Shown here one piece after another: positions 1 through 64,000 of a DNA stretch of 64,000 bases. Origin of the DNA: a virus; IMG/VR virus record IMGVR_UViG_3300042731_011319, positions 45,723-109,722 of that record; one strand, given 5' to 3'. Each line of letters opens with the position of its first letter. The stretch's first letter is position 1. The notes below the pieces were generated by a model. It made no database searches, had not been told where the DNA came from, and worked only from the letters and a program-made list of their open reading frames with translations. Made by a program: the position numbers and the translations under genes.

Positions 1-1588
1 TTTTTAATAAAGAAAGAAAAAATTGCTGAGGATGATTGAATTTAAGGTATGTGGTCCATGCAGATAATGTAGAGTAAGCAATAGAGTGAGACTTATTGAA
101 CGAATAATTAGCACTATCTTCAGCAACCCGCCATAAAATATCAGCAGATTCAATGGGCAAGTTATTCTCGATGACTTGCTTTTCTATTTTAGCTTTCCAA
201 GCCGGCATTTGATCTACTTTTTTCTTTCCGACAATTCTTCTTAATTGTTCGGCTTCATCTAAAGTAAAGCCAACCTGAACTGCCATCTTCATTAATTGCT
301 CTTGATACAAGGGGATTCCTCCTGTGTACGAAAGAACATCATCATATAATTCGTGCTGACTTTGAAATTCACCAGTCCTAACATAATCCGCATATTGGTC
401 AGCGAAATCTAATGCTCCTGGCCTGGCAATAGCTACTACCGCACTAAGTTGCTCTAAATTTTGAGGTTTAATTTTTTTGCAAACACTAAAATTTGTATGA
501 GCTTCAATCTGGAATAAACCATGTGCGTGATCAAGTTCTTGAAAGGGTAGGTAAGTTTTTTCGTCGTCAAGAGGTATAGACATGGGGTCAAAGTTCAAAG
601 CTTTACATGCATCATGTATGACACTTAAGGTTCTTAAACCTAATATGTCAAACTTGACCATTAGTTCGGCTACCCAATTCATGTCATATGCAGTTACTAA
701 AGCACCTTCATTAGTAGCTTGGAGCGGACAAATAGAGGAAATTTTATCGTGAGATATTGCTATGCCAGAAGGATGGACACCGCTATTCTTATTTAGGCCT
801 TCAATTTTTTGAGCTATATCAAAAGACTCTTTATTAGATTCCGCCCAATCCTTGAATTTATCACTGTCTTCAATTGCATCATTAAGACTCGCGACCTTAC
901 CAAAATTCTTGGGGATAAGTGCTGTAATAGCATTGATGTCAGTTTCGCTATAACCTCCAACAATTTTACCGCACTCGCGGATACATAACTTACTACTTAA
1001 TGTATTTAAAGTTAATATCTTGGCAGTTCTTCCGGGGTATTTATCTTCAATGTAATTGATGACTTTGTAACGATGTTCGTAAGAAATATCATTATCAACA
1101 TCAGCTAAAAGACTTCCATCCAAATATGTAATCCCATCTTTTTCTGTTTTTTTAGCCCTGCTCTTACTTACAAACCTCTCAAAAAATAAATCATATTTGA
1201 TGGGGTCAATCTTCGTCACATCAATCAAGTATAACACTAATGAGCCAGCTGCACTCCCTCGACCTGGCCCAGTAGGAATATTGTTTTGATGGCAGAAGTT
1301 TAATATGTCCCAGTTTAATAAAATATAATCAATAAAACCAAGCTCTTTTAATATACTAAGCTCTTCTTTAGCTCTATCATAGTATTCCTGTTTATTGCTT
1401 TGTTGGTCAATTCCTTTGTCTTTAACCCCTTTCAAGCAAAGTTCTCGCAGAAAGTCATAATTAGAAATGTCGGGAGACTTGCCTATAGACTTGTATTGCT
1501 CTGGGCTAATTTCAATTTTTGGTAACTGAACACCGGGAGGTATACAATCTTCATAAGCAACAAATTCATCTGTAAAGTTGGCTGTCAT
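1..1588 (-). CDS. dnaE: DNA polymerase III alpha, polymerase core (3' end outside window)
   Basis: Replicative C-family DNA polymerase. I translated this open frame by hand; it starts at the ATG at 1588 and stays open to the left edge. It shows GPGRGSAAGS near residue 107, the palm aspartates in ADVDND near 163, SGVHPSGIAIS near 273, a YQEQLM motif, and FNKSHSIAYS close to the edge, all in DnaE order. The PHP region normally at the N-terminus is missing and is encoded separately at 2447-3235. The start overlaps the preceding stop by one base (TAATG). The C-terminal HhH/OB parts would lie beyond the window. Identification is secure; the true length is unknown. Confidence 0.93.
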   Translation of the reverse strand, partial: MTANFTDEFVAYEDCIPPGVQLPKIEISPEQYKSIGKSPDISNYDFLRELCLKGVKDKGIDQQSNKQEYYDRAKEELSILKELGFIDYILLNWDILNFCHQNNIPTGPGRGSAAGSLVLYLIDVTKIDPIKYDLFFERFVSKSRAKKTEKDGITYLDGSLLADVDNDISYEHRYKVINYIEDKYPGRTAKILTLNTLSSKLCIRECGKIVGGYSETDINAITALIPKNFGKVASLNDAIEDSDKFKDWAESNKESFDIAQKIEGLNKNSGVHPSGIAISHDKISSICPLQATNEGALVTAYDMNWVAELMVKFDILGLRTLSVIHDACKALNFDPMSIPLDDEKTYLPFQELDHAHGLFQIEAHTNFSVCKKIKPQNLEQLSAVVAIARPGALDFADQYADYVRTGEFQSQHELYDDVLSYTGGIPLYQEQLMKMAVQVGFTLDEAEQLRRIVGKKKVDQMPAWKAKIEKQVIENNLPIESADILWRVAEDSANYSFNKSHSIAYSTLSAWTTYLKFNHPQQFFLSLLK

Positions 1589-1812
1589 TAGTTCATGATG
1601 GAATCATTTCTGCATTCTTCTAAAGCCTTATGATGAATAGATAATGATTCTATTTGATTAGATATTTTATTATATTCAATTGGATTGTTTTCCCAGTACT
1701 CAAGCGACTCAGAAAAAATTCTTGAGTATAAGTCTTCGGCTTCAAACAATAACCCCGATAGCTCTGATTGATACAAGTCAAGTTGCATGTTTATTTCGTC
1801 TTTTAATCTCAT
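1588..1812 (-). CDS. Small coiled-coil protein within the polymerase operon
   Basis: A 74-residue protein, rich in Glu, Leu and Ser, predicted largely helical. I recognise no family. It is probably real because its ATG overlaps the end of the exonuclease gene as ATGA (1809-1812) and its stop overlaps the polymerase start as TAATG (1588), so translation is tightly coupled. A role as a polymerase accessory or as a bridge between the split polymerase pieces is only a guess from position. Confidence 0.65.
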   Translation of the reverse strand: MRLKDEINMQLDLYQSELSGLLFEAEDLYSRIFSESLEYWENNPIEYNKISNQIESLSIHHKALEECRNDSIMN

Positions 1813-2450
1813 ATTTTAATATTCCAAATCATTTTTTTAAATACTTCATAGTTTTTTTGTATGTCATAAAGTGCATCATGTAACTTAGCAGGGTCGAATT
1901 CAACATCATAGGTTTTACAGCATGCTCCTAAGTTTAATCGCATTCCTCTTTCGTATATAGAGTTTAATTTAAACTGCCAAGATAATAGATCTAGCTCCTT
2001 GTCATACTCAATATTTTTATGAATAGCTTTAGCAATAGAGAGAGTATCAATAGATTGCTTTAAATAAGAATAATCAGTTGGTCTGCCTAAGAGCTTTCTG
2101 AAAATGTTGTGAATATAAATGTCAAAACCTAATATATTGTGCCCCAAATTAATATACTCATCATTATATAAATATTTTTCAAAATGATCAAGAACTTTTT
2201 CGGCGGGTTGAGCTAGTTTTTTATATTTAGCATCTTTAAACCCTGTCACCTTACGAGCACCATCTGACATGCGAAGGTCTTCCCAATAAATATGATAGTC
2301 ATTTGACTCAATTAATTTTTCACCTTCATAAACTAAGAAAGCAAGTTGCCATGGCTTATTGTGCTCAGAAACTAAGTTTAAATTACATGTTTCAAAATCA
2401 AAAACAATATATTTTTGCTTCTTTTTAAATCGTAATAAGTCTTCAATCAT
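1809..2450 (-). CDS. DEDDh 3'-5' exonuclease (DnaQ-like)
   Basis: Probable proofreading or repair exonuclease. ExoI motif residues D18 and E20 lie in VFDFETCNLN, an ExoII-like GHNILGFD follows mid-protein, and HDALYD near residues 192-197 fits the ExoIII HxAxxD pattern, making it the DEDDh subtype. Length (213 aa) is typical of a bare DnaQ-type domain. It overlaps the upstream PHP gene and the downstream small gene by 4 bases each, and the polymerase core follows directly. It is therefore likely the epsilon-like subunit of this phage polymerase; the interaction is inferred from gene order. Confidence 0.85.
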   Translation of the reverse strand: MIEDLLRFKKKQKYIVFDFETCNLNLVSEHNKPWQLAFLVYEGEKLIESNDYHIYWEDLRMSDGARKVTGFKDAKYKKLAQPAEKVLDHFEKYLYNDEYINLGHNILGFDIYIHNIFRKLLGRPTDYSYLKQSIDTLSIAKAIHKNIEYDKELDLLSWQFKLNSIYERGMRLNLGACCKTYDVEFDPAKLHDALYDIQKNYEVFKKMIWNIKI

Positions 2451-3235
2451 ACCGTAGTTAAATTATTTTTTTCAAGATAGCTTTCCCAACAAAACTCATC
2501 ACTCCCTAGATGATCGAAATTGGGTTTCTCGAGAGAAAGATCGCGACCAGCAAAAGAACTCCGCCCGCATATTAATTTATAAGTTAAATAGGCGGAAAAA
2601 TCTTGCTTGTTTTTATAGAAAATTGATTGAGTCGACTCGGTTTGGAAACCATGAGAGTCGCAGTATTTAATTACAGCATCCTGGGTCATTGCATCAAATG
2701 GCAGGCTATTACTTTCGATAAAAAAAGTAGGTGCGGTAAAAGTAAAATGAGCAAAACAAGACTGAAATGTAGTTAAATTTTTAAAAATAAAGGAATCATA
2801 AAAAGGGATACATAGCTTTAGGCAATCTTCATCCCAGAACGATTGAAGAAAATTAAAGTCCATCCATCCATTATGTTTTGTTTTACATTCAGTATAAATT
2901 TTGTTTAATAATTTACAGCCGTCTGAGTTTTTAGGAAATAATATAACTTTATGGCTGCATTTTATATCTTTTGGATCGATAGATTTTGATAAATCATCGC
3001 ACATGTCTAACCTTAAGCCAAAAATGAGTTGCTTGTTTAAATCAAAGCATACTTTGCGGGCTTGCAGGAATCCCATGAAACTGTCTTCAACCAGAATAAT
3101 TCTATCAAGAGAATAATCTTCCGCAATATCAAATATAGAATCAGGATTTTTAGTATTAGGATCTATCGCAGGAGAATCTAAAGTTAAAATAGATTTTCCT
3201 ATAGAAAAATGACTTTTAAATAATGGTAAGATCAC
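2447..3235 (-). CDS. PHP-like N-terminal piece of DNA polymerase III alpha
   Basis: A 262-residue protein whose first 100 residues follow the DnaE N-terminus: an HFSIGKSILTL segment, then IFDIAEDYSLDRIILVEDSFMG and LIFGLRLDMC, which match the region where DnaE proteins read 'ALTDHGNMFG...KPIIG'. The metal-binding histidines of active PHP domains are mostly lost, so phosphoesterase activity is doubtful. With the polymerase core at 1-1588 lacking this region, the simplest reading is a polymerase split into two chains with an exonuclease gene between them. Remote homology was judged by eye, so this is less certain than its neighbours. Confidence 0.65.
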   Translation of the reverse strand: MILPLFKSHFSIGKSILTLDSPAIDPNTKNPDSIFDIAEDYSLDRIILVEDSFMGFLQARKVCFDLNKQLIFGLRLDMCDDLSKSIDPKDIKCSHKVILFPKNSDGCKLLNKIYTECKTKHNGWMDFNFLQSFWDEDCLKLCIPFYDSFIFKNLTTFQSCFAHFTFTAPTFFIESNSLPFDAMTQDAVIKYCDSHGFQTESTQSIFYKNKQDFSAYLTYKLICGRSSFAGRDLSLEKPNFDHLGSDEFCWESYLEKNNLTTV

Positions 3236-3266
3236 CCATACAGGGTAACACTAAAGAGTAAAAAAG

Positions 3267-4082
3267 TCAAGTATTAATTGCAGATCCGTAAATTTTAGGC
3301 CAACAATTAATGGGTATACTAATCCGAGATTCAGAAAGAGGTCGCTGTCCAGAGTTTGAATTACAATTTAAATGTAGATAATTACCGGGAAATAAGATGA
3401 CCGAACCTGGCAACGAATCAATAGAAATAAATCGATCACTCTTATAGTCTAAAATTTTAGAGCTAACATAATCAAAGGATGAGTCTATAAAAGAGGGTTT
3501 GAGTACCCAACTATAACGAAGTTCGTCGAACTCGGGATCTTTTTCGATTGTAAAATAATCATTCAAATCATCGATAGTCGTACCATCAAGAATGTGAAGT
3601 TTGGAATTTGTTTGGGAAGTCTTGTTGAAAGGCAAACTTACAATACTGTATTTTGGGAAGTCTTGATTCAAGATAGAATCAAATAATTCAATAGATTCAT
3701 CTCGATCAATATGAGGAGCTCTTGAGCTTCTGCTAGCCCATGTTTCATAGCATTGAATATTAGATATATCTAATAGATTCAAAGAAATCAAAGAGTTAAT
3801 AATGTGCTCGGTATATCTTTTGCGAAGTTCTGACTGAGCTTCGTTTAGCTCGCCAAACTTTTGAGAATATTCAATTAATTTTTGATTACTAGAGGCGATA
3901 GAGTTGAAATTCTTATCAAACACATGAGTGTAGCGAAAAATGTTGTCTGAATTTATTGGATCGTTTACTGAGCTGCCAGAGAAAATACATTGCTCGATTA
4001 AATTACCGCCATAAGAATCAAATAAATCTTGGATGATGCCGCTTATAATATATATACCTGAACCTAATTCTTGTACCTTCAT
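3267..4082 (-). CDS. 2-oxoglutarate/Fe(II) oxygenase-like protein
   Basis: A 271-residue protein of the double-stranded beta-helix oxygenase type. HIDRD gives the HxD motif (H124, D126). PGNYLHLN gives the distal iron ligand H237. R253 in ESRISIPINCWP would bind 2-oxoglutarate. Such genes are frequent in marine phages; substrates are rarely known. It lies 2 bases after the next oxygenase gene in the same transcript, close to a tail-fibre gene, so a virion protein or glycan could be the substrate (inference). Confidence 0.7.
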   Translation of the reverse strand: MKVQELGSGIYIISGIIQDLFDSYGGNLIEQCIFSGSSVNDPINSDNIFRYTHVFDKNFNSIASSNQKLIEYSQKFGELNEAQSELRKRYTEHIINSLISLNLLDISNIQCYETWASRSSRAPHIDRDESIELFDSILNQDFPKYSIVSLPFNKTSQTNSKLHILDGTTIDDLNDYFTIEKDPEFDELRYSWVLKPSFIDSSFDYVSSKILDYKSDRFISIDSLPGSVILFPGNYLHLNCNSNSGQRPLSESRISIPINCWPKIYGSAINT

Positions 4083-4084
4083 AA

Positions 4085-4675
4085 TTAAAAAGTAATAAAT
4101 GAAACTAAAATATATCTAGTGCCTGATGTAACTGGTCTAGATCCGTGTTGATATTTACGATTGCCGGGATGCATTAAAAGATCTCCTTTATTGGGTTGAA
4201 TTAATTTTCCATGAAATTTTTGATCTCCTACAAAAAAAGTGCCTCCTCCTTCAAAGTTGTCAGACAATAAAATATTAATAGTATACATAACATGATCACC
4301 GTCAGTATGCAGCTTGAGGTGGCCTTGTGTTTCAGGTGTATATTTAGCAATAAAACTATGATCCGAAAAAGTTTCTTTGCAAACAACTCCAGGGACGAAA
4401 GATAGGCAGTATAAAGCCATGGGGTGAATATACTTTCTTAAAAATTCTGTGTATTCTTCGTACAAGTCTAAAGATACATCCTTAAGTAAAATATCAGTAG
4501 TTGGTGCAGTTTGATGGCGATCTGTTAAAAATCTAGATTCATCTAAGCATTGAATAAGATGATCGCATGTATTTCCAGAAAAACAAGGTATTTGAAAAAT
4601 TCCAGGATGAACTTCATCAACCATTAATTCCCATTCTTGGCTCAACAAATGAGGCGATATATTTAGAGAATTCAT
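4085..4675 (-). CDS. Prolyl-4-hydroxylase-like 2OG-Fe(II) oxygenase
   Basis: A compact 196-residue oxygenase with all core residues visible: H123 and D125 in LHTDGD, H177 in YQHGSRP, and R187 in SGTRYILVSF, with the EGGGTFF loop between them typical of the P4H-like group. It would hydroxylate a protein, nucleic acid or small molecule using Fe(II), O2 and 2-oxoglutarate. It starts 5 bases after the tail-fibre stop codon and is followed by a second, divergent oxygenase. Family assignment is strong; substrate is unknown. Confidence 0.88.
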   Translation of the reverse strand: MNSLNISPHLLSQEWELMVDEVHPGIFQIPCFSGNTCDHLIQCLDESRFLTDRHQTAPTTDILLKDVSLDLYEEYTEFLRKYIHPMALYCLSFVPGVVCKETFSDHSFIAKYTPETQGHLKLHTDGDHVMYTINILLSDNFEGGGTFFVGDQKFHGKLIQPNKGDLLMHPGNRKYQHGSRPVTSGTRYILVSFITF

Positions 4676-4680
4676 TAAAT

Positions 4681-6372
4681 TTAAAATGAATCGAGGATGT
4701 CTAGGCTGCCATCAGGTGGTGTTAGCCGATAGCCGCCATGAATCCAAAGCTCGATGCCATGATCGGGCATACTGGTGCCTATCGGATACCTCAAAGGAAT
4801 ATCATGAGTAATATCTAAATGATTTGTACTGCCATCGTCTTTATAAAGACTATCAAACCAATCCCTCGGATGAGTTCCTATATCAACGCCCTCAAAAAAA
4901 TATACCGACCACTCATAAAAAGCGCATGGATTATCTAATTTTCCGCCATATCCATTCGATCTAACCCATGTTCTATTTAGTTTTCTAATATGTCCGTGAG
5001 GTAAAATGATAGCCATCGAATAGTATCCATTACCCAAGAGGGTGCCGGTATCACCAGCATTAAATGTGGTGGTGTAATTCGGCCATTTTGAGGTATAGCT
5101 AACCAAAGGCCAAGTTTGATGCAGAAGATGAGCATACATGGGTCCATGGCTACTACCACAACCGCCTTCGAGAAAAACCAATCGCTGTTGATTGCCATAT
5201 GGGTTGCCAGTCTTCCATTCGACATTGAGTTTTATTTCTTCGCACCCACCTCCAGATTTAAGAGCTTGAAACCATATATAAGAACCCTCCTTGCCAACCG
5301 TGTCCGCGTAGTTCTGTCCTTCAATTAAAAAATCAGTATAATCACTGCCTGCACCATTGCTATTACCATGAGCTATCAATTGCCAACTAGGATAACCTGT
5401 GAGAGCCGGCGGGTTTGGTTTTGCGGAATAAACAATTTTAATATACTTGCCTTGCCAGCTTACGCGACCATAACCATCTACCCAAAATCCATAAGTAAAA
5501 GCATCGTATCGACCATTGGTATTCTGGCCATCTTCTAACATAATATTAAAGCCAGCTTTACTCAATTGAACATCAAACTGTATATTACTGGTTTGTATAA
5601 CCGCAACGCCTGAAACCTCTAGGCCTGTATCATAATCCAATACTTCAACTCGATGTGCATTTCTACCATCAGCGAAAGCGGAAACCCAAACCTCTACAAG
5701 CATGGATGTGGTGTTATGGCCATGATATACTGTCCATGCACTTCCTGGACTAACTGGGCCTACCCACCCAGTAGATTCAACAGAGCTGGTGGGCATTTCA
5801 ATGGCGCCCCAACTGCCGTCACCTTTAAGATATGCATTTTCGCTTCCAGCTGAAGGGGCTGGCACAAGACCAGATGTTCCAGCCGTACTTGAGCTTGCGC
5901 CACTAAAAGCAGGTGTGACGGGCAAAGGCCTCCATGTGCCGTCAGCATTTAACCATTCTTTTGCGGCCACCTCTGTAGCTGTTGGTCCGGGCACTAATCC
6001 AGTATGGCCACTACCAAAAGTTCGATGAGATCGCCAAGCAGGGTTGCCTGAGGCATCAGTCATCCATACTGCATGGGCATTGCTGCCCCCTGCAGATACA
6101 ACTCCGGCAGCGGTTTTACTATTTGCAAAATAACTAATCGGCCTCCAATTTCCATCAGCAACAAGTATTTCAGTAGAGACAATTTCAGCTTCAGTTGGGC
6201 CGGGCACTAAACCTTTAACATCTTTGGAAAATACTTGTTGTAGTTGCATCAGCTCGTGAACTGATATTTTATAAGTGATCGCACTATCAAAATCAGCAAT
6301 AGCTAAAAGATCTTCATCTTTCAAAAAATTTGCGGGAGGAACAGATAGATCTCGAATAGTATTAAATGACAT
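4681..6372 (-). CDS. Tail fibre-like / receptor-binding protein
   Basis: A 563-residue protein. The N-terminal 190 residues contain three or four degenerate repeats of the form GLVPGPTxxE...LxADGTWRP, a module common in phage tail fibres and collar spikes. The remainder is beta-rich, with many Gly, Tyr and Trp, and I recognise no enzyme motif. It is likely an adhesin that binds the host surface, although no baseplate or capsid gene is in view to prove it. GC content is clearly higher than in surrounding genes, as expected of a fast-exchanging adhesin. Two oxygenase genes follow within 5 bases. Confidence 0.75.
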   Translation of the reverse strand: MSFNTIRDLSVPPANFLKDEDLLAIADFDSAITYKISVHELMQLQQVFSKDVKGLVPGPTEAEIVSTEILVADGNWRPISYFANSKTAAGVVSAGGSNAHAVWMTDASGNPAWRSHRTFGSGHTGLVPGPTATEVAAKEWLNADGTWRPLPVTPAFSGASSSTAGTSGLVPAPSAGSENAYLKGDGSWGAIEMPTSSVESTGWVGPVSPGSAWTVYHGHNTTSMLVEVWVSAFADGRNAHRVEVLDYDTGLEVSGVAVIQTSNIQFDVQLSKAGFNIMLEDGQNTNGRYDAFTYGFWVDGYGRVSWQGKYIKIVYSAKPNPPALTGYPSWQLIAHGNSNGAGSDYTDFLIEGQNYADTVGKEGSYIWFQALKSGGGCEEIKLNVEWKTGNPYGNQQRLVFLEGGCGSSHGPMYAHLLHQTWPLVSYTSKWPNYTTTFNAGDTGTLLGNGYYSMAIILPHGHIRKLNRTWVRSNGYGGKLDNPCAFYEWSVYFFEGVDIGTHPRDWFDSLYKDDGSTNHLDITHDIPLRYPIGTSMPDHGIELWIHGGYRLTPPDGSLDILDSF

Positions 6373-6395
6373 AGCAAATATATATACACTAAAAA

Positions 6396-7559
6396 CTATC
6401 TACGGGCACGGTCAATGAAGTGATCTGCTAGCCCACCTTCATTTAAATATTCCTCTAAATCATCAAGCAATTTATTCCGTATTTCTTTTACATCAGCAGG
6501 CAAGTCTTCTTTCTTGTATTTAGCGAAAGTCATAGTAGATGCTATTAATAATAAAATAGCCAGCGGATCAAAAACAAATATCAAAGTAATAATAACGATT
6601 CTGATGGCTTGATTAGTGTCAATGCTGACACCCCCCCATTCATTTAATAGATTCGCAATATATAATATCGGACCAATCTCGACTTCCAGGGCCCTAAGCT
6701 TGGACCCATATTCAAATTTTTCAGATTCGAGCAAGGTGATACGATGATATGCATCCTCTATCTCTGAACGAGAGGGATGATCAAAGGCGTCAATAGTTGA
6801 ATCTTGAGGTGAAAAAGATAAAATGGAGTCAATTTTTGCTCGAATTTGTGATATGTCAGTATCAATATCACTAGATATTTTTTGAATTTTATTTTCGGCG
6901 GCTAATTTACTATCAGAAATAGATTTTCGTTCAAGTTCTTGGTTCGAGATTAATTCTTTGTATCGGCTTTGATTGCCAAAAAGACCGCTAGGCTTGGTGT
7001 CGGATAGTTGTTTGTCAAGTTCAGTTAATCTAATATTTAATTTATCAATAATATCATTTTGTATTTTAATTGAATTATTTTTTTCTTGCTTTAAATCTTT
7101 TACTCTGTTTTGTAATGTTGTTATTATACTGTCTGAATTATCTTTTTGATGGTTTTTATTATTATTAAATAATTCAAGTTGTTCTTTTTTTCTGGTGATG
7201 AAGTTTTGTTCTCGAATGATTTTCTGATCAATTTGATGGATGATGGCTTGTTCTTTTTCTATAGAAGCATGATGCTCAACATGAGAGCGGGATAAGAATC
7301 CAAAGATGCCCATGCTAGTAATCAGACTAAGCACTACAACCGAGAATAATAAATATCTTTTCAGAAACTTAAATGAATCATTCCAGTTATGGTGCAGCCA
7401 GACTGAAGCAACTAGTTTGCCCACTTCAAGCACTCCGCCCATTATGATAATAGCATCCCTTGAGCCAGGGAACATAGTAGCTAAACCAATTACACTAAAG
7501 TATGCCGCAGTTAACGAAATTGAAACAGCCGACAAAAAAGTTAATGCCGCAAAAAACAT
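6396..7559 (-). CDS. Multi-pass membrane protein with long cytoplasmic or periplasmic coiled coil
   Basis: A 387-residue protein with three hydrophobic segments near residues 5-28, 35-55 and 69-90, then about 150 residues of Lys/Glu/Gln-rich coiled coil, and a fourth strong segment near 316-346 (FVFDPLAILLLIAS), ending in a charged tail. I do not recognise a named family, although similar membrane/coiled-coil proteins occur in other marine phages. Its start directly abuts the upstream stop (TAA-ATG at 7557-7562). Possible roles are a membrane anchor for replication, superinfection exclusion or a tail-associated protein; the sequence does not decide. Confidence 0.7.
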   Translation of the reverse strand: MFFAALTFLSAVSISLTAAYFSVIGLATMFPGSRDAIIIMGGVLEVGKLVASVWLHHNWNDSFKFLKRYLLFSVVVLSLITSMGIFGFLSRSHVEHHASIEKEQAIIHQIDQKIIREQNFITRKKEQLELFNNNKNHQKDNSDSIITTLQNRVKDLKQEKNNSIKIQNDIIDKLNIRLTELDKQLSDTKPSGLFGNQSRYKELISNQELERKSISDSKLAAENKIQKISSDIDTDISQIRAKIDSILSFSPQDSTIDAFDHPSRSEIEDAYHRITLLESEKFEYGSKLRALEVEIGPILYIANLLNEWGGVSIDTNQAIRIVIITLIFVFDPLAILLLIASTMTFAKYKKEDLPADVKEIRNKLLDDLEEYLNEGGLADHFIDRARR

Positions 7560-7841
7560 TTAAATCTCCCCTATCTGATCGTTGTTATTACAATCTATAA
7601 TATTTTTATTTAATAATTCGAAATGCACTAATGTAAAGTACTTTCCGCTTCGCTTATTGGATGAATATCCATAGCCATGATTTGATAAAAATTTTGTTAA
7701 CTCAGCGATATACTGATATTCAATATAAACTATGATTTTTAGAGGATATCCGCAATCAGATACTTCCTGAGAGAACAAGGAATCTTCGCAATACTCATGG
7801 CAAATTGCTTCTACTGAATGTGTCATTAAAATAATGTACAC
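7560..7841 (-). CDS. Hypothetical small protein
   Basis: 93 residues with no recognised family. Its stop codon directly precedes the ATG of the coiled-coil membrane protein, which supports translation. An internal Met (residue 6, base 7826) is an alternative start. The upstream 24 bases are AT-rich with no ribosome-binding site. Confidence 0.5.
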   Translation of the reverse strand: MYIILMTHSVEAICHEYCEDSLFSQEVSDCGYPLKIIVYIEYQYIAELTKFLSNHGYGYSSNKRSGKYFTLVHFELLNKNIIDCNNNDQIGEI

Positions 7842-7865
7842 ATATAAAATTATTTAGTTAATAAT

Positions 7866-8930
7866 TTATAAAAGGTCATCAATGTCTGTTTCAGGTTTAT
7901 TCCAGTAAGGGCATCCTTTATATTTTAATAACTCCATTGTTTCACCTTCTTCTTCTTTAAGAATAATGCTATCTTTGTCCTCTTCAAAATAGGATTTGAT
8001 AATCTTCCCGCTTGAATTTTTGACTGCATAATAATTCATAGGTTTGCGATATGGACAAATATATGCAACAATAGGATTTCCTTCTTTGTCTAGAACAGGA
8101 CTACCTCGAGACATCTTATATCCATCCTTGCCACACATCAATGGGCCGCCAAATGTTCCGTCTGCAGGATAACTCTGGGCTCCTGCGAAATTTGAAGTAG
8201 CATCTTCTTCGTCAAAATTATCAAGAAAAGACTGGATACTGGTAAGAAAATATTCAATGCCTTCCAGCTCTTCATCAGAAATTTCTGACATTTTAACACA
8301 ACCAGAAGCATGTAAATCAAATTTTAAAAACAGGAATTCAACTTGCCGCTTCTTAAAGTGAGGAAATAATTTACGAACAGCCAAAGTATAAATTAAATCC
8401 TGCAAATTATCGGTAATTTCTTTGCCTTTAAAAACAGACTTGCTACTTTTAAAATCGCGAATAACCGCTAAATCAGAATCTTTGTACAAAAATAATTTAT
8501 CAATAAAGCCACGAACCCTGTAGAGTTTATCAGCTTCATCCACTGTAATATTAAATTCTTGCTCAGAAATAGCTTCATCTGGCTCTCCTCTGGCACCGCC
8601 AAAAAAATCAAAATGTAGACCTGCTAGAGTCATGTCATTGATGAGCGTCAGGTTTTCTTGGTCATTGACATTCAGTTTTTTTGCGTGGTAATGAACAAGC
8701 CTTCTTATGGGTTCACATAGGAAAATTGAGTCCTTTAAAATGATCTCATCATAAATATCTCTATGCTTCGGGTCTCCTAGTAGCTCGAAAATTAAGTGGC
8801 AAATCCAACCCCGACTAGCTCCGTCATTACTGCGGTCAGGAACTTTTAAGTGATAGGTGGCCCAATAACTCCAAGAACAACTTTGAGCTTTTTTAATTCT
8901 GCTAGCAGATAGTGGTGTTAAGTCAATCAT
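7866..8930 (-). CDS. PD-(D/E)XK nuclease, RecB/Cas4-like
   Basis: A 354-residue nuclease. GFIDKLF followed by VIRDFKSSK gives the Asp and the (D/E)xK pair of the RecB-family nuclease core, and LQDLIYTLAV matches the following helix. Four cysteines (C18, C266, C292, C340) could coordinate an iron-sulfur or zinc centre as in AddB/Cas4 proteins, although the spacing of the last three is wider than usual. It overlaps the primase gene by 8 bases. A function in recombination-dependent replication or host DNA degradation is inferred from position. Confidence 0.82.
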   Translation of the reverse strand: MIDLTPLSASRIKKAQSCSWSYWATYHLKVPDRSNDGASRGWICHLIFELLGDPKHRDIYDEIILKDSIFLCEPIRRLVHYHAKKLNVNDQENLTLINDMTLAGLHFDFFGGARGEPDEAISEQEFNITVDEADKLYRVRGFIDKLFLYKDSDLAVIRDFKSSKSVFKGKEITDNLQDLIYTLAVRKLFPHFKKRQVEFLFLKFDLHASGCVKMSEISDEELEGIEYFLTSIQSFLDNFDEEDATSNFAGAQSYPADGTFGGPLMCGKDGYKMSRGSPVLDKEGNPIVAYICPYRKPMNYYAVKNSSGKIIKSYFEEDKDSIILKEEEGETMELLKYKGCPYWNKPETDIDDLL

Positions 8931-9972
8931 TAAAAAATTTTTGTTTGTATAGACTAGCGGAAATTTCTTGAGATTTTACAAGAGATTCAATTTCTTTCTG
9001 GTAAAAAGCTTGATCAAAAATATACTCTTCGCTATCTAGATAATGTTTCCACTTTGGGAATTGATCAGATTGCATATCACCAAAATCATTAGCCAATGGA
9101 TGGTGTATAATGACATTGGATCGATCAAAATAATTTAATAATTTTAAATAACATTTAAACGACCCAATTCTACCCCGGTTAGAATCTTTGTCTTGATCGT
9201 TATTTAATGACAGAACGATTTTAGAGCAGCCACAAGAAACCAAAAAGCAGATCATTGCGGAAGAAATAGATGTGCCAAATAAAACTAATACATTCTTGAT
9301 GCCATGCTGGTGAAGATTCAATAAGTCGCCAATACTTTCCACAAGTATAATAGTTTCGGAATCATAAATAGATGATTGTATTGATTCTCCATAATCATTA
9401 GGAAGGTAAAAAGGGTAAATCCAAGATGATTTTTTACCTACATGCTTCCATTTTGGGCGATCTTTATTGCTTGGAGCCATGTCTCTTCCACTAAACCCAC
9501 AAATTAAGAAATCTGAATTATAAATAGGAAAAACAAATCTCTGGTACATCGAGCCTTCCGTGCATAGTCCAGAAGTAAAATTTCTTAAAACTATATCATC
9601 AATGCCCTTATTGTTGTAAAATTTGTAATGAGGCAATAGCCGATCAAGCATTGAAGTCGGGTATGTTTTTTCCATAATTAGCTTGGGTTGAGAGGGCTCG
9701 ACGATATTTGGTACATCAAAATCATATCCGCCAGTAATTTTTGAAATTTCATCCCTGTCGTTAGTTTGTAAAGTGGCTGAAACTAAAGACTCTAAAGGTA
9801 GATAGGATGAATTTTTAACATGATCTACCCATACTCCTGAGTCCTTATAAACTTGCAAAGCAGTTGGGTTAGTGCCACCTCTATAAATAGCATTTGTCCG
9901 CCAATGATTACCAAAATCAGATAATTTATAACCTAAATTTGTTAAGATATGTTTAATTTTTTCAGAGGTCAT
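8923..9972 (-). CDS. DNA primase, TOPRIM domain
   Basis: Synthesises RNA primers for replication. The TOPRIM core is visible: IILVESIGDLLNL supplies the catalytic Glu, and LSLNNDQDKD supplies the DxD metal site. The preceding RFVFPIYN...ICGFSGRD segment matches the RNA polymerase domain of DnaG-type phage primases. No CHC2 zinc-finger cysteines are seen at the N-terminus, where instead there is a WRTNAIYRGG...ALQVYKDSGVW segment. It overlaps the helicase gene by 4 bases, so the two proteins likely work as a pair at the fork. Confidence 0.88.
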   Translation of the reverse strand: MTSEKIKHILTNLGYKLSDFGNHWRTNAIYRGGTNPTALQVYKDSGVWVDHVKNSSYLPLESLVSATLQTNDRDEISKITGGYDFDVPNIVEPSQPKLIMEKTYPTSMLDRLLPHYKFYNNKGIDDIVLRNFTSGLCTEGSMYQRFVFPIYNSDFLICGFSGRDMAPSNKDRPKWKHVGKKSSWIYPFYLPNDYGESIQSSIYDSETIILVESIGDLLNLHQHGIKNVLVLFGTSISSAMICFLVSCGCSKIVLSLNNDQDKDSNRGRIGSFKCYLKLLNYFDRSNVIIHHPLANDFGDMQSDQFPKWKHYLDSEEYIFDQAFYQKEIESLVKSQEISASLYKQKFFND

Positions 9973-11468
9973 AAATCAAGTAAGGGGTCCATTGTACCTT
10001 GGCCGGTTAAAGAAACATCAACTTGAGAATCTACTACATCTTGAAGATCTCCAACTTCTGTAATATCAAAATTATCAAAATCTAAATTAATAAAATTTCT
10101 TTTTAAATCTCCTGTGGGCATACGAACGGGCTGTATTGCTCTATGTACATCTTCACCTAAGTGTCTGTATTTAAAGCATGTTAAACGATGTGTGCCAAAC
10201 TGATTATCTTCTTCTGCTAATTCATCCATTGTTTTTTGACGCAGGCCAAAGAGGTGTGAGCTGAATTGAGTGATGCGATCAGAAAGAGAAACTATACTAT
10301 CGTCTTCTACAATATTATCGGAGTGACGATTATTAGTTATACCAGTACGATTACTCTGAACACTAGTCATCATTGAAATCATTGGGTCTCCGTCACAAGT
10401 AATATCTCGCTGAATTAGTTTTTTAAATTTGTCAACCATTTCACCTACAACTTGCCATTCTGTTTTATTGCCGACATTTTCTGATGTAGTCTTGATATAG
10501 TCAAAGCTTAAGATCATTTTATTGCCTCGTTTAACATGACCATAGTAAAAATGCTTCACCATTTGAATCATTGTGTCAACTGGCATGCCGCCGACATTTT
10601 GATAATAAAACTGATAGTTTTTAATTAAAGGCCAAACACTTCTCACTTTGTTAACTATTTCTTCTCCGGCATTGCGCCACTGTCCAGTCTCTAGTAGGTG
10701 AAGTGGTATTTTAGATAAGGCAGCACATTGACGCATCATTAGTTCTTCTTTACTCATTTCACCATTATCTAAATGCAGAATAGGTATTCCTTCATTTTGA
10801 GAAACTTTTAAGCAGAAGTCCATAACGAATTGAGTTTTACCGACACCAGTACGAGCAACTATAGTAGTAATATTACCTGGCCGTAATAATGAACCATATA
10901 AACTATGCAATCTAGGATGAGGACCCCTTGGTCCAAATTCTGTTTGGGGGTTGTTGCCTCTAGCTTCAATCAATTCTTCCATTTCAGCGAAAACATTTTG
11001 AGGTGCATGATCTCCGTTTTCATATAAAGAACTGTTTTTAGAATAAAAAGATTCAGCTTGATGAAAGATGTGATCCATACCTTTTGCAGGATCTAAGTCT
11101 TTCATTTCTTTAATAACACCCTGTGCATTGCCTATGATTTCTCTCCGTAAAGACAATTTTTTGATCTCAACAGCTGATTCGGTTACTGATGAAATAGATG
11201 CACGTTTAAGTTTTAAGGCTCGAATGTAGTCAGATACATTGATGTTATCCTCAAAAGAAACTTGAGCTAGCCTAAGCCTTTCAGCTAAAATAACTTCATC
11301 TACAAAGTTGCCTGATTCATAATCAACACTTAGATGACTATAAATTATACGGTTTGGCTCAAAGAAAAAGTCTTTAGGTGAAATAAATGCGGCAATTTCA
11401 ACATACTTATCAGGATGATTAAGTAAGCCAGCAAGAAATTGCTTTTCAACTTCAGCAGAATATACCAT
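9969..11468 (-). CDS. dnaB: Replicative DNA helicase, DnaB-like
   Basis: A 499-residue hexameric helicase. The N-terminal DnaB domain begins SAEVEKQFLAGLLNHPDKY. Walker A is VARTGVGKTQFVMDF, Walker B is MILSFDYIK, and the later SVQSNRTG...DSIVSLSDRI stretch matches the downstream RecA-fold motifs. The start codon is preceded by a 27-base gap without a ribosome-binding site. It is followed at 4-base overlap by the primase gene, giving a helicase-primase pair. Confidence 0.93.
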   Translation of the reverse strand: MVYSAEVEKQFLAGLLNHPDKYVEIAAFISPKDFFFEPNRIIYSHLSVDYESGNFVDEVILAERLRLAQVSFEDNINVSDYIRALKLKRASISSVTESAVEIKKLSLRREIIGNAQGVIKEMKDLDPAKGMDHIFHQAESFYSKNSSLYENGDHAPQNVFAEMEELIEARGNNPQTEFGPRGPHPRLHSLYGSLLRPGNITTIVARTGVGKTQFVMDFCLKVSQNEGIPILHLDNGEMSKEELMMRQCAALSKIPLHLLETGQWRNAGEEIVNKVRSVWPLIKNYQFYYQNVGGMPVDTMIQMVKHFYYGHVKRGNKMILSFDYIKTTSENVGNKTEWQVVGEMVDKFKKLIQRDITCDGDPMISMMTSVQSNRTGITNNRHSDNIVEDDSIVSLSDRITQFSSHLFGLRQKTMDELAEEDNQFGTHRLTCFKYRHLGEDVHRAIQPVRMPTGDLKRNFINLDFDNFDITEVGDLQDVVDSQVDVSLTGQGTMDPLLDL

Positions 11469-11495
11469 GAGGCTATGTTAGCAGAAAAAAATCAA

Positions 11496-11774
11496 TTAGT
11501 CAACACCATTTTCTGGGTCATCGTTTTCTGCACCATACATTAAGTCAGATTCTTCTAAACTTAATAAGTATTTTTCTACAGCCTTTCGTAGTCCCATCTC
11601 AATAATTTGGTTTTGACATCGTGTGTAAACCATAGGGCTTCCATGTTGGTCTACATATGCAAGAAGAAATCCTTTATTATGATCAGCATCACCGGTTAAT
11701 TCGAAAATTTTCTCGAGCAAACTGTCGGGCAACTGAAAAGAATGAAAATTATTTGGATTAATTTCTTCGCTCAC
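11496..11774 (-). CDS. Hypothetical acidic small protein
   Basis: 92 residues, acidic at the C-terminus, with no recognised domain. It lies between the endonuclease and helicase genes in the same orientation with 20-30 base gaps, so it is probably part of the replication transcript. Confidence 0.55.
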   Translation of the reverse strand: MSEEINPNNFHSFQLPDSLLEKIFELTGDADHNKGFLLAYVDQHGSPMVYTRCQNQIIEMGLRKAVEKYLLSLEESDLMYGAENDDPENGVD

Positions 11775-11794
11775 AATAAATATTACACATAGTG

Positions 11795-12205
11795 TTATAA
11801 GATAACACCAAAAGATTCAAACAAATCCTTGGATAATACATCATTTGGATAAATTTCGACAAGCTTGATATTATTTAAGTCACAAAATTTTTGTTTATCA
11901 TTATCTCTTCTTATTTGACTTAGAAATGTAGACTTAGATTTTCCATGAAAAAATGGAGTATACTTCAAGTGTTGTCCGCCTTGCACTTCGATGGCTATAT
12001 TTTTATTAGAATTATAAAAATCAAAACTCATTTTAGTGCCAGCAATAGGAAATTCTTCAAATACTATATCCATATCCCAATAAGGCTTAATGAATTCTTT
12101 GACTGAATATTGCAGTTTGCTTCTACTTGATGCGCCCCATTTAATTAAATAAGATTTTGGTTTTTTTACTCGTTTGGTTGAACCTACTAATGTTTTAAAT
12201 ATCAT
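11795..12205 (-). CDS. PD-(D/E)XK-type endonuclease (DUF559/VSR-like)
   Basis: A 136-residue nuclease. SFDFYNSNKNIAIEVQGGQH gives the Asp and E-x-Q of the catalytic core; IRRDNDKQKFCDLNNIKLVEI matches the following helix and strand of Vsr-like and phage recombination endonucleases. It begins one base after the RecA-like gene stop. A role as a junction-resolving or repair nuclease alongside that recombinase is plausible from context; a homing nuclease is the alternative. Confidence 0.72.
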   Translation of the reverse strand: MIFKTLVGSTKRVKKPKSYLIKWGASSRSKLQYSVKEFIKPYWDMDIVFEEFPIAGTKMSFDFYNSNKNIAIEVQGGQHLKYTPFFHGKSKSTFLSQIRRDNDKQKFCDLNNIKLVEIYPNDVLSKDLFESFGVIL

Positions 12206-13330
12206 TTATGAGTTTTGTTGGTAAATCAATTCTTTAAAATGCTCAATAAGAAAAGAGCAAAGATCTGCAGAGCCTTCTAGCAAGGCATTTAATTTAGGTT
12301 CACCTTGAATTTTTTCTGGAAACTCGAGTTTATTAGATGCAAGTATATCAATAAAGTCTTGCTCGACAGAAATCCATGCCCCTTTTTTATTAATATAGCC
12401 CCATAGATATAACATATCAATTAGCTCTCTTTCTATCCATATAGATGTACCGTTAGTTCTTCCATATTTAATAGGATATTCTAGAGTATAGTTGGTTTTT
12501 TCATTGGGAGATTTTTTAACAGTAATCTTAGCAATATGACCCAATATTTTATTCTTTTGCTGATCAATGGGCTGAGTTTGATTCTCAAGTATTAAGTCTT
12601 TCTTAAACCGTGGCTCAAACTCAAGGATGTAATTTGCAAAATGCAGCAAGGCATTACCACCGGTTGCTGTAGTCTGGCGAATTGGGGCTTTGCTATAAGG
12701 GTCTAGTTTAATATCAGCACGAACCTGAGAAATGAATATAGCCATATGCCCTCGTTTAGCCAAGGCGATACTCATCTTTTGCATAAATTTAGCTCCAAGT
12801 AATGCACCTCCTGCAACCTTATGAGAGTCCTCGAAGCCCTTATTAAGGTCGTCTTTCATGATTAATCCATCAAGTGAATCTAGTATAAAGCAATACTTTG
12901 TGCCTTCGGGATTTTTGGCAACTAGAATCCTCATTAAATCAAGGACTGTTTCGTAAATGTTGCAATCAAAAACAAAGCATTTGCCACAATCCCATTCGTC
13001 TTCTTCGTATGTAAAATCGATTCCGCATCGAGCTCGCATTTCTTTGGATAAGCGTCCTTCAGCTTTAATATAAACGCCTTTAGAGTCTGGCATTTTCAGG
13101 AAGTTCTTCATAACCTCTAAAGCTTCAGAGCTTTTGCCGCCTTCATTCATTCCTGTAAAGCGATGCAGCCCAGGACCGAGTCCACCGTTCAATTCAAAAT
13201 CAACTTTTAAACTGCCAGAAGATACTTTATAATCAATTTCTTCTTCAAAATTATAATGATGCTCTTCATTCTGTTTAAGGAATGATTTTAATGCCTCTTT
13301 AGTCTCTGATGGTTCTAATGTTTTGCTCAT
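12206..13330 (-). CDS. RecA/UvsX-like recombinase
   Basis: A 374-residue strand-exchange ATPase. Walker A is FTGMNEGGKSSEALE, Walker B lies in KYCFILDSLDGLI, and FISQVRADI followed by TATGGNALLHFANYILEF corresponds to the RecA core containing the L2 DNA-binding loop. Filament formation on single-stranded DNA would drive phage recombination and replication restart. It overlaps the upstream small gene by 4 bases and is followed directly by the endonuclease gene. Confidence 0.9.
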   Translation of the reverse strand: MSKTLEPSETKEALKSFLKQNEEHHYNFEEEIDYKVSSGSLKVDFELNGGLGPGLHRFTGMNEGGKSSEALEVMKNFLKMPDSKGVYIKAEGRLSKEMRARCGIDFTYEEDEWDCGKCFVFDCNIYETVLDLMRILVAKNPEGTKYCFILDSLDGLIMKDDLNKGFEDSHKVAGGALLGAKFMQKMSIALAKRGHMAIFISQVRADIKLDPYSKAPIRQTTATGGNALLHFANYILEFEPRFKKDLILENQTQPIDQQKNKILGHIAKITVKKSPNEKTNYTLEYPIKYGRTNGTSIWIERELIDMLYLWGYINKKGAWISVEQDFIDILASNKLEFPEKIQGEPKLNALLEGSADLCSFLIEHFKELIYQQNS

Positions 13331-13659
13331 GATAAAAAGTCTCTCAATGTTTTGGGCCTATTGTCTATTTTAAAGTCTTCTCCACATTTTTCCCCTAATT
13401 TAAACTCTTTTTTTTCAGGGATATTGTATTTAAATAAATTATATTTTCTTTTTAATTCCTCGCTAAAGAATCCAGAACGAAGCACAATCATACTGTCGAG
13501 TTTTTTGCTAAAAGTTAAACCTTGCCAGAATTTAAATTCAGGATATAGTTCTAATAAAATATTAAAAGTTTTAATTTCTCGACCCCAGAATAAGCGTTTT
13601 TGCTTCTCTGGAATATTGATTAAATTCTCAATTATTTTTTTCTTTTCAGTGTGAGTCAC
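13327..13659 (-). CDS. Hypothetical protein upstream of recA-like gene
   Basis: 110 residues, rich in Lys and Phe, with no recognised domain. The stop overlaps the recombinase start by 4 bases (ATGA), so it is very likely co-translated with it. A recombination mediator role is a guess from coupling alone. Confidence 0.6.
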   Translation of the reverse strand: MTHTEKKKIIENLINIPEKQKRLFWGREIKTFNILLELYPEFKFWQGLTFSKKLDSMIVLRSGFFSEELKRKYNLFKYNIPEKKEFKLGEKCGEDFKIDNRPKTLRDFLS

Positions 13660-13696
13660 TGAATAAAGATAACAAATAAATGTTTAAAAGTCAAGT

Positions 13697-14002
13697 TTAT
13701 TTAGGTCTAAAGCCAGAATCGTAATCACCTACAATTTGAGACGACAATCCGAAAGTATATAATTTTCTATTTAATTCGCGACCTGTGTGGTTGTTGTAAT
13801 AGTTTGTTTGACTAGAGTCTGCGGATAAAATAGTATTAATTCTACTGCGAATATCACTAAGCTTAGCTGATAAAATGTCGGGAGTGGATATAGAGTGAAT
13901 TTCTTGCAATAAACTAGGTAAGGTGTCTTCCATAAATATATGTACACTATCTTCGCTTGCTTGGGATTGCATAAAATCCCACCACCATGAAACAAAGATC
14001 AA
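13697..14002 (-). CDS. Hypothetical small protein
   Basis: Up to 101 residues. The longest frame overlaps the preceding holin-like gene by 56 bases. ATG codons at 13972 (preceded by GGTGGTGGG, a rare possible ribosome-binding site) and 13933 (14 bases past the neighbour's stop) are better start candidates. No domain is recognised; the middle is helical (LLQEIHSISTPDILSAKL). Confidence 0.5.
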   Translation of the reverse strand: MIFVSWWWDFMQSQASEDSVHIFMEDTLPSLLQEIHSISTPDILSAKLSDIRSRINTILSADSSQTNYYNNHTGRELNRKLYTFGLSSQIVGDYDSGFRPK

Positions 14003-14381
14003 TAAAAGAAGAAAGCATTAAGCCTCCCGTAAGCTTAACAACTTCCCAGTCTTTACCACCAAAAATCCAGCTGAAAAGCCCCCATTTTGAGCTCTCGCCC
14101 CTTGGCACGATAATTTCATAAGAAATATCAGGGTTATGAGCATAATAAACCATTAAATAACACATGGTAAAAGTAATAGACATAAACAGTATCCTGCGAG
14201 TAATCTTTACAAATGGGTCACTAGCCTGCTGAGCTTGATTGTCAAGCATTGCCCTCATCATTTCATTGTCTCTGGCGGCGAGCATCATCTGATCTTGGCG
14301 TTTTTGTTCGAGCCAAGCATTTACTAGGTTGCAGGCTAGTTTTATTCCAGCCCCTAAAATAGTATTAAAGATGGGACCCAT
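13947..14381 (-). CDS. Holin-like small membrane protein
   Basis: 144 residues: a weakly hydrophobic N-terminal segment (residues 1-20), a charged helix with many Met and Gln, one membrane segment near 62-82, and another near 115-137, ending in SKRR. Similar two-segment proteins occur in other marine phages and are often listed as holin candidates. No endolysin is seen in the window, so lysis function is unproven. It shares a base with the next upstream gene's stop. Confidence 0.6.
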   Translation of the reverse strand: MGPIFNTILGAGIKLACNLVNAWLEQKRQDQMMLAARDNEMMRAMLDNQAQQASDPFVKITRRILFMSITFTMCYLMVYYAHNPDISYEIIVPRGESSKWGLFSWIFGGKDWEVVKLTGGLMLSSFIDLCFMVVGFYAIPSKRR

Positions 14382-14572
14382 TAGTCTGGGATACTATCGT
14401 AATCAGCTTTGCTGCAGAATTTAGTTAACTTTGTGCCATCATCAACTGCTTTTAAGCAATACCTAATAGAGAGCTTACCTGTTTTGGTAGTTTTTTCGAT
14501 AGTATGCTTGGTTACATCTGACTCAGAGATTTGAACCTTTTCTTTTTTCTTTACATTGTAGAACTCGATCAT
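14381..14572 (-). CDS. Small conserved-type phage protein
   Basis: 63 residues, beginning MIEFYNVKKKEKVQI and containing two cysteines. I recall similar short proteins in other marine phages, without a known function. Its stop overlaps the start of the holin-like gene by one base. Confidence 0.6.
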   Translation of the reverse strand: MIEFYNVKKKEKVQISESDVTKHTIEKTTKTGKLSIRYCLKAVDDGTKLTKFCSKADYDSIPD

Positions 14573-14584
14573 AATATTCGGGGT

Positions 14585-15577
14585 TTAATATCCGTCAGAA
14601 TCATTACAATTCTGCATTTGATTATAAATCCATTCGTATGTTTTTTCAAGTCCATCTTCAAGAGTAATCGATGGAGCCCAGCCAAGAACTTCTTTGATCA
14701 TAGTATTGTCACTATTGCGGCCACGAACCCCCTGGGGTGCATCCAGATTATAGTTGCGTTTTAATTTAAGCCCAGCAATACCTTCAACAATATCAACAAG
14801 TTGATTGATTGAAACCATACGGTCGCTTCCAAGATTCAATGGGCGGGAGTCTCCCTTGTTCCACATTAGTTCCATGCCAGTAATGCAATCATCAATAAAC
14901 ATAAAAGAACGGGTCTGTTCGCCGTCTCCCCAAATTTCGATTTCATGCTTACCACTCATTTTAGCCTCAATAACTTTACGGCAGATTGCAGCAGGAGCTT
15001 TCTCTCTACCACCTCTCCATGTGCCGAAAGGTCCATAAACGTTATGGTAACGACAGGTGCGAGAATCAATATCAAAATCTTTTCCGTAATAGTAGGTGAT
15101 GAGTTCGCTAAATAACTTCTCCCATCCATAACCATCGTCTGGATTAGCTGGAAATACATCAGATTCTTTGAGGGCTTGAGACTCTTGGTCTTTAATTTCA
15201 GACTGAATTGCAGCAGGATAAACACAAGCAGTAGAGCTATAAAGAACTTCTTTTACTCCATTATCTCGTGCAGCCATCATCATATGAGTCTGGATAAGTA
15301 CATTTTCCATACAAAGGGCTTGGTTGTGCTCGACGAAACCCATGCCGCCCATATTACAAGCAAGGTTATAAATTCGGTCAACTCCAACACTTAGCTTATA
15401 GCAATGATTTTTTTCTTGGAGGTTACAATCAGGATGATTTTCGGCCGCGTCAAATGTCTGATACCACATATCTGCGGGCTTAATATCGGCCGCAATAACT
15501 TCGTGCCCTTGGGCCAATAAATCTTTAACTAAATAACCAGCAATAAAGCCGCCTGCTCCTCCAACTAGTATTTTCAT
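14585..15577 (-). CDS. GDP-mannose 3,5-epimerase-like SDR enzyme
   Basis: A 330-residue extended SDR. It has a GGAGGFIAGYL Rossmann motif, the CNMGGMGF segment, YGWEKL carrying the catalytic Tyr/Lys, and YHNVYGPFGTWRGGREKAPAA and FIDDC motifs. From memory this matches plant GDP-mannose 3,5-epimerase (GME) along its length, much better than ordinary UDP-sugar epimerases. GME converts GDP-D-mannose to GDP-L-galactose and GDP-L-gulose. It is the last gene of the glycan cluster, overlapped by 4 bases by the glycosyltransferase upstream. Substrate assignment is by resemblance. Confidence 0.82.
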   Translation of the reverse strand: MKILVGGAGGFIAGYLVKDLLAQGHEVIAADIKPADMWYQTFDAAENHPDCNLQEKNHCYKLSVGVDRIYNLACNMGGMGFVEHNQALCMENVLIQTHMMMAARDNGVKEVLYSSTACVYPAAIQSEIKDQESQALKESDVFPANPDDGYGWEKLFSELITYYYGKDFDIDSRTCRYHNVYGPFGTWRGGREKAPAAICRKVIEAKMSGKHEIEIWGDGEQTRSFMFIDDCITGMELMWNKGDSRPLNLGSDRMVSINQLVDIVEGIAGLKLKRNYNLDAPQGVRGRNSDNTMIKEVLGWAPSITLEDGLEKTYEWIYNQMQNCNDSDGY

Positions 15578-16356
15578 TTTATATGTTTTTTTATAGTGTC
15601 ATCGAAATCTTCTAATTCACATTCTGCTTTATAATGGTTAAACCAAATTTCTTCATCATCTTTAAATGATTTAATCTTAGACCCATGAAACTTAGCACTA
15701 TGTATTGATAGCCTTTTAATTCTTTCTCGATCAGGAGGATTTATTAGCCATTTTTGTGATCCATCTAGATAAAGACCGCAATTTGAGTATATATCTCTTA
15801 CTGATTGATTTCTGATTCTTTGGGTATAGGTTTTACCGTAAAACTCAAAATAATTAAAACCGTTATTGTCTGAAATAAAATCTTGAATGGAATCGTGATT
15901 CCTTAATACCATATATTCGTCTGGGTCTATGTTTAGTATCCATGACTCAGGGCGTTGTAGCATATCCCAATACATTTTAACTTGACAAGAAGGGTGGCCA
16001 CTATTATGGTCAACCCCATAAACCCAGGGAACTTCATGTACATTGGGGTACTTTGATATAACTTCGTTAAATTTAGAAAGTATATCATCATCAGAAAAAT
16101 CATGGAAATAATCTAAATTAGGCTTGCAGCCCCATACCATTTTTTCTGGAGCAGTTCTTAAGGATTCCCTTCTTTCTAATTCTTCTTTTTTTATGTTTTT
16201 CCAATACGCGTTTTGGTCAGAAATGGAAGTTAGCCCATTATTATAAATGTATATTGAATTTATGCCCAAGCTTAAATGGTGATCTATCCATTCTTCTAAA
16301 AAGAAAACTTCTTTTCGAAGTAAAATTACTGCGCACAATGTAACTGAGTTATTCAT
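15574..16356 (-). CDS. Glycosyltransferase, GT92/DUF23-like
   Basis: A 260-residue GT-A fold enzyme. The N-terminus LRKEVFFLEEWIDHHLSLGINSIYIYNN is the classic opening of the GT92/GT2-related 'FLEEWIxHHxxxG' family, and ILNIDPDEYM supplies the acidic metal motif. A late HSAKFHGSKIKSF segment carries the histidines seen in this family. It probably transfers a galactose-like sugar, but the substrate is not readable. It overlaps genes on both sides. Confidence 0.8.
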   Translation of the reverse strand: MNNSVTLCAVILLRKEVFFLEEWIDHHLSLGINSIYIYNNGLTSISDQNAYWKNIKKEELERRESLRTAPEKMVWGCKPNLDYFHDFSDDDILSKFNEVISKYPNVHEVPWVYGVDHNSGHPSCQVKMYWDMLQRPESWILNIDPDEYMVLRNHDSIQDFISDNNGFNYFEFYGKTYTQRIRNQSVRDIYSNCGLYLDGSQKWLINPPDRERIKRLSIHSAKFHGSKIKSFKDDEEIWFNHYKAECELEDFDDTIKKHIK

Positions 16357-17179
16357 CTTTTATATTTTCTACCCAATAATTAAAGTCTAATGTTTTATAA
16401 TAAGGTTTTATTTTTTTAGATAATATATTATACTGTTCATTTAAGAAATTTTCAGTAATTTTTTGATAATCTTTTTGGTGATCTAAGAATAAAATTGGCA
16501 ATTCAGAGTGATCAAATTGATTATACATGGGATCTTTTATAACGATAGGTATGGCTCCACAATAAAGGGTGTCATAGAATCTAAACGAATCAGGCGCTGT
16601 ACCCCTGGGGCATATAACAAACTTACTCCTTCTTAATTTAATAAAAAAATCTTCATTAGACATAAACCAAGAGCGCTTTGAGCCATTAAGACCTCTTAGG
16701 CCAATATTTTCCAGGGTATAAATGGGGTTGTCTTTTATAAATAAATAAATAGCCTTTCGGATCCAGCTTGTATTTAATGAAAAGTTGCCGTAAACTAAAA
16801 TATCGCGATCCCTCTTTTGAGTACTTTTGTGAAAACAATCTCTTGCCCTAAAATCTCTGCCCATTGGAAGAAACTTAATAATGTCGTGAGTATAGTCGAC
16901 ATTATTGCAATAAATTTTTTTAATGTTATCAGGTATGTCTATATCTTTACTTAAGCAGCGATCTGTTTTGCCGCAAATAATTGAGTAAATAAATGGTTTT
17001 TTAGATATAGGTTCAAAATATTCAAGTATCTTTTGAGGGTTAAAGGTATGCCTATGGCTGCCAATAAAAATAATAGAATCTTGGTTTGGTATATCTTTGG
17101 CAGAGTTAACGGTAATAATACCGTTTTTTTTAAAAAAGGTTTCGTTAAATAAAAGCAGTATATCTTCCATTGGAAGCAT
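16349..17179 (-). CDS. Exostosin-like glycosyltransferase (GT47-type)
   Basis: 276 residues. The diagnostic stretch is KFVICPRGTAPDSFRFYDTL followed by CGAIPIVI, the nucleotide-sugar binding signature of exostosin/GT47 proteins, near residues 190-220. The N-terminal half is a divergent Rossmann-like domain. Exostosin-like enzymes are chiefly known from eukaryotes and some bacteria and giant viruses. It overlaps the GT92-like gene by 8 bases. Confidence 0.78.
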   Translation of the reverse strand: MLPMEDILLLFNETFFKKNGIITVNSAKDIPNQDSIIFIGSHRHTFNPQKILEYFEPISKKPFIYSIICGKTDRCLSKDIDIPDNIKKIYCNNVDYTHDIIKFLPMGRDFRARDCFHKSTQKRDRDILVYGNFSLNTSWIRKAIYLFIKDNPIYTLENIGLRGLNGSKRSWFMSNEDFFIKLRRSKFVICPRGTAPDSFRFYDTLYCGAIPIVIKDPMYNQFDHSELPILFLDHQKDYQKITENFLNEQYNILSKKIKPYYKTLDFNYWVENIKDE

Positions 17180-17757
17180 TACTTTTTTTGAATGCAGAAT
17201 TGATCTTGCTGGTTGTCGAAATCCTCTATTTCGTCGAAACGGTCTTCGAGGAAACTATCAACTGCGGGCACTACACCGAAATCTAATAATCTTACTTGAG
17301 TATCACCGTCGATATATGCATTACCGCATAAAAACCCTTGAGGCTTTAATTTAGTCCACCAGATGTCAAGGTCTTGGCTTACAAAAGAATAGGAATGGTT
17401 AGCATCCAAGTATATCCAATCTAGTGATTCGTCTTCAAATTGATGAAGCGCATCAACAGAATATTTTTTGATGATATTTACCTTTGGCTCTGTAGAAAAT
17501 CTAGAGGAAACTTCTTTGAAAATTTCGTCCATATCATCTTGTGGAATAGCATGCCATCTAGCAGGAATATCCATAATACTATCCCAAGGATCAATTAGAT
17601 TTAATTCTGAAGGGGATTGATCTAAGATACAAGATGAGAAATCGCCTTTGAATACTCCTACTTCCACACATTTGGAGTTAGGAGTAATTAGTTCTAATAA
17701 GGACTTTCGGCCGCTAGATAATTCAAAATAATAAGGAAGTGGAAATTGATCTGTCAT
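17179..17757 (-). CDS. Class I SAM-dependent methyltransferase
   Basis: 192 residues. CVEVGVFKGDFSS is motif I, LNLIDPWDS is motif II, and LDWIYLDANHSYSFVSQDL matches the 'D..HSYE.v..Dl' of the Methyltransf_24 group associated with glycan gene clusters. It could methylate a sugar. It shares one base with the exostosin-like gene and lies 3 bases after a sulfotransferase gene. Confidence 0.8.
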   Translation of the reverse strand: MTDQFPLPYYFELSSGRKSLLELITPNSKCVEVGVFKGDFSSCILDQSPSELNLIDPWDSIMDIPARWHAIPQDDMDEIFKEVSSRFSTEPKVNIIKKYSVDALHQFEDESLDWIYLDANHSYSFVSQDLDIWWTKLKPQGFLCGNAYIDGDTQVRLLDFGVVPAVDSFLEDRFDEIEDFDNQQDQFCIQKK

Positions 17758-17760
17758 TGG

Positions 17761-18348
17761 TTAAAATTGGTAATTATATTTATTAATATCCCCTTGATAT
17801 ATATTATACACAGCTCTTTTACTATCTTCCATATATAATTTTCTATAGTCTGAATTATTTGTTGAGTTAATTTTACGAAGATTAGTTCTTGGTAGTTGAA
17901 GTTTTTTTAAAATGTATGCATAGTCTTCTTGAATGTTTTCAAATCTAGCAAGATAATCAATATTAGAATCAAGGAAATAATCATAAGCTTGAAAATGGAT
18001 GCCAGATTGAAAAGAACCCTCTTCCCGTTTCATTAGTTTCATGAAGTCAGGGATATGATTGACGAATTCATTAAAATCCATTTCGTTTGCAGCATCTGAT
18101 ATAATGCTATTTCTTTTATACCAATGATGTCCTGGTTTTAGTTTGCGAAAATATTTATACGCCGAAACTACCCGATCATATGGATTGCGAATAAAAGTAA
18201 ACGAAAAATAATTAGAATGTTCAGAGTGATAAGACATTGGGGAATGACCAGAAAACCCAAGCGACTCTAAGTTAAGCTGTTGATTAATTGAACTGCCAGC
18301 GCACTTTGGTATGTGGATGAAAATACATTTGTGTTTGTGATTTATCAT
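17761..18348 (-). CDS. Carbohydrate sulfotransferase 1
   Basis: 195 residues of the Sulfotransfer_2 type. HIPKCAGSS (residues 12-20) is the 5'-phosphosulfate-binding loop for PAPS, and FIRNPYDRVVSAYKYF is the 3'-phosphate site. A DYLARFENIQEDY segment precedes the C-terminal region, as in bacterial heparan- or chondroitin-type sulfotransferases. Starts MINHKHKCIFIHIP, nearly the same as three other sulfotransferases in this cluster, indicating paralogy. PAPS would have to come from the host. Confidence 0.87.
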   Translation of the reverse strand: MINHKHKCIFIHIPKCAGSSINQQLNLESLGFSGHSPMSYHSEHSNYFSFTFIRNPYDRVVSAYKYFRKLKPGHHWYKRNSIISDAANEMDFNEFVNHIPDFMKLMKREEGSFQSGIHFQAYDYFLDSNIDYLARFENIQEDYAYILKKLQLPRTNLRKINSTNNSDYRKLYMEDSKRAVYNIYQGDINKYNYQF

Positions 18349-18382
18349 ATTAAATTTAAAGTAGTTGTTAAAAAAAGAAAAT

Positions 18383-19201
18383 CTAAACCTTTATCCATTT
18401 TTCTGGCCTCAAGTCTTTTGCGTTATCTAGTCCTAATTTATAGTTATCAAGTTTAAGATTCGAGCCAAACCATATTTGCGGACATATGACAATTTGATCG
18501 GAGTGAGTATTTAACCATGCTCCCCACCATGAAAACGATGAGTTTGCTATTATATTATAGTTACACAAAGACATCAACCACATATCTATATAATCTTTAT
18601 TGCCCTCCATAAAAATAAATCTATCCCCTTTAAAATTTTCTTTGCACCATGGTATATCATCAGAAAAAATCAAGAATTTAACTCCGTCCCCAATCAAGCT
18701 AATCGATTCTAAATAATACTCTAAACCACATACTGGATGTTGATCAGATAATGTTAAATAATCGCCCCGCCTAACATGTATTGAGCATGTAAAATCATTT
18801 AAGAATCTACCGTACTTGCTAGTGATAATATCCATGCTGCTCTCATCGATGCTAAATAAAGATATTATGTCATCTCTGTTATGAGCGAAATATCTTTCGC
18901 TTTGGAAATACCCTGACAACTTAAGATTGGGCTCATAAGGTATCTTAGCATACTCGAACGCAGGTTCTTGATAAATAGTAGCCGTAGTAAAATCATCGGA
19001 AAACACAACATTTCGTAATATATTCTCTTTGTAGCTACTAATAGCGCCATGTGGCGAAAAAACATCATTCGGGTCAAACGCGCAGTTATCATCATTATCT
19101 AGAGCCATAGAAAAGGCCGCAGATATTTGAAACATATAATTCCCCAAACCTCCCATTAGCGATGTTGTTATCATTTTTATATTTAGAATAGATTTGTACA
19201 T
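18383..19201 (-). CDS. GT11 alpha-1,2-fucosyltransferase-like enzyme
   Basis: About 263-272 residues. The N-terminal GGLGNYMFQISAAFSMA, HVRRGDYL near residues 142-149, and NYNIIANSSFSWWGAWLN are the three diagnostic GT11 motifs, the HxRRGDY arginines binding GDP-fucose. An internal ATG at 19174, 9 bases after the upstream stop, is the better start; the first one overlaps the previous gene by 19 bases. GDP-fucose can be supplied by gmd and fcl at 45537-47509. Family confidence is high; linkage is presumed. Confidence 0.88.
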   Translation of the reverse strand: MYKSILNIKMITTSLMGGLGNYMFQISAAFSMALDNDDNCAFDPNDVFSPHGAISSYKENILRNVVFSDDFTTATIYQEPAFEYAKIPYEPNLKLSGYFQSERYFAHNRDDIISLFSIDESSMDIITSKYGRFLNDFTCSIHVRRGDYLTLSDQHPVCGLEYYLESISLIGDGVKFLIFSDDIPWCKENFKGDRFIFMEGNKDYIDMWLMSLCNYNIIANSSFSWWGAWLNTHSDQIVICPQIWFGSNLKLDNYKLGLDNAKDLRPEKWIKV

Positions 19202-19890
19202 GCGGCGCCATACCCGCGAGCGTATTCAAAAAATAAATCTTTATTATCTTTATAAATATGCGTCCACAGAACTTGATCTGTCCAGATATTATTTCTATCC
19301 ACTAATTTATCAAGGTATTGTTTATATAAAACAGCAAATTTATTTATCATATTTTTATGAATTACGAATGATGTGCCAGCTATATGTTGGTAATAGTTAT
19401 CGCGTTTAACTTCTTGCTCAATATAATCTTTGCTAGAAGAATATATTAACTTGTCTTTTGGTAAATTATTCAATTTACCAATATTTGGAAAAGGAACAGA
19501 AGGAGGAGGTTCCGTGCGGTAATTACATATACCTGCATCTACCCATGCAAAAAAATCTGACGAAAAAGGATTTATTTTCGAAGCCCGTTCAATCATGAAA
19601 ATTTTTTCATTCCATATTAAATTCAATTCTACAGAAGGACAATGAGTCGCATCTGTAATCATTTTATTTTTGTATTTATATGTTGTAAATTCTTCAATAT
19701 CAAACTCTATATAATACGTAGGCAATTCTTTCCTGTATTTTTTTGCTAATTTAATACTTTCTTTATCCCCAAAAAACGCATAAGGGCAATTAATTTTTAA
19801 GGTATTTTTAAACCAATTATTATATTTAATATCGTGTTTGTTTTTAACAGCCCAATATCCAGATACACAAGTTAATTTTGAATTATTCAT
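19183..19890 (-). CDS. HtrL/YibB-like glycosyltransferase
   Basis: About 235 residues. The pattern of an N-terminal CVSGYWAV strand, a W-V-D-A-G-I-C-N motif mid-protein, and HIAGTSFVIHKN followed by WTDQVLWTHIY resembles the HtrL/YibB (WlaTC) family of putative glycosyltransferases. I chose the ATG at 19890 because it overlaps the upstream stop as ATGA; the longer frame starting at 19911 would overlap by 25 bases. Moderately confident. Confidence 0.65.
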   Translation of the reverse strand: MNNSKLTCVSGYWAVKNKHDIKYNNWFKNTLKINCPYAFFGDKESIKLAKKYRKELPTYYIEFDIEEFTTYKYKNKMITDATHCPSVELNLIWNEKIFMIERASKINPFSSDFFAWVDAGICNYRTEPPPSVPFPNIGKLNNLPKDKLIYSSSKDYIEQEVKRDNYYQHIAGTSFVIHKNMINKFAVLYKQYLDKLVDRNNIWTDQVLWTHIYKDNKDLFFEYARGYGAACTNLF

Positions 19891-20654
19891 ACTCGTGTAA
19901 GTTTTTTCCAATCAACTTTGCCCTCAGTTGAGTTATTGAATATAAGACTTCCATATTCTGAATCAGAATCTTCTAGACTTTTAGCGCCGCAATAGTTTAA
20001 AAAATCTTGTTTGTAAGCGGCGCCATTAAGCGAATCGAATACTGGAGGTCTCATAAGTATTTGGTCAATGTGGTCATTCCATGGCAATTGCTTTAATATT
20101 TTAGACACAGAATTAATATGAAAAGCTTGAGCAACTGTACCCCACGATGGCATCAGTTTATAAAAACCGTCAGATATATGCCTCGATTCATCAAATTGCA
20201 ATTCAGGTGAAAACTCTATAATTTTCCCGTTGATATTTTCTTTACCTGTTGTTATAAAAAATTTAACAAAATCTAAATCTAGTTCAGATGCCTTGTTTAA
20301 TATGGAAGAAAATACAGAAGTGGCGCCCCCTATTTTAATTTCAACATCATCTTCTATAACAAGAAGCCAAGAAGGAAAGTCGGGATAAAAATTATAATTA
20401 AGATGGTAATCTTTCAACAATTTAACATAAGACAAATTACATCCCAGTTTGCCAGGAAGCCATTTCCACTTATCAATATATTGATGGGTATGATAATTAT
20501 TTTTTCTATCAATTGATTCAAAATGGCTGTAATGATCAATAGCATTTACCGCGTCAAATAATTCTAAATTATCTAAATTTAATTTAGCCTGATTGAAATT
20601 GATAAGACGATTGTGATCTTTAGTAAAAGTGATCATGTAAGATTTAAAATTCAT
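19887..20654 (-). CDS. GT25-type glycosyltransferase 1
   Basis: 255 residues. KLGCNLSYVKLLKDY matches the 'GxxGCxxSH' helix of LPS GT25 enzymes, and WLLVIEDDVEIK is the acidic metal motif. The C-terminal part (WGTVAQAFHINS) agrees with the family's acceptor-side strand. GT25 enzymes add galactose or glucose to LPS or collagen-like proteins. Two bases separate it from the next upstream gene. Confidence 0.8.
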   Translation of the reverse strand: MNFKSYMITFTKDHNRLINFNQAKLNLDNLELFDAVNAIDHYSHFESIDRKNNYHTHQYIDKWKWLPGKLGCNLSYVKLLKDYHLNYNFYPDFPSWLLVIEDDVEIKIGGATSVFSSILNKASELDLDFVKFFITTGKENINGKIIEFSPELQFDESRHISDGFYKLMPSWGTVAQAFHINSVSKILKQLPWNDHIDQILMRPPVFDSLNGAAYKQDFLNYCGAKSLEDSDSEYGSLIFNNSTEGKVDWKKLTRV

Positions 20655-20655
20655 T

Positions 20656-21465
20656 CTAATGTATTTTTTGGGCAGTCTTTATGACCATAAAGGGATTATT
20701 TTTTGTTTTGTGCTGATCTAGATCGAGTGTTTTTGAGATGTAATCAAAAAACGGATAATGGCCTGCACCAATAGCCCTATCTTGAGCGGTTTGAGCTTGT
20801 ACTTCTAATATTTTAGTGCCTGGTTCGCAAAAAAATAAATTACTCATGCATGCTCCGTGTGCGCATATAATAAATTTAGCTTGATTGAATAAAAAAACCT
20901 GCATCCGAAAAGGCATTTCTTCGAGAACAACAGAGCGCATCCGACTTCCGTATATATTTTTTAATTTTTCTTCAACTTTATCTACCCCTAATATTTCTCG
21001 TCTTTCTTTTCCGTTAGTTTGATTGGGGTTCGCTAGTTTTAATTCTTCGTCACTTATTAGTTCGGTAGGCTCTCCCCTTTTGATTAATAATATTTCAGGG
21101 GCCGAACAATAAAGCTTGTTCATTTCATCAACCAAGGCTTTGATATCTAAGCGGTTGAATATAAATTTTCTGAAAGATTCAAAATTAGCAAAGTCATTTT
21201 CGCCTTCCTTCCTCTGGCAAACAACATGTTCATAATCAAGAGAATCAAAGGAGTCTAGTGCTAATTCGTGATTTTTCGCTCCAGAAATTTCTTCGTAAAA
21301 AGATGCGAAGTTTCCTAATGTCTGATGGATGCTTTTTAATCTGAAGACATCGGTATAATCAAAAACTCCAGATAAAAATTCAGGATATAAACAATCACAA
21401 ATAAAATGTGCATAGTGGAATAAATTCCCGCCAGTACGCTCATTAGTAACTTTGATAGGTTTCAT
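20656..21465 (-). CDS. GT61-type glycosyltransferase (DUF563)
   Basis: 269 residues. The C-terminal IICAHGACMSNLFFCEPGTK is the hallmark of GT61/DUF563 enzymes, and GNLFHYAHFICDCLYPEFLS near the start matches the family's 'N..HFl.D..P.l' motif. GT61 includes plant xylosyltransferases and EOGT. A basic segment (ILLIKRGEP) lies mid-protein. The acceptor is unknown. Confidence 0.82.
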   Translation of the reverse strand: MKPIKVTNERTGGNLFHYAHFICDCLYPEFLSGVFDYTDVFRLKSIHQTLGNFASFYEEISGAKNHELALDSFDSLDYEHVVCQRKEGENDFANFESFRKFIFNRLDIKALVDEMNKLYCSAPEILLIKRGEPTELISDEELKLANPNQTNGKERREILGVDKVEEKLKNIYGSRMRSVVLEEMPFRMQVFLFNQAKFIICAHGACMSNLFFCEPGTKILEVQAQTAQDRAIGAGHYPFFDYISKTLDLDQHKTKNNPFMVIKTAQKIH

Positions 21466-21470
21466 TTCTT

Positions 21471-22274
21471 TTAATTACACTTCTTGGGGGTTTCCCATGA
21501 ATGCTTGTATACAAATTTTCTTTTGCTCATTGTTATTGCATTATAAACGCTTGAGTTCTTAAAATCAACAGAAGTAGGGTCGGGAAATGAATCCATGAAA
21601 AATTTAGTTAATTTCACGACATAGGGAGGAGTATTTAAAAATATATCTGACCTGAATTTATTATCGTTAAGCCAATCTGGTGATTCAGCCCTGGAACCAT
21701 ATTCAGAATTCATGTCTAAACCTTTTGCATAGCAACAATTGACCCATTCATCTCTAAATTTATTATCAGTAAAAAATAAATCTTTAAAAATAGAATTCAT
21801 CCATAAGAAGGTGTGCATTTTTTGCATTTTACTCCAATAAATATCACATCCCTCTTTCCATTTGTTGATGATGTAGGAAGATTTTTCTGACAGTATGAAC
21901 CAGCTAGCACACCCTATGAAGTCAGTTTTTGGGTCTATGCATGCATGATACATCCATATACCTGAATGAGACACGGCTTCTTGAGCCCAGTGATCCAAGG
22001 GCTGCATGCAAAGCAAGGAAGCGTCAGCCCATATACCCCCGTGATTTTTTAATAAAGATAAGCGTATGATATCGCTTTTAGCAGGCTTTCTTATATCTTT
22101 ACTTTTGTCATAAATATAATCTATGTCATCAACATGATCTTTTAAATTATTGAAATCTATATAATGAATTTTCCAATCTGGGTTATTGATTTCCCAGGAT
22201 TCAGACACTTCGCGATATAACCATGGAGCATTGTCCCATCCTTGCAGACATAGTAAGAAAATATTTTTGTTCAT
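21471..22274 (-). CDS. Capsular polysaccharide-type glycosyltransferase (GT32-like) 1
   Basis: 267 residues. KSDIIRLSLLKNHGGIWADA contains the 'SD..R...L...GG.w.D.D' signature of the Caps_synth/OCH1-like GT32 group, near residues 68-88. The first part, CLQGWDNAPWLYREVSESWE, fits the same fold. A related but divergent gene is at 24400-25110. It overlaps the upstream gene by 4 bases. Confidence 0.82.
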   Translation of the reverse strand: MNKNIFLLCLQGWDNAPWLYREVSESWEINNPDWKIHYIDFNNLKDHVDDIDYIYDKSKDIRKPAKSDIIRLSLLKNHGGIWADASLLCMQPLDHWAQEAVSHSGIWMYHACIDPKTDFIGCASWFILSEKSSYIINKWKEGCDIYWSKMQKMHTFLWMNSIFKDLFFTDNKFRDEWVNCCYAKGLDMNSEYGSRAESPDWLNDNKFRSDIFLNTPPYVVKLTKFFMDSFPDPTSVDFKNSSVYNAITMSKRKFVYKHSWETPKKCN

Positions 22275-22927
22275 TTATTAATGTTGAATTTTAAAATAGT
22301 CTTACCTTGCCAGGGATCAATTTCTGATGGAACAATATCAAACTTAAATAAATATTTTGCCACTGCAAGGTCTTCGTATATATCATTGTATCTAACTTGA
22401 TTAAGCCCAGTAAAACCTTTCCATTTGTTTAATGCATGCGAGCTTAGAAAATAAGTAGTACCGCCATCAATCCAGTCTATGTACTCTCCATCGTATCGCT
22501 TGTTGTACCAAGGGGAATCTTCTTTTACTCTGCCAATGTGCCAGCCTCTTTTACCACCTTTATGTCTAGGCTTAAGTTTAAAGCCGCAATAATGATGGTT
22601 CTTTAATTCATTATATAGATTTGCTTCGCGATGAACGTTCCATTTAATGAAGTCTATGTCGTCATCTATTTTCCAGAAATAATCATAAAGGTCTGCATAT
22701 CCACGGTTAGATAGATAAGTGTAAATCGCAAACATTTTCTCTGGAAGGTCTTCGTATAGATCCCTGCATTTTAATTGAATGACATTTTCTTCTAATTCTT
22801 TTTCTTCTTCGCCGCCAACAAAAATTAAATAATCGCCAAGGTGCCATTTATTAACACGAGCTTTTATTTCTTCTACTCTGTGGATATATTTATGGCAACA
22901 TACAAAAACTTTTAGAATTTTTTTCAT
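22271..22927 (-). CDS. GT-A glycosyltransferase with DDD motif (GT31-like) 1
   Basis: 218 residues. DLPEKMFAIYTYL followed by WKIDDDIDF gives the metal-binding DxD of galactosyltransferase-like GT31 folds. HIGRV..., IDGGTTYFLSSHALNKW and YEDLAVAKYL give the downstream GT-A features. The same order appears in the protein at 30493-31125, so the two are paralogues. A 59-base gap follows on the upstream side, long for this cluster. Confidence 0.75.
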   Translation of the reverse strand: MKKILKVFVCCHKYIHRVEEIKARVNKWHLGDYLIFVGGEEEKELEENVIQLKCRDLYEDLPEKMFAIYTYLSNRGYADLYDYFWKIDDDIDFIKWNVHREANLYNELKNHHYCGFKLKPRHKGGKRGWHIGRVKEDSPWYNKRYDGEYIDWIDGGTTYFLSSHALNKWKGFTGLNQVRYNDIYEDLAVAKYLFKFDIVPSEIDPWQGKTILKFNINK

Positions 22928-22986
22928 TAAAATAAAATTTCCCTCTTTAAATGATTTGTTTTAACCTTACTTGATTTAATATGATT

Positions 22987-23601
22987 TTATGACCATTTTT
23001 TGTAATTCATGAATTTAAAATCATTTGCATAAACATGCTCCAATATATTTAAAGACTCTTTGCTTAAAATTTGATCCTTGTCTTTGTTGCCCCCTTGGTT
23101 CTTATGAGGTATATCTGTTTCGATTCCAAGCGTAGATAGAACTTTAGGCAGTTCATTGCTGATGTTTTCTAACCTAATCAGGTTATCGACAAGAAGGTTG
23201 TTGCGAAAATAAAAGCAATTCCATTGAAGCTGAAAATGTAAATCTATCTTGTTTGGATTGGAGGTCTTTGTTAAATTTTTACATACAAAATCATTTATAT
23301 CAGAGCATGGATCTATTCTCTTTTTTTTTGAAAGATAAAAATAAGCCGAAATGAATTTGTCAATAGGGTGCCTAGATATTCCAAATGTTGTTAGGTTCGA
23401 CCATTCTTTGGGGTTTAGATAAATGTCGGCAAGTTTCATCCATTCTTTTTTATCATCTTTTTTGACAACAGCCCTATCTTTGAGAATATTTCTGGTAATG
23501 CTGGTTTGAGCTGCTTTATTAATAGGAATGTAGGCGAACTGGCCAAGCCTGTCAAAAATAACAGGATTGGGAAGCTTGAAAAGATATTCGAACTTATCCA
23601 T
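22987..23601 (-). CDS. Sulfotransferase 2, divergent
   Basis: About 204 residues from the ATG at 23601 (the longer start at 23616 overlaps the upstream gene further). AYIPINKAAQTSITRNIL corresponds to the PAPS loop (usual HxPKxAGTS; here Asn precedes Lys), and ISRHPIDKFISAYFYL is the 3'-phosphate motif RxPxxRxxSxY in altered form. LIRLENIS and a terminal F.Y segment complete the family pattern. Activity is less certain because the loop is modified. Confidence 0.7.
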   Translation of the reverse strand: MDKFEYLFKLPNPVIFDRLGQFAYIPINKAAQTSITRNILKDRAVVKKDDKKEWMKLADIYLNPKEWSNLTTFGISRHPIDKFISAYFYLSKKKRIDPCSDINDFVCKNLTKTSNPNKIDLHFQLQWNCFYFRNNLLVDNLIRLENISNELPKVLSTLGIETDIPHKNQGGNKDKDQILSKESLNILEHVYANDFKFMNYKKWS

Positions 23602-24391
23602 GTTTAAAAATTTCAAGGAAAGCTTTATTTTTCGCCTCGAATTCTGATAGTCCAGATGAAATTAAAGACCATTTTTTACTAAAATAAGTCTTACCTAAAT
23701 GAGATGTAAACTTTTTCGGTTTTTTATCATGATCTAAATGGAAACCAATAGAGTCAAAAGAAAATTTAATAGATTTACCTCTTATTAAAAATCTTCTGGC
23801 AATATCAAAATCTTCCCCTCCCCATCCTCGAAAATTTTCATCTAACCCATCAACCTCTAAGAAGTCGTTTTTTTTACAAGACCAATTTCCTCCATGCATT
23901 CTCTTGGCTACAGTATTCTTGCCGTCAAAAATATAAGGCCTTTCTTTTTTTTCAATAAACCTGGCTCTTCTATCTTTAGTCGCTAAAGACAATATAGAAT
24001 TAAAATCATTTTTAATCACATCACTTGTAATCAGGGAGACTTTATCCGTAGGGATAGAAGGGTATAAGCCAGCAACTACATCATCGTTAAATTTCAAATG
24101 AGATGCTATGTGATTTGGGGACCAAATTATATCAGAATTACCAAAGATAAATCTATCTCCAGATGCTAGTTCTGCGCCCCGATTCCATATATACGCAAGT
24201 CTATACCCTTTGTTTGGACGACTAAAATACTTTATGCCTTCTTTTTCTAAGTATTCTATTGTTCCATCTGTTGAGCCATCGTCTGCTATAATAATCTCAA
24301 AGTCTTTTTCTGTTTGGTATTTTAAACTTTCAATACTTAACTTTAGTGCAGATAAATTATTGTAGGACGATAATATTAAAGACGCTTGCAT
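23594..24391 (-). CDS. GT2 family glycosyltransferase
   Basis: 265 residues with a standard GT2 layout: LILSSYNNLSALKLSIESL at the N-terminus, IIIADDGSTDGT, a NSDIIW metal motif in the DxD position, and GLDENFRGWGGEDFD carrying the ED catalytic pair near residue 190. The C-terminal galactosyltransferase-like half suggests chondroitin-synthase-type or galactofuranosyl-type members. Overlaps the sulfotransferase gene by 8 bases. Confidence 0.88.
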   Translation of the reverse strand: MQASLILSSYNNLSALKLSIESLKYQTEKDFEIIIADDGSTDGTIEYLEKEGIKYFSRPNKGYRLAYIWNRGAELASGDRFIFGNSDIIWSPNHIASHLKFNDDVVAGLYPSIPTDKVSLITSDVIKNDFNSILSLATKDRRARFIEKKERPYIFDGKNTVAKRMHGGNWSCKKNDFLEVDGLDENFRGWGGEDFDIARRFLIRGKSIKFSFDSIGFHLDHDKKPKKFTSHLGKTYFSKKWSLISSGLSEFEAKNKAFLEIFKHG

Positions 24392-24399
24392 TTTGATTC

Positions 24400-25110
24400 T
24401 TAAAGATCAGTAGGTTTTTTATTGATTGACGACAAGTATTCAATCATATCTTTTTTATTTGGTCTTTTGTAAGTATGACAATAAAAGTTTTCAAGATACA
24501 TGTCGTTTCTACCGACAAAGCTATGAGTTGATTTTTCGTCTACTTGAACCATATTATTAATTGTTTTTTTTATTTTTTCATCAGAATCGTATAGTTCTGA
24601 TATAACAGAAAAAACGGCATGGTATTCAAAGTCCTTATTCCGATCAAACATAAACCTTTTCTGAAAATTTTCTCGCCACCGTTGTATAATGTAGGAATCT
24701 TTATTCGGACTCAAAAGAAAAAAACTAGCAATTTCTTTGGGGCCCGCATCGTTGATAAGTCTCGGCATGTACCTATATGCAAAGAAGCCTTCTTCATTAA
24801 GATAATCTTTTGCGATATCATTCATGCCAGTAATTGGATATAAGCTAGCATCAGCCCAAACACCCCCATATCTTTCGAGTAAAAGAAGTCTTAATAGGTC
24901 TGACTTATGGGACAAGCGAGCCCTATAAGGAGAATTTTCAAGGATGTCAAAAAAATCAGGCACATAAAATTTAACATTCTTAAAAGAAATAATATTTACC
25001 TCCCAATCTTTATTTAAATTTTTCCATCTTTCTATACATTCGCGGTTTAACTCTGGGATCTTTGGGGATTTCTCCCCTTGAAACCAGCACATCCATATTG
25101 TCTTATTCAT
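24400..25110 (-). CDS. Capsular polysaccharide-type glycosyltransferase (GT32-like) 2
   Basis: About 236 residues from the ATG at 25110, which overlaps the upstream gene by 8 bases. LSHKSDLLRLLLLERYGGVW followed by ADASL is the GT32/Caps_synth signature. The N-terminal WMCWFQGEKSPKIP matches 'IW.cW.QG...aP'. It is a paralogue of the gene at 21471-22274. Confidence 0.82.
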   Translation of the reverse strand: MNKTIWMCWFQGEKSPKIPELNRECIERWKNLNKDWEVNIISFKNVKFYVPDFFDILENSPYRARLSHKSDLLRLLLLERYGGVWADASLYPITGMNDIAKDYLNEEGFFAYRYMPRLINDAGPKEIASFFLLSPNKDSYIIQRWRENFQKRFMFDRNKDFEYHAVFSVISELYDSDEKIKKTINNMVQVDEKSTHSFVGRNDMYLENFYCHTYKRPNKKDMIEYLSSINKKPTDL

Positions 25111-25762
25111 AACTAACACTTCCTCCTGTTTTGTTTTTGTTCCACTTTTTTAAATTATATTGCTCGCCCCATTTTCTGCCAGCATCTTGAAATACACCGT
25201 TGAAATTTATCCGATTAACATGTTTTAAATGATTGGAGTCTTCGGCCCTGGTTTGTTTGTGGTGATTAATTAGCAATTGCTCTGGGTCAATAGATTCTTC
25301 TGAAGCCGCAAAAGGCTCATATACATTTTTTGTAAAAAAATCTTTGCTCCACATGGTTGGGTTAAACGAAAACTCAAAAAAATGATGAAAATGAAAACCA
25401 ATATATTCATAATTACTGGCGACTAACTCTCTCATATTAAATGGAATAAGTAAATCCCAATCATCTTCGAGCCAAATAACATAACCGTTTAAATTATCTA
25501 GCTCATTATATGCAGAACTGATCACATGTTTTGCGGCCGAATAGAAACATGCCTTATCCGATATATGTAGGTCTTGAGTGCCCCCAAGAAAATTTTTAAA
25601 GTTACTTACAGCTTCTTCTGTTTTTTTGAATGGAGAGTCTAAATTAATAAACCATTTATAGTTAATATTTTGCTCTCTAAGTATGTCAAAAAATGGAGGC
25701 AGTGTCTGATTGTGCAAATCAGGTCTATCAATTGCTGTAGTTAATATATATAAGTCATGCAT
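25103..25762 (-). CDS. Putative GT-A glycosyltransferase
   Basis: 219 residues. YVIWLEDDWDLLIPF mid-protein resembles the acidic metal motif of GT-A enzymes, and an N-terminal LYILTTAIDRPDLHNQTLPP is like the first strand and helix of GT2 folds. I cannot place it in a numbered family. Its overlaps with glycosyltransferase genes on both sides support a role in the same glycan. Confidence 0.6.
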   Translation of the reverse strand: MHDLYILTTAIDRPDLHNQTLPPFFDILREQNINYKWFINLDSPFKKTEEAVSNFKNFLGGTQDLHISDKACFYSAAKHVISSAYNELDNLNGYVIWLEDDWDLLIPFNMRELVASNYEYIGFHFHHFFEFSFNPTMWSKDFFTKNVYEPFAASEESIDPEQLLINHHKQTRAEDSNHLKHVNRINFNGVFQDAGRKWGEQYNLKKWNKNKTGGSVSYE

Positions 25763-26699
25763 TTTGAGAGGTCTTGATTACTTCTAGCCACTTTTTGTTT
25801 ACAGCATCTATAGAGAAATTTAGTATACTAAAATTAAAAGCATTTTCTATAATTTTTGCAACTGCTTTAGGATTGCTGTTTGCCCAATTAATTTTATCAA
25901 CAAGATCAGATAGATCTTTTTTGATTGGTATATAATGCTCCATGGGAACCAAATCTTTTTCATAGTATGCTTTATGAAAGCGCTCCTGTAAAAAAGTCAA
26001 ACGATGAGACTGAAGAAAGTATTTAACCCTTGGGCTCCAGCCAGAAGCCTGTAGGTCAATAAAATAACTGTAACCAAGAACAGCATCTTCTAGAGAAATA
26101 AAGTTTTGGTCATTTTTATTAGGCTTTGCAAATTTTGCATCAATTAAATCCGGGTTCTGCTCGCTAAGATCAACCAAAGGGCCACGAAGTTTTGGGTATT
26201 TTGTGCCACGCCAAAACATTTTTGAGGAAGCTGGCTTTGACTCTCCAGCAGTACGGATTTTAATAAAGTAACGATCATATTTCATTCCACACCAATCCCA
26301 AAAAGTGAAATCGGGGCAACAAATAAAATCTGGATGATTCCTTAAGTTAAGGGGGCATTCCGGTTCGTTTTTATCAATGTAAGACTGAAATAAAATGGGT
26401 TCAGTTGATTGATTTATGATATCAGCTTTGGGTGGGACATCTATAAAATAAATTTTAACTGGATTGAAGTCTGGAAAGTTTAGAGCCGTATCAGCCCTTT
26501 CAATCTGCTTGATAAAGCTAACTGCTTTTGAGTTTTTTGCATCAAATTTCCATGGAGAGTGATCATAGTAATGGTTTAATAATGAACCATTCTTTTTTTC
26601 AACTACAACCCTGCCAAACCGAAAGCGATCCTCTTCGCAAGTAAGGTCAAAATCAAAAGGTTTTCCTATAATTCTGTATGGTGTAAAATCAGAGCTCAC
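25755..26699 (-). CDS. GT90-type glycosyltransferase (CAP10-like)
   Basis: 314 residues. MFWRGTKYPKLRGPLVDLSE, YFIDLQASGWSPRVKYFLQS, and PMEHYIPIKKDLSDLVDKI are the consecutive motifs of the CAP10/LpsA GT90 family (WRG, D..G...S.R...L, and HYVPI..DLSDL). GT90 enzymes transfer xylose or glucose in eukaryotes and some bacterial LPS loci. It overlaps the GHKL ATPase gene by 11 bases. Confidence 0.85.
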   Translation of the reverse strand: MSSDFTPYRIIGKPFDFDLTCEEDRFRFGRVVVEKKNGSLLNHYYDHSPWKFDAKNSKAVSFIKQIERADTALNFPDFNPVKIYFIDVPPKADIINQSTEPILFQSYIDKNEPECPLNLRNHPDFICCPDFTFWDWCGMKYDRYFIKIRTAGESKPASSKMFWRGTKYPKLRGPLVDLSEQNPDLIDAKFAKPNKNDQNFISLEDAVLGYSYFIDLQASGWSPRVKYFLQSHRLTFLQERFHKAYYEKDLVPMEHYIPIKKDLSDLVDKINWANSNPKAVAKIIENAFNFSILNFSIDAVNKKWLEVIKTSQNA

Positions 26700-28440
26700 T
26701 TTTTGTTTTTACTTGAGAGTATTTATCGCTATAAAAATTACTAATAGCTTCATCTAAATCAGATGGGGAAGCTAGGGGGTTTTTGTATACCGCAATCTCT
26801 CTAATTAAAAGCTCAGAAATGTGAAGAGCCAATAAAAAAGGAGAATTCTCTTCTTTTAATCTTGAAAACTTCGGATTACCTTCGTTAATTAATATAGTGA
26901 AATTTTCATTATCATCCACTCTTGACATTAGGTTTTTCTCTTCTTCGCCAAAATCGATAATTATATATCGAATTCTCTTCGATTTCTTAAGTTTTTGATT
27001 TTTAAATCTATTCCATAGTGGAGGAATGTTATTTTCGGGTTCAGGCTCTTCCTCCTCTTCCTCTTCTTCGGGCTCTTCCTCTTCTTCGGGTTGAAAGTCC
27101 AATTCTCTTCTGGCAACAATCTCGGCAAGCTCTTTAAGTTCCTCTTTTTCTTTTTCCTCTTGCTCTTCTTCTTCTGTTAACTCTTCCTCTTCTTCTTCGT
27201 CTTCACCTTCGTCGTTTTCCCAGAGGTCCGAAAAATCTTCTTCGTCAAAATATTCAGCAAGCATAGTTGATACTTCGTTGGCTAAAGCATCAAGCATATT
27301 CATTTTTTCCTCTTGATTTAATTTAATATATTCAATGATCCATTCAATAACTACCCTATAACATTTTTCCAGAAAAGGCTTAGTGATTGGGTGGTCATCT
27401 CTTAAACTATGGTGAGATAAATCTTTAGCAGGCATACCCGTGTCGTCAAGAACTTCAGAAAGAGCATTGCACGAAATAAACCCAACTAATTTATTAAACA
27501 CATTATGTATTTTATCGTGATCTAAAAATTCTTCTTTGTTTTTGGATTCAATCCAGCTTATTGTTGATTCAAGTAAATCTTGGTCTGATAAATGAAATGG
27601 GCATATTTTAACTTTTGAAATAATATCAATGTTTTTGAGCGGGTGATTTTTCAACAAAGATCGGTTGTAAACTAAAGATAGTCTAAATTCGATATTAGCT
27701 TTTTTATTTTGACCATAGTAATCATATTCGAATTCCCTATTAATCACTGGAATATTAGACCCTGGAAGTTTATAAATAAACTTTAAACTCTCTCCATTCA
27801 AGGTAAGGTCAAACTTTTTACCCTCTTTCTCTAATTGAGGAATAAGGTGTCCAAAAAATGTGCGAAGCTCATTCTTGATGATTTCCTTGTTCCAGCTATT
27901 TGCTTCAATTTTTCGTTTAACTTTTTGTATTGTTATCCTTGTTCCAGTATCACTTTCAATAGAAGATTCTTGCAAGCTAAGTTCTCTAAGAGATGGAGAG
28001 TATTCGTTTAAGAATGTGACATTAGTTGGTTTATATTCTAAGAGAAAACATTTACCATGAACATTTTTGGTTTCAATTGTCCAGTGAATTTCTGTTTCAT
28101 GAGAAAGTTTGTCATTAGCCAGTTTACCTCCTATACCCATTTGACCTAGTTGAACACCTTTCCCGCCAGTAGTATCGTATGAATTTCCAAAAACAAAATA
28201 CTTGTCAAAAGCGTTCATTCCATTTTCATCAGGAATATGATCAAATCCTTGGCCATTATCAGTTATGATGGCGCAGCAATTCGTGTCACCATAATAAGGA
28301 TGGTGCAAGTCAATAGAGCAAGATGTTGCAAAATTTTGAATGGAATTTTTAACAAGCTCAGTAAAAGCTTGAGGTATGTTTACTGTAGATTGAAGGAGCC
28401 TGCTTAAATTAGCCCCAGTTTTGATCTGTATGTTATTCAT
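26689..28440 (-). CDS. GHKL (HSP90/MORC-like) ATPase with acidic tract
   Basis: 583 residues. The Bergerat nucleotide site is complete: TELVKNSIQN (N-box, E28 and N32), TDNGQGFD (D61), and GQMGIGGK (residues 99-106). A transducer-like domain follows to about residue 370, then a tract rich in consecutive Glu (roughly residues 410-485) with Pro, and a basic SKRIRYIIIDF segment. Closest in style are HSP90/MORC/MutL-type ATPases rather than histidine kinases, since no H-box or receiver domain is seen. It lies inside the glycosyltransferase run, overlapping its neighbour, with a 129-base gap upstream that may hold a promoter. Function unknown. Confidence 0.75.
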   Translation of the reverse strand: MNNIQIKTGANLSRLLQSTVNIPQAFTELVKNSIQNFATSCSIDLHHPYYGDTNCCAIITDNGQGFDHIPDENGMNAFDKYFVFGNSYDTTGGKGVQLGQMGIGGKLANDKLSHETEIHWTIETKNVHGKCFLLEYKPTNVTFLNEYSPSLRELSLQESSIESDTGTRITIQKVKRKIEANSWNKEIIKNELRTFFGHLIPQLEKEGKKFDLTLNGESLKFIYKLPGSNIPVINREFEYDYYGQNKKANIEFRLSLVYNRSLLKNHPLKNIDIISKVKICPFHLSDQDLLESTISWIESKNKEEFLDHDKIHNVFNKLVGFISCNALSEVLDDTGMPAKDLSHHSLRDDHPITKPFLEKCYRVVIEWIIEYIKLNQEEKMNMLDALANEVSTMLAEYFDEEDFSDLWENDEGEDEEEEEELTEEEEQEEKEKEELKELAEIVARRELDFQPEEEEEPEEEEEEEEPEPENNIPPLWNRFKNQKLKKSKRIRYIIIDFGEEEKNLMSRVDDNENFTILINEGNPKFSRLKEENSPFLLALHISELLIREIAVYKNPLASPSDLDEAISNFYSDKYSQVKTKSEL

Positions 28441-28569
28441 GTTTCTATGGTTTTAGGATTGACCAGCTGGGATAATCTGGCTATTTGTATCCAACTATAA
28501 CTTGTAGGTTAAATAAATATAGCAAATGAACCCGATTTCTATATGTTGGTATTGGTTTTTTCATCAAGA
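28441..28569. other. Intergenic gap before the GHKL ATPase gene
   Basis: A 129-base AT-rich stretch, long for this packed cluster. It probably holds the promoter or leader for the minus-strand ATPase gene. I could not fix a promoter with confidence. A reading frame on the plus strand across its right part is a shadow of the gene at 28570. Confidence 0.3.
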
Positions 28570-29043
28570 TTATATTACACTATATAATAGCTCTGTCCTA
28601 TTTTGTTTGATGAATTTGTATTTATCTTTAAGCAGTAACTCTATATCTTTTTTATTTTGTTTAAAATTTTTGTTTTTTAGTGGATTAATGGCTACACAAA
28701 GATATTTGATTTTATATTTAGAGTGATCAATAGATTTAAGAACCTCAAAAGCATTGTCGGGGTCTATTACAGAAAGAAAATCTATGTCATCCGGGGCATT
28801 ATCAAAAGAATTATAAACTTTATGTTGAAGATATTTTTTGCCGACAAATGTATTAGAGTCTTTATTGTTTTTAAATGGACTAATTTCAATACATGTTAAG
28901 TTTCTTTTAAAATTGGATTTCCTTAAAAACCAACGATCAGTTAACCATTTACTTGTCGAGTTGACAACTTCGCCACTATCAAGCTTAATTAAATTGATGA
29001 TGTGCTTGTTTGGGCCTTCGAGGTGTGATATTAAATTTTCCAT
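28570..29043 (-). CDS. FkbM-like methyltransferase fragment or degenerate relative
   Basis: 157 residues. DIDFLSVIDPDNAFEVLKSI resembles the 'iDfLkiDvEGaE..vL' segment of FkbM methyltransferases, and the ENLISHLEGPNKHIINLIKLD start could be a leftover of the cofactor region, but motif I glycines are not evident. It is likely a truncated or highly divergent methyltransferase. Overlaps the GT77-like gene by 13 bases. Confidence 0.5.
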   Translation of the reverse strand: MENLISHLEGPNKHIINLIKLDSGEVVNSTSKWLTDRWFLRKSNFKRNLTCIEISPFKNNKDSNTFVGKKYLQHKVYNSFDNAPDDIDFLSVIDPDNAFEVLKSIDHSKYKIKYLCVAINPLKNKNFKQNKKDIELLLKDKYKFIKQNRTELLYSVI

Positions 29044-29777
29044 TTCCCTCTGTCGACGAATGATTGTTTTTTATGCTCAGCTTCTTTTCTTGTATTTGGA
29101 TGCCATACATATGTTTCATTTTCTATAGGCCCTCGCTTTACTAGAGGTTTGCTCAAAGCTAGTAAGGAGAGTTCATGATAATTATAATCTTCGTCAGCTG
29201 TGTTATCAATTGTTAGCTCATCGCCAAACTTATGAGTTTGAGAAGATGGACGATTGTTTAATAAAAAATGATTAAAATTTTTCTGATCAGAACCTTTGAT
29301 TTCTCTGGTACTAAGGAATTTGTCTAGATAGCTTATTGTCCTGTAATTACTGCGAAAGAAAATCCAGCCCATGCAGCATGTAAATCCAAAGGCCTCACGA
29401 ACTTCTGATGGAAAAGCTCCCTTATGGCGAACCGTAGAAACAATAATATCTTGATTGTTTGATTCTATTAATTCAGGTATTGGGTTTTTGAGCCAAAGTG
29501 CATCAGTATCCGAATGAATTATATCGAAACCTTCTTCTAGGTATTTTTTAAAAATAAATGTCCTGCGCATAGTGTGCTTACATCCGGAAATCCAATCATC
29601 ATTAAATTCATCAAGAACTCTTGAGTGGCATCCGTGAGATTTTAAATATTCATCTGATTCAGGATCAAGGCATAAAACCTCATAGTTATCTATAGATAGT
29701 TCCTTAAGATGTTTAACCCAGTTGAGAGCTATTTCTCTATAGCGGTAATTGCAGAAAGATATAATTTTCAAGCTCAT
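29031..29777 (-). CDS. GT77-type nucleotide-sugar transferase
   Basis: About 248 residues from the ATG at 29777, where MSLKIISFCNYRYREIALNW begins as a typical GT-A fold; the longer frame opens at 29813. IIHSDTDALWLKNP is the DxD motif of Nucleotid_trans/GT77 enzymes and TCCMGWIFFRSN the matching later strand. GT77 enzymes include plant arabinosyl- and galactosyltransferases. Substrate not readable. Confidence 0.82.
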   Translation of the reverse strand: MSLKIISFCNYRYREIALNWVKHLKELSIDNYEVLCLDPESDEYLKSHGCHSRVLDEFNDDWISGCKHTMRRTFIFKKYLEEGFDIIHSDTDALWLKNPIPELIESNNQDIIVSTVRHKGAFPSEVREAFGFTCCMGWIFFRSNYRTISYLDKFLSTREIKGSDQKNFNHFLLNNRPSSQTHKFGDELTIDNTADEDYNYHELSLLALSKPLVKRGPIENETYVWHPNTRKEAEHKKQSFVDRGKWKI

Positions 29778-29878
29778 GATATATATTTTAACAAGTATCC
29801 ATATTTTCTGCATCCTCCTTTATGATGAACTATAAAATTCTGCCGGAGGGCATTCAAAAGAAATTACGGCAATGAAAC

Positions 29879-30493
29879 TCATTTTATGGAATTAAAAAAA
29901 TACTCATCAAGTGGTTCAGTTTTCAGTATGTCACCTTCATTTGTTTTAACCCACTTTCTGTAAAAATTATTAAATTTAAGTTTTAGCTCTGGCCCGCACC
30001 TCTCCCTGAATTGATTATCAATATTGTCAATAACACCTGTTTTTTTGATTATGTCAAACAGCCGGTGGGCGCTTGATAGGGATGTTATGTATCCTTCGCC
30101 CCATTGGAAAAGTCTGATTATGTTTACTTCTTCATCAAGCATTCCCCATTTACCTTTCATTTGCTCATCAAGGGCATCAAAAAAGCCAGGTAAGAGTTTT
30201 GCATCGTCTTCAAGAAAAAGCGAATAAGGTATTTCGTTTTCGATTTGAAACTTAAGGAATTTAACCTTTGTAATCCAACATGCAAGAGTTCCGTAAGTAT
30301 TAAAGTCATTTAATCCTATTTTTAGCTGATGAAATTTGAGGCCCAATTTTAAAAACTCATCTACTGTTTCTTTTTTATCGTATCCATTTACGGATTGAAT
30401 TAAATTAACAAAAGGAAATAATTTAACTGTTTTATTGACATAAGTAAGTCTTTCTTCTGTCAATAGTGAAAAAATATATGTTTGGTATTGCAT
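29879..30493 (-). CDS. GT25-type glycosyltransferase 2
   Basis: 204 residues, shorter than the first GT25-like gene (19887). YGTLACWITKVKFLKF replaces the usual GC..SH helix, followed by YSLFLEDDAKLLPGF, the acidic metal motif. It shares one base with the gene upstream; a 65-base gap to the GT77-like gene may hold a small regulatory element. Confidence 0.72.
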   Translation of the reverse strand: MQYQTYIFSLLTEERLTYVNKTVKLFPFVNLIQSVNGYDKKETVDEFLKLGLKFHQLKIGLNDFNTYGTLACWITKVKFLKFQIENEIPYSLFLEDDAKLLPGFFDALDEQMKGKWGMLDEEVNIIRLFQWGEGYITSLSSAHRLFDIIKKTGVIDNIDNQFRERCGPELKLKFNNFYRKWVKTNEGDILKTEPLDEYFFNSIK

Positions 30494-31125
30494 TATTTAT
30501 GATCCGGGCTTATAAAGAATCTTTTAAAATTAATAGACACAGGTCTTATGTTATTTTTTCTTAATAATGTGGCAATATATAAATCTTCGTAAGAAGCATA
30601 TTCATTATAAGAAGAATCATCAAGAGATCCAATAAAATCAATAGCCTGACGAGATAGTACATAACCGTAACCACCAAGACACCAGGGGATGAATTTTCCT
30701 TGATAAGGTTTACTATTCCAGTCTGAACCCTTTGAGCATCTTCCAATATGATATTCTCGATTGGCCTTGAGATATCTTTGGGTCACACCGCCATAATCAA
30801 TGTCTTTGATTAAGTTATAATTAATATTATCTCCAAAAGTAATATCATCATCCAGCTTTATAAAATGCTTATATTTTGAAAACAAATGGTAATTTGATAT
30901 AAATTTATAGGAATAAAAAACCTTTTCGGGTAACCCTTCATAATAATCGCTAGAACAAACTGAGAGTATTTTTGTATGTGGATCAAAAGAAGTCGCCTTA
31001 TAACCACCCACAATAAAAATATAATCCTTTATTGATCTTTCTTTCATCATCAAACTGATACGTGGATACGCAAGGTCTATATTGCCTTGATGACTTAAGA
31101 AGATGTATAAGATATTACTCATCAT
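30493..31125 (-). CDS. GT-A glycosyltransferase with DDD motif (GT31-like) 2
   Basis: 210 residues and parallel to the gene at 22271-22927: DYIFIVGG, GLPEKVFYSYKFI, FIKLDDDITFG, HIGRCSKGSDW, LGGYGYVLSRQAID and YEDLYIATLL occur in the same order. The DDD motif would bind Mn2+ and the nucleotide sugar. Overlaps the upstream gene as ATGA. Confidence 0.75.
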   Translation of the reverse strand: MMSNILYIFLSHQGNIDLAYPRISLMMKERSIKDYIFIVGGYKATSFDPHTKILSVCSSDYYEGLPEKVFYSYKFISNYHLFSKYKHFIKLDDDITFGDNINYNLIKDIDYGGVTQRYLKANREYHIGRCSKGSDWNSKPYQGKFIPWCLGGYGYVLSRQAIDFIGSLDDSSYNEYASYEDLYIATLLRKNNIRPVSINFKRFFISPDHK

Positions 31126-31898
31126 AATTCAGGTAAATAATAATCAGGGAACCAGGTTTGCTTACACTTGCTAACACGATACATTTCAATGGAGGGGTTA
31201 ATTATTTTTGCCCAGCTGGAAAAAGCGGAATGGTTTTTGATTACAAGTTTGCATTCTGATAGAGCCAACATTTCAGCAACAGACTCTTTTGTTAAATCAA
31301 GCTTATCAAGCCTATCTTTTTGATTAATATGATATATGGGTTTAAAGGGAGATTGAAAAATTGGCACATCAAAAATAGAAGAAACTTGTTCAGATAAAAA
31401 CAATTTAAGAGCTGGATCGTCAGACAAAATAAAAATGGTTTCAAACGAATGAGTTTCGGCCAGCTTTTTAATTTTTAATATATAATCTTGATTGCTAATT
31501 GGAATGTTTTCTTTATTCTTTGCTAATGATTTATCATAACCTCTTAAGTGTAGGCCTAAGCAATTTTTAAAGTCTTTAGATATGTTTTTCGATAAACTAA
31601 TTATATCTTCACTAAACTTAAAAAAATGATTAAAGTAAAAATGAGCATCATTAAAATCTTTGTAGTCAAATCTTTCAATATCAAGAAGCTCTACATCTTC
31701 ATTTGATGAATTAGAATCATGGCTGGGAATTATAATCTCAGGAATAATTCTGTTTAAATTACCTGGATCCCCGTGGTTGATGTTTCTTATATCCCAAGAT
31801 GGATATATATTGTTTTTGTAGAGATACGGAAGCCTGGCATTGATCCAGTTCATTGTTGAGCCAAAAAGACCTTGCTTGCTATAACTGTTGATGTTCAT
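31122..31898 (-). CDS. Fucosyltransferase-like protein (O-FucT/NodZ fold)
   Basis: 258 residues. CLGLHLRGYDKS mid-protein matches the GDP-fucose-binding 'HxRxxD' site of the GT23/O-FucT superfamily; TIFILSDDPALK and MLALSECKLVIKNHSAFSSW are the following strands that close the pocket. It is likely to use GDP-fucose made by gmd and fcl. Exact GT family not assigned. Confidence 0.68.
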   Translation of the reverse strand: MNINSYSKQGLFGSTMNWINARLPYLYKNNIYPSWDIRNINHGDPGNLNRIIPEIIIPSHDSNSSNEDVELLDIERFDYKDFNDAHFYFNHFFKFSEDIISLSKNISKDFKNCLGLHLRGYDKSLAKNKENIPISNQDYILKIKKLAETHSFETIFILSDDPALKLFLSEQVSSIFDVPIFQSPFKPIYHINQKDRLDKLDLTKESVAEMLALSECKLVIKNHSAFSSWAKIINPSIEMYRVSKCKQTWFPDYYLPEL

Positions 31899-31926
31899 TT
31901 GTATTTACTTAATGGCGAAGTTTTTA

Positions 31927-32568
31927 TTATTCAATTCCTGGGTAGAATAGCATAAAATCTTTTTTATAGTAGTTATATATTTTATCTCTTGATAAATCAC
32001 TCCATTCAAATTCTTCCTTGAAGTTTTTTGAATTGTATGCATGTGGAAGTTTTAATTCTTTGATGCCTATACTGGAGCAAACCTTATTAAAATCTTCATC
32101 CAAGTTTTCGAATCTACCAATAAAATCACAAGTGAAATCAGAATTGATTTTATCTGTAAAATAGTGACCGCCATTTAAGTGAGGGAAAAACTCAAACTGG
32201 GGCAGTGTATGATAACTGTCGTACTCACTCCAAAGGTCTTTGTTGAACATTCTATATTCATCATCTACCGTTAATTGGACATACTCGTCAAAAGATACAG
32301 ACCTCTTTTTTTGATAAAATTCTATATCTGGATGTACTCGATACTGTAACTCGCCCCATTTCCATGCAGAGACAAAACGATCATATGGATTGCGAACGAA
32401 AGAGAAAACATAGTAATCTAAATGGTCATTAAAGAATTTACTGAACCCCCTCTTTCTTAAAACTTTAGATGGTATTTCTGGGTCGACTTGCCTTAAGAAT
32501 TTTTCCACAGAAGTTCCGGCGGCTTTAGGAATATGTATAAATATGGATTTATGCTTGTGACTTATCAT
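31927..32568 (-). CDS. Carbohydrate sulfotransferase 3
   Basis: 213 residues. HIPKAAGTSVEKFL is an intact PAPS loop, and FSFVRNPYDRFVSAWKW is the 3'-phosphate motif. The start MISHKHKSIFIHIP is shared with the adjacent paralogue (32572) and with those at 17761 and 34843, evidence of duplication. Four bases separate it from sulfotransferase 4. Confidence 0.88.
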   Translation of the reverse strand: MISHKHKSIFIHIPKAAGTSVEKFLRQVDPEIPSKVLRKRGFSKFFNDHLDYYVFSFVRNPYDRFVSAWKWGELQYRVHPDIEFYQKKRSVSFDEYVQLTVDDEYRMFNKDLWSEYDSYHTLPQFEFFPHLNGGHYFTDKINSDFTCDFIGRFENLDEDFNKVCSSIGIKELKLPHAYNSKNFKEEFEWSDLSRDKIYNYYKKDFMLFYPGIE

Positions 32569-32571
32569 TTC

Positions 32572-33168
32572 TCATTCTCCAAATTTATATCCAAAATGCT
32601 CGATGTCTAGCGCATATTTGTCTGAGACGATTTGCTTGGCTTCATCATCATAGTATTCGGTGTAATGCTTATGCTTTGATTTGTGTAGAGGATCATTAAT
32701 AAGCGGAGGTAAAGATGTACCGATTGATTCACAAACAAACTCGAAGTCTTCATCTATGTTTTCAAACCTTCCTACAAAATCTAGTTCTAAATTCAGAATA
32801 TTTAAAAAAACAGAATTTTTTATAGGATTAAATGTGTCATCTTGACTTTTACTTCTTGGGTCTATTTCAATTTTAGGAAATTTTTTAAGATAATTTGATA
32901 TATCGATATTTCCATTTTTTATATGAACCCCGTAAAACTTTGAAAATCTCTTCATAGAAACCATTCGATCCCAAGGGTTTCTTACAAAACTAAATTTAAA
33001 GTAATCATCCCAGTAGGGTTCATATATCTTTTTGGCGGTTGAGGCAACAAGGTGTTTTGTAGTTGGATCTATCTCAAACCAATTGTCCCCAACTATACTG
33101 ATCTCCATTGAGGTCCCACCGCACCGAGGGATATGTATAAATATGCATTTATGTTTATGGCTTATCAT
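32572..33168 (-). CDS. Carbohydrate sulfotransferase 4
   Basis: 198 residues, tandem neighbour of sulfotransferase 3. HIPRCGGTSME replaces the usual Lys of the PAPS loop with Arg, followed by FSFVRNPWDRMVSMKRF. DFVGRFENIDEDFEF precedes the C-terminal region as in the other family members. The Lys-to-Arg change might lower activity or alter the substrate. Confidence 0.85.
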   Translation of the reverse strand: MISHKHKCIFIHIPRCGGTSMEISIVGDNWFEIDPTTKHLVASTAKKIYEPYWDDYFKFSFVRNPWDRMVSMKRFSKFYGVHIKNGNIDISNYLKKFPKIEIDPRSKSQDDTFNPIKNSVFLNILNLELDFVGRFENIDEDFEFVCESIGTSLPPLINDPLHKSKHKHYTEYYDDEAKQIVSDKYALDIEHFGYKFGE

Positions 33169-34056
33169 TTAATAACATTTCTCCTGGAAGTTAATGTGGA
33201 AATTTGGTATGCCTTTGTATAGACAAAACTCATTAAACCTACTAAAGTTTTTAAATAAAAAGTTTGTATACTGAAGCAAGTAAAAATCAACCAATGCCTC
33301 TTTTGCTATATTAATCCTGCCGTATGTCTCTTCCATCTCTAGTTGTATATCTGTAGATTTTTCTCCTTTTTCGTGACCTGTGCCACATCCCGGAGGGGCG
33401 AAATACCTCTCTGTTGTAATACTATTTGGATATTCTTTTTCAAATAAATCAACGAATTGTTTGGAGTCTGTAGCAAGAAAAAACTTATAGTTATCACAAG
33501 ATTTTAAAAATGCCCTAGGAGATTCGAATAAAACATTATCTATTTTATCTTTAAATATATCAAAGATAGTTTCTATAGCATTCCTCTCGCCCTGAAATCG
33601 GTTGGAGTTTCCTGTTTTTGGAGGAAGAACTTCTCCGTTTGATGTTCTGGCATGTACGCCGACCACATAATTACCTGAAAAATATTTCTCACGAACTTCA
33701 TTAATTTCGGCGGCAATAGTTCCATGAACATTGATTCGATCAAATGTGTTATAAAACTTCTTAGACTCTTCTTTTGATTTAAGTGGGTTTTTAATAACTA
33801 GCCTTGAATCTGAATGGGGTTCAGCTTCTTTTTTGTATTGATCTATATATTCTTCATTTAGGATGACCTCTATATCTGTGTCTATACTCTGAAAATATTC
33901 CCCGAATAAATTTTTGTCGCCCTTGCTAGCCCAGTGACCCCGCATATCAATAAGAATGTCTTTTTTATTCTGCTCGCAATACATTAATGCATTAGTGAGG
34001 TGCCACAAGGTGTCACCCCATCCAGTATCACGAGAAAAATAATAAAAGTTACTCAC
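33169..34056 (-). CDS. NodZ/GT23-like fucosyltransferase candidate
   Basis: 295 residues. GDTLWHLTNALMYCEQNKKD opens like the first Rossmann strand of NodZ; VVGVHARTSNGE is the GDP-binding HxR segment; FFLATDSKQFVDLFEK and ALVDFYLLQYTNFLFKNFSRF are the later binding strands. It is probably an alpha-1,6-fucosyltransferase-type enzyme (inference). Overlaps the next upstream gene by 4 bases. Confidence 0.7.
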   Translation of the reverse strand: MSNFYYFSRDTGWGDTLWHLTNALMYCEQNKKDILIDMRGHWASKGDKNLFGEYFQSIDTDIEVILNEEYIDQYKKEAEPHSDSRLVIKNPLKSKEESKKFYNTFDRINVHGTIAAEINEVREKYFSGNYVVGVHARTSNGEVLPPKTGNSNRFQGERNAIETIFDIFKDKIDNVLFESPRAFLKSCDNYKFFLATDSKQFVDLFEKEYPNSITTERYFAPPGCGTGHEKGEKSTDIQLEMEETYGRINIAKEALVDFYLLQYTNFLFKNFSRFNEFCLYKGIPNFHINFQEKCY

Positions 34057-34853
34057 AATATAATTTTTTCTTCCCCATACTTATCGAGCATCTCTTGATA
34101 ATTTGATATTTTATCGTATGCTTTTTTGCCAAATACTCTTCTGTCTGTGCCGAGAAAGTTTTCTACATTGTTGTAGTCAACTTCTATATCTAAGTAGTCT
34201 ATTAATTTATTAAATTTTGTGAGCCTTTCTTGATAGGTCTCGAGACCATAAAGGTCTTCGTATTTAGAAACATAAGCATCAAAAGGTAGTAATGAGTGGT
34301 AATACGGTATGTATTTTTTATACCATTTAATTCTTCTTTTTATTGGAGGCTCTTCTAAGTCTTTGTATTGAAAAGACTCAACCTTGGATTTGTGCTCTTT
34401 ATTTTCGCCCAGCTGCCAAACTTGAACTTGATTAGCTAATTGCCAAGAAATAGCGGGATAAAATGCACTTTCTCTATATTGAAATATGATTTTAATACCG
34501 TGAGCAACACAATACTCCAGGAAGTGTTCATTGCCTGGCTCAGACACAGTACACCATACATGCTTAACTCCGTCAAACTCCTCAAAAAGAGAGTCAAGAA
34601 AAGGCCAAAGTAAATCACGATCTTCAGAAATATTGTTAAATTTATTAAAAAAAGGTATATTTTGTGACTTAGGCAGATGCTCAGGATTCATCTTATGCTT
34701 TTCAATAATCTTAGCATATCTTGGATTGTGCTCAAGGTCGCCAGTTAGGCATGATAGGGGCTCGTGAACTATCCTGTCGTTTTTATTCAAAGCAGCAATG
34801 AGACTGGTAGTCCCAGCTCGCTCCTGTCCGAATATAGCAAACTTAGAATCCAT
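34053..34853 (-). CDS. Sulfotransferase 5, distinct subfamily
   Basis: 266 residues. FAIFGQERAGTTSLIAAL near the N-terminus is the PAPS-binding loop in the Sulfotransfer_1/3 style, and a C-terminal IKRRIKWYKKYIPYYHSLLP, with FQYRESAFYPAISW before it, gives the 3'-phosphate region. It is not a paralogue of the HKHK-type sulfotransferases. Overlaps both neighbours. Confidence 0.75.
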   Translation of the reverse strand: MDSKFAIFGQERAGTTSLIAALNKNDRIVHEPLSCLTGDLEHNPRYAKIIEKHKMNPEHLPKSQNIPFFNKFNNISEDRDLLWPFLDSLFEEFDGVKHVWCTVSEPGNEHFLEYCVAHGIKIIFQYRESAFYPAISWQLANQVQVWQLGENKEHKSKVESFQYKDLEEPPIKRRIKWYKKYIPYYHSLLPFDAYVSKYEDLYGLETYQERLTKFNKLIDYLDIEVDYNNVENFLGTDRRVFGKKAYDKISNYQEMLDKYGEEKIIL

Positions 34854-35529
34854 AATTAAAATAATTTAAATCTTCTATAAAATGATCACTTATTATATCT
34901 CTAGTGTCTGTTGTATAGTAATCTTTATAGCTCTTTTTCTTTTTATATTCACTGCTGCTGTTTTGCCGCCAATCATTAAAACCAGTATAGCTTGAGAAGT
35001 TAAACCGCTTTGATAAATCTTTTAAGCAAGATTTTATATCTTCAACTTTATAAAATTCATCTATAGACACCTTGACTCCAATTTGAATACGACTGACATA
35101 AGTGTCGTAATATCCCGCATGAAACTTCTTGATGTTACCCTGGATATAGGCATAATCAATAAACCCCTCAAAATCATCTCTTATATAATAGTCGTGAAAC
35201 TTTTGAACATAAGGCATCATTGGGGAGTCAATGTTATTTTCAACAAAGTAGTCAAATTTCCATCCACCTAAGTATGTATACATTGATACAACTCGGTCAA
35301 ATGGATTCCTTACTATAGTAAATTTAAAATAATCTTTATATCCAGGCACATCCTGAACTATGCCAGAAAGTGCTCTTTCGCAAGTGGTTCTGTATTTATC
35401 ATCATAATCTTGCTGGTTTTGGTTACTCTCGTATTTAGGTTCTATATTTGATAGAAGGTAATGCTTAATAAAGGTCCCAGCAGACTTGGGGATATGAACA
35501 TAAATAAATTTATGTTCATGACTATACAT
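34843..35529 (-). CDS. Carbohydrate sulfotransferase 6
   Basis: 228 residues. MYSHEHKFIYVHIPKSAGTF contains the PAPS loop, and FTIVRNPFDRVVSMYTYL is the 3'-phosphate motif. Belongs with sulfotransferases 1, 3 and 4 by its opening sequence. Overlaps neighbouring genes by 11 and 8 bases. Confidence 0.87.
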   Translation of the reverse strand: MYSHEHKFIYVHIPKSAGTFIKHYLLSNIEPKYESNQNQQDYDDKYRTTCERALSGIVQDVPGYKDYFKFTIVRNPFDRVVSMYTYLGGWKFDYFVENNIDSPMMPYVQKFHDYYIRDDFEGFIDYAYIQGNIKKFHAGYYDTYVSRIQIGVKVSIDEFYKVEDIKSCLKDLSKRFNFSSYTGFNDWRQNSSSEYKKKKSYKDYYTTDTRDIISDHFIEDLNYFNYGF

Positions 35530-36373
35530 CGATCTTCTCCATTACTTCTGGGTTATGTAAGTTGTCAAGCAAAAATTGCTTACCATCTTCTCCGCAAAGG
35601 TGGCAGAGGTAAAATTCTTTGTTAGCATCTCCCTTTTGAAAACATGCTTGATAGTTAGCATTCCAAGCCCATTGAAGAGGTTTATGATAATCAGTAACAT
35701 CAGTCTTGGCATAAGCATAACCGTACATATCTTGGTCGATAAAATCTTTCGGCTCTCCAAAAACTTGTAAAACTGGATTGTTAATTAAATTGTGATCCTT
35801 AAGGAATTGAACTATACCATATTGATCAGGTAAGACCGACGTCATTTTCTCTACTATCTTCCTGCTCATAATATAGCACCCAAGATTAAGATTGTATTTT
35901 GGGATTTTACGATTTGTTTTCTCATTTAACCAGTAGACGTCTTCATCTTTAGGTATCACCTTTAAGTAATCTTTCATGAAGATTTCGTTTTTAGCGACAA
36001 CAGCTTCATTGAAGCCGTATTGCATCATAAAGTCATCATCTTTGTGGAACTCAAAGATATCAGGAGCAATCTTACTGACAACCATATCTAAATCAAGTAA
36101 AGCAAATTTTTGATAATCAGTCTTAATGAATTCATGAAGAAAAAGAATTTTAACAAAAGTGCTTTTTTGATAATGAGTAAAATTATATTGATGTATTTCT
36201 TGATAGCCAGGAAAGTCATTCATGGAGATGATTTTTAAATCACAACCAATTTTTTCTGCATATTTTTCAAGTGATCCCAAGCAATGAGGTACCCATGCTA
36301 CATCTTTATAGCCGGGATTAGCGAAGTCCGTATCCTTAGGTAGATCGTTGATTACATATATTACATTACTCAT
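35522..36373 (-). CDS. GT-A glycosyltransferase (GT8-like)
   Basis: 283 residues. KFALLDLDMVVSK is the DxD metal motif, KSTFVKILFLHEFIK is a GT8-like helix before it, and LNLGCYIMSRKIVEK follows in the position of the acceptor-side loop. I cannot separate GT8 from related families by eye. Overlaps the GT2-like gene upstream by 4 bases. Confidence 0.7.
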   Translation of the reverse strand: MSNVIYVINDLPKDTDFANPGYKDVAWVPHCLGSLEKYAEKIGCDLKIISMNDFPGYQEIHQYNFTHYQKSTFVKILFLHEFIKTDYQKFALLDLDMVVSKIAPDIFEFHKDDDFMMQYGFNEAVVAKNEIFMKDYLKVIPKDEDVYWLNEKTNRKIPKYNLNLGCYIMSRKIVEKMTSVLPDQYGIVQFLKDHNLINNPVLQVFGEPKDFIDQDMYGYAYAKTDVTDYHKPLQWAWNANYQACFQKGDANKEFYLCHLCGEDGKQFLLDNLHNPEVMEKIDV

Positions 36374-37299
36374 AGTTTTGTTACCTCCAAATCTTCATCT
36401 AATAAACCCCAATTATCGGGATTTGGGTTTTCAATCATTTTATTTCTTATATCGAGAGGGTTGACTTTTCTCTCTCCTTCTTGTTGGGCATGAGGCTGTG
36501 TAGAATCATTTGAGGCTCCATCGTTTCTGCCATGATATTGATGATAAAAATCTGCATCGATAGCTAAGCATAGATTATATATATCTTCACGTTGAGCGAT
36601 TCGGTTTAAAAATTCAGTATCCATGCTGTTCATATAGACGAGGTCTTCATTGAACCCTTTGTGTTCCAAGTAGCAGTCTCTGTCAACCATCATAACACCA
36701 ACAGCCCCACCATAAAAAGGAAAAACTTCTTCATTTGGCATTAGGCGGCTATAATGATTATGCTCATGACAGATCTCCACTTTTTTAGAAAGCTTCTGGT
36801 CATAGACAAAATCTCTGAATACAGAGTGATGAGATTGCTCTTCACTGAGATTGCGGCGACTAGAAAAAGCCGCTCGAGGCCAAGGCCAACCATAGTCTTT
36901 GACTTCATATTCATGATAAAACCAATCCATGAATCTCTGGCCAACTAATGTGTCTTGGTCGATGCGAGCAAAATGCTTGCCTTCTTGGTGCCTAAAACCA
37001 ACATTCATTGCATGAACTTCTGAAAACGGAGAGTCTCCTTGGTGCTTGTCTGCGATATCAGGTGGAACCGTAACGATTTTAAGTAAGCCTTGTACTTCTG
37101 GAGAAAACCTAGAAGATAAAGATTCTTTTAAAGAACCGCTTCTGGAACACCAGTCGACAAGAATTACTTCAGATTCATCGACTACATTATTTTTACGAAT
37201 GATTTCACAAGTATGGTTGACAGTATTAAGGCAACGACCAACAGAATCTCCATTGTAATTATCATTGCGAGACACTAAGATATAAGATATCCTTTTCAT
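36370..37299 (-). CDS. GT2-like glycosyltransferase
   Basis: 309 residues. SYILVSRNDNYNGDSVGRCL, EVILVDWCSRSGSL and FARIDQDTLVG correspond to the first strand, nucleotide site and DxD of GT2 enzymes; GFNEDLVYMNSMDTEFLNRI is the catalytic region. Second gene of the glycan transcript, overlapping its neighbours by 4 bases on each side. Confidence 0.78.
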   Translation of the reverse strand: MKRISYILVSRNDNYNGDSVGRCLNTVNHTCEIIRKNNVVDESEVILVDWCSRSGSLKESLSSRFSPEVQGLLKIVTVPPDIADKHQGDSPFSEVHAMNVGFRHQEGKHFARIDQDTLVGQRFMDWFYHEYEVKDYGWPWPRAAFSSRRNLSEEQSHHSVFRDFVYDQKLSKKVEICHEHNHYSRLMPNEEVFPFYGGAVGVMMVDRDCYLEHKGFNEDLVYMNSMDTEFLNRIAQREDIYNLCLAIDADFYHQYHGRNDGASNDSTQPHAQQEGERKVNPLDIRNKMIENPNPDNWGLLDEDLEVTKL

Positions 37300-37937
37300 C
37301 TTTGGGGAACTAATCGCTTACAGTTAAAAGAGAATACCCTATTAGGATTGGGTACGGTTACTTGTATACCACCTATAGATTTTAGCATGTTAGAATAATA
37401 AGAGCCTGGTGTAGATATATGTTTCTCTAAATGCTTTAAGCAATGAAAGTTAATACTAGGGCGATATTCATCTTCGATGTTTAAATTATAAGTATTAGGA
37501 ACGATATAAAATATTTTATTCATCCAGTTAAATACATTATTTAATTCTAACATTATATCGTGAGAATCAGTTGCCACAAAGAAATTAGCCTTGCGGGAAT
37601 TGATCTGAACTTTGTTCATCTGAGCAATGTAAACATTAAGGTCTTGAACTTTTTCAGACTCCAATATAACCCCCCATGTTTTGTCTGTAATTCGTTTGTT
37701 TATTCTGATGATTTCTTCAATAGCTGGCTCTGGCATGGAACTCAAGCTGTGAATTTGGTTTGAGAATGCATATTCTTTGTATTCCATTTTTAATTTTGTT
37801 GTTTTTTGTTGATCTGTATAATATTTCAGTGATTGTTCGTATAAAAGTTCGCGGTCTAAGAAGTCTATTATTTCTTGACTCTTATTTTTATACACTTCAG
37901 AGACCGCGTTAAAAGTATTTTTAAATATTTTAAGCAT
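37296..37937 (-). CDS. Degenerate fucosyltransferase-like or unknown protein
   Basis: 213 residues. ANFFVATDSHDIMLELNNVF resembles FFLATDSKQF of the NodZ-like gene at 33169, and the preceding TWGVILESEKV sits where the GDP-binding 'GVHxR' would be, but its His and Arg are absent. It may be a decayed or repurposed glycosyltransferase. It starts 4 bases after the stop of the polyproline ORF. Confidence 0.45.
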   Translation of the reverse strand: MLKIFKNTFNAVSEVYKNKSQEIIDFLDRELLYEQSLKYYTDQQKTTKLKMEYKEYAFSNQIHSLSSMPEPAIEEIIRINKRITDKTWGVILESEKVQDLNVYIAQMNKVQINSRKANFFVATDSHDIMLELNNVFNWMNKIFYIVPNTYNLNIEDEYRPSINFHCLKHLEKHISTPGSYYSNMLKSIGGIQVTVPNPNRVFSFNCKRLVPQR

Positions 37938-37941
37938 AAAA

Positions 37942-38037
37942 TTATGTGGGAGGAGGGGGAGGAGGAAGCTTAACTATCAATCTAGATAGCTTACGAACTA
38001 ATAAGCTCGCTGTTTTCTTGATAATTAACCTGGCCAT
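37942..38037 (-). CDS. 31-residue basic peptide ending in six prolines (possible leader)
   Basis: Translated by hand: ATG at 38035-38037 to TAA at 37942-37944. It begins MARLIIKKTASLLVRKLSRL and ends KLPPPPPPT. It is basic, amphipathic and helical before six consecutive prolines. The stop lies 4 bases upstream of the first large gene of the glycan cluster. Either it is a small effector protein, or a leader in which ribosomes pause at the prolines (polyproline needs EF-P) and so control translation downstream. Both are inference. Confidence 0.55.
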   Translation of the reverse strand: MARLIIKKTASLLVRKLSRLIVKLPPPPPPT

Positions 38038-38039
38038 TT

Positions 38040-38157
38040 AAATACTGATACCCTAAAATATTCCTAAGCATGACTGCGCCTTTTTTTTCCGTAAAAAAAA
38101 TCTATATAACTATAGTCGAGTACAAGAAATAAAAAGATAGAGTCCATAAATTATGTA
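38040..38157. other. AT-rich gap with poly-T/poly-A inverted repeat
   Basis: 118 bases between the J-domain gene and the small polyproline ORF. It contains eight T, ccgt, then eight A (about 38080-38100), which pair as an A/T-only hairpin on either strand. On the minus strand it lies after the J-domain gene and could end transcription weakly; the glycan promoter could also lie here. No clear -35/-10 pair was seen. Confidence 0.4.
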
Positions 38158-38694
38158 TTACACTTGATTTTTGATGAAATCATGTATTATGTGTGGCCTT
38201 TTATCGTTGCTGGAAAAAAACCATAACCAAGGATAACTTGTCATCATTTTGTTGATTTTATCCCTAGTGTCTTGAATGCTTTTTTCTATAATCTTAATAT
38301 CTGAATACCCTAGTTCATTAGTTTCAATTTTTAATTCTTTAGCTATAGAAAATATCTTGCTAGCATCTTTTACTTTTTTGGCCGCTGTAACATCATGGTA
38401 ATAATTGACTTCTGTTTCATTGTCTCCCTGATGTTTGTCAGGATGTGTTTGAATGGCTATTTTTCGAAAAACAGATTTTATGCCATCAGTAAGTTCAGAT
38501 TTATTATTTTTTTTATTTGAATCAAGAGATTCTAAGGGGTTTTTAAGAGAATTTTCTCTACAAAAAGAATCGACAGAAGAGCAAAACAATAAAGCAGCTT
38601 CATTAAATGTAGATTCAACATAAAGAAGCTCTTCTTGAACTTCTTTAGATTCAGATTTTAACTTTCTTATTAACTTTACTTTATAATAATCCAA
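38158..38694 (-). CDS. J-domain (DnaJ-like) co-chaperone
   Basis: 178 residues. The J-domain core is seen as SVFRKIAIQTHPDKHQGDN with the HPD tripeptide at residues 84-86, preceded by a coiled N-terminal helix. No G/F, zinc-finger or substrate-binding domain follows, so it is a minimal J-protein that would recruit host DnaK, perhaps for replication or assembly. The C-terminal part (WLWFF) is unusual. The target is unknown. Confidence 0.78.
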   Translation of the reverse strand: MDYYKVKLIRKLKSESKEVQEELLYVESTFNEAALLFCSSVDSFCRENSLKNPLESLDSNKKNNKSELTDGIKSVFRKIAIQTHPDKHQGDNETEVNYYHDVTAAKKVKDASKIFSIAKELKIETNELGYSDIKIIEKSIQDTRDKINKMMTSYPWLWFFSSNDKRPHIIHDFIKNQV

Positions 38695-38731
38695 TATAAA
38701 TTATTATAAAATTATAAAATAATATTTTAAA

Positions 38732-39745
38732 TTAAAAGTCGTCTTCTAGAGATCCGCTTTGCTGATATTCCCTTACCCTGCGTTCGAAGAAGTTTCCCAT
38801 AGCCTGAACATCAACAACTTCACCTAGCCAAGGGAATGGGTTTTTATCACTTGGAAATCTGTATTCAAGCCCTATAGCTTCAAGTCTTCTATTTCCGATA
38901 TAATACATGTAGTCAACAAACATGTCTGAGTTTAAACCGAGAATCCCCGTAGGTAGAACATCTTTAGCATAAGCTATTTCGAGGTCTACAGCTTTTTTAA
39001 TATGGTCAACAAATTCGTTTTTAATTTCATCCGTCCATATCTCTGGATTTTGATCAATTAATGTATTGATTAAGTATGTTCCAAATGCTATATGCGAGCT
39101 TTCATCTCGAAGAGTATACTTAATTTGATCAGATATGCCTTGAAGTTTATTTTGACGCCCGAGTGCAAGAAGCATGGCGAAACCGCTAAAGAAAAAAGTA
39201 CCTTCACATACAATCCAGTAGGTCAAAAAATTTCTTAAGATTTCTTGTTTACCTTCTAGGGTGTTAGAGTTAAAGTCTTGTCTGCTAATATCATCAGTAA
39301 TACTCATAAGGAAGTCATCTTTCGCTTTTATGCTAGGAATCGTTTCATAAGCGGCAAAAACTTCTTCGATATCTAAGTCAAGACTATCACATATATATAC
39401 TATCGTGAGGTTGTGAAGGCTTTCTTCAAAAGCTTGACGAAGAATGTATTGACGACACTCAGCATCCGTAATAAATCTAAAAGCAGAAAGCAAAAGGTTA
39501 TTACCAACCAAAGACTCAGATCCAGCAAAGAATCCAAGACATCGTTTGACGAGGAGTTTTTCATCTTCTGTGATTTCATTGTTCTTCCATTGTTTAATAT
39601 CGTTTTGCATGGATATTTCTGTAGGCATCCAATTGTTGGCGCAACTTTTTAAAAATAAGTCCCATGCATACTTGTGTTTGTGTGGTAAGATTCTATTAAC
39701 TCCGGCTATATTTTCAGTAAGTAATTGTCCTGTTTTGTCTTCCAT
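38732..39745 (-). CDS. nrdB: Ribonucleotide reductase small subunit, class Ic-like
   Basis: 337-residue R2. Metal ligands are E77, E108, H111, E181, E215 and H218. Their spacing equals that of the Chlamydia trachomatis class Ic enzyme (E89, E120, H123, E193, E227, H230, from memory), with Glu replacing the Asp of E. coli D84. The radical-Tyr position is Ile115 rather than Tyr or Phe, with Tyr117 near. The C-terminus (residues 325-337, acidic and Ser-rich) would bind NrdA. It supports deoxynucleotide supply during infection. nrdA is four genes upstream, not adjacent. Confidence 0.92.
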   Translation of the reverse strand: MEDKTGQLLTENIAGVNRILPHKHKYAWDLFLKSCANNWMPTEISMQNDIKQWKNNEITEDEKLLVKRCLGFFAGSESLVGNNLLLSAFRFITDAECRQYILRQAFEESLHNLTIVYICDSLDLDIEEVFAAYETIPSIKAKDDFLMSITDDISRQDFNSNTLEGKQEILRNFLTYWIVCEGTFFFSGFAMLLALGRQNKLQGISDQIKYTLRDESSHIAFGTYLINTLIDQNPEIWTDEIKNEFVDHIKKAVDLEIAYAKDVLPTGILGLNSDMFVDYMYYIGNRRLEAIGLEYRFPSDKNPFPWLGEVVDVQAMGNFFERRVREYQQSGSLEDDF

Positions 39746-39794
39746 ATTAGATGTATATAACGAATAAAAGTAATACTAAGATTAATATCTTACT

Positions 39795-40070
39795 TTATTT
39801 TTTAATAAAAGTCAATATTTTTTTCTTAATATAAATACATATTTTGTGAAAAACAGGAAAAAAAGAAATTAAAAATACCAAAAATATAATAGAGGTAAAA
39901 ATTATACTAGGGTTAATATAATCAATGTCAGGATGATTAATTATGGTTCTTGGTAATGCTGTAGAATTTGATTCAGCTAAGTTGAATTCAGTAGAGTTTA
40001 TAACTTTAGGTAGCTTGTATGTACAACCAAAAAATAATAAAAATAATAATAATATATTGAATTTACTCAT
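39795..40070 (-). CDS. Lipoprotein with C-terminal membrane segment (u-spanin candidate)
   Basis: 91 residues from the ATG at 40070, which overlaps the upstream stop by 8 bases. The N-terminus FNILLLFLLFFGCTYK has a signal peptide and a lipobox-like FFGC. A polar 35-residue stretch follows, then a hydrophobic segment (IIFTSIIFLVFLISFFPVF) and a Lys-rich tail. This is the layout of unimolecular spanins, which span both membranes of a Gram-negative cell and disrupt the outer one at lysis. Its length is shorter than phage T1 gp11 and no lysin gene is adjacent. Confidence 0.6.
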   Translation of the reverse strand: MSKFNILLLFLLFFGCTYKLPKVINSTEFNLAESNSTALPRTIINHPDIDYINPSIIFTSIIFLVFLISFFPVFHKICIYIKKKILTFIKK

Positions 40071-40380
40071 AATGAATATATCCTTTAAGTACACTTATTA
40101 TATGATGTAGATTGTCTGCTTTAATAAATGGAACTCTTATATCTCCATCATCTGGATGCATTAAGATCCCAGGTTCAGGCTCTGAGTATGTGAGTAGATA
40201 TGTTATGTAATCATGTGCACCGTGAGACTTTAACCATTCCCAGTATATGGTTCTTGTTCCTTTTGGACAAACTAATAATATATCTTCGAAGCAATATGTC
40301 TTACCGTACAGTGTGACATCTCTAAAGCAAGAAATTTCACTAGGAGGCTCAGAGAGGGTGCAGTCTATAATTAATTTCAC
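40063..40380 (-). CDS. Hypothetical protein
   Basis: 105 residues with no recognised motif; contains several aromatic residues (YWEWLKSHG) and two Cys. Overlaps the lipoprotein gene by 8 bases, so it is likely co-translated. Nothing else is known. Confidence 0.5.
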   Translation of the reverse strand: MKLIIDCTLSEPPSEISCFRDVTLYGKTYCFEDILLVCPKGTRTIYWEWLKSHGAHDYITYLLTYSEPEPGILMHPDDGDIRVPFIKADNLHHIISVLKGYIHYE

Positions 40381-40398
40381 TAAAAAGCATTACACAAA

Positions 40399-40815
40399 CT
40401 ATTGGTATGCATGCTTAACAATGATATCTATGATATTGTGGTCAATTTTATCGGGGAAAGATCCTAAATTAAAAATATTAAACCAACCTGATTCAGTGTG
40501 CTCAAAATTTAAAGTAGGGATAACTAGTTCTTTTTGGAAACAGTAATGTATGTGAAACTTGCCAGTTTTCTGATTTAATGTATCGGCATAAAAAATATTC
40601 TTAATTGAACATTTAATTCCAGACTCTTCAAGAAGTTCTCTTTGAGCTGAAAGCAATGGAGATTCTCCTGTATCTATAGCCCCTCCAAATATGGACCAAT
40701 AGCCACCAAAGGGTACAGGTTGACCTTTATATAATTCTATCCGCTTATTTAATAAAATAAAATCTCCACAAAGAACTGCTATACCTGAGCAATCTCTACT
40801 AATAACGCCTGTCAT
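40399..40815 (-). CDS. NUDIX hydrolase
   Basis: 138 residues. [20 protein letters not shown] followed by ESGI contains the Nudix box, GxxxxxExxxxxxxREUxEExGU, around residues 43-67. The GGYWSIFGG before it is the normal lead. It would hydrolyse a nucleoside diphosphate linked to another moiety, perhaps a damaged dNTP or a nucleotide sugar or cofactor. It overlaps the protease gene by 4 bases. Confidence 0.88.
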
Positions 40816-42038
40816 CTAGAATTAAGTTCTGATTCAAATTTTTTATCCCAATCAACTTGACCGTTTTCATCAATCCATGTAGGTTTTACTTGGTCATCAC
40901 TTGATAAAAAAGCAATGAGAATAATTACAAATAAGCTAACAAGAAAGGTGGTAAACAATATCCAAGATATGTTTTTTTTTAAAAAACCTAGCTCTGGCTC
41001 CGGTTCTGGCTCTGGCTCAGGTTCTGGCTCAGGTTCCGGTTCTGGCTCCGGTTCTGGCTCGGGTTCTGGCTCAGGTTCCGGTTCTGGCTCCGGTTCTGGA
41101 TCAGGTTCTGGATCAGGTTCTGGTTCGGGCTCTGGGTTTTTATCGGGAGTGCCTAATATCATTTGGTCGGCATCAATAATTCCATATCCCCATGACTTAT
41201 CTCTGCCTATGATTCCAGCATCATCAGCGCAGTTTATTAAAAGATTACGTATATCTTGAATTGTATAGGAATGTCCTTCAGATTTAAGTTTGGAGATAAG
41301 CAGGGCAACCACTCCAGAAACAAAGGGGCAAGCCATAGATGTGCCACTAAGCTTGGCATAAGTTTGGTTTTTGTATGTACTATATATAGAAACCCCTGGG
41401 GCTGCAATTTCCACGGTTTTTCCTATAGATGAAAATGATGCGATCTTTTTGTTTTTATCAAAAGCTGCAACAGCAATACATTCTTCAAAGGCAGCAGGAT
41501 AATTAACTCCACCAATTCCTGAATTGCCAGCAGCACAAATAATAGGAATATTGCGATTGTATGCTTTTCTTACAGCGGCTTGCACTAATGGACTTGCTGA
41601 TCTACCGCCAAGAGACATGCTAATAATATCAACGCCAGATGAAATACAATACTCTATAGATTTCGCAATACCCGCATTAGAACCACTACCGCTATTAGAT
41701 AAACCTTTAACGCATAGGCATTTAGAATCGGGGGCTAATCCCACCATACCTATAGAATTATTTTTAGCCGATATAATACCTACGCAATGTGTTTGATGGC
41801 CATTTTTATCATCAATCGATTCGTTTTGAATAAAACTTTTGCCTTTAATGGCGTTATCTCCAATATCTGGGTGGTCTGGCCAGCCAGTATCAATCACCCC
41901 AATTAATACATCTTGGCCGGTAGTGATATCCCAAATTTTAGGGATATTGAAATCAGACAAACTCCAGTCGGTAACTTGACTCAGCGAAGAAACAATATCT
42001 GCAACATCAAAATCTGGAATTTTATATTGAGGCTTCAT
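40812..42038 (-). CDS. Subtilisin-like (S8) serine protease with proline-glutamate linker and membrane anchor
   Basis: 408 residues. The catalytic triad is D50 (VIDTG), H81 (NGHQTHCVG) and S234 (GTSMACP), with oxyanion Asn172. After the protease domain comes a rigid tract of 24 Glu/Asp-Pro dipeptides (residues 302-349), then a membrane segment (about 357-378) and a short polar tail. No N-terminal signal peptide is evident, so the protease could face the cytoplasm tethered to the inner membrane. It lies between nrdA and a NUDIX gene. A phage-encoded, tail-anchored subtilisin is unusual; the substrate is unknown. Confidence 0.88.
40992..41135 (-). repeat. Glu-Pro codon repeat in the protease gene
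   Basis: 144 bases encoding 24 Glu/Asp-Pro dipeptides with variants of a 12-base unit (ggttctggctca/ccg and similar on the plus strand). Likely expandable by slippage; it gives a Gly-Ser shadow frame on the opposite strand that should not be annotated as a gene. Confidence 0.9.
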
Positions 42039-42047
42039 TAGGAAGGT

Positions 42048-44495
42048 TTATTGGCAGGATTCGCAAGTTCCTCCGTTTTTCATAGCTTCAATACTACATG
42101 CTGTGGGATCTTTTTTTTCTTCAGAGCCTGTTGATTTTTCAATTTTACTTGCAGCCCTATTCCTTAAATAATAGGTGGTCTTTAGTCCTTTTTCCCAGCA
42201 AGACATGTAAATATCATTAAGATATTTAAGGGATGTTGTTTTATTGTACAGGTTGAAACTTACAGCTTGATCTATCCATTTCTGGCGCTGAGCATTACAG
42301 TCAATTAATTTAAACATATCACGATCAAATGCAGTCTTGTATTTCTGTTTAATATCTTCTGGTATAGAGCCATTGAGTAAAGAGAGGTCTCCGTCGCAAC
42401 TCTTAATCATTGCAGATATTTCAGATGTCCATAATCCTCGAGCTTTCATATCTTTAACGAAATGAGGATTAGTGATGTAGAAGTTGCCACTCTTGTTTTC
42501 GTACACAAATAAAACAGAAAAATTTGGTTCTATACTCTGCTCAACTCCATTGATATAACCAATAGTGGCAGTTGGTGCAATAGCCATAACATTACTATTA
42601 CGCATTCCATTTTGTTGAACATTGTCACGAACTTCTTTCCACGACTTAAGAGATTCCCCTTCTCCTGTTTTGTAAGATTTAGATTTATCCCTGTATGATT
42701 GTAAATTATTCCAACTATCAATAGGGAAGATATTTTGAGACCATAGTGAGCCTTTGTAATTGCTGTAAGAGCCGCGCTCTTTTGCTAGATTAGAGCTTGC
42801 AAGTATAGCCTCCCTGCTAAAAAATTCAAAAAAGTTGCTGTTCCACTTGATAGCTGCATCGCTGTCAATCTCTATGTTTTTAATATGTAAAACATCATGT
42901 ATACCCATGACTCCTAGGCCGATAGGTCTATTTTTTAAGTTAGAGTTAGATGCTTCTTTTGTTGGGTAAAAATTAATATCTATAACATTGTCAAGCATTC
43001 TGATGGCGGTATGTATAGAGGATGTTAATTTATCAAAATCAATATGACCTTCAGGGTCTAAGTGGTTTAATACATTAATAGAGCCAAGATTGCATACAGC
43101 AGTCTCTCCAATCTTAGTTTTTTCGCCCTGAGAATACTCTGATGGTTTAGTGTGGAGAGTAATTTCAGTACATAGATTAGAGCTTCGAACAGCACCTTCA
43201 TGCTGATTAGTATACCGAATATTACAGGGATCTTTGAATGTATTCCATGGATGAGAAGTTTCGAATAGAACCTTGAGCATTTTTTTCCAGAGCTCTTTGG
43301 CTGGAATTTTCCTGAAGTTTTTAATTTCACCATGTTCTGCGGCAAGGCATGCATCTTTATAGCGATCATCAAAATCTTGACCAAAATAATCATGAAGAGT
43401 TTTACCATCTTCGTAAACCATTTCGCTAGGATCAAAGAAATACCAATCTTCTTCATTTTTAACCCTACGCATAAATTCGTCTGGAATCCATGATGCAGTA
43501 TTCATATCATGACATCTCAGTCTATCGTCGCCAGTATTCCTTCTAAGGTTTAAGAAATCTTCAAAGTCTAAATGCCAAGGCTCAAGATAGGCACATCCGG
43601 CACCCGGGCGTTTGCCTCCTTGATTAACTGCAACTAATAAATCGTTAAAAATTTTAAGCCAAGGAACAAGTCCACTAGAGATACCATTAGTTCCCTGAAT
43701 ATGAGCGCCTGTAGAGCGAAAGGGGGTAACATCAAGACCAAGACCACCGGCAAACTTTGATTTCCGAGCCTCTTGCCAAGCCCCGTCAAAAATGCCGTCA
43801 ATACTATCATCAAAAGTATTAAGATAACAGGAACTAAGCTGAGAGTGTGTAGTGCCACTGTTAAAAAGAGTAGGGGTAGAAGGAGTATATAGTTGATTGC
43901 TTATTAAATTGTAAAACTCTATAGCTCTTTCGTTTTTATTGTCTTCATTAAGTGCAAGACCCATGGCGACTCGCATAAAAAATGCTTGAGGAGCTTCCAT
44001 GATTTTTTGGTCAAGCCTAATAAAATATCTATCATACAAAATCTGTACACCTAGATATTTTAATTTTTTATCCCTCCTGATTTTTAGAGATTCAGAAAGC
44101 AATGATAAATCAAAATCTAATAACCTAGGATCAAGCCTATTTTCCTTAACGAGTTTTTTAATGTTCTGTATAAAGCTTTTGCGATATTGTAGTTTGAAGG
44201 TATCGGAATCAACACCTTCCTTAAAGACTTCTTTGTATAAAGTATTTAGTAATAGTTGACCAGCGGCAAAAGAGTAATTTGGCTCTTTTTCAATTTTTTC
44301 TCTGGCTGACAATATGAGCGCTTGATCTATTTCCTTTGTGGTAATTTTATCAAATAGTTGTAATTGAGCATCGAGTACTATTTCACTTGCGGAAACATCT
44401 TCTATACCTTCACAGGCTCTTTGAGCACTGGCATTGATTTTATCTACATTGAAATCTTCTAAGCGACCATTTCTTTTTTTTATTTTTATATCCAT
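42048..44495 (-). CDS. nrdA: Ribonucleotide reductase large subunit, class I
   Basis: 815-residue R1. The N-terminus is a regulatory ATP-cone (KRNGRLEDFNVDKI). The active site has C223 and C468 as the redox pair, C442 as the thiyl site in SSNLCTEI, and N440 and E444. The shuttle pair is C811 and C814 in the C-terminal GGTCESCQ. Reduces ribonucleotides to deoxyribonucleotides with the product of nrdB at 38732. The protease gene starts 10 bases downstream. Confidence 0.95.
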   Translation of the reverse strand: MDIKIKKRNGRLEDFNVDKINASAQRACEGIEDVSASEIVLDAQLQLFDKITTKEIDQALILSAREKIEKEPNYSFAAGQLLLNTLYKEVFKEGVDSDTFKLQYRKSFIQNIKKLVKENRLDPRLLDFDLSLLSESLKIRRDKKLKYLGVQILYDRYFIRLDQKIMEAPQAFFMRVAMGLALNEDNKNERAIEFYNLISNQLYTPSTPTLFNSGTTHSQLSSCYLNTFDDSIDGIFDGAWQEARKSKFAGGLGLDVTPFRSTGAHIQGTNGISSGLVPWLKIFNDLLVAVNQGGKRPGAGCAYLEPWHLDFEDFLNLRRNTGDDRLRCHDMNTASWIPDEFMRRVKNEEDWYFFDPSEMVYEDGKTLHDYFGQDFDDRYKDACLAAEHGEIKNFRKIPAKELWKKMLKVLFETSHPWNTFKDPCNIRYTNQHEGAVRSSNLCTEITLHTKPSEYSQGEKTKIGETAVCNLGSINVLNHLDPEGHIDFDKLTSSIHTAIRMLDNVIDINFYPTKEASNSNLKNRPIGLGVMGIHDVLHIKNIEIDSDAAIKWNSNFFEFFSREAILASSNLAKERGSYSNYKGSLWSQNIFPIDSWNNLQSYRDKSKSYKTGEGESLKSWKEVRDNVQQNGMRNSNVMAIAPTATIGYINGVEQSIEPNFSVLFVYENKSGNFYITNPHFVKDMKARGLWTSEISAMIKSCDGDLSLLNGSIPEDIKQKYKTAFDRDMFKLIDCNAQRQKWIDQAVSFNLYNKTTSLKYLNDIYMSCWEKGLKTTYYLRNRAASKIEKSTGSEEKKDPTACSIEAMKNGGTCESCQ

Positions 44496-44619
44496 GGGGT
44501 AAGTATTTACACGATACTATAAAGTATTAATAATAATTCAATCTTATTGCAAATAATGATATTTTACAATAAAATATTGTGTATTGCAAGACTAATCTTG
44601 CGGAGTTATTAACAATGAT
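44496..44619 (-). promoter_or_regulatory. nrdA leader region with two hairpins
   Basis: 124 bases. Two perfect inverted repeats: ACAATA-AAA-TATTGT (44566-44580) and GCAAGA-CTAA-TCTTGC (44586-44601); the second lies just past the epimerase stop and may terminate or pause that transcript. On the minus strand TTGCAA (44547-44552) followed after 17 bases by TAATAC is a weak -35/-10 candidate for nrdA. Confidence 0.4.
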
Positions 44620-45528
44620 TTAAGGTCGATTGTTAAGAACCCATTCTTCAAATTCTTGAACAGGATTCCAGTGCAAGAGTTTTTTGGCTTTGGTATTATC
44701 AGCTAAAGTTTCACGAGATTCACCTGGCCGAGGATCAATGTGGATATGTTCTCCTCCTACTAATTTTACAATATCGAGCACGGAATAATTTCTTCCAGTG
44801 CCAAGGTTAAACATTTCACCAATGATTTCTTTGTTTTCTGATTCACCAGCTAGATACATAGCTTGGGCAATATCTTTAACATAAGTATAATCTCTTGTTT
44901 GTAAACCATCTCCTACCACTGTCATTGGTTCTCCGGCCTCCTTTTGCCTGAAAAATAATCCAACAACTGGAGCATAATCTCCGCTTAAAGGTTGACGTTC
45001 ACCATAAACATTAAAAAAGCGAAACAAAACAGTTTCTAACCCAAAAAGTTTGGTGTACATCTTGCATAATTCTTCACAGTTAGCTTTGCTAACAGAATAA
45101 GGATTTAAGCAATCATTGGGCATGTCTTCTTTTAATGGAATAGGATTTGCTAAGCCATAACAAGAAGAAGTACCAGCAAACATCACCCTTTTGCATTTGT
45201 TGAGTCTAGCTGCCTGTAATACATTTACGGTTCCGAGGGAGTTGTTCTTAACCGCATCAGATGGATCTTGGACACAAATTTGAATACGAGACCTTGCAGC
45301 TAAATGAAAAACTAAATCTACACCTTTAAATAAGGGTTCTAATTTTTCGAAGTCACAAATATCGACCTTATGATTTTCGGTATCATCTCTCCAGTTGAAT
45401 TGGGAATTTGCGGTAGAAGATTCATCATCAATTACTACAACATCATGACCTGCATTAATTAAGATTTCAACAAGGTGGCTGCCAATAAAACCAGCCCCTC
45501 CGGTAACTAAACATTTTTTCTTAGACAT
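44620..45528 (-). CDS. UDP-sugar 4-epimerase/dehydratase-like SDR
   Basis: 302 residues. GGAGFIGSHLVE is the NAD-binding motif, SSCYG and YSVSK give the catalytic Ser/Tyr/Lys, and FRFFNVYGERQ, GDGLQTRDYTYVKDI and a late NLGTGRNYS follow in extended-SDR order. UDP-glucose or UDP-GlcNAc 4-epimerase and UDP-glucuronate decarboxylase are all possible. It sits 8 bases after fcl in a nucleotide-sugar operon. Confidence 0.8.
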   Translation of the reverse strand: MSKKKCLVTGGAGFIGSHLVEILINAGHDVVVIDDESSTANSQFNWRDDTENHKVDICDFEKLEPLFKGVDLVFHLAARSRIQICVQDPSDAVKNNSLGTVNVLQAARLNKCKRVMFAGTSSCYGLANPIPLKEDMPNDCLNPYSVSKANCEELCKMYTKLFGLETVLFRFFNVYGERQPLSGDYAPVVGLFFRQKEAGEPMTVVGDGLQTRDYTYVKDIAQAMYLAGESENKEIIGEMFNLGTGRNYSVLDIVKLVGGEHIHIDPRPGESRETLADNTKAKKLLHWNPVQEFEEWVLNNRP

Positions 45529-45536
45529 GATTCTTA

Positions 45537-46481
45537 TTACACAGTATTTTTATACCATTGATAAGTTTTTTTAAGACCTTCTTTTAGGCTGTGTTTTTGT
45601 AGATAGCCTAAGCCTTTTATTCTAGAATTGTCCATTTTTTTTCTGAAAGTACCGTCAGGCTTAGATGAATCAAAAACAACATATCCTTCGTAATTGATTG
45701 TTTGCTTGATAGTTTCAAGTAATTCTCTGATGGTAACTTCATCTTCAGATCCGCAATTAAGATGCGATATCCCAGATGAATATATGGATTCAGCGGTGAC
45801 ATTCTCTAGGCAAAAGCAAATTGCATCGGCAAGATCATCAACGTAGAGAAACTCTCTTAGTGGTTTACCACTACCCCATATTTCAACATGGTCTGAGTTG
45901 GATTGTTTGGCGGTATCTACTTTACGAATAAAGGCGGGTAAAACATGAGAAGTTTCTAAGTCAAAATTATCTCCGGGGCCATATAAATTGCAGGGCATTA
46001 ATGAATAAAAGTTAGAGCCATACTGGTGATAGAATGCTTCACACATTTTTAGGGCAGCTATCTTGGCAATCGCATATGGTTCATTGGTATTTTCAAGGAG
46101 ACCAGTCAGCAAGGACTCTTCTTTTATTGGTATCTCTGCATGTTTTGGGTAAATGCAAGAAGACCCTAAATTTATCAACTTTTTAACACCATTAGAATGG
46201 CTTGATTTTATAATATTAGAAGATATCTGTATGTTATCATATATAAAGTCGGCCCTATATGTATCGTTAGCTAAAATGCCTCCTACTTTTGCAGCACACA
46301 AAATAACATAATCAAATTTCTCATGAGAGAAAAAAGATTCTACTTGATTTTGGTTGGATAAGTCTAGCTCACTCCTTGTTTTTGTAACAATATTAGAGTA
46401 TCCTGAAGATTTTAATTTACGTACAACAGAAGATCCGACCATCCCTCGATGACCAGCCACAAAGACCTTTGAATCTTTCAT
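45537..46481 (-). CDS. fcl: GDP-L-fucose synthase
   Basis: 314 residues. GHRGMVGSSVVRKL is the NADP-binding motif of GDP-4-keto-6-deoxymannose epimerase-reductase. CAAKVGGI, NLGSSCIYPKHAEIPIKEE and MPCNLYGPGDNFD, with the YAIAK Tyr/Lys pair, are strongly diagnostic. It completes GDP-fucose synthesis after gmd, with which it overlaps by 4 bases. Confidence 0.94.
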   Translation of the reverse strand: MKDSKVFVAGHRGMVGSSVVRKLKSSGYSNIVTKTRSELDLSNQNQVESFFSHEKFDYVILCAAKVGGILANDTYRADFIYDNIQISSNIIKSSHSNGVKKLINLGSSCIYPKHAEIPIKEESLLTGLLENTNEPYAIAKIAALKMCEAFYHQYGSNFYSLMPCNLYGPGDNFDLETSHVLPAFIRKVDTAKQSNSDHVEIWGSGKPLREFLYVDDLADAICFCLENVTAESIYSSGISHLNCGSEDEVTIRELLETIKQTINYEGYVVFDSSKPDGTFRKKMDNSRIKGLGYLQKHSLKEGLKKTYQWYKNTV

Positions 46482-47509
46482 TTAGATAAAAGAGAATAGT
46501 CGTTGTGGTACATTTTTTCAACAAGACCATTAAAATCTGTCTTACGTACCCAACCCATTTCCTTTTCAGCTAAACTGCAATCTCCGCAAAGTTCGTGGAC
46601 TTCGGCGGGACGATAAAATTTAGGATCTACTTTAAAGATGAGTCTGCCGTCTAGCGTACGGTATTCCTCTGTATCGTCCGACCCTGAGCTAATATAATCA
46701 ATCTCTGCGCACTTTAAGCTTTGATTTAAGAATTCTCTAACTGTGTGCATTTTTCCGCTGCCAAGTACGTAGTTTTTTGGAGCATCTTGATTAAGCATAA
46801 GCCAAACACCGGGCATAAAATCTTCTGCATCACTCCAGTCTCTCTTAGCATCAAGGTTGCCAAGATATAATACAGGGATATCCTTGTTTAATTCTATAGC
46901 TTTTTTGATGCTTGCAACTCCATGACTGATCTTCCTGGTAACAAAATCAAGTCCACGTCTTGTTCCTTCATGGTTGAATAACCATCCTTGTACAGCATAC
47001 AAACTGTAAGACTCTCGATACACTCTAACCAAATGTCTTGCAGCACATTTTGCAGCACCATAGGGTGACTGGGGTCTAAGTGGGTGACTCTCGTCTTGAG
47101 GACTAGTTATAACATCTCCAAATTCCTCAGACGATCCTGCATTATAAAATCTACATTCTGGCGCAAACCTTCTAATTGATTCGAGCATATGAAGAACAGA
47201 ATTAGAGTCAGTGTCCCATGTTTGAATAGGGAAATCCCAGCTGCCAGCAACAAAAGACTGGGCAGCAAAGTTAATAAAATAATCAGGTTTAATATCAATA
47301 ACAACATCTCTAACACTATGAGCATCATTTAGGTCCATATTGATGATCCTGAAACGATCAGATTCTTTTAGGTGAGCGATATTCTCATGATTTTTAACAC
47401 TAAGACGACGAACTGATCCATAAATCTCAACACCAGTATGCTTTAATAAATAATCGACCATATGACTACCGTCTTGGCCAGTAATACCTGTTACAATAAC
47501 TTTTTTCAT
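46478..47509 (-). CDS. gmd: GDP-mannose 4,6-dehydratase
   Basis: 343 residues. ITGQDGSHMVDYLL (NADP site), FAAQSFVAGSWDFP, AGSSEEFG with its catalytic Ser/Glu, SPYGAAK (Tyr/Lys), and NHEGTRRGLDFVTRKI are characteristic Gmd motifs. Converts GDP-D-mannose to GDP-4-keto-6-deoxymannose. First gene of the nucleotide-sugar operon, reading away from the divergent promoter region. Confidence 0.95.
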   Translation of the reverse strand: MKKVIVTGITGQDGSHMVDYLLKHTGVEIYGSVRRLSVKNHENIAHLKESDRFRIINMDLNDAHSVRDVVIDIKPDYFINFAAQSFVAGSWDFPIQTWDTDSNSVLHMLESIRRFAPECRFYNAGSSEEFGDVITSPQDESHPLRPQSPYGAAKCAARHLVRVYRESYSLYAVQGWLFNHEGTRRGLDFVTRKISHGVASIKKAIELNKDIPVLYLGNLDAKRDWSDAEDFMPGVWLMLNQDAPKNYVLGSGKMHTVREFLNQSLKCAEIDYISSGSDDTEEYRTLDGRLIFKVDPKFYRPAEVHELCGDCSLAEKEMGWVRKTDFNGLVEKMYHNDYSLLSK

Positions 47510-47559
47510 TAAATAATAATTTACACTTTGTATTAAAAATTACAATTAATATTTTTTAC

Positions 47560-47587
47560 TTGACATTTTCTTATTATATGTTATAAT
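47560..47587 (+). promoter_or_regulatory. Sigma70-like promoter for the plus-strand operon
   Basis: Consensus TTGACA (47560-47565), a 16-base spacer, and consensus TATAAT (47582-47587). The expected start near 47594 falls at the left end of the inverted repeat at 47593-47612. Confidence 0.8.
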
Positions 47588-47592
47588 ATTTT

Positions 47593-47612
47593 CCTTAAAC
47601 TTTAGTTTAAGG
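47593..47612. promoter_or_regulatory. 8-bp inverted repeat at the transcription start
   Basis: CCTTAAAC-TTTA-GTTTAAGG is perfect. Its position at the predicted start suggests an operator or a 5' mRNA hairpin. Confidence 0.65.
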
Positions 47613-47655
47613 ATATTCTTATGTTAATCTTACTATCTATCGTAAACCTCATAAT

Positions 47656-47690
47656 AATGTTGACATAACATATAATATTATGTTAACATT
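47656..47690. promoter_or_regulatory. 13-bp inverted repeat overlapping the sigma gene start
   Basis: AATGTTGACATAA, nine bases containing TATAAT, then TTATGTTAACATT: 13-base arms with one mismatch. The right arm covers the first ATG of the sigma factor (47680). Likely an operator controlling transcription or translation of that gene. Confidence 0.65.
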
Positions 47691-48312
47691 TAAAAAATTC
47701 AATATGGAAAATTTAAAAAACATGACAGACTTCGAATTGATTTCAGAAGTCAAGGAAACAAGCGCATCCGGAGAGTGCCTGCAGGAATTAGTTGCGAGGC
47801 ATAGTGGTATTTATATGACTATGGTGCATAGCTACTTACCTAATTCTGGCAGCAATGGGCCATCTTATAAGAACGAGTTAATTTCTGACAAGAATTACTT
47901 CATATACAAAGCCGCAATGAAATACGATGAGACTAAAAACACAAAGTTCTCAACCTATCTAGGAAACGAGACAAGATGGATGTGTCTGAATCTATACAAT
48001 AAAAACAAAAACAAAACCATGCGCGAAACAAACTTGGCAACATTATCCCAAAAAGATATAATCACTGAAGATGATATAAAGTTATTAAAAATAAATAAAG
48101 AAATGCTGGATAAAATAATCAATCTAGCTGAAAAATCTAAAGATGAACGAGTTTTAAAGATTCTTAAATTAAGATATATCGAAGCTGAAGGAAATAAAGT
48201 AACACCATGGAAAAAGATTAGCGATGAATTAAATTTAAGTATACAAGGTTGCATTAATATTCACAATAAAGGTATCAAAAAAATACAAAAACAACTTGAA
48301 AAAGAAATATGA
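47680..48312 (+). CDS. Phage RNA polymerase sigma factor
   Basis: 210 residues (or about 202 from the ATG at 47704, which clears the inverted repeat). LVARHSGIYMTMVHSYLP, FIYKAAMKYDETKNTKFSTY and ETRWMCLNLYNKNK are sigma region 2, and WKKISDELNLSIQGCINIHN is region 4. It resembles late-gene sigma factors of T4-like phages (gp55 type) in size. It would redirect host RNA polymerase to phage promoters. First gene of the plus-strand operon; it overlaps the SSB gene by 4 bases. Confidence 0.82.
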   Translation: MLTFKKFNMENLKNMTDFELISEVKETSASGECLQELVARHSGIYMTMVHSYLPNSGSNGPSYKNELISDKNYFIYKAAMKYDETKNTKFSTYLGNETRWMCLNLYNKNKNKTMRETNLATLSQKDIITEDDIKLLKINKEMLDKIINLAEKSKDERVLKILKLRYIEAEGNKVTPWKKISDELNLSIQGCINIHNKGIKKIQKQLEKEI

Positions 48313-48692
48313 TTAATAAATTTATAGGTATAGGTAATCTCACTAAATCTCCCGAACTCAAGGATTTAAATGGCTATAATAAATGTTCGTTCTCGATAGC
48401 AATAAATAGCTCCAAAGAAGAAGTTTTATTTCTGGATGTTGAATGTTGGAATAAGGTTGCAGACAACTGTTCAAAATACCTATCTAAAGGGTCTTGTGTT
48501 TACATAGAAGGTAAAGTTAAGCTAAATAAATGGCAAGACAAGCAAGGATGCCCAAGGCAAAGGTTCTTTATATCAGCTGATATAGTTAGGTTTCTACCTA
48601 ATGGAAAAAAAGAAAATACAGAATTAGTTGAAAACCCCCAACCTTCAGATAATATAAAAGAAATTATTAATCCCGAAGACATGCCTTTTTAA
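48309..48692 (+). CDS. ssb: Single-stranded DNA-binding protein
   Basis: 127 residues of the bacterial OB-fold type: NKFIGIGNLTKSPELKDLNG, SFSIAINSS, VECWNKVADNCSKYLSKGSC and IEGKVKLNKWQD are typical. The C-terminal EDMPF imitates the acidic tip (DDIPF) that recruits partner proteins. It overlaps the sigma gene by 4 bases. Confidence 0.92.
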   Translation: MINKFIGIGNLTKSPELKDLNGYNKCSFSIAINSSKEEVLFLDVECWNKVADNCSKYLSKGSCVYIEGKVKLNKWQDKQGCPRQRFFISADIVRFLPNGKKENTELVENPQPSDNIKEIINPEDMPF

Positions 48693-48693
48693 T

Positions 48694-49779
48694 ATGGAGT
48701 ACATTAATTTTTCAGCCCCTATAAATTCATTAAGCTTTGGAAATGTATCACTAAATATGCTGAGAGCTTTTTATCAAATTGATCAAAAAGTCTGCTTCTT
48801 CCCCATTGGTAATAGTATAGAATTAAAAGCATTCGATAAGATTGACGATGATTTTAAGTCTTGGATTCAGGACTGCTATAATAATCGATACATTAATTTA
48901 AATAAAGATAACCCAAGTTTGAAAATGTGGCACCTGAATGGATCAGAGTCAAACATAGGTCCTAATAGTTTTCTGTATACATTCTACGAGTCTGATAATC
49001 CTACAAAGTCAGAACTTAATATTTCATCAGTTCAAAAAAGAACTATATTTAGCAGCTCTCATGCTAAGGAATGTTTTCAAAACAAAGGTGCATCAAATAC
49101 TAATTATATACCTATAGGTTTTGATGAAGATTTTCATGTAACAAATAAAACTTACCTAAAAGATAAAATACTCTTTGGCTTAGTTGGTAAATTTGAAAAA
49201 AGAAAACATACATCTCGTATCCTAAACCTATGGGCGCAAAAATATGGGGACAATCCAGATTATCAATTAACTTGTTGCATCACTAATCCTTTTTTTGAAA
49301 AGGAACAAATGAATACATTAATTAGTCAAGCTTTAGAAGGTAATAGATATAAAAATATCAACTTCTTACCCTATCTAGAAACAAACTCTGAAATGAACGA
49401 ACTTTACAATGCTATAGATATTAACCTAAGTGGATTAAGCGGGGCAGAAGGATGGAACCTTCCTGCATTCAATTCCACCTGCTTAGGTAAATGGTCTATT
49501 GTACTAAATTGCACATCTCATAAAGATTGGGCAAACTCCAGTAATTCAATCTTAGTGGAACCCAACGGAAAAGAAGACATTTACGATGACACTTTTTTTG
49601 TTGAAGGTAGCGAATTCAACCAAGGAAAAGTGAACACATTTAGCGACGAAGATTTCTATACTGCAACTGAAATTGCAATTAAAAAACATAATCAAGAAAA
49701 CAAAGAAGGACTTAAATTACCATCTACTTTTAACTACAAAAATACTATTAACCAAATACTAAAAATTATAAAATCATGA
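48694..49779 (+). CDS. GT4-type glycosyltransferase
   Basis: 361-residue GT-B enzyme. IPIGFDEDFH, LFGLVGKFEKRKHTSRILNL, INFLPYLETNSEMNELYNAI and LSGLSGAEGWNLPAFNSTCL are the successive GT4 C-domain motifs, with a Glu in place of the usual E(x7)E region. It probably transfers from a nucleotide sugar in the same glycan programme. One base separates it from ssb. Confidence 0.82.
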   Translation: MEYINFSAPINSLSFGNVSLNMLRAFYQIDQKVCFFPIGNSIELKAFDKIDDDFKSWIQDCYNNRYINLNKDNPSLKMWHLNGSESNIGPNSFLYTFYESDNPTKSELNISSVQKRTIFSSSHAKECFQNKGASNTNYIPIGFDEDFHVTNKTYLKDKILFGLVGKFEKRKHTSRILNLWAQKYGDNPDYQLTCCITNPFFEKEQMNTLISQALEGNRYKNINFLPYLETNSEMNELYNAIDINLSGLSGAEGWNLPAFNSTCLGKWSIVLNCTSHKDWANSSNSILVEPNGKEDIYDDTFFVEGSEFNQGKVNTFSDEDFYTATEIAIKKHNQENKEGLKLPSTFNYKNTINQILKIIKS

Positions 49780-49967
49780 ATAATATAAGACGTGAAGGAC
49801 CAAATGTTTTACTTTGTTGTGGAAAAGGCAGATGCCCTGCATTATCTAAACTTGAAGAAAAGGATGATCTATACTCTCTAACCGACGATTTTGGAGGAAA
49901 GGTTCATTTAACTAAAGAACAACTTCTAGTAATTCAAGAGGCGGTACAAGAACTTGATAAGTCTTAA
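49776..49967 (+). CDS. Small Cys-rich hypothetical protein
   Basis: 63 residues with VLLCCGKGRCPALSKLEEKD near the N-terminus. The three Cys in CCGKGRCP could bind a metal. I recall the CGKGRCP motif in small phage proteins of unknown function. Overlaps the GT4 gene by 4 bases. Confidence 0.65.
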   Translation: MNNIRREGPNVLLCCGKGRCPALSKLEEKDDLYSLTDDFGGKVHLTKEQLLVIQEAVQELDKS

Positions 49968-50256
49968 TTTAATTGCTGCTATCGGGTTGATGTGGATTCT
50001 GAGATACGGATCCATATTTAATAGCCCCAGAACTTATTTATGCGATAAGTCTAAAATTCTAAATAAACTATTTAATTGTAGTTTATGTTTAGGTTTTTGG
50101 TGTGGATTAATTGTTGGCTTTTTTAATTATTTTTATATACAAGAAAGCTTAGTATATATATTATTTCCTTTTGCTTCATCTGCATGTTGTTGGTTTTTTG
50201 ATTCTTTACTTGATTTAATTCAATTATCTTGTAATTTTTTAGATAAAAAAGATTGA
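49954..50256 (+). CDS. Small membrane protein with CxxC motif
   Basis: 100 residues, hydrophobic segments near residues 4-20, 46-64 and 66-85. NCSLCLGFWCGLIVG resembles DUF1360-like membrane proteins. Overlaps the Cys-rich gene by 14 bases. Function unknown. Confidence 0.65.
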   Translation: MISLNLIAAIGLMWILRYGSIFNSPRTYLCDKSKILNKLFNCSLCLGFWCGLIVGFFNYFYIQESLVYILFPFASSACCWFFDSLLDLIQLSCNFLDKKD

Positions 50257-50280
50257 CATTTTGCGGTAAATTGGTACAAT
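50253..50280 (+). promoter_or_regulatory. Internal promoter giving a near-leaderless transcript
   Basis: TTGACA (50253-50258), 16 bases, TACAAT (50275-50280). Start of transcription is expected near 50286-50287, only two or three bases before the ATG at 50289, so the mRNA would be almost leaderless. Confidence 0.65.
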
Positions 50281-50288
50281 CATTAGTT

Positions 50289-50675
50289 ATGCCAATGTAT
50301 TTATTCCAGCACCCATCTACTGAAGAAGTTAAAGAGATTTTTTTTGGCATGAATGATGACAAAAAATATACTGACGACAAAGGTGTTGAATGGAAAAGAA
50401 TATACTCCCTACCTCAGCTCAACACAGAAGGCAGCATAGATCCGTGGAGTAATAATGATTTTGTAAACAAGACGGCCAATATGAAAGGTACAGTGGGAGA
50501 TATGCTAGATAAAAGTAGCGAGCTATCTTCAATGAGGGCAGAAAAAAATGGAGGCATTGACCCACTAAAAAAACAATACTTTAAAAATTACTCTAAAGAA
50601 AGAAAAGGTGCGAAGCATCATTTAGACAAACCCAAAACTTACGAGAGTAAAAATGTAAAAATAGAATTTGATTAA
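50289..50675 (+). CDS. FmdB-like small phage protein
   Basis: 128 residues from the ATG at 50289, where MPMYLFQHPSTEEVKEIFFG begins as in FmdB-type phage proteins, though the zinc-ribbon cysteines are absent. A longer frame from 50253 overlaps the previous gene and the -35 box, so I reject it as the start. The C-terminal half is basic. Function unknown. Confidence 0.65.
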   Translation: MPMYLFQHPSTEEVKEIFFGMNDDKKYTDDKGVEWKRIYSLPQLNTEGSIDPWSNNDFVNKTANMKGTVGDMLDKSSELSSMRAEKNGGIDPLKKQYFKNYSKERKGAKHHLDKPKTYESKNVKIEFD

Positions 50676-50677
50676 TT

Positions 50678-51232
50678 ATGAGCATACAAATATACAAGCC
50701 AAACAAAAGCAATTCAGGCTGCGGATTCAGCTTCACAATGGGCTACGATAAAAACAGCAAAGAACCAGTTGTTTTCATATCTGCAATCTTGCAACACTCG
50801 TGGGATGCAAAAAACCACAGAGGTACATTTATGGGTAGTAAAGATGACCCGCAAAAAAATATTAGTGTTAAGCTTAATGAGTTTGAATGTGGAGCCATCA
50901 TTTCCTCAATCAAAAGCAGGCATGAATGGAATACATTTCATCAAACTACTGACACTAAAACAACTATTAAATTTAGTCCCTGGGATAAAGAATCATCTAT
51001 CAAGCAATACGATCCTCAATCAAAAGAGTACACGACCAAGAAGCAGATAGTTCCAGCTTTTGGGCTCAGTATATCAAGGAGCAAAGGCAATACATTTAAG
51101 ATGCCACTAGAGCCCGGAGAATTAGAGTGCCTATCCAATTTTCTCAATGTTGTTCTTTCCAGGATTTATGACTACAGAATCAATAAAATAACCCAGAATT
51201 CTTCAAGCGACATCGAACCTTTTGATGACTAA
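50678..51232 (+). CDS. Putative ssDNA-binding or replication accessory protein
   Basis: 184 residues. A beta-rich segment (GCGFSFTMGYDKNSKEPVVF and FECGAIISSIKSRHEWNTFH) with many basic and aromatic residues and a terminal acidic tail ending EPFDD looks like a Whirly/PC4-type or SSB-like DNA-binding protein, but I cannot name a family. Placed in the operon with ssb and sigma factor. Confidence 0.5.
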   Translation: MSIQIYKPNKSNSGCGFSFTMGYDKNSKEPVVFISAILQHSWDAKNHRGTFMGSKDDPQKNISVKLNEFECGAIISSIKSRHEWNTFHQTTDTKTTIKFSPWDKESSIKQYDPQSKEYTTKKQIVPAFGLSISRSKGNTFKMPLEPGELECLSNFLNVVLSRIYDYRINKITQNSSSDIEPFDD

Positions 51233-53138
51233 AAAAAAGAAAATTTTATTTCATAGTAATTTCTGTAAAGCTTTTACTGGTTTTGGTAAAAATACCAAAA
51301 ATGTTTTAAAGTATTTACACTCTACTGGTAAATATGAAATAATCGAAGCCGCGAATGGTTTCCCCCAATCCCACAAAGGGTTATCAACACTACCATGGAC
51401 ATGCATCGGGACACTGCCAGACAATAAAGCTAAACTTGCAGCTTTACAACGAGACCCCAACTTAGCTAAAGCTGCATCTTATGGTTCCGAAACTATTGAT
51501 GACATAATTAAGGAATATAAACCAGACATATATTTAGGTGCAGAAGATATTTGGGCATTCGATAAATACTGGGAGAAAAAGTGGTGGAACAAAATCAACT
51601 GCATGATCTGGACAACCTTAGACTCTGAGCCCTTACTACCCATGGCTGTAGATGCCGCCAAGCATATAAAAAACTATTTCGTATGGGCTAATTTCGCAGA
51701 GAGAGAGATGAATAAATTAGGGCACAGTCATGTTAAATCATTACACGGCATTGTTGACCCCTCAAATTTTAAAAAACAAGATTCCTCTGAATTAAGAAAA
51801 AAATATTTAATCGATAGTAACTGCTTTATTATAGGTTTTGTCTTCAGGAATCAATTAAGAAAAAGTGTGCCTAATTTACTTGATGGATTTTTAAAGTTTA
51901 AGCAAAAGCACCCCAATGCAAATGCAAAACTTTTACTACATACTCACTGGGATGAAGGCTGGGATATCTTGAGGTTAATGAAAGAGAAAAACATTGATCG
52001 ACTTGATATACTCACCACATATTACTGCAATAAATGTAAAAAATATGAGATCAAACCCTTTTCTGGACAAAAGCAAGATTGCAAATTTTGTGGAAGCGCT
52101 GAAAGTCAAAACACCACTAATGTAAAAGATGGTGTTTCTGAACAGCAGTTAAATGAAATTTACAGCTTAATGGATGTCTACTGCCACCCCTTCACTTCTG
52201 GCGGACAAGAACTACCTATACAGGAAGCAAAATTGTGCGAATTAATTACTTTAGTTACTAACTATAGTTGCGGAGAAGAACAATGCACACCAGAAAGCGG
52301 CGGCCTACCCTTAGAGTGGACAGAGTACAGAGAGCCCGGCACTCAATTTATTAAAGCAAGTACATCTCCTCAAAGTATATGCGATCAACTTTCCTTTGTG
52401 TATGAAATGAAGCCTTCGAAAAGGTCTAAAATAGGAAAAAAATCACGAAAATATATAATAGATAATTATTCCCCGAAGGTTATCGGCTCGAAACTAGAGA
52501 AGATACTTGATGATATGCCTTATCATGACTGGGACTTTGATTTTTCTGAACAAAAAAGAAACCCTGATTATAATCCCCCCAAGATAGAAAGTGATTCCCT
52601 GTGGTTGGTTGATATATATAAAAACATATTAAACATGGATGTGAATCCTGAATCAGATGAAGGTCATAAACACTGGATGGAGAAATTAAACTCAGGTTCC
52701 TCTAGAGCAGAAATACTTAAGTATTTCAAAAAAATAGCCAATGAAGAAAATATAAAAATAGATAACTCATTTGAGTTTGAAGATTTTCTCGGGGATGAAA
52801 AAGCCTCCGAAAGAATTGCGGTTGTAATGCCTGAAAGCGCTGGCGATGTATTAATGATGAATTCATTAATGGATAATCTATTTAAAATTTATCCAGATAA
52901 AAAAATATACTTTTTCACAAAACCTCATTTTTATGATTTAATTGAAGATCATCCTGCTATACACAAAGTGTTACCTTACAATAAATCTTTTGATTTAATA
53001 TTTTCCCTAGAAGGCCAAGGAGAATACAAAGGCTTTTTTGATGTCGCATATTTACCCTACGGTTCTACACAAAAATTTCCAACATATACTCATAACGGTA
53101 AAGATGTTATGCAGATTAATTTTTTTGAAGAAGTATGA
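51222..53138 (+). CDS. GT4-DUF4214-GT9(N-terminal half) fusion glycosyltransferase
   Basis: 638 residues, three modules. Residues 1-430 are a GT4-like GT-B enzyme (FVFRNQLRKSVPNLLDGFLK, YSLMDVYCHPFTSGGQELPI with PIQEAK, and an internal four-Cys zinc-knuckle-like YCNKCKKYEIKPFSGQKQDC KFC segment). Residues about 463-510 are a DUF4214 module (LWLVDIYKNILNMDVNPESD ... WMEKLNSGSSRAEIL). From about residue 540, RIAVVMPESAGDVLMMNSLM is the start of a heptosyltransferase (GT9) that stops half-way; the second half is encoded by the next gene, overlapping by ATGA. Confidence 0.78.
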   Translation: MMTKKKKILFHSNFCKAFTGFGKNTKNVLKYLHSTGKYEIIEAANGFPQSHKGLSTLPWTCIGTLPDNKAKLAALQRDPNLAKAASYGSETIDDIIKEYKPDIYLGAEDIWAFDKYWEKKWWNKINCMIWTTLDSEPLLPMAVDAAKHIKNYFVWANFAEREMNKLGHSHVKSLHGIVDPSNFKKQDSSELRKKYLIDSNCFIIGFVFRNQLRKSVPNLLDGFLKFKQKHPNANAKLLLHTHWDEGWDILRLMKEKNIDRLDILTTYYCNKCKKYEIKPFSGQKQDCKFCGSAESQNTTNVKDGVSEQQLNEIYSLMDVYCHPFTSGGQELPIQEAKLCELITLVTNYSCGEEQCTPESGGLPLEWTEYREPGTQFIKASTSPQSICDQLSFVYEMKPSKRSKIGKKSRKYIIDNYSPKVIGSKLEKILDDMPYHDWDFDFSEQKRNPDYNPPKIESDSLWLVDIYKNILNMDVNPESDEGHKHWMEKLNSGSSRAEILKYFKKIANEENIKIDNSFEFEDFLGDEKASERIAVVMPESAGDVLMMNSLMDNLFKIYPDKKIYFFTKPHFYDLIEDHPAIHKVLPYNKSFDLIFSLEGQGEYKGFFDVAYLPYGSTQKFPTYTHNGKDVMQINFFEEV

Positions 53139-54334
53139 GCCATTTAATTGAAGAGTATGCCAAATGCTTAGGCGTAAAAATTACCAAACCCCAGATATCT
53201 TCTCATTTTTTTCCGATCCAATGTGATAAATATATAACGATTCAAAGTACTAATAAATTTCAATCCCGTGATTATAGCCATTGGCATCAAGTAGTTTATT
53301 TATTAAAAAAATATATTAAGGATATATCTATTGTACAAGTTGGAGAAAAATCAAATCCCACTATCAAGGGCATTGATATAGATCTAAGAAGCAAAACTAC
53401 CCTCAAGCAATTAAATTATATAATTGAACACTCGAGCCTTCATGTAGGTATAGACAGCTTATGCGTTCACCTGGCTTCGGCATACGATATTCCTTGTGTT
53501 GGACTTTACTCTAACATGTGGTCATCTAATTCAGGACCCGTCTGGCATAAAAATTCTGACTTCATTTGCATAGACTCAGATAAAGGGGAATCAAGGGCTT
53601 GCTACAGCACAGAAGAAGAGCCCAAGACTATCGATAATATCAAACCAGAAAAAGTTGCATCATCTGTACTTAAATTGTTAAATATAAAAAATAAGCTAGA
53701 TTCATACGAAACCTTGAATATTGGTCATCATTATCATACGAAAATTATCGAGGTGATCCCCGACTTTTTACCCGACGAAGACCTATTTGCTAATAGACTC
53801 ATCAATCTTCGTTGTGACTATCTTCTTGAAGAAGACTCTCTTAAGTACTGGTTGCATCGAAAAGTAAATTTAATGATAAATCAAAAAATAGATTTAAATT
53901 TATTAAATTACTTTAAGAAAAATATTGCTGGCTCAACCATATTTCTTGAGGACGATAATATAGATGTAGAGTATCTAGAATCATTAAACTCAATAGGTGT
54001 TAAATACAACTTAATATGCAAAGATAAAAATAAATTAAATGATTATAGATTTAAGTTTTTTGATTTTGTTGTTAATGAGTATATTGTTAACCAGAAAAAA
54101 GACCTTGACTTTTCTTCTAAGCTATGTCATAATACATACTATCATAGTAATAAACTAATCATATCCAAAAATAAATACTACTCAAGTAAAGCTGCATGGA
54201 AAGCAAATGTTCAAAAATCAAGCAATCCAGAAAAAATAATAGATAATGCAGATTTCTGGGAAGAAGTAGATTATATAAACATCTATAATAATTATGACAA
54301 AAAGCAAAAAAACAACCGAAGTTCAAAAAGTTGA
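53135..54334 (+). CDS. GT9 C-terminal half plus extension
   Basis: 399 residues. LHVGIDSLCVHLASAYDIPC followed by VGLYS is the ADP-heptose-binding motif of GT9, but the protein lacks the N-terminal GT9 domain, which is the last part of the preceding gene. The rest (residues about 190-399) is a poorly defined Lys-rich region that I cannot assign. Split, overlapping genes suggest a two-chain enzyme or a frameshifted fusion. Confidence 0.72.
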   Translation: MSHLIEEYAKCLGVKITKPQISSHFFPIQCDKYITIQSTNKFQSRDYSHWHQVVYLLKKYIKDISIVQVGEKSNPTIKGIDIDLRSKTTLKQLNYIIEHSSLHVGIDSLCVHLASAYDIPCVGLYSNMWSSNSGPVWHKNSDFICIDSDKGESRACYSTEEEPKTIDNIKPEKVASSVLKLLNIKNKLDSYETLNIGHHYHTKIIEVIPDFLPDEDLFANRLINLRCDYLLEEDSLKYWLHRKVNLMINQKIDLNLLNYFKKNIAGSTIFLEDDNIDVEYLESLNSIGVKYNLICKDKNKLNDYRFKFFDFVVNEYIVNQKKDLDFSSKLCHNTYYHSNKLIISKNKYYSSKAAWKANVQKSSNPEKIIDNADFWEEVDYINIYNNYDKKQKNNRSSKS

Positions 54335-55100
54335 CAATTCATCTGGTCCATCACTTTTCAATCGTGATGAAAATGGGTTGCTCACTAATGTTCAATATAC
54401 TTTTAATGAAGATGGCTCAATTAACTGGAGAGCCATGGTAAAAGAAGAACACCTATTTCCAAACAGAAGTTGGTTTCAAATGAGAGGAAAAGATACACCT
54501 AGATCTATAGAGGGGTTAGCTGACCACCAACTTTTGATAAAACTTAGTGGCATTAAAGAATTAGCTAAACTTAGAGGATTTTCTGATGTTAGTTATGAAA
54601 CCGTTAAGTGTGAAATAGATCATGTGGCTGTAGTTTGCAAGATGACCTTTCTATCTAACTACGAGACATTTGGCAGTCCTGTCATTTTTCAAGATATGGC
54701 TAATGCTACGCTTGATAATACTAGCAGCTTTGCTACTAAATTTCTTGAAACTATTGCATGCAATAGAGCTTTCGTTCGCTGCGTTAGAAACTTCTTACAA
54801 ATTCATATTGTTGGAGATGACGAAATTGATAAATCAGACTCATCATCACCTAACTATAGCCCAACAAAATCAAAACCTGGAGTTAATCCGTTAAGTCCAA
54901 CTAGCCTATTAAAACAGGCTGCGGAAGAATCTCTATCATGTTCAAGCTTTGAGGAATTTAGAAGTAAATACATAAAGTCTTGGTGGCAAGAAAAAACAGA
55001 TGGAATATATCAAAATGAATCTATCAAGAATGCAGAATCATGGGAAGATATACCAGGCAAAGAGACAAGAATAATTCTTGGTTTAATAAAAAGTTTATAA
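54294..55100 (+). CDS. Putative ssDNA-annealing (Rad52/RecT-like) protein
   Basis: 268 residues. LIKLSGIKELAKLRGFSDVS and FLETIACNRAFVRCVRNFLQ are similar to the central region of phage single-strand annealing proteins (Sak/Erf/Rad52 type), with Ser/Pro-rich linker near 180-210 and an acidic-basic C-terminal region. It overlaps the GT9-half gene by 41 bases, unusually long, so an ATG at a later position could be the true start. Placing it near ssb supports a recombination role, but the family is not proven. Confidence 0.5.
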   Translation: MTKSKKTTEVQKVDNSSGPSLFNRDENGLLTNVQYTFNEDGSINWRAMVKEEHLFPNRSWFQMRGKDTPRSIEGLADHQLLIKLSGIKELAKLRGFSDVSYETVKCEIDHVAVVCKMTFLSNYETFGSPVIFQDMANATLDNTSSFATKFLETIACNRAFVRCVRNFLQIHIVGDDEIDKSDSSSPNYSPTKSKPGVNPLSPTSLLKQAAEESLSCSSFEEFRSKYIKSWWQEKTDGIYQNESIKNAESWEDIPGKETRIILGLIKSL

Positions 55101-55119
55101 AGTTTTTTTATAATACAAC

Positions 55120-55134
55120 ACTAAATAATTTAGT
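55120..55134. terminator. Palindrome between convergent genes
   Basis: ACTAAAT-A-ATTTAGT, a perfect 7+1+7 palindrome in the 35-base gap between the plus-strand annealing-protein gene and the minus-strand RCC1/FGE gene. Position suggests a two-way terminator. A weaker TTATAAA/TTTATAA hairpin with a T-run (55095-55113) lies beside it. Confidence 0.5.
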
Positions 55135-55135
55135 A

Positions 55136-57628
55136 TTAGCTAATTTTAATTAATGCTATACGAAATCCAACGTTGTTACTTTGGTTATCAGGTGTGCGGA
55201 TGGTGCGGTAGGCTGAACGCGAGTACGAGTCTGGATATTGCCACGAACCACCCCGCATGACCCGCTTATCGCCCGTAGCTGGACCCTCAGGATCTGTTTG
55301 AGCATCCGAACTGTACCAATCATACCAATCCGCCGTCCATTCAAAAACGTTCCCATGCATGTCAAAAAAGCCCCATGGGTTCGCACTGTAAGAACCTACA
55401 TCGGTAGTTTCATTTATCGTACCACCATAATTGGCATCGCTTGTACTGATCGTGTCTCCCGTCGAGTAAACCGTGGTGGTACCTGCCCGGCAGGCATACT
55501 CCCACTGAGCCTCGGTGGGCAATACATACGCCCACCCCGCAGAGATATTACCCGCCTCCTGTGCATTTAAACGGGTAAGGAATTTTTGAATATCATCATG
55601 TGAGACCTGCTCCACCGGACGATTGGGATTGCCAGAGAAGTTGCTCGGCGTGGCATTAAGTCCATCTGTATTCCCCGTCATCACCGCTTCGTACTGGGCC
55701 TGTGTAACCTCATATTTTCCCAAGTAAAAACCTTCAGTTAGGGTAACAGCGTGCGGTGAAGCATAATTGATATCATTTTGCCCCATGGTAAAAGTACCAG
55801 GTTCTACCCAGAGCATTTCCAGATTTTTATCAGTTTCATTTAGAGCTAAAGGTGCGGTATATTCGGTGGCAATAGGTTCTGCTACAACTACATCCTCAGC
55901 AGGCATAGAAAATGTTTTAAAAGGTCCATCTTCTGTAAGGGTAATCTCTTGAGACGAAGATTTACCCTTTGCAGATGCAATGTTTCCGCTGACATAGACC
56001 TCATCATTCTCCTTGTATAAAGGATAAATCGCTGGTGGGTTGTCGGTTGGATCAATTTCGGTACTATTCATAACAGAATAACCACCATTGGAGGGCCATG
56101 CATTCGGTGCAGTGTAAATTACATTTTCCATATAACCACCATTGGTTACTCCATTATACGCATTTGACCCGCAAAATAAGTAACCATAGGTTAGGAACAT
56201 TGGATGGCGCCTAGTTATAACTAGGTATTTATGACCTAAAAAGAAATCAGATATGGAGTTCAGCTGCATACTATTTGAGTTCAGTGCACCATAATTAGAG
56301 TAACTACCATAGCTAAGAACTCTTGTGGGATGGAATTGATTGTCGGGATATGAGACCTGCTCAATTTCCTTCCCTTGGCCTAACTGACCGTCTCTACCTT
56401 CGCCAAAAGTATATAAGAAAGTATCCTTTCCTAGGATGTAACTATTTCCATCCTGAACTCCAATTTTAATTGCATTTGTAAAAACTTCTATATCTTCAAA
56501 TGTTGCTGGGAAATCACCATAACTGCCGCTTTCCATAGGTGCCATAACTGGAGTTGCGTAATTTACGGGAAAAACAGAAGAGGAAATCCTTGACCCGTAC
56601 CCACATGCACCCCGGTAAGCACTATCGGAACATGTAGAATAAACCGTTCCATCCTTCTTTAAATAAAGAGCATGTTTAACACCTGCGGCAACATCAACAA
56701 TATCGCTAAGTAAATGCTCGTTAGTAAACCTCATTCCATCGCCACCTTGAGACCGCAATGCCTCTGCTACATTTAGTGTATCATCAGTTAAGTGACTACC
56801 CTTTTCATTCTTGCCAGCCTTATATACATTGCCATCTTTCGTTATAAAGAAAACGGTACGCCTAGCAGAGCATGCATGAATTTTTACAATGTTAGTTATA
56901 GGAACTGCTGTCGACTGATCGGCTGTTCCTAAATTGTCTATATGGTAGCACATTACATCTACGGGATAAGTGGTTACCGCATTCGCCCCGTTATCAATTA
57001 ATTCAGTGGCACGACCAACCTGCACTACAGTTCCATCTTTTTTTAAAATAAAGGTGGATTCATTAAAAATTGCAACATCTACAACATCCGTAATTGGCAC
57101 TATTGTATTACCCACCATTTCGTGTGACATGTAGTAATATCCAGATTCTATGCATTGCCTAGGGTGACATACATGAGATTCATCTATTGGCGAATTAGTT
57201 GTTCCATCAGGCACATGCAGTTCTACATGACTAAATGTACTTAACGAATCGTCGCTCCATCCCAGTGCCAACTGCCCATAATTATTTCTTCCACAAGCAT
57301 ATAGGTTACCCTGTTTGGTAATGAAAAATGTTGAAGTTCCTGCATTTCTTACAGATACAACATCTGCAGGATTAAATTCAGTAAGAGCAGTATAATTTAT
57401 ATGATCTTTGTCCGAGTAAAATATTCCATGTTCAGCAGGTAGAACTGGAGCTTCCCATACAGTATTAACATCAGTGCCGTGCGAGGAATCTGATGCGTAG
57501 TCGTACCCAACGCCAAGTGTGCCGTACTGATTAAGCCCGCTCGCAATTACCTGTCCTCCGCCGATGCGGATATGCCTACCATCCCTTGCGGTTATAGTGT
57601 TTATGTTAATACTGTTATTTAAGCTCAT
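55136..57628 (-). CDS. RCC1-repeat protein with C-terminal FGE-like C-type lectin fold
   Basis: 830 residues. Residues 1-470 hold RCC1-like blades (repeated 'xFxxTKxGNxYAxGxNxxGQLxxG', e.g. FFITKQGNLYACGRNNYGQL), expected to form a seven-bladed propeller. The C-terminal 220 residues are an FGE/SUMF1-like domain (LWVEPGTFTMGQNDI, LGKYEVTQAQYEAV, YVLPTEAQWEYACRAGTTTV, FFDMHGNVFEWT, VMRGGSW). The two catalytic cysteines of true FGE are replaced by Tyr and Ser in SWQYPDSYSRSAYR, so it should not make formylglycine. It is likely a surface adhesin. Its C-terminus looks like the variable end of DGR target proteins. GC-rich (33 of 60 bases at 55261-55320). Confidence 0.8.
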   Translation of the reverse strand: MSLNNSININTITARDGRHIRIGGGQVIASGLNQYGTLGVGYDYASDSSHGTDVNTVWEAPVLPAEHGIFYSDKDHINYTALTEFNPADVVSVRNAGTSTFFITKQGNLYACGRNNYGQLALGWSDDSLSTFSHVELHVPDGTTNSPIDESHVCHPRQCIESGYYYMSHEMVGNTIVPITDVVDVAIFNESTFILKKDGTVVQVGRATELIDNGANAVTTYPVDVMCYHIDNLGTADQSTAVPITNIVKIHACSARRTVFFITKDGNVYKAGKNEKGSHLTDDTLNVAEALRSQGGDGMRFTNEHLLSDIVDVAAGVKHALYLKKDGTVYSTCSDSAYRGACGYGSRISSSVFPVNYATPVMAPMESGSYGDFPATFEDIEVFTNAIKIGVQDGNSYILGKDTFLYTFGEGRDGQLGQGKEIEQVSYPDNQFHPTRVLSYGSYSNYGALNSNSMQLNSISDFFLGHKYLVITRRHPMFLTYGYLFCGSNAYNGVTNGGYMENVIYTAPNAWPSNGGYSVMNSTEIDPTDNPPAIYPLYKENDEVYVSGNIASAKGKSSSQEITLTEDGPFKTFSMPAEDVVVAEPIATEYTAPLALNETDKNLEMLWVEPGTFTMGQNDINYASPHAVTLTEGFYLGKYEVTQAQYEAVMTGNTDGLNATPSNFSGNPNRPVEQVSHDDIQKFLTRLNAQEAGNISAGWAYVLPTEAQWEYACRAGTTTVYSTGDTISTSDANYGGTINETTDVGSYSANPWGFFDMHGNVFEWTADWYDWYSSDAQTDPEGPATGDKRVMRGGSWQYPDSYSRSAYRTIRTPDNQSNNVGFRIALIKIS

Positions 57629-60600
57629 TCTGATTCAACTGTGAAAAGTGTGGTGTTTCTATAGCTTGCTGATATATTTACCGAGCCTGGAGCTGTAGGC
57701 ATTGTGAACGTAACAGGATTGCTTGTTGATGTGCCAATACCAGGAACATTAGTCCACTGAACGAATTCATAATCTGTGGGCGGTGTAGCAGTTAATGTAA
57801 TCTGTGATCCGCTTGTATATGTTCCCGTTTCACTCAAATCAGAAGTTATCGAATAATCAAAACTAGAGTTTACTGTAATTGGTAACTTGGGAGCCGTTCC
57901 ATCCACATATCCATCTTCTGGCTCGGTATCAAATCCAGTATAAGAGACACCTATATCCTGGGCGGATTCACTTGCTATAATCGATCTATATGACAATATT
58001 GGGGAATTAGGTGCCTCACTAAACCTCCATTTGTACTCAAATACATGGTGCTTATGAGGAATATTATCATAGTAGCCACCGCCTTCAATATAAAGACCTC
58101 CAGGTTGCCCAGTATACTGATCAGCATCAGCAACATTTGGGATTGGGTAAATTTTAAAGTCTTGAAGAAACCCATAATGTTCCTGAGAGTCGTTACCCAA
58201 TATTCCAACATACGCCTGTGTGGACTCAGCAACCATTTCATATCCCTCTCTACCCAAACTAAATCCCCCAGTAAATATGAACCCAAATGCGGGATCGTCA
58301 TATTTTGAAAGATACGCCATAGATGTACTGGTTCGGCTTCCAGTATACCAAGCACCGTCTTCACCATTTGCATTTGCAACATATACTCGTATTGTAGTTA
58401 CAACATCACGGTACTGAATCTCACTCCCCCACCTAGTATCCGGCAAGTTAGTGGTAGTGAACTCCCAGTCTGAAAGTGTTATCCCAGGAAATGACTCACT
58501 TGTCGTAAAACTGGAAGGAATTACAAAATAATTCATGGCTGGAGCTCCATTCGCTACATAATTCGCCGTTACAGTAACATCGCTTGACGGCATCGTAAAC
58601 TTTACAGCATTTGTATTGGCGTTCGTGCTGTCCACAAATGTAACACTAGGGCTAAACGACCAAGATGAAAACTCGTATCCCGATGGCGCAGTAGCTCCAA
58701 GTGTTACGGTTGAGCCTGGAGCATAACTATCCCCTCCGATTTCTTCACCATCTCCACTTACGGTTACTGCATAAGTAATTAGTGTATAATTGGCGGTTGC
58801 AGTAACATCGCTTGACGGCATCGTAAACTTTACAGCATTTGTATTGGCGTTCGTGCTGTCCACAAATGTAACACTAGGGCTAAACGACCAAGATGAAAAC
58901 TCATACCCCGATGGCGCAGTAGCTCCAAGTGTTACGGTTGAGCCTGGAGTATAATCATTCCCTCCGGTCTCCTCACCATCTCCACTGACGGTTACCGTAT
59001 AAGTATTTTGTGTATAACTCGCCAACAAAGTTACATTTTCTGATGGCATAGTTAAATTAAAAACATTATTACCTACAGGGTCTTCAGTGACCGCCACAGG
59101 ATTGCTGCTTGTGTCTCCTGATGCGGATATTGAAACGAGGGAATGATCCGGCTGAGGTAATATTGCAAACGAAAGTATTTTTCCTTCATTTGATAAAATA
59201 ATTCCAGATAATTGTAAGTCACTTATATTTGATTGTATAGGATTTTTATTCGTCGAACCACCACTAGTGCCGTTTCCTAATTGGTCAAAATCATTTGAAC
59301 CCGAAGCCCATGCATTGCTATCGCTTTTTAAATATGCCGCATGACTTCCGCCTGCCGATATTCCGACCACTCCGTTAAATATAGAATTATCCACATTAGT
59401 TACCTGCACTGGATTGTTTCGATCCGTAGTTGTACCATCTCCTAATTGGCCTTTGATATTTAAACCAGCTGCCCAAACCGTGGTATCGCTCTTCGAATAC
59501 AACGTGTGATAATTTCCTGCCTCTACCGCTATAACATCAGTAAAATCAGTCGTGTTTATATTCTTTACTTGGGTAGGATAATTTCTATCCGTGGTTGTAC
59601 CATCTCCTAATTGGCCAAAATTATTTCTTCCGGCCGCCCACACTGTACCATCATTCTTTAAATACAGGGTATGATAACTTCCTGCAGATATTCCTACAAT
59701 TTCGCTCAGAACAGTACCATCTGCATGCTTCACCTGTACCGGATTGTACCTTGCGTTTTGGGTACCGTCCCCTAATTGGCCGTAAGTATTCGTTCCTGTC
59801 GCCCACACCGTGCCATCACTCTTTAAATACACCGTGTAATTCGATCCTGCCGCTATCTCTATAACATCAGTAAAATCATTTCCATTTTGGTTTTTCACCT
59901 GAATAGGGCTGTCATAGCTATCAGTCGTACCGTCACCCAATCCGCCATAATTACCATAACCTACCGCCCACACCGTACCATCACTTTTCAAATACACCGT
60001 GTGAAACTCACCTGCTGATACCGCAACTACTTTGTTAAATTCAGCACCATCCGCATGTTTCACCTGTACGGGATTATTTCTTTGTGTTTTGCTACCGTCT
60101 CCTAATTGCCCGCTATTATTCCTTCCCACTGCCCACACCGTACCATTGCTCTTCAAATACACTGCGTGATTATAGCCTGCTTCTACCTGTATAATATCAG
60201 TAAAATCAGTTGCGTCTAGATTTTTCACTTGAGTGGGATTATTTGTATTCGTGGTTGTACCGTTTCCTAATTGTCCGTAATAATTATGACCCACTGCCCA
60301 AGCGGAACCATTCTCCCTTAAATATACTGTGTAATTGTTTCCTGCGGAGATAGATTTTGTACCTTGAAGAACTCCACCTGTGATGTCACTAGTCATACTG
60401 TAGATATTAGCTTTAAACTCCACGTTAAGTACAGGGGCACTTGTTGCACCGCTGGGCATCGTAAATTTAAAGTTTGGAGCGGTCGGATCAGGATCAACTG
60501 TAACAGCAACACTATTAACAGTTACTGTAACCGTATCGATTTCTTGTCCAGATGGTATATCAGTAACCGTAAATTTTACAACCTCACCGGCTTCTACATT

Positions 60601-63600
60601 TCCATCGGTTGGCTGAGTATAATTAATATTGGCATGTGTTGGCAGGTCGTAAACCGCTACATAATTCGCGGTTGCGGTAACATCGCTTGACGGCATCGTA
60701 AACTGCACATCATTTGTATTGGCATTCGTGCCGTCCACAAATGTAACGCCAGTATCAAACGACCAAGATGAAAACTCGTATCCCGATAGTGCAGTGGCTC
60801 CAAGTGTTACGGTTGAGCCTGGAGCATAAGTACCACCTCCAGCCTCTGTACCGTCTCCATCTACGGTTACTGTATAAGTAACTAGTTCATAATTCGCGGT
60901 TGCGGTAACAGCTCGTGCTGGCATTCTAAACTGAACAAGACTCATAGTAGCATCTACTCCATCTTCAAATGCGACAGGAGTACTAAATGTCCAAGATGAA
61001 AACTCTTGCCCTACCACTGGTTCAGTAATTCCAATTGTTACGGTTGAGCCTTCTGCATAATCACCAGCACCAAATAATATACCGCCCCCACTCAAAGATA
61101 GGGTATAAGTGATTAAAGATTGACTGGGGTCTTCAGGATATGCATCAAACTCATCATCTACTCCATCTCCATCTGAGTCAGCTCCAGATGCACGATTTGG
61201 ATCTATTGGGTAAATATCCTCTAAGTCAGAAACCCCATCTCCGTCATCATCCGCATCGTAAATATCTGGAATTCCATCACTATCTGTATCTGCAATAGGT
61301 GATAATTTTGTACCCGATGGTATCGATTCGGAAACAACCGTATTTGATGGGGCATAGTAACTTTTTCCTCCGATTGTTACTAATACCCAATCCTGATAAG
61401 GAACAAGTGATAATGGATATATATATCCAGTTTCTTCCCCTAATGATCCCCATGCATAATAAGTCTCAACTGGATTTGCAGGATCATCGATTGGCGATGT
61501 CGGGAAATCTTCAGATGGAGATGTTCCCTCGCCATTGCCCGTGGATGGCCCTAGAGCAACTGCAGTAACAGTTATTTTCCCATTCATTGATGCATGATTT
61601 GAGCATACATATGTATACTCTCCTGGAGTAGTTGGGTTAAAGGTGTAGTTCCCTTCAGCGTCAACACTACCAACCACATTGCCCCCTGAGTCTTTTATCT
61701 GTATTGGATGACTTGAGTGAACTAAATTATCAAACACGAATGTATCTCCTACCGCAAGTGTTAGGGTTGGATTTCCAACAGATCCATCATTTTCCCCGCC
61801 TGTGAAATAATAATTGGCACCATCTCCGCCCACTGAAAGGTCGGTGGTTGTCTCACCTTCCATGTAATAAGTTATACCATCTATGGTTTTCGAGATGGGA
61901 TTGCTTAGTCCAAATGCATTAAGGTAAACAGGGTAATAGTAACCTAGCCCTTCATTGCCGTATCCATATACTTGGTAAGCATCGTTGGTTATTGTTTCAG
62001 TTACCTCTCCAGTTGATGAAAGCGCACCTACTCCAGCACCCCCATCAGTTCCCCCGCCAAGGTAGGCCTGAGTAATTGCACCGGATATAATTGAGGATCC
62101 ATCCCCGGTATATGTAGCATCTACATGACTAGATGCGGAGGATGCGTTAATTAAGTCTGCAATTTGTTTCTCGGTGTATGTTGAAAGGTCATTGGATAAT
62201 CTTACCGTTATAATCCCGGTTTCTGGATCAAATATCACCTGATCGGATTCTGCCCCGCCTTCTATTGTAACACTAATACCAGAATTTGCACCATTGGTCT
62301 TAGAGGTAATAGTAAGATTGCCAATTGTGAGAACATCAGGAGTTGAGGCCTGCGGTGCAATAGTTGTACCAAATGAAATACCTTGCCCCTCCTGGGTGCC
62401 ATCATAGTTGCCTAAATATCTATTCACGCCGGTTGGCATGTAGTAGAGCTTACCATTGAATACATGCTCTGTGTAGCCACCATCCCCCACTCCTTCAGCA
62501 ACTGTCTTATCAAAATACAAAGGATAATAGCCATCTACTGATGTAAGCCTAGTATCCGTATCAATCATGTAGTATGTAGCTCCATCAATAACCACAGGTA
62601 TTGAATCTACTGGACGGCCTTCTTTGTCTCTAGCTGGAGGGGAGTTATATAATGGGTAATAGTATCCCAGTCCTTGTGGTCCATTTCCGTATGCCCAGAA
62701 ACTATCATCTTTATTATCAAGGGCATTAATGATTCCATCTAAGTCATCATCTGAAAGAGGCATGTTAGGCATATCTGGTTTAACATCGGATACTATGGTG
62801 CTACCAGTGGTGTAATAAGTTTGTCCATTTATCTTAACTTTACGGTAGGATCCTGGAGTAAGTCCGTTAGGTGTAACATATAATGGAGATATGTACCCTT
62901 TTTTATTGTGATCAACTTCCTGGCCTGATCCGGCTGGGCTTTTTAGTCTTATCTTTCTACCAGCAGGGTGCCTCTTAGTAAGAGCTGATGAAAACTGTAT
63001 TGACCCAAAACCGCTAATTACGGCATCTTCCTTTTGCTCAATAGGAACAAAACTAGCTTCTGTAGTGCCAAAAGCAGCATACAATGTATTTCCGTAGTAA
63101 GTAGAAGATGGGCTAACCCAATAGCTTATATTTGGGTCACCCCACCAATCTATTGCCTGGGTTATATTTACATGCATAGTACCTCTTGCCCTTAATTCTG
63201 TGCCCTCAAGAACTATCCAAACATGACCCTCTAGCCCCGTGTCAAATTGATTGCTTGTGTAATATGTGCCATCTTCCCTGATTCTTTGAATAAGCCAGCC
63301 ATTCAAGGTGGAAGAAATCACCTCAAATCGTTCACTTGGCCCAGGAGAATAACTTCCTCCACGTGGATTTGTCAGTCCCCCTCTCGCATTGACTATTGAG
63401 CCCACAACTATTTCGCCAGTTCCCCATGTATCTGTTCCATCAATTCTTATCTCTGGCAACCTAAGGAACGGTGCGCTTGAGTATTCAGCGATAAATTTTG
63501 TATAAATGTGACCTTCAGCAAATGTATAGAGAACATAATGAGAAGAACCTCCTACGTTTACTGTTGTTTCTGGATTAGTTATTGAGGAATCGGATGATAG

Positions 63601-64000
63601 GCTAAGTGTATCTCCAACCAGGAAATAACTAGAATCATCAATTTGAATTTCTGTATCACCTATTTCAGCATCTTCTGTCATTGTTGCAAATGAATCAGAT
63701 GTATTTCCATGAACATAATAGGAGTCGCCCGATCCTGGGGCTACTAGCACATCATCTATACCATCTTCGTCAGAGTCTACGCCACTAACACTAGCATCAG
63801 TATCATCAGAATCTATAGGTGCGTAAACACCATCTCCGTCAGTATCTACACCATCAGATGTAGCTCGAAATGGACTGTCAGGGTATTGGTCAATTAGATC
63901 ATCGAACCCATCACCGTCTGTATCAGTGTCAGTGTCAAATTCATCGTCTATTCCATCACCGTCTGTATCAGTCCCAGATGAGCGAAGCGGGTCATTGGGA
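57625..64000 (-). CDS. Giant multidomain surface protein (5' end outside window)
   Basis: At least 2120 residues; the frame is open to the right edge, so the true start is not here. Order in the protein: TSP3 calcium repeats (63750-64000, DSDGDG-type), beta-rich repeats with GLGYYYPLY-type motif, an amicyanin-like cupredoxin domain (about 61567-61815; C-x2-H-x2-M in VCSNHASMNG with an upstream His in HSSHPIQ), more TSP3 (about 61130-61300), InlB-like B repeats (about 60660-61110), RCC1 propeller (about 59250-60400), further InlB-like repeats (58560-59100), an unassigned domain (about 57900-58540), and a last InlB-like repeat. Likely a long host-binding or tail-associated fibre. It overlaps the RCC1/FGE gene by 4 bases. 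Confidence 0.85.
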   Translation of the reverse strand, partial: PNDPLRSSGTDTDGDGIDDEFDTDTDTDGDGFDDLIDQYPDSPFRATSDGVDTDGDGVYAPIDSDDTDASVSGVDSDEDGIDDVLVAPGSGDSYYVHGNTSDSFATMTEDAEIGDTEIQIDDSSYFLVGDTLSLSSDSSITNPETTVNVGGSSHYVLYTFAEGHIYTKFIAEYSSAPFLRLPEIRIDGTDTWGTGEIVVGSIVNARGGLTNPRGGSYSPGPSERFEVISSTLNGWLIQRIREDGTYYTSNQFDTGLEGHVWIVLEGTELRARGTMHVNITQAIDWWGDPNISYWVSPSSTYYGNTLYAAFGTTEASFVPIEQKEDAVISGFGSIQFSSALTKRHPAGRKIRLKSPAGSGQEVDHNKKGYISPLYVTPNGLTPGSYRKVKINGQTYYTTGSTIVSDVKPDMPNMPLSDDDLDGIINALDNKDDSFWAYGNGPQGLGYYYPLYNSPPARDKEGRPVDSIPVVIDGATYYMIDTDTRLTSVDGYYPLYFDKTVAEGVGDGGYTEHVFNGKLYYMPTGVNRYLGNYDGTQEGQGISFGTTIAPQASTPDVLTIGNLTITSKTNGANSGISVTIEGGAESDQVIFDPETGIITVRLSNDLSTYTEKQIADLINASSASSHVDATYTGDGSSIISGAITQAYLGGGTDGGAGVGALSSTGEVTETITNDAYQVYGYGNEGLGYYYPVYLNAFGLSNPISKTIDGITYYMEGETTTDLSVGGDGANYYFTGGENDGSVGNPTLTLAVGDTFVFDNLVHSSHPIQIKDSGGNVVGSVDAEGNYTFNPTTPGEYTYVCSNHASMNGKITVTAVALGPSTGNGEGTSPSEDFPTSPIDDPANPVETYYAWGSLGEETGYIYPLSLVPYQDWVLVTIGGKSYYAPSNTVVSESIPSGTKLSPIADTDSDGIPDIYDADDDGDGVSDLEDIYPIDPNRASGADSDGDGVDDEFDAYPEDPSQSLITYTLSLSGGGILFGAGDYAEGSTVTIGITEPVVGQEFSSWTFSTPVAFEDGVDATMSLVQFRMPARAVTATANYELVTYTVTVDGDGTEAGGGTYAPGSTVTLGATALSGYEFSSWSFDTGVTFVDGTNANTNDVQFTMPSSDVTATANYVAVYDLPTHANINYTQPTDGNVEAGEVVKFTVTDIPSGQEIDTVTVTVNSVAVTVDPDPTAPNFKFTMPSGATSAPVLNVEFKANIYSMTSDITGGVLQGTKSISAGNNYTVYLRENGSAWAVGHNYYGQLGNGTTTNTNNPTQVKNLDATDFTDIIQVEAGYNHAVYLKSNGTVWAVGRNNSGQLGDGSKTQRNNPVQVKHADGAEFNKVVAVSAGEFHTVYLKSDGTVWAVGYGNYGGLGDGTTDSYDSPIQVKNQNGNDFTDVIEIAAGSNYTVYLKSDGTVWATGTNTYGQLGDGTQNARYNPVQVKHADGTVLSEIVGISAGSYHTLYLKNDGTVWAAGRNNFGQLGDGTTTDRNYPTQVKNINTTDFTDVIAVEAGNYHTLYSKSDTTVWAAGLNIKGQLGDGTTTDRNNPVQVTNVDNSIFNGVVGISAGGSHAAYLKSDSNAWASGSNDFDQLGNGTSGGSTNKNPIQSNISDLQLSGIILSNEGKILSFAILPQPDHSLVSISASGDTSSNPVAVTEDPVGNNVFNLTMPSENVTLLASYTQNTYTVTVSGDGEETGGNDYTPGSTVTLGATAPSGYEFSSWSFSPSVTFVDSTNANTNAVKFTMPSSDVTATANYTLITYAVTVSGDGEEIGGDSYAPGSTVTLGATAPSGYEFSSWSFSPSVTFVDSTNANTNAVKFTMPSSDVTVTANYVANGAPAMNYFVIPSSFTTSESFPGITLSDWEFTTTNLPDTRWGSEIQYRDVVTTIRVYVANANGEDGAWYTGSRTSTSMAYLSKYDDPAFGFIFTGGFSLGREGYEMVAESTQAYVGILGNDSQEHYGFLQDFKIYPIPNVADADQYTGQPGGLYIEGGGYYDNIPHKHHVFEYKWRFSEAPNSPILSYRSIIASESAQDIGVSYTGFDTEPEDGYVDGTAPKLPITVNSSFDYSITSDLSETGTYTSGSQITLTATPPTDYEFVQWTNVPGIGTSTSNPVTFTMPTAPGSVNISASYRNTTLFTVESE
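58573..58955 (-). repeat. Near-identical tandem InlB-type repeats
   Basis: Two copies of about 155 bases at 58573-58727 and 58801-58955, offset by 228 bases and differing at only a few positions, coding for the EFSSWSFSPSVTFVDSTNAN segment. A third, more diverged copy begins near 60673. Recent duplication or gene conversion. Confidence 0.8.
59250..60400 (-). repeat. RCC1 blade repeats in the giant gene
   Basis: About seven imperfect repeats of about 150-165 bases, each with 'AGxxHTxYLKSDGTVWAxGxNxxGQLGDGTxTDRNNPxQVK'-type residues (quoted in pieces elsewhere). The set is equal to one seven-bladed beta-propeller. Confidence 0.85.

What the first reader, a model, noticed from the sequence alone, without database searches (positions are those of the whole stretch)
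38732..39745. Class I ribonucleotide reductase R2 with chlamydial-type ligand spacing and Ile at the radical site
E77, E108, H111, E181, E215 and H218 match the C. trachomatis class Ic positions with identical spacing; Ile115 stands where Chlamydia has Phe127 and E. coli has Tyr122. That predicts a metal-based radical (Mn/Fe), not a tyrosyl radical. Ile here is a variation I do not recall.
Basis: partly seen in the sequence, partly recalled or inferred. Interest (0 to 1): 0.7.

Follow-up and report, generated by a model that had tools for sequence, protein, structure and literature searches.

The report
Phage class Ic-like ribonucleotide reductase R2
A marine virus carries a DNA-precursor enzyme whose radical-making subunit has isoleucine where most relatives have a radical-bearing tyrosine; it matches the chlamydial metal-radical type, and this viral group with isoleucine or valine has already been reported.

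Summary
The gene is on the minus strand (39745 to 38732, 337 aa). Its best solved relative is Chlamydia trachomatis R2 (52% identity, E about 1e-113), in register with a constant offset of 12. All six metal ligands and both second-sphere residues match; Ile115 falls at Phe127. The 149 I/V-type R2s examined, nearly all on viral contigs, have Val (133) or Ile (16) there, with every metal-site and electron-path residue checked invariant. Metal ligand 1 is Glu in all non-Tyr rows (173) and Asp in all Tyr rows (80), the pairing that separates class Ic from Ia/Ib. With both positions masked, the I/V rows form one 100/100 clade with, or nested in, the Phe class Ic proteins. A complete R1 lies upstream. 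Best explanation: a class Ic-type enzyme with a high-valent metal oxidant, probably Mn/Fe; metal identity cannot be read from sequence. It is not new: a 2013 paper cites Hogbom 2010 for Leu, Ile and Val in R2c, and a February 2026 preprint (PMC12918982) names this marine viral clade 'Ic-like' with Ile or Val. Added here: full ligand conservation, single-origin phylogeny, evidence against a metal-free cofactor.

The parts
38732..39745 (-). nrdB: class I ribonucleotide reductase small subunit (R2), class Ic-like, 337 aa
39401..39403 (-). Ile115 codon, position of E. coli Tyr122 / C. trachomatis Phe127
   Evidence: alignment; Ile or Val in 149 relatives
39515..39517 (-). Glu77 codon, first metal ligand (Ct E89; Asp in Tyr-type relatives)
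39413..39427 (-). Glu107, Glu108 and His111 (Ct E119, E120, H123): second-sphere Glu and two metal ligands
39395..39397 (-). Tyr117 codon (Ct Y129), invariant in the I/V clade and kept in nearly all relatives
39203..39205 (-). Glu181, metal ligand (Ct E193)
39092..39118 (-). Tyr210, Asp214, Glu215, His218 (Ct Y222, D226, E227, H230): electron relay, second sphere, two ligands
39629..39631 (-). Trp39 (Ct W51, E. coli W48)
38765..38767 (-). Tyr327 (Ct Y338, E. coli Y356), radical transfer to R1
42048..44495 (-). nrdA: large subunit R1, 815 aa; ATP cone, all-alpha and barrel domains; partner of the R2
   Evidence: R1 upstream on the same strand in all 120 relatives where it was found
44232..44489 (-). 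N-terminal ATP-cone of R1 (residues 3-88), allosteric activity site
   Evidence: Pfam PF03477 E 4.4e-11
43170..43172 (-). R1 Cys442 codon, thiyl-radical cysteine (E. coli C439), invariant in 116 relatives
42168..42173 (-). R1 Tyr775-Tyr776, radical-transfer dyad (E. coli Y730/Y731)
42054..42065 (-). R1 C-terminal Cys811/Cys814 pair for re-reduction

Best explanation
This is the radical-generating subunit of a functional, virus-encoded aerobic ribonucleotide reductase of the class Ic type. A dinuclear metal site held by four glutamates and two histidines is activated by oxygen (or peroxide), and the oxidising equivalent stays on the metals, most likely as Mn(IV)/Fe(III), because the position beside site 1 holds a redox-inert Ile or Val. 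From there the hole passes through Trp39 and Tyr327 to the Tyr775/Tyr776 pair and Cys442 of the neighbouring R1, which reduces ribonucleotides to DNA precursors for viral replication. Shown here: the sequence anatomy, its conservation, and phylogeny with class Ic. Inferred from C. trachomatis R2: the Mn/Fe identity, the oxidation states and the electron path. Isoleucine is most likely a packing residue interchangeable with valine, with no chemistry of its own.
For: All eight first- and second-sphere metal residues equal C. trachomatis R2 and are invariant in 149 I/V-clade sequences, 123 of them distinct, as are W39, Y117, Y210 and Y327. Ligand 1 is Glu with every Ile/Val (149) or Phe (24) and Asp with every Tyr (80); this pairing separates Ic (Phe/Glu) from Ia/Ib (Tyr/Asp) and Id (Tyr/Glu) (PMC8463856; PMC4118035). 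With columns 77 and 115 masked, Tyr rows separate from all non-Tyr rows at 100/100, the I/V rows form one clade at 100/100, and the Asp-to-Glu change occurs once. Ile and Val interchange at least 7 times among 41 rows. R1 keeps all catalytic cysteines, N440, E444 and the Tyr dyad in every relative covered. The AlphaFold2 model's best solved matches are the C. trachomatis NrdB structures, led by the Mn(II)Fe(II) form.
Against: Metal identity cannot be deduced from ligands; Fe/Fe or Mn/Mn metal-centred oxidants are not excluded. No member of this clade has been biochemically characterised (PMC12918982). About 20 positions are invariant in the I/V clade and differ from Phe- and Tyr-type proteins, several close in sequence to the metal ligands (G75, S76, S109, N112, L113, V116, C180, I208, T211, I219), so cofactor details may differ from Chlamydia. 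Whether Phe rows enclose the I/V clade or are its sister is undecided (p-AU 0.347).
Confidence: 0.85

Rival explanations
1. Metal-centred oxidant but a different metal pair (Fe/Fe, or Mn/Mn as in class Id), within the same four-Glu site.
For: Class Id also has four Glu ligands and a metal-centred Mn2(IV,III) oxidant (PMC8463856; PMC6754362 abstract); identity is not readable from ligands; clade-specific residues near the ligands.
Against: Class Id keeps the Tyr, which this clade lacks; the second-sphere residue is Glu107 as in C. trachomatis (E119), not Cys as in F. johnsoniae Id (table); phylogeny groups it with Ic.
Confidence: 0.1
2. A tyrosyl radical on another residue, such as Tyr117 or Tyr176.
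For: Tyr117 is invariant and Tyr176 nearly so in the clade.
Against: Tyr117 is also present in C. trachomatis (Y129) and in nearly all Tyr-type relatives, and Tyr176 in C. trachomatis (Y188), which uses a metal-centred oxidant; some relatives have His at 117 or Phe at 176.
Confidence: 0.04
3. R2-like ligand-binding oxidase (R2lox) rather than an RNR subunit.
For: R2lox shares four Glu ligands and lacks the radical Tyr; V80 and Y176 sit at the numbering equivalents of the R2lox V72-Y162 cross-link.
Against: Profile score far higher to RNR PRK07209 (448.9 bits) than to any R2lox model (at most 70.9); the C-terminal Tyr327 is kept; Phe185 (Ct F197), an Ala in R2lox, is invariant; R1 is nearby on the same strand.
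Confidence: 0.01
4. Metal-free class Ie-like enzyme, a possibility PMC12918982 left open.
For: That preprint found no clear link between the group's abundance and a single trace metal.
Against: Class Ie replaces carboxylate ligands (V, P and K in A. urinae; table) and needs the Tyr for DOPA; here all carboxylates are invariant in 149 sequences and the Tyr is absent.
Confidence: 0.01

Closest known systems
C. trachomatis class Ic R2 (NrdB; 1syy, 4d8f, 4m1i)
   Same: All metal ligands, second-sphere Glu and Asp, W51, Y129, Y222, Y338 and F197 equivalents; ungapped spacing; about 52% identity.
   Different: Ile115 or Val instead of Phe127; about 20 clade-specific residues; C-terminus ends in DDF; viral.
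'Subclass Ic-like' marine viral RNR clade, GOV 2.0 (PMC12918982)
   Same: Marine viral class I RNR, beta subunit with Ile or Val at the Tyr position, alpha closest to NrdAz; almost certainly the same group.
R2c of 6y2n and other bacterial Phe/Glu R2s (Chlamydiae, Planctomycetes, Verrucomicrobia)
   Same: Glu at ligand 1, non-Tyr at the radical site, same wider family.
   Different: Phe, not Ile/Val; 46-51% identity.
Tyr-type NrdB of beta/gammaproteobacteria and of Pseudomonas phage Peetri
   Same: Same wider family, 43-51% identity, same radical-transfer residues.
   Different: Tyr at the radical site and Asp at ligand 1, the class Ia pairing.

Membership tests
Class Ic RNR R2 (R2c) | No Tyr at the E. 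coli Y122 position | tested here: met
   Ile115; Ile or Val in 149 of 149 clade members
Class Ic RNR R2 (R2c) | First carboxylate ligand is Glu; six-ligand set E,E,H,E,E,H | tested here: met
Class Ic RNR R2 (R2c) | Phylogenetic grouping with Phe-type class Ic R2 | tested here: met
   100/100 separation of all non-Tyr rows from Tyr rows with the two sites masked
Class Ic RNR R2 (R2c) | Phe (or Leu) at the radical site as in reference sequences | tested here: not met
   Ile here; but Leu, Ile and Val are documented in R2c, so Phe/Leu is usual rather than strictly defining
Class Ic RNR R2 (R2c) | Active Mn(IV)/Fe(III) cofactor | not testable with these tools
   needs purified protein; metal not readable from sequence
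Class I RNR holoenzyme | Cognate R1 with thiyl Cys, Cys pairs and Tyr-Tyr dyad; C-terminal Tyr in R2 | tested here: met
Class Ia/Ib | Radical Tyr with Asp at ligand 1 | tested here: not met
   Ile115 with Glu77
Class Id | Tyr with Glu at ligand 1 | tested here: not met
   no Tyr at 115; definition
Class Ie | Loss of carboxylate ligands | tested here: not met
   all carboxylates kept
R2lox | Lacks C-terminal Tyr; Ala at the Ct F197 position, ligand cavity | tested here: not met
   Tyr327 and Phe185 invariant

The most novel reading that the evidence does not exclude
The viral I/V clade has a distinct cofactor chemistry within the four-Glu site: the nearly invariant V80/Y176 pair (numbering equivalents of the R2lox Val-Tyr cross-link) or the clade-specific residues around the ligands give a cross-linked or differently metallated radical initiator suited to low-iron oceans, which would be a new class I subclass.
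Probability: 0.05. Interest if true: 0.7.

Novelty: already known. Interest (0 to 1): 0.27.

Why it matters
It confirms that a widespread group of marine viruses carries a class Ic-type RNR that should run on a metal-centred oxidant. It also narrows the cofactor question the 2026 preprint left open: a metal-free enzyme is very unlikely and the site is chlamydial in every ligand. The repeated exchange of Ile and Val suggests that the old radical-Tyr position needs only to be non-oxidisable and well packed once the oxidant sits on the metals.

Tried and rejected
R2lox, class Id, class Ie and an alternative tyrosyl radical were tested against ligands, the C-terminal Tyr and relatives, and rejected or ranked low. 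Independent loss of Tyr by the viral clade was tested by a tree with sites 77 and 115 masked; one Asp-to-Glu change suffices. The join of the I/V clade with viral Phe rows L169, L170 and L179 was distrusted as long branches meeting, so those rows were dropped. An isolate with this R2 was sought: none of the 3175 matching phage records reaches 60% identity, the best being 45%. A viral scan with Pseudomonas phage Peetri R2 gave only three Tyr-type relatives. The AlphaFold2 model is mediocre (pLDDT 79.5, 38 rows; rmsd about 9.6 to 4m1i) and was used only for fold identity, not pocket geometry.

Full report
The gene. The finding lies on the minus strand, 39745 to 38732, an ATG-started ORF of 337 aa. 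It is an RNR small subunit by Pfam (E 2.4e-75) and by NCBIfam PRK07209 (448.9 bits, cut-off 309). The window is part of a 109,722-base IMG/VR virus record that also encodes a tail sheath protein, a protein with baseplate or tail-fibre matches, a DNA polymerase fragment and a DnaB-like helicase. That points to a contractile-tailed phage; its host is unknown.

The residues. Against C. trachomatis R2 (1syy, E 8e-114) the alignment is ungapped from query residue 8 to about 298 with a constant offset of 12. The ligands E77, E108, H111, E181, E215 and H218 equal E89, E120, H123, E193, E227 and H230. The second sphere E107 and D214 equals E119 and D226. W39, Y117, Y210 and Y327 equal W51, Y129, Y222 and Y338. 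Ile115 equals F127.

Relatives. A viral scan returned 80 loci at 88-94% identity; with the window's own copy, 67 have Val and 14 have Ile at the site. A second scan, ranked by similarity to C. trachomatis R2, added a group at 62-66% with Val, two at 81% with Val (L252, L253) and a divergent member with Ile (L240). In all, 149 sequences (123 distinct) have Val (133) or Ile (16), with every ligand, second-sphere residue, W39, Y117, Y210 and Y327 invariant. The only cellular-genome hit above 52% was a 'Woesebacteria' MAG contig at 90%, which is probably a misbinned virus. No sequenced phage record reaches 60%.

The pairing. Ligand 1 is Glu in every Ile, Val or Phe row (173) and Asp in every Tyr row (80). 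A review gives Tyr/Asp for Ia and Ib, Phe/Glu for Ic and Tyr/Glu for Id (PMC8463856). A second notes that the first ligand is Asp in Ia/Ib and Glu in Ic, and warns that metal identity does not follow from it (PMC4118035).

The tree. With columns 77 and 115 masked so that the trait cannot shape the tree, the I/V rows form one clade (100/100). Tyr rows separate from all non-Tyr rows (100/100), and the Asp-to-Glu change is needed once (same picture with long-branch rows). Whether Phe rows enclose the I/V clade is open (p-AU 0.347). Ile and Val interchange at least seven times among 41 rows.

The partner. R1 (44495 to 42048, minus strand) has an ATP cone, the all-alpha domain and the barrel. It has C223, N440, C442, E444, C468, Y775-Y776 and C811/C814 in the motifs expected for a working enzyme (roles from E. 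coli R1, established knowledge). These are invariant in all relatives covered, and R1 lies upstream on the same strand in all 120 relatives where it was found. Between R1 and R2 here lie a subtilase, a NUDIX protein and two small ORFs; the subtilase was detected in only 6 of 83 near relatives, some of which are cut short by contig ends.

Mechanism. The best reading is a class Ic-type R2 with a metal-centred oxidant. The anatomy, conservation and phylogeny are shown here. The Mn(IV)/Fe(III) identity and the path W39/Y327 to Y775-Y776 to C442 are inferred from C. trachomatis and E. coli. A metal-free (Ie) enzyme, which PMC12918982 kept open, is very unlikely because no carboxylate ligand is lost and the Tyr needed for DOPA is absent. 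R2lox is excluded by R1, Tyr327 and Phe185.

What is known. PMC3824934 states that substitution of Phe by Leu, Ile and Val has been documented in R2c proteins, citing Hogbom 2010, a paper I could not read. PMC12918982 (bioRxiv, February 2026) describes a marine viral clade of 269 sequences, alpha nearest NrdAz, beta with Ile or Val, called 'subclass Ic-like', with no characterised member. The window's R2 fits that description. The finding is therefore correct but already reported; the additions here are the complete metal site, the Glu pairing, the single-origin tree and the Ile/Val exchange.

Noticed in passing
39506-39508 (V80) and 39218-39220 (Y176), minus strand: V80 (149/149) and Y176 (148/149) of the I/V clade sit at the numbering equivalents of the R2lox V72-Y162 ether cross-link pair; most Tyr-type relatives have Ala and Phe. 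C. trachomatis also has Val and Tyr there, and R2c is reported to lack the cross-link.
   Followed up: partly
38735-38743, minus strand (C-terminus of R2): Nearly all I/V-clade R2s end in Asp-Asp-Phe or similar (D335 147/149, F337 149/149), unlike the bacterial Phe- and Tyr-type relatives aligned; it may mark a changed R1-binding tail.
   Followed up: no
55136-63750, minus strand: Two RCC1-repeat proteins of 830 and 2041 aa; the first has a C-terminal stretch matching a phage kinase family (phrog_18508).
   Followed up: no
40812-42038, minus strand: Subtilase (Peptidase_S8) with a long Pro-Glu repeat and a hydrophobic C-terminal segment, lying between R1 and R2; detected in only 6 of 83 near relatives.
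   Followed up: partly
14585-37937, minus strand: Long run of ORFs of about 190-330 aa, many resembling glycosyl- or sulfotransferases by eye; the two scanned in Pfam had no hit.
   Followed up: no
L084: Contig filed as a Woesebacteria MAG carries a 90%-identical I-type R2 and is probably a misbinned phage contig.
   Followed up: no
L082 (CAKLQH020000007.1): 'Acinetobacter phage MD-2021a' record carries LysR, PhzF and other host-type genes around nrdAB and looks chromosomal.
   Followed up: no
L171, L172, L173: Viral R2s with His instead of Tyr at the position of Tyr117 (Ct Y129); L171 and L172 keep Tyr at the radical site.
   Followed up: no
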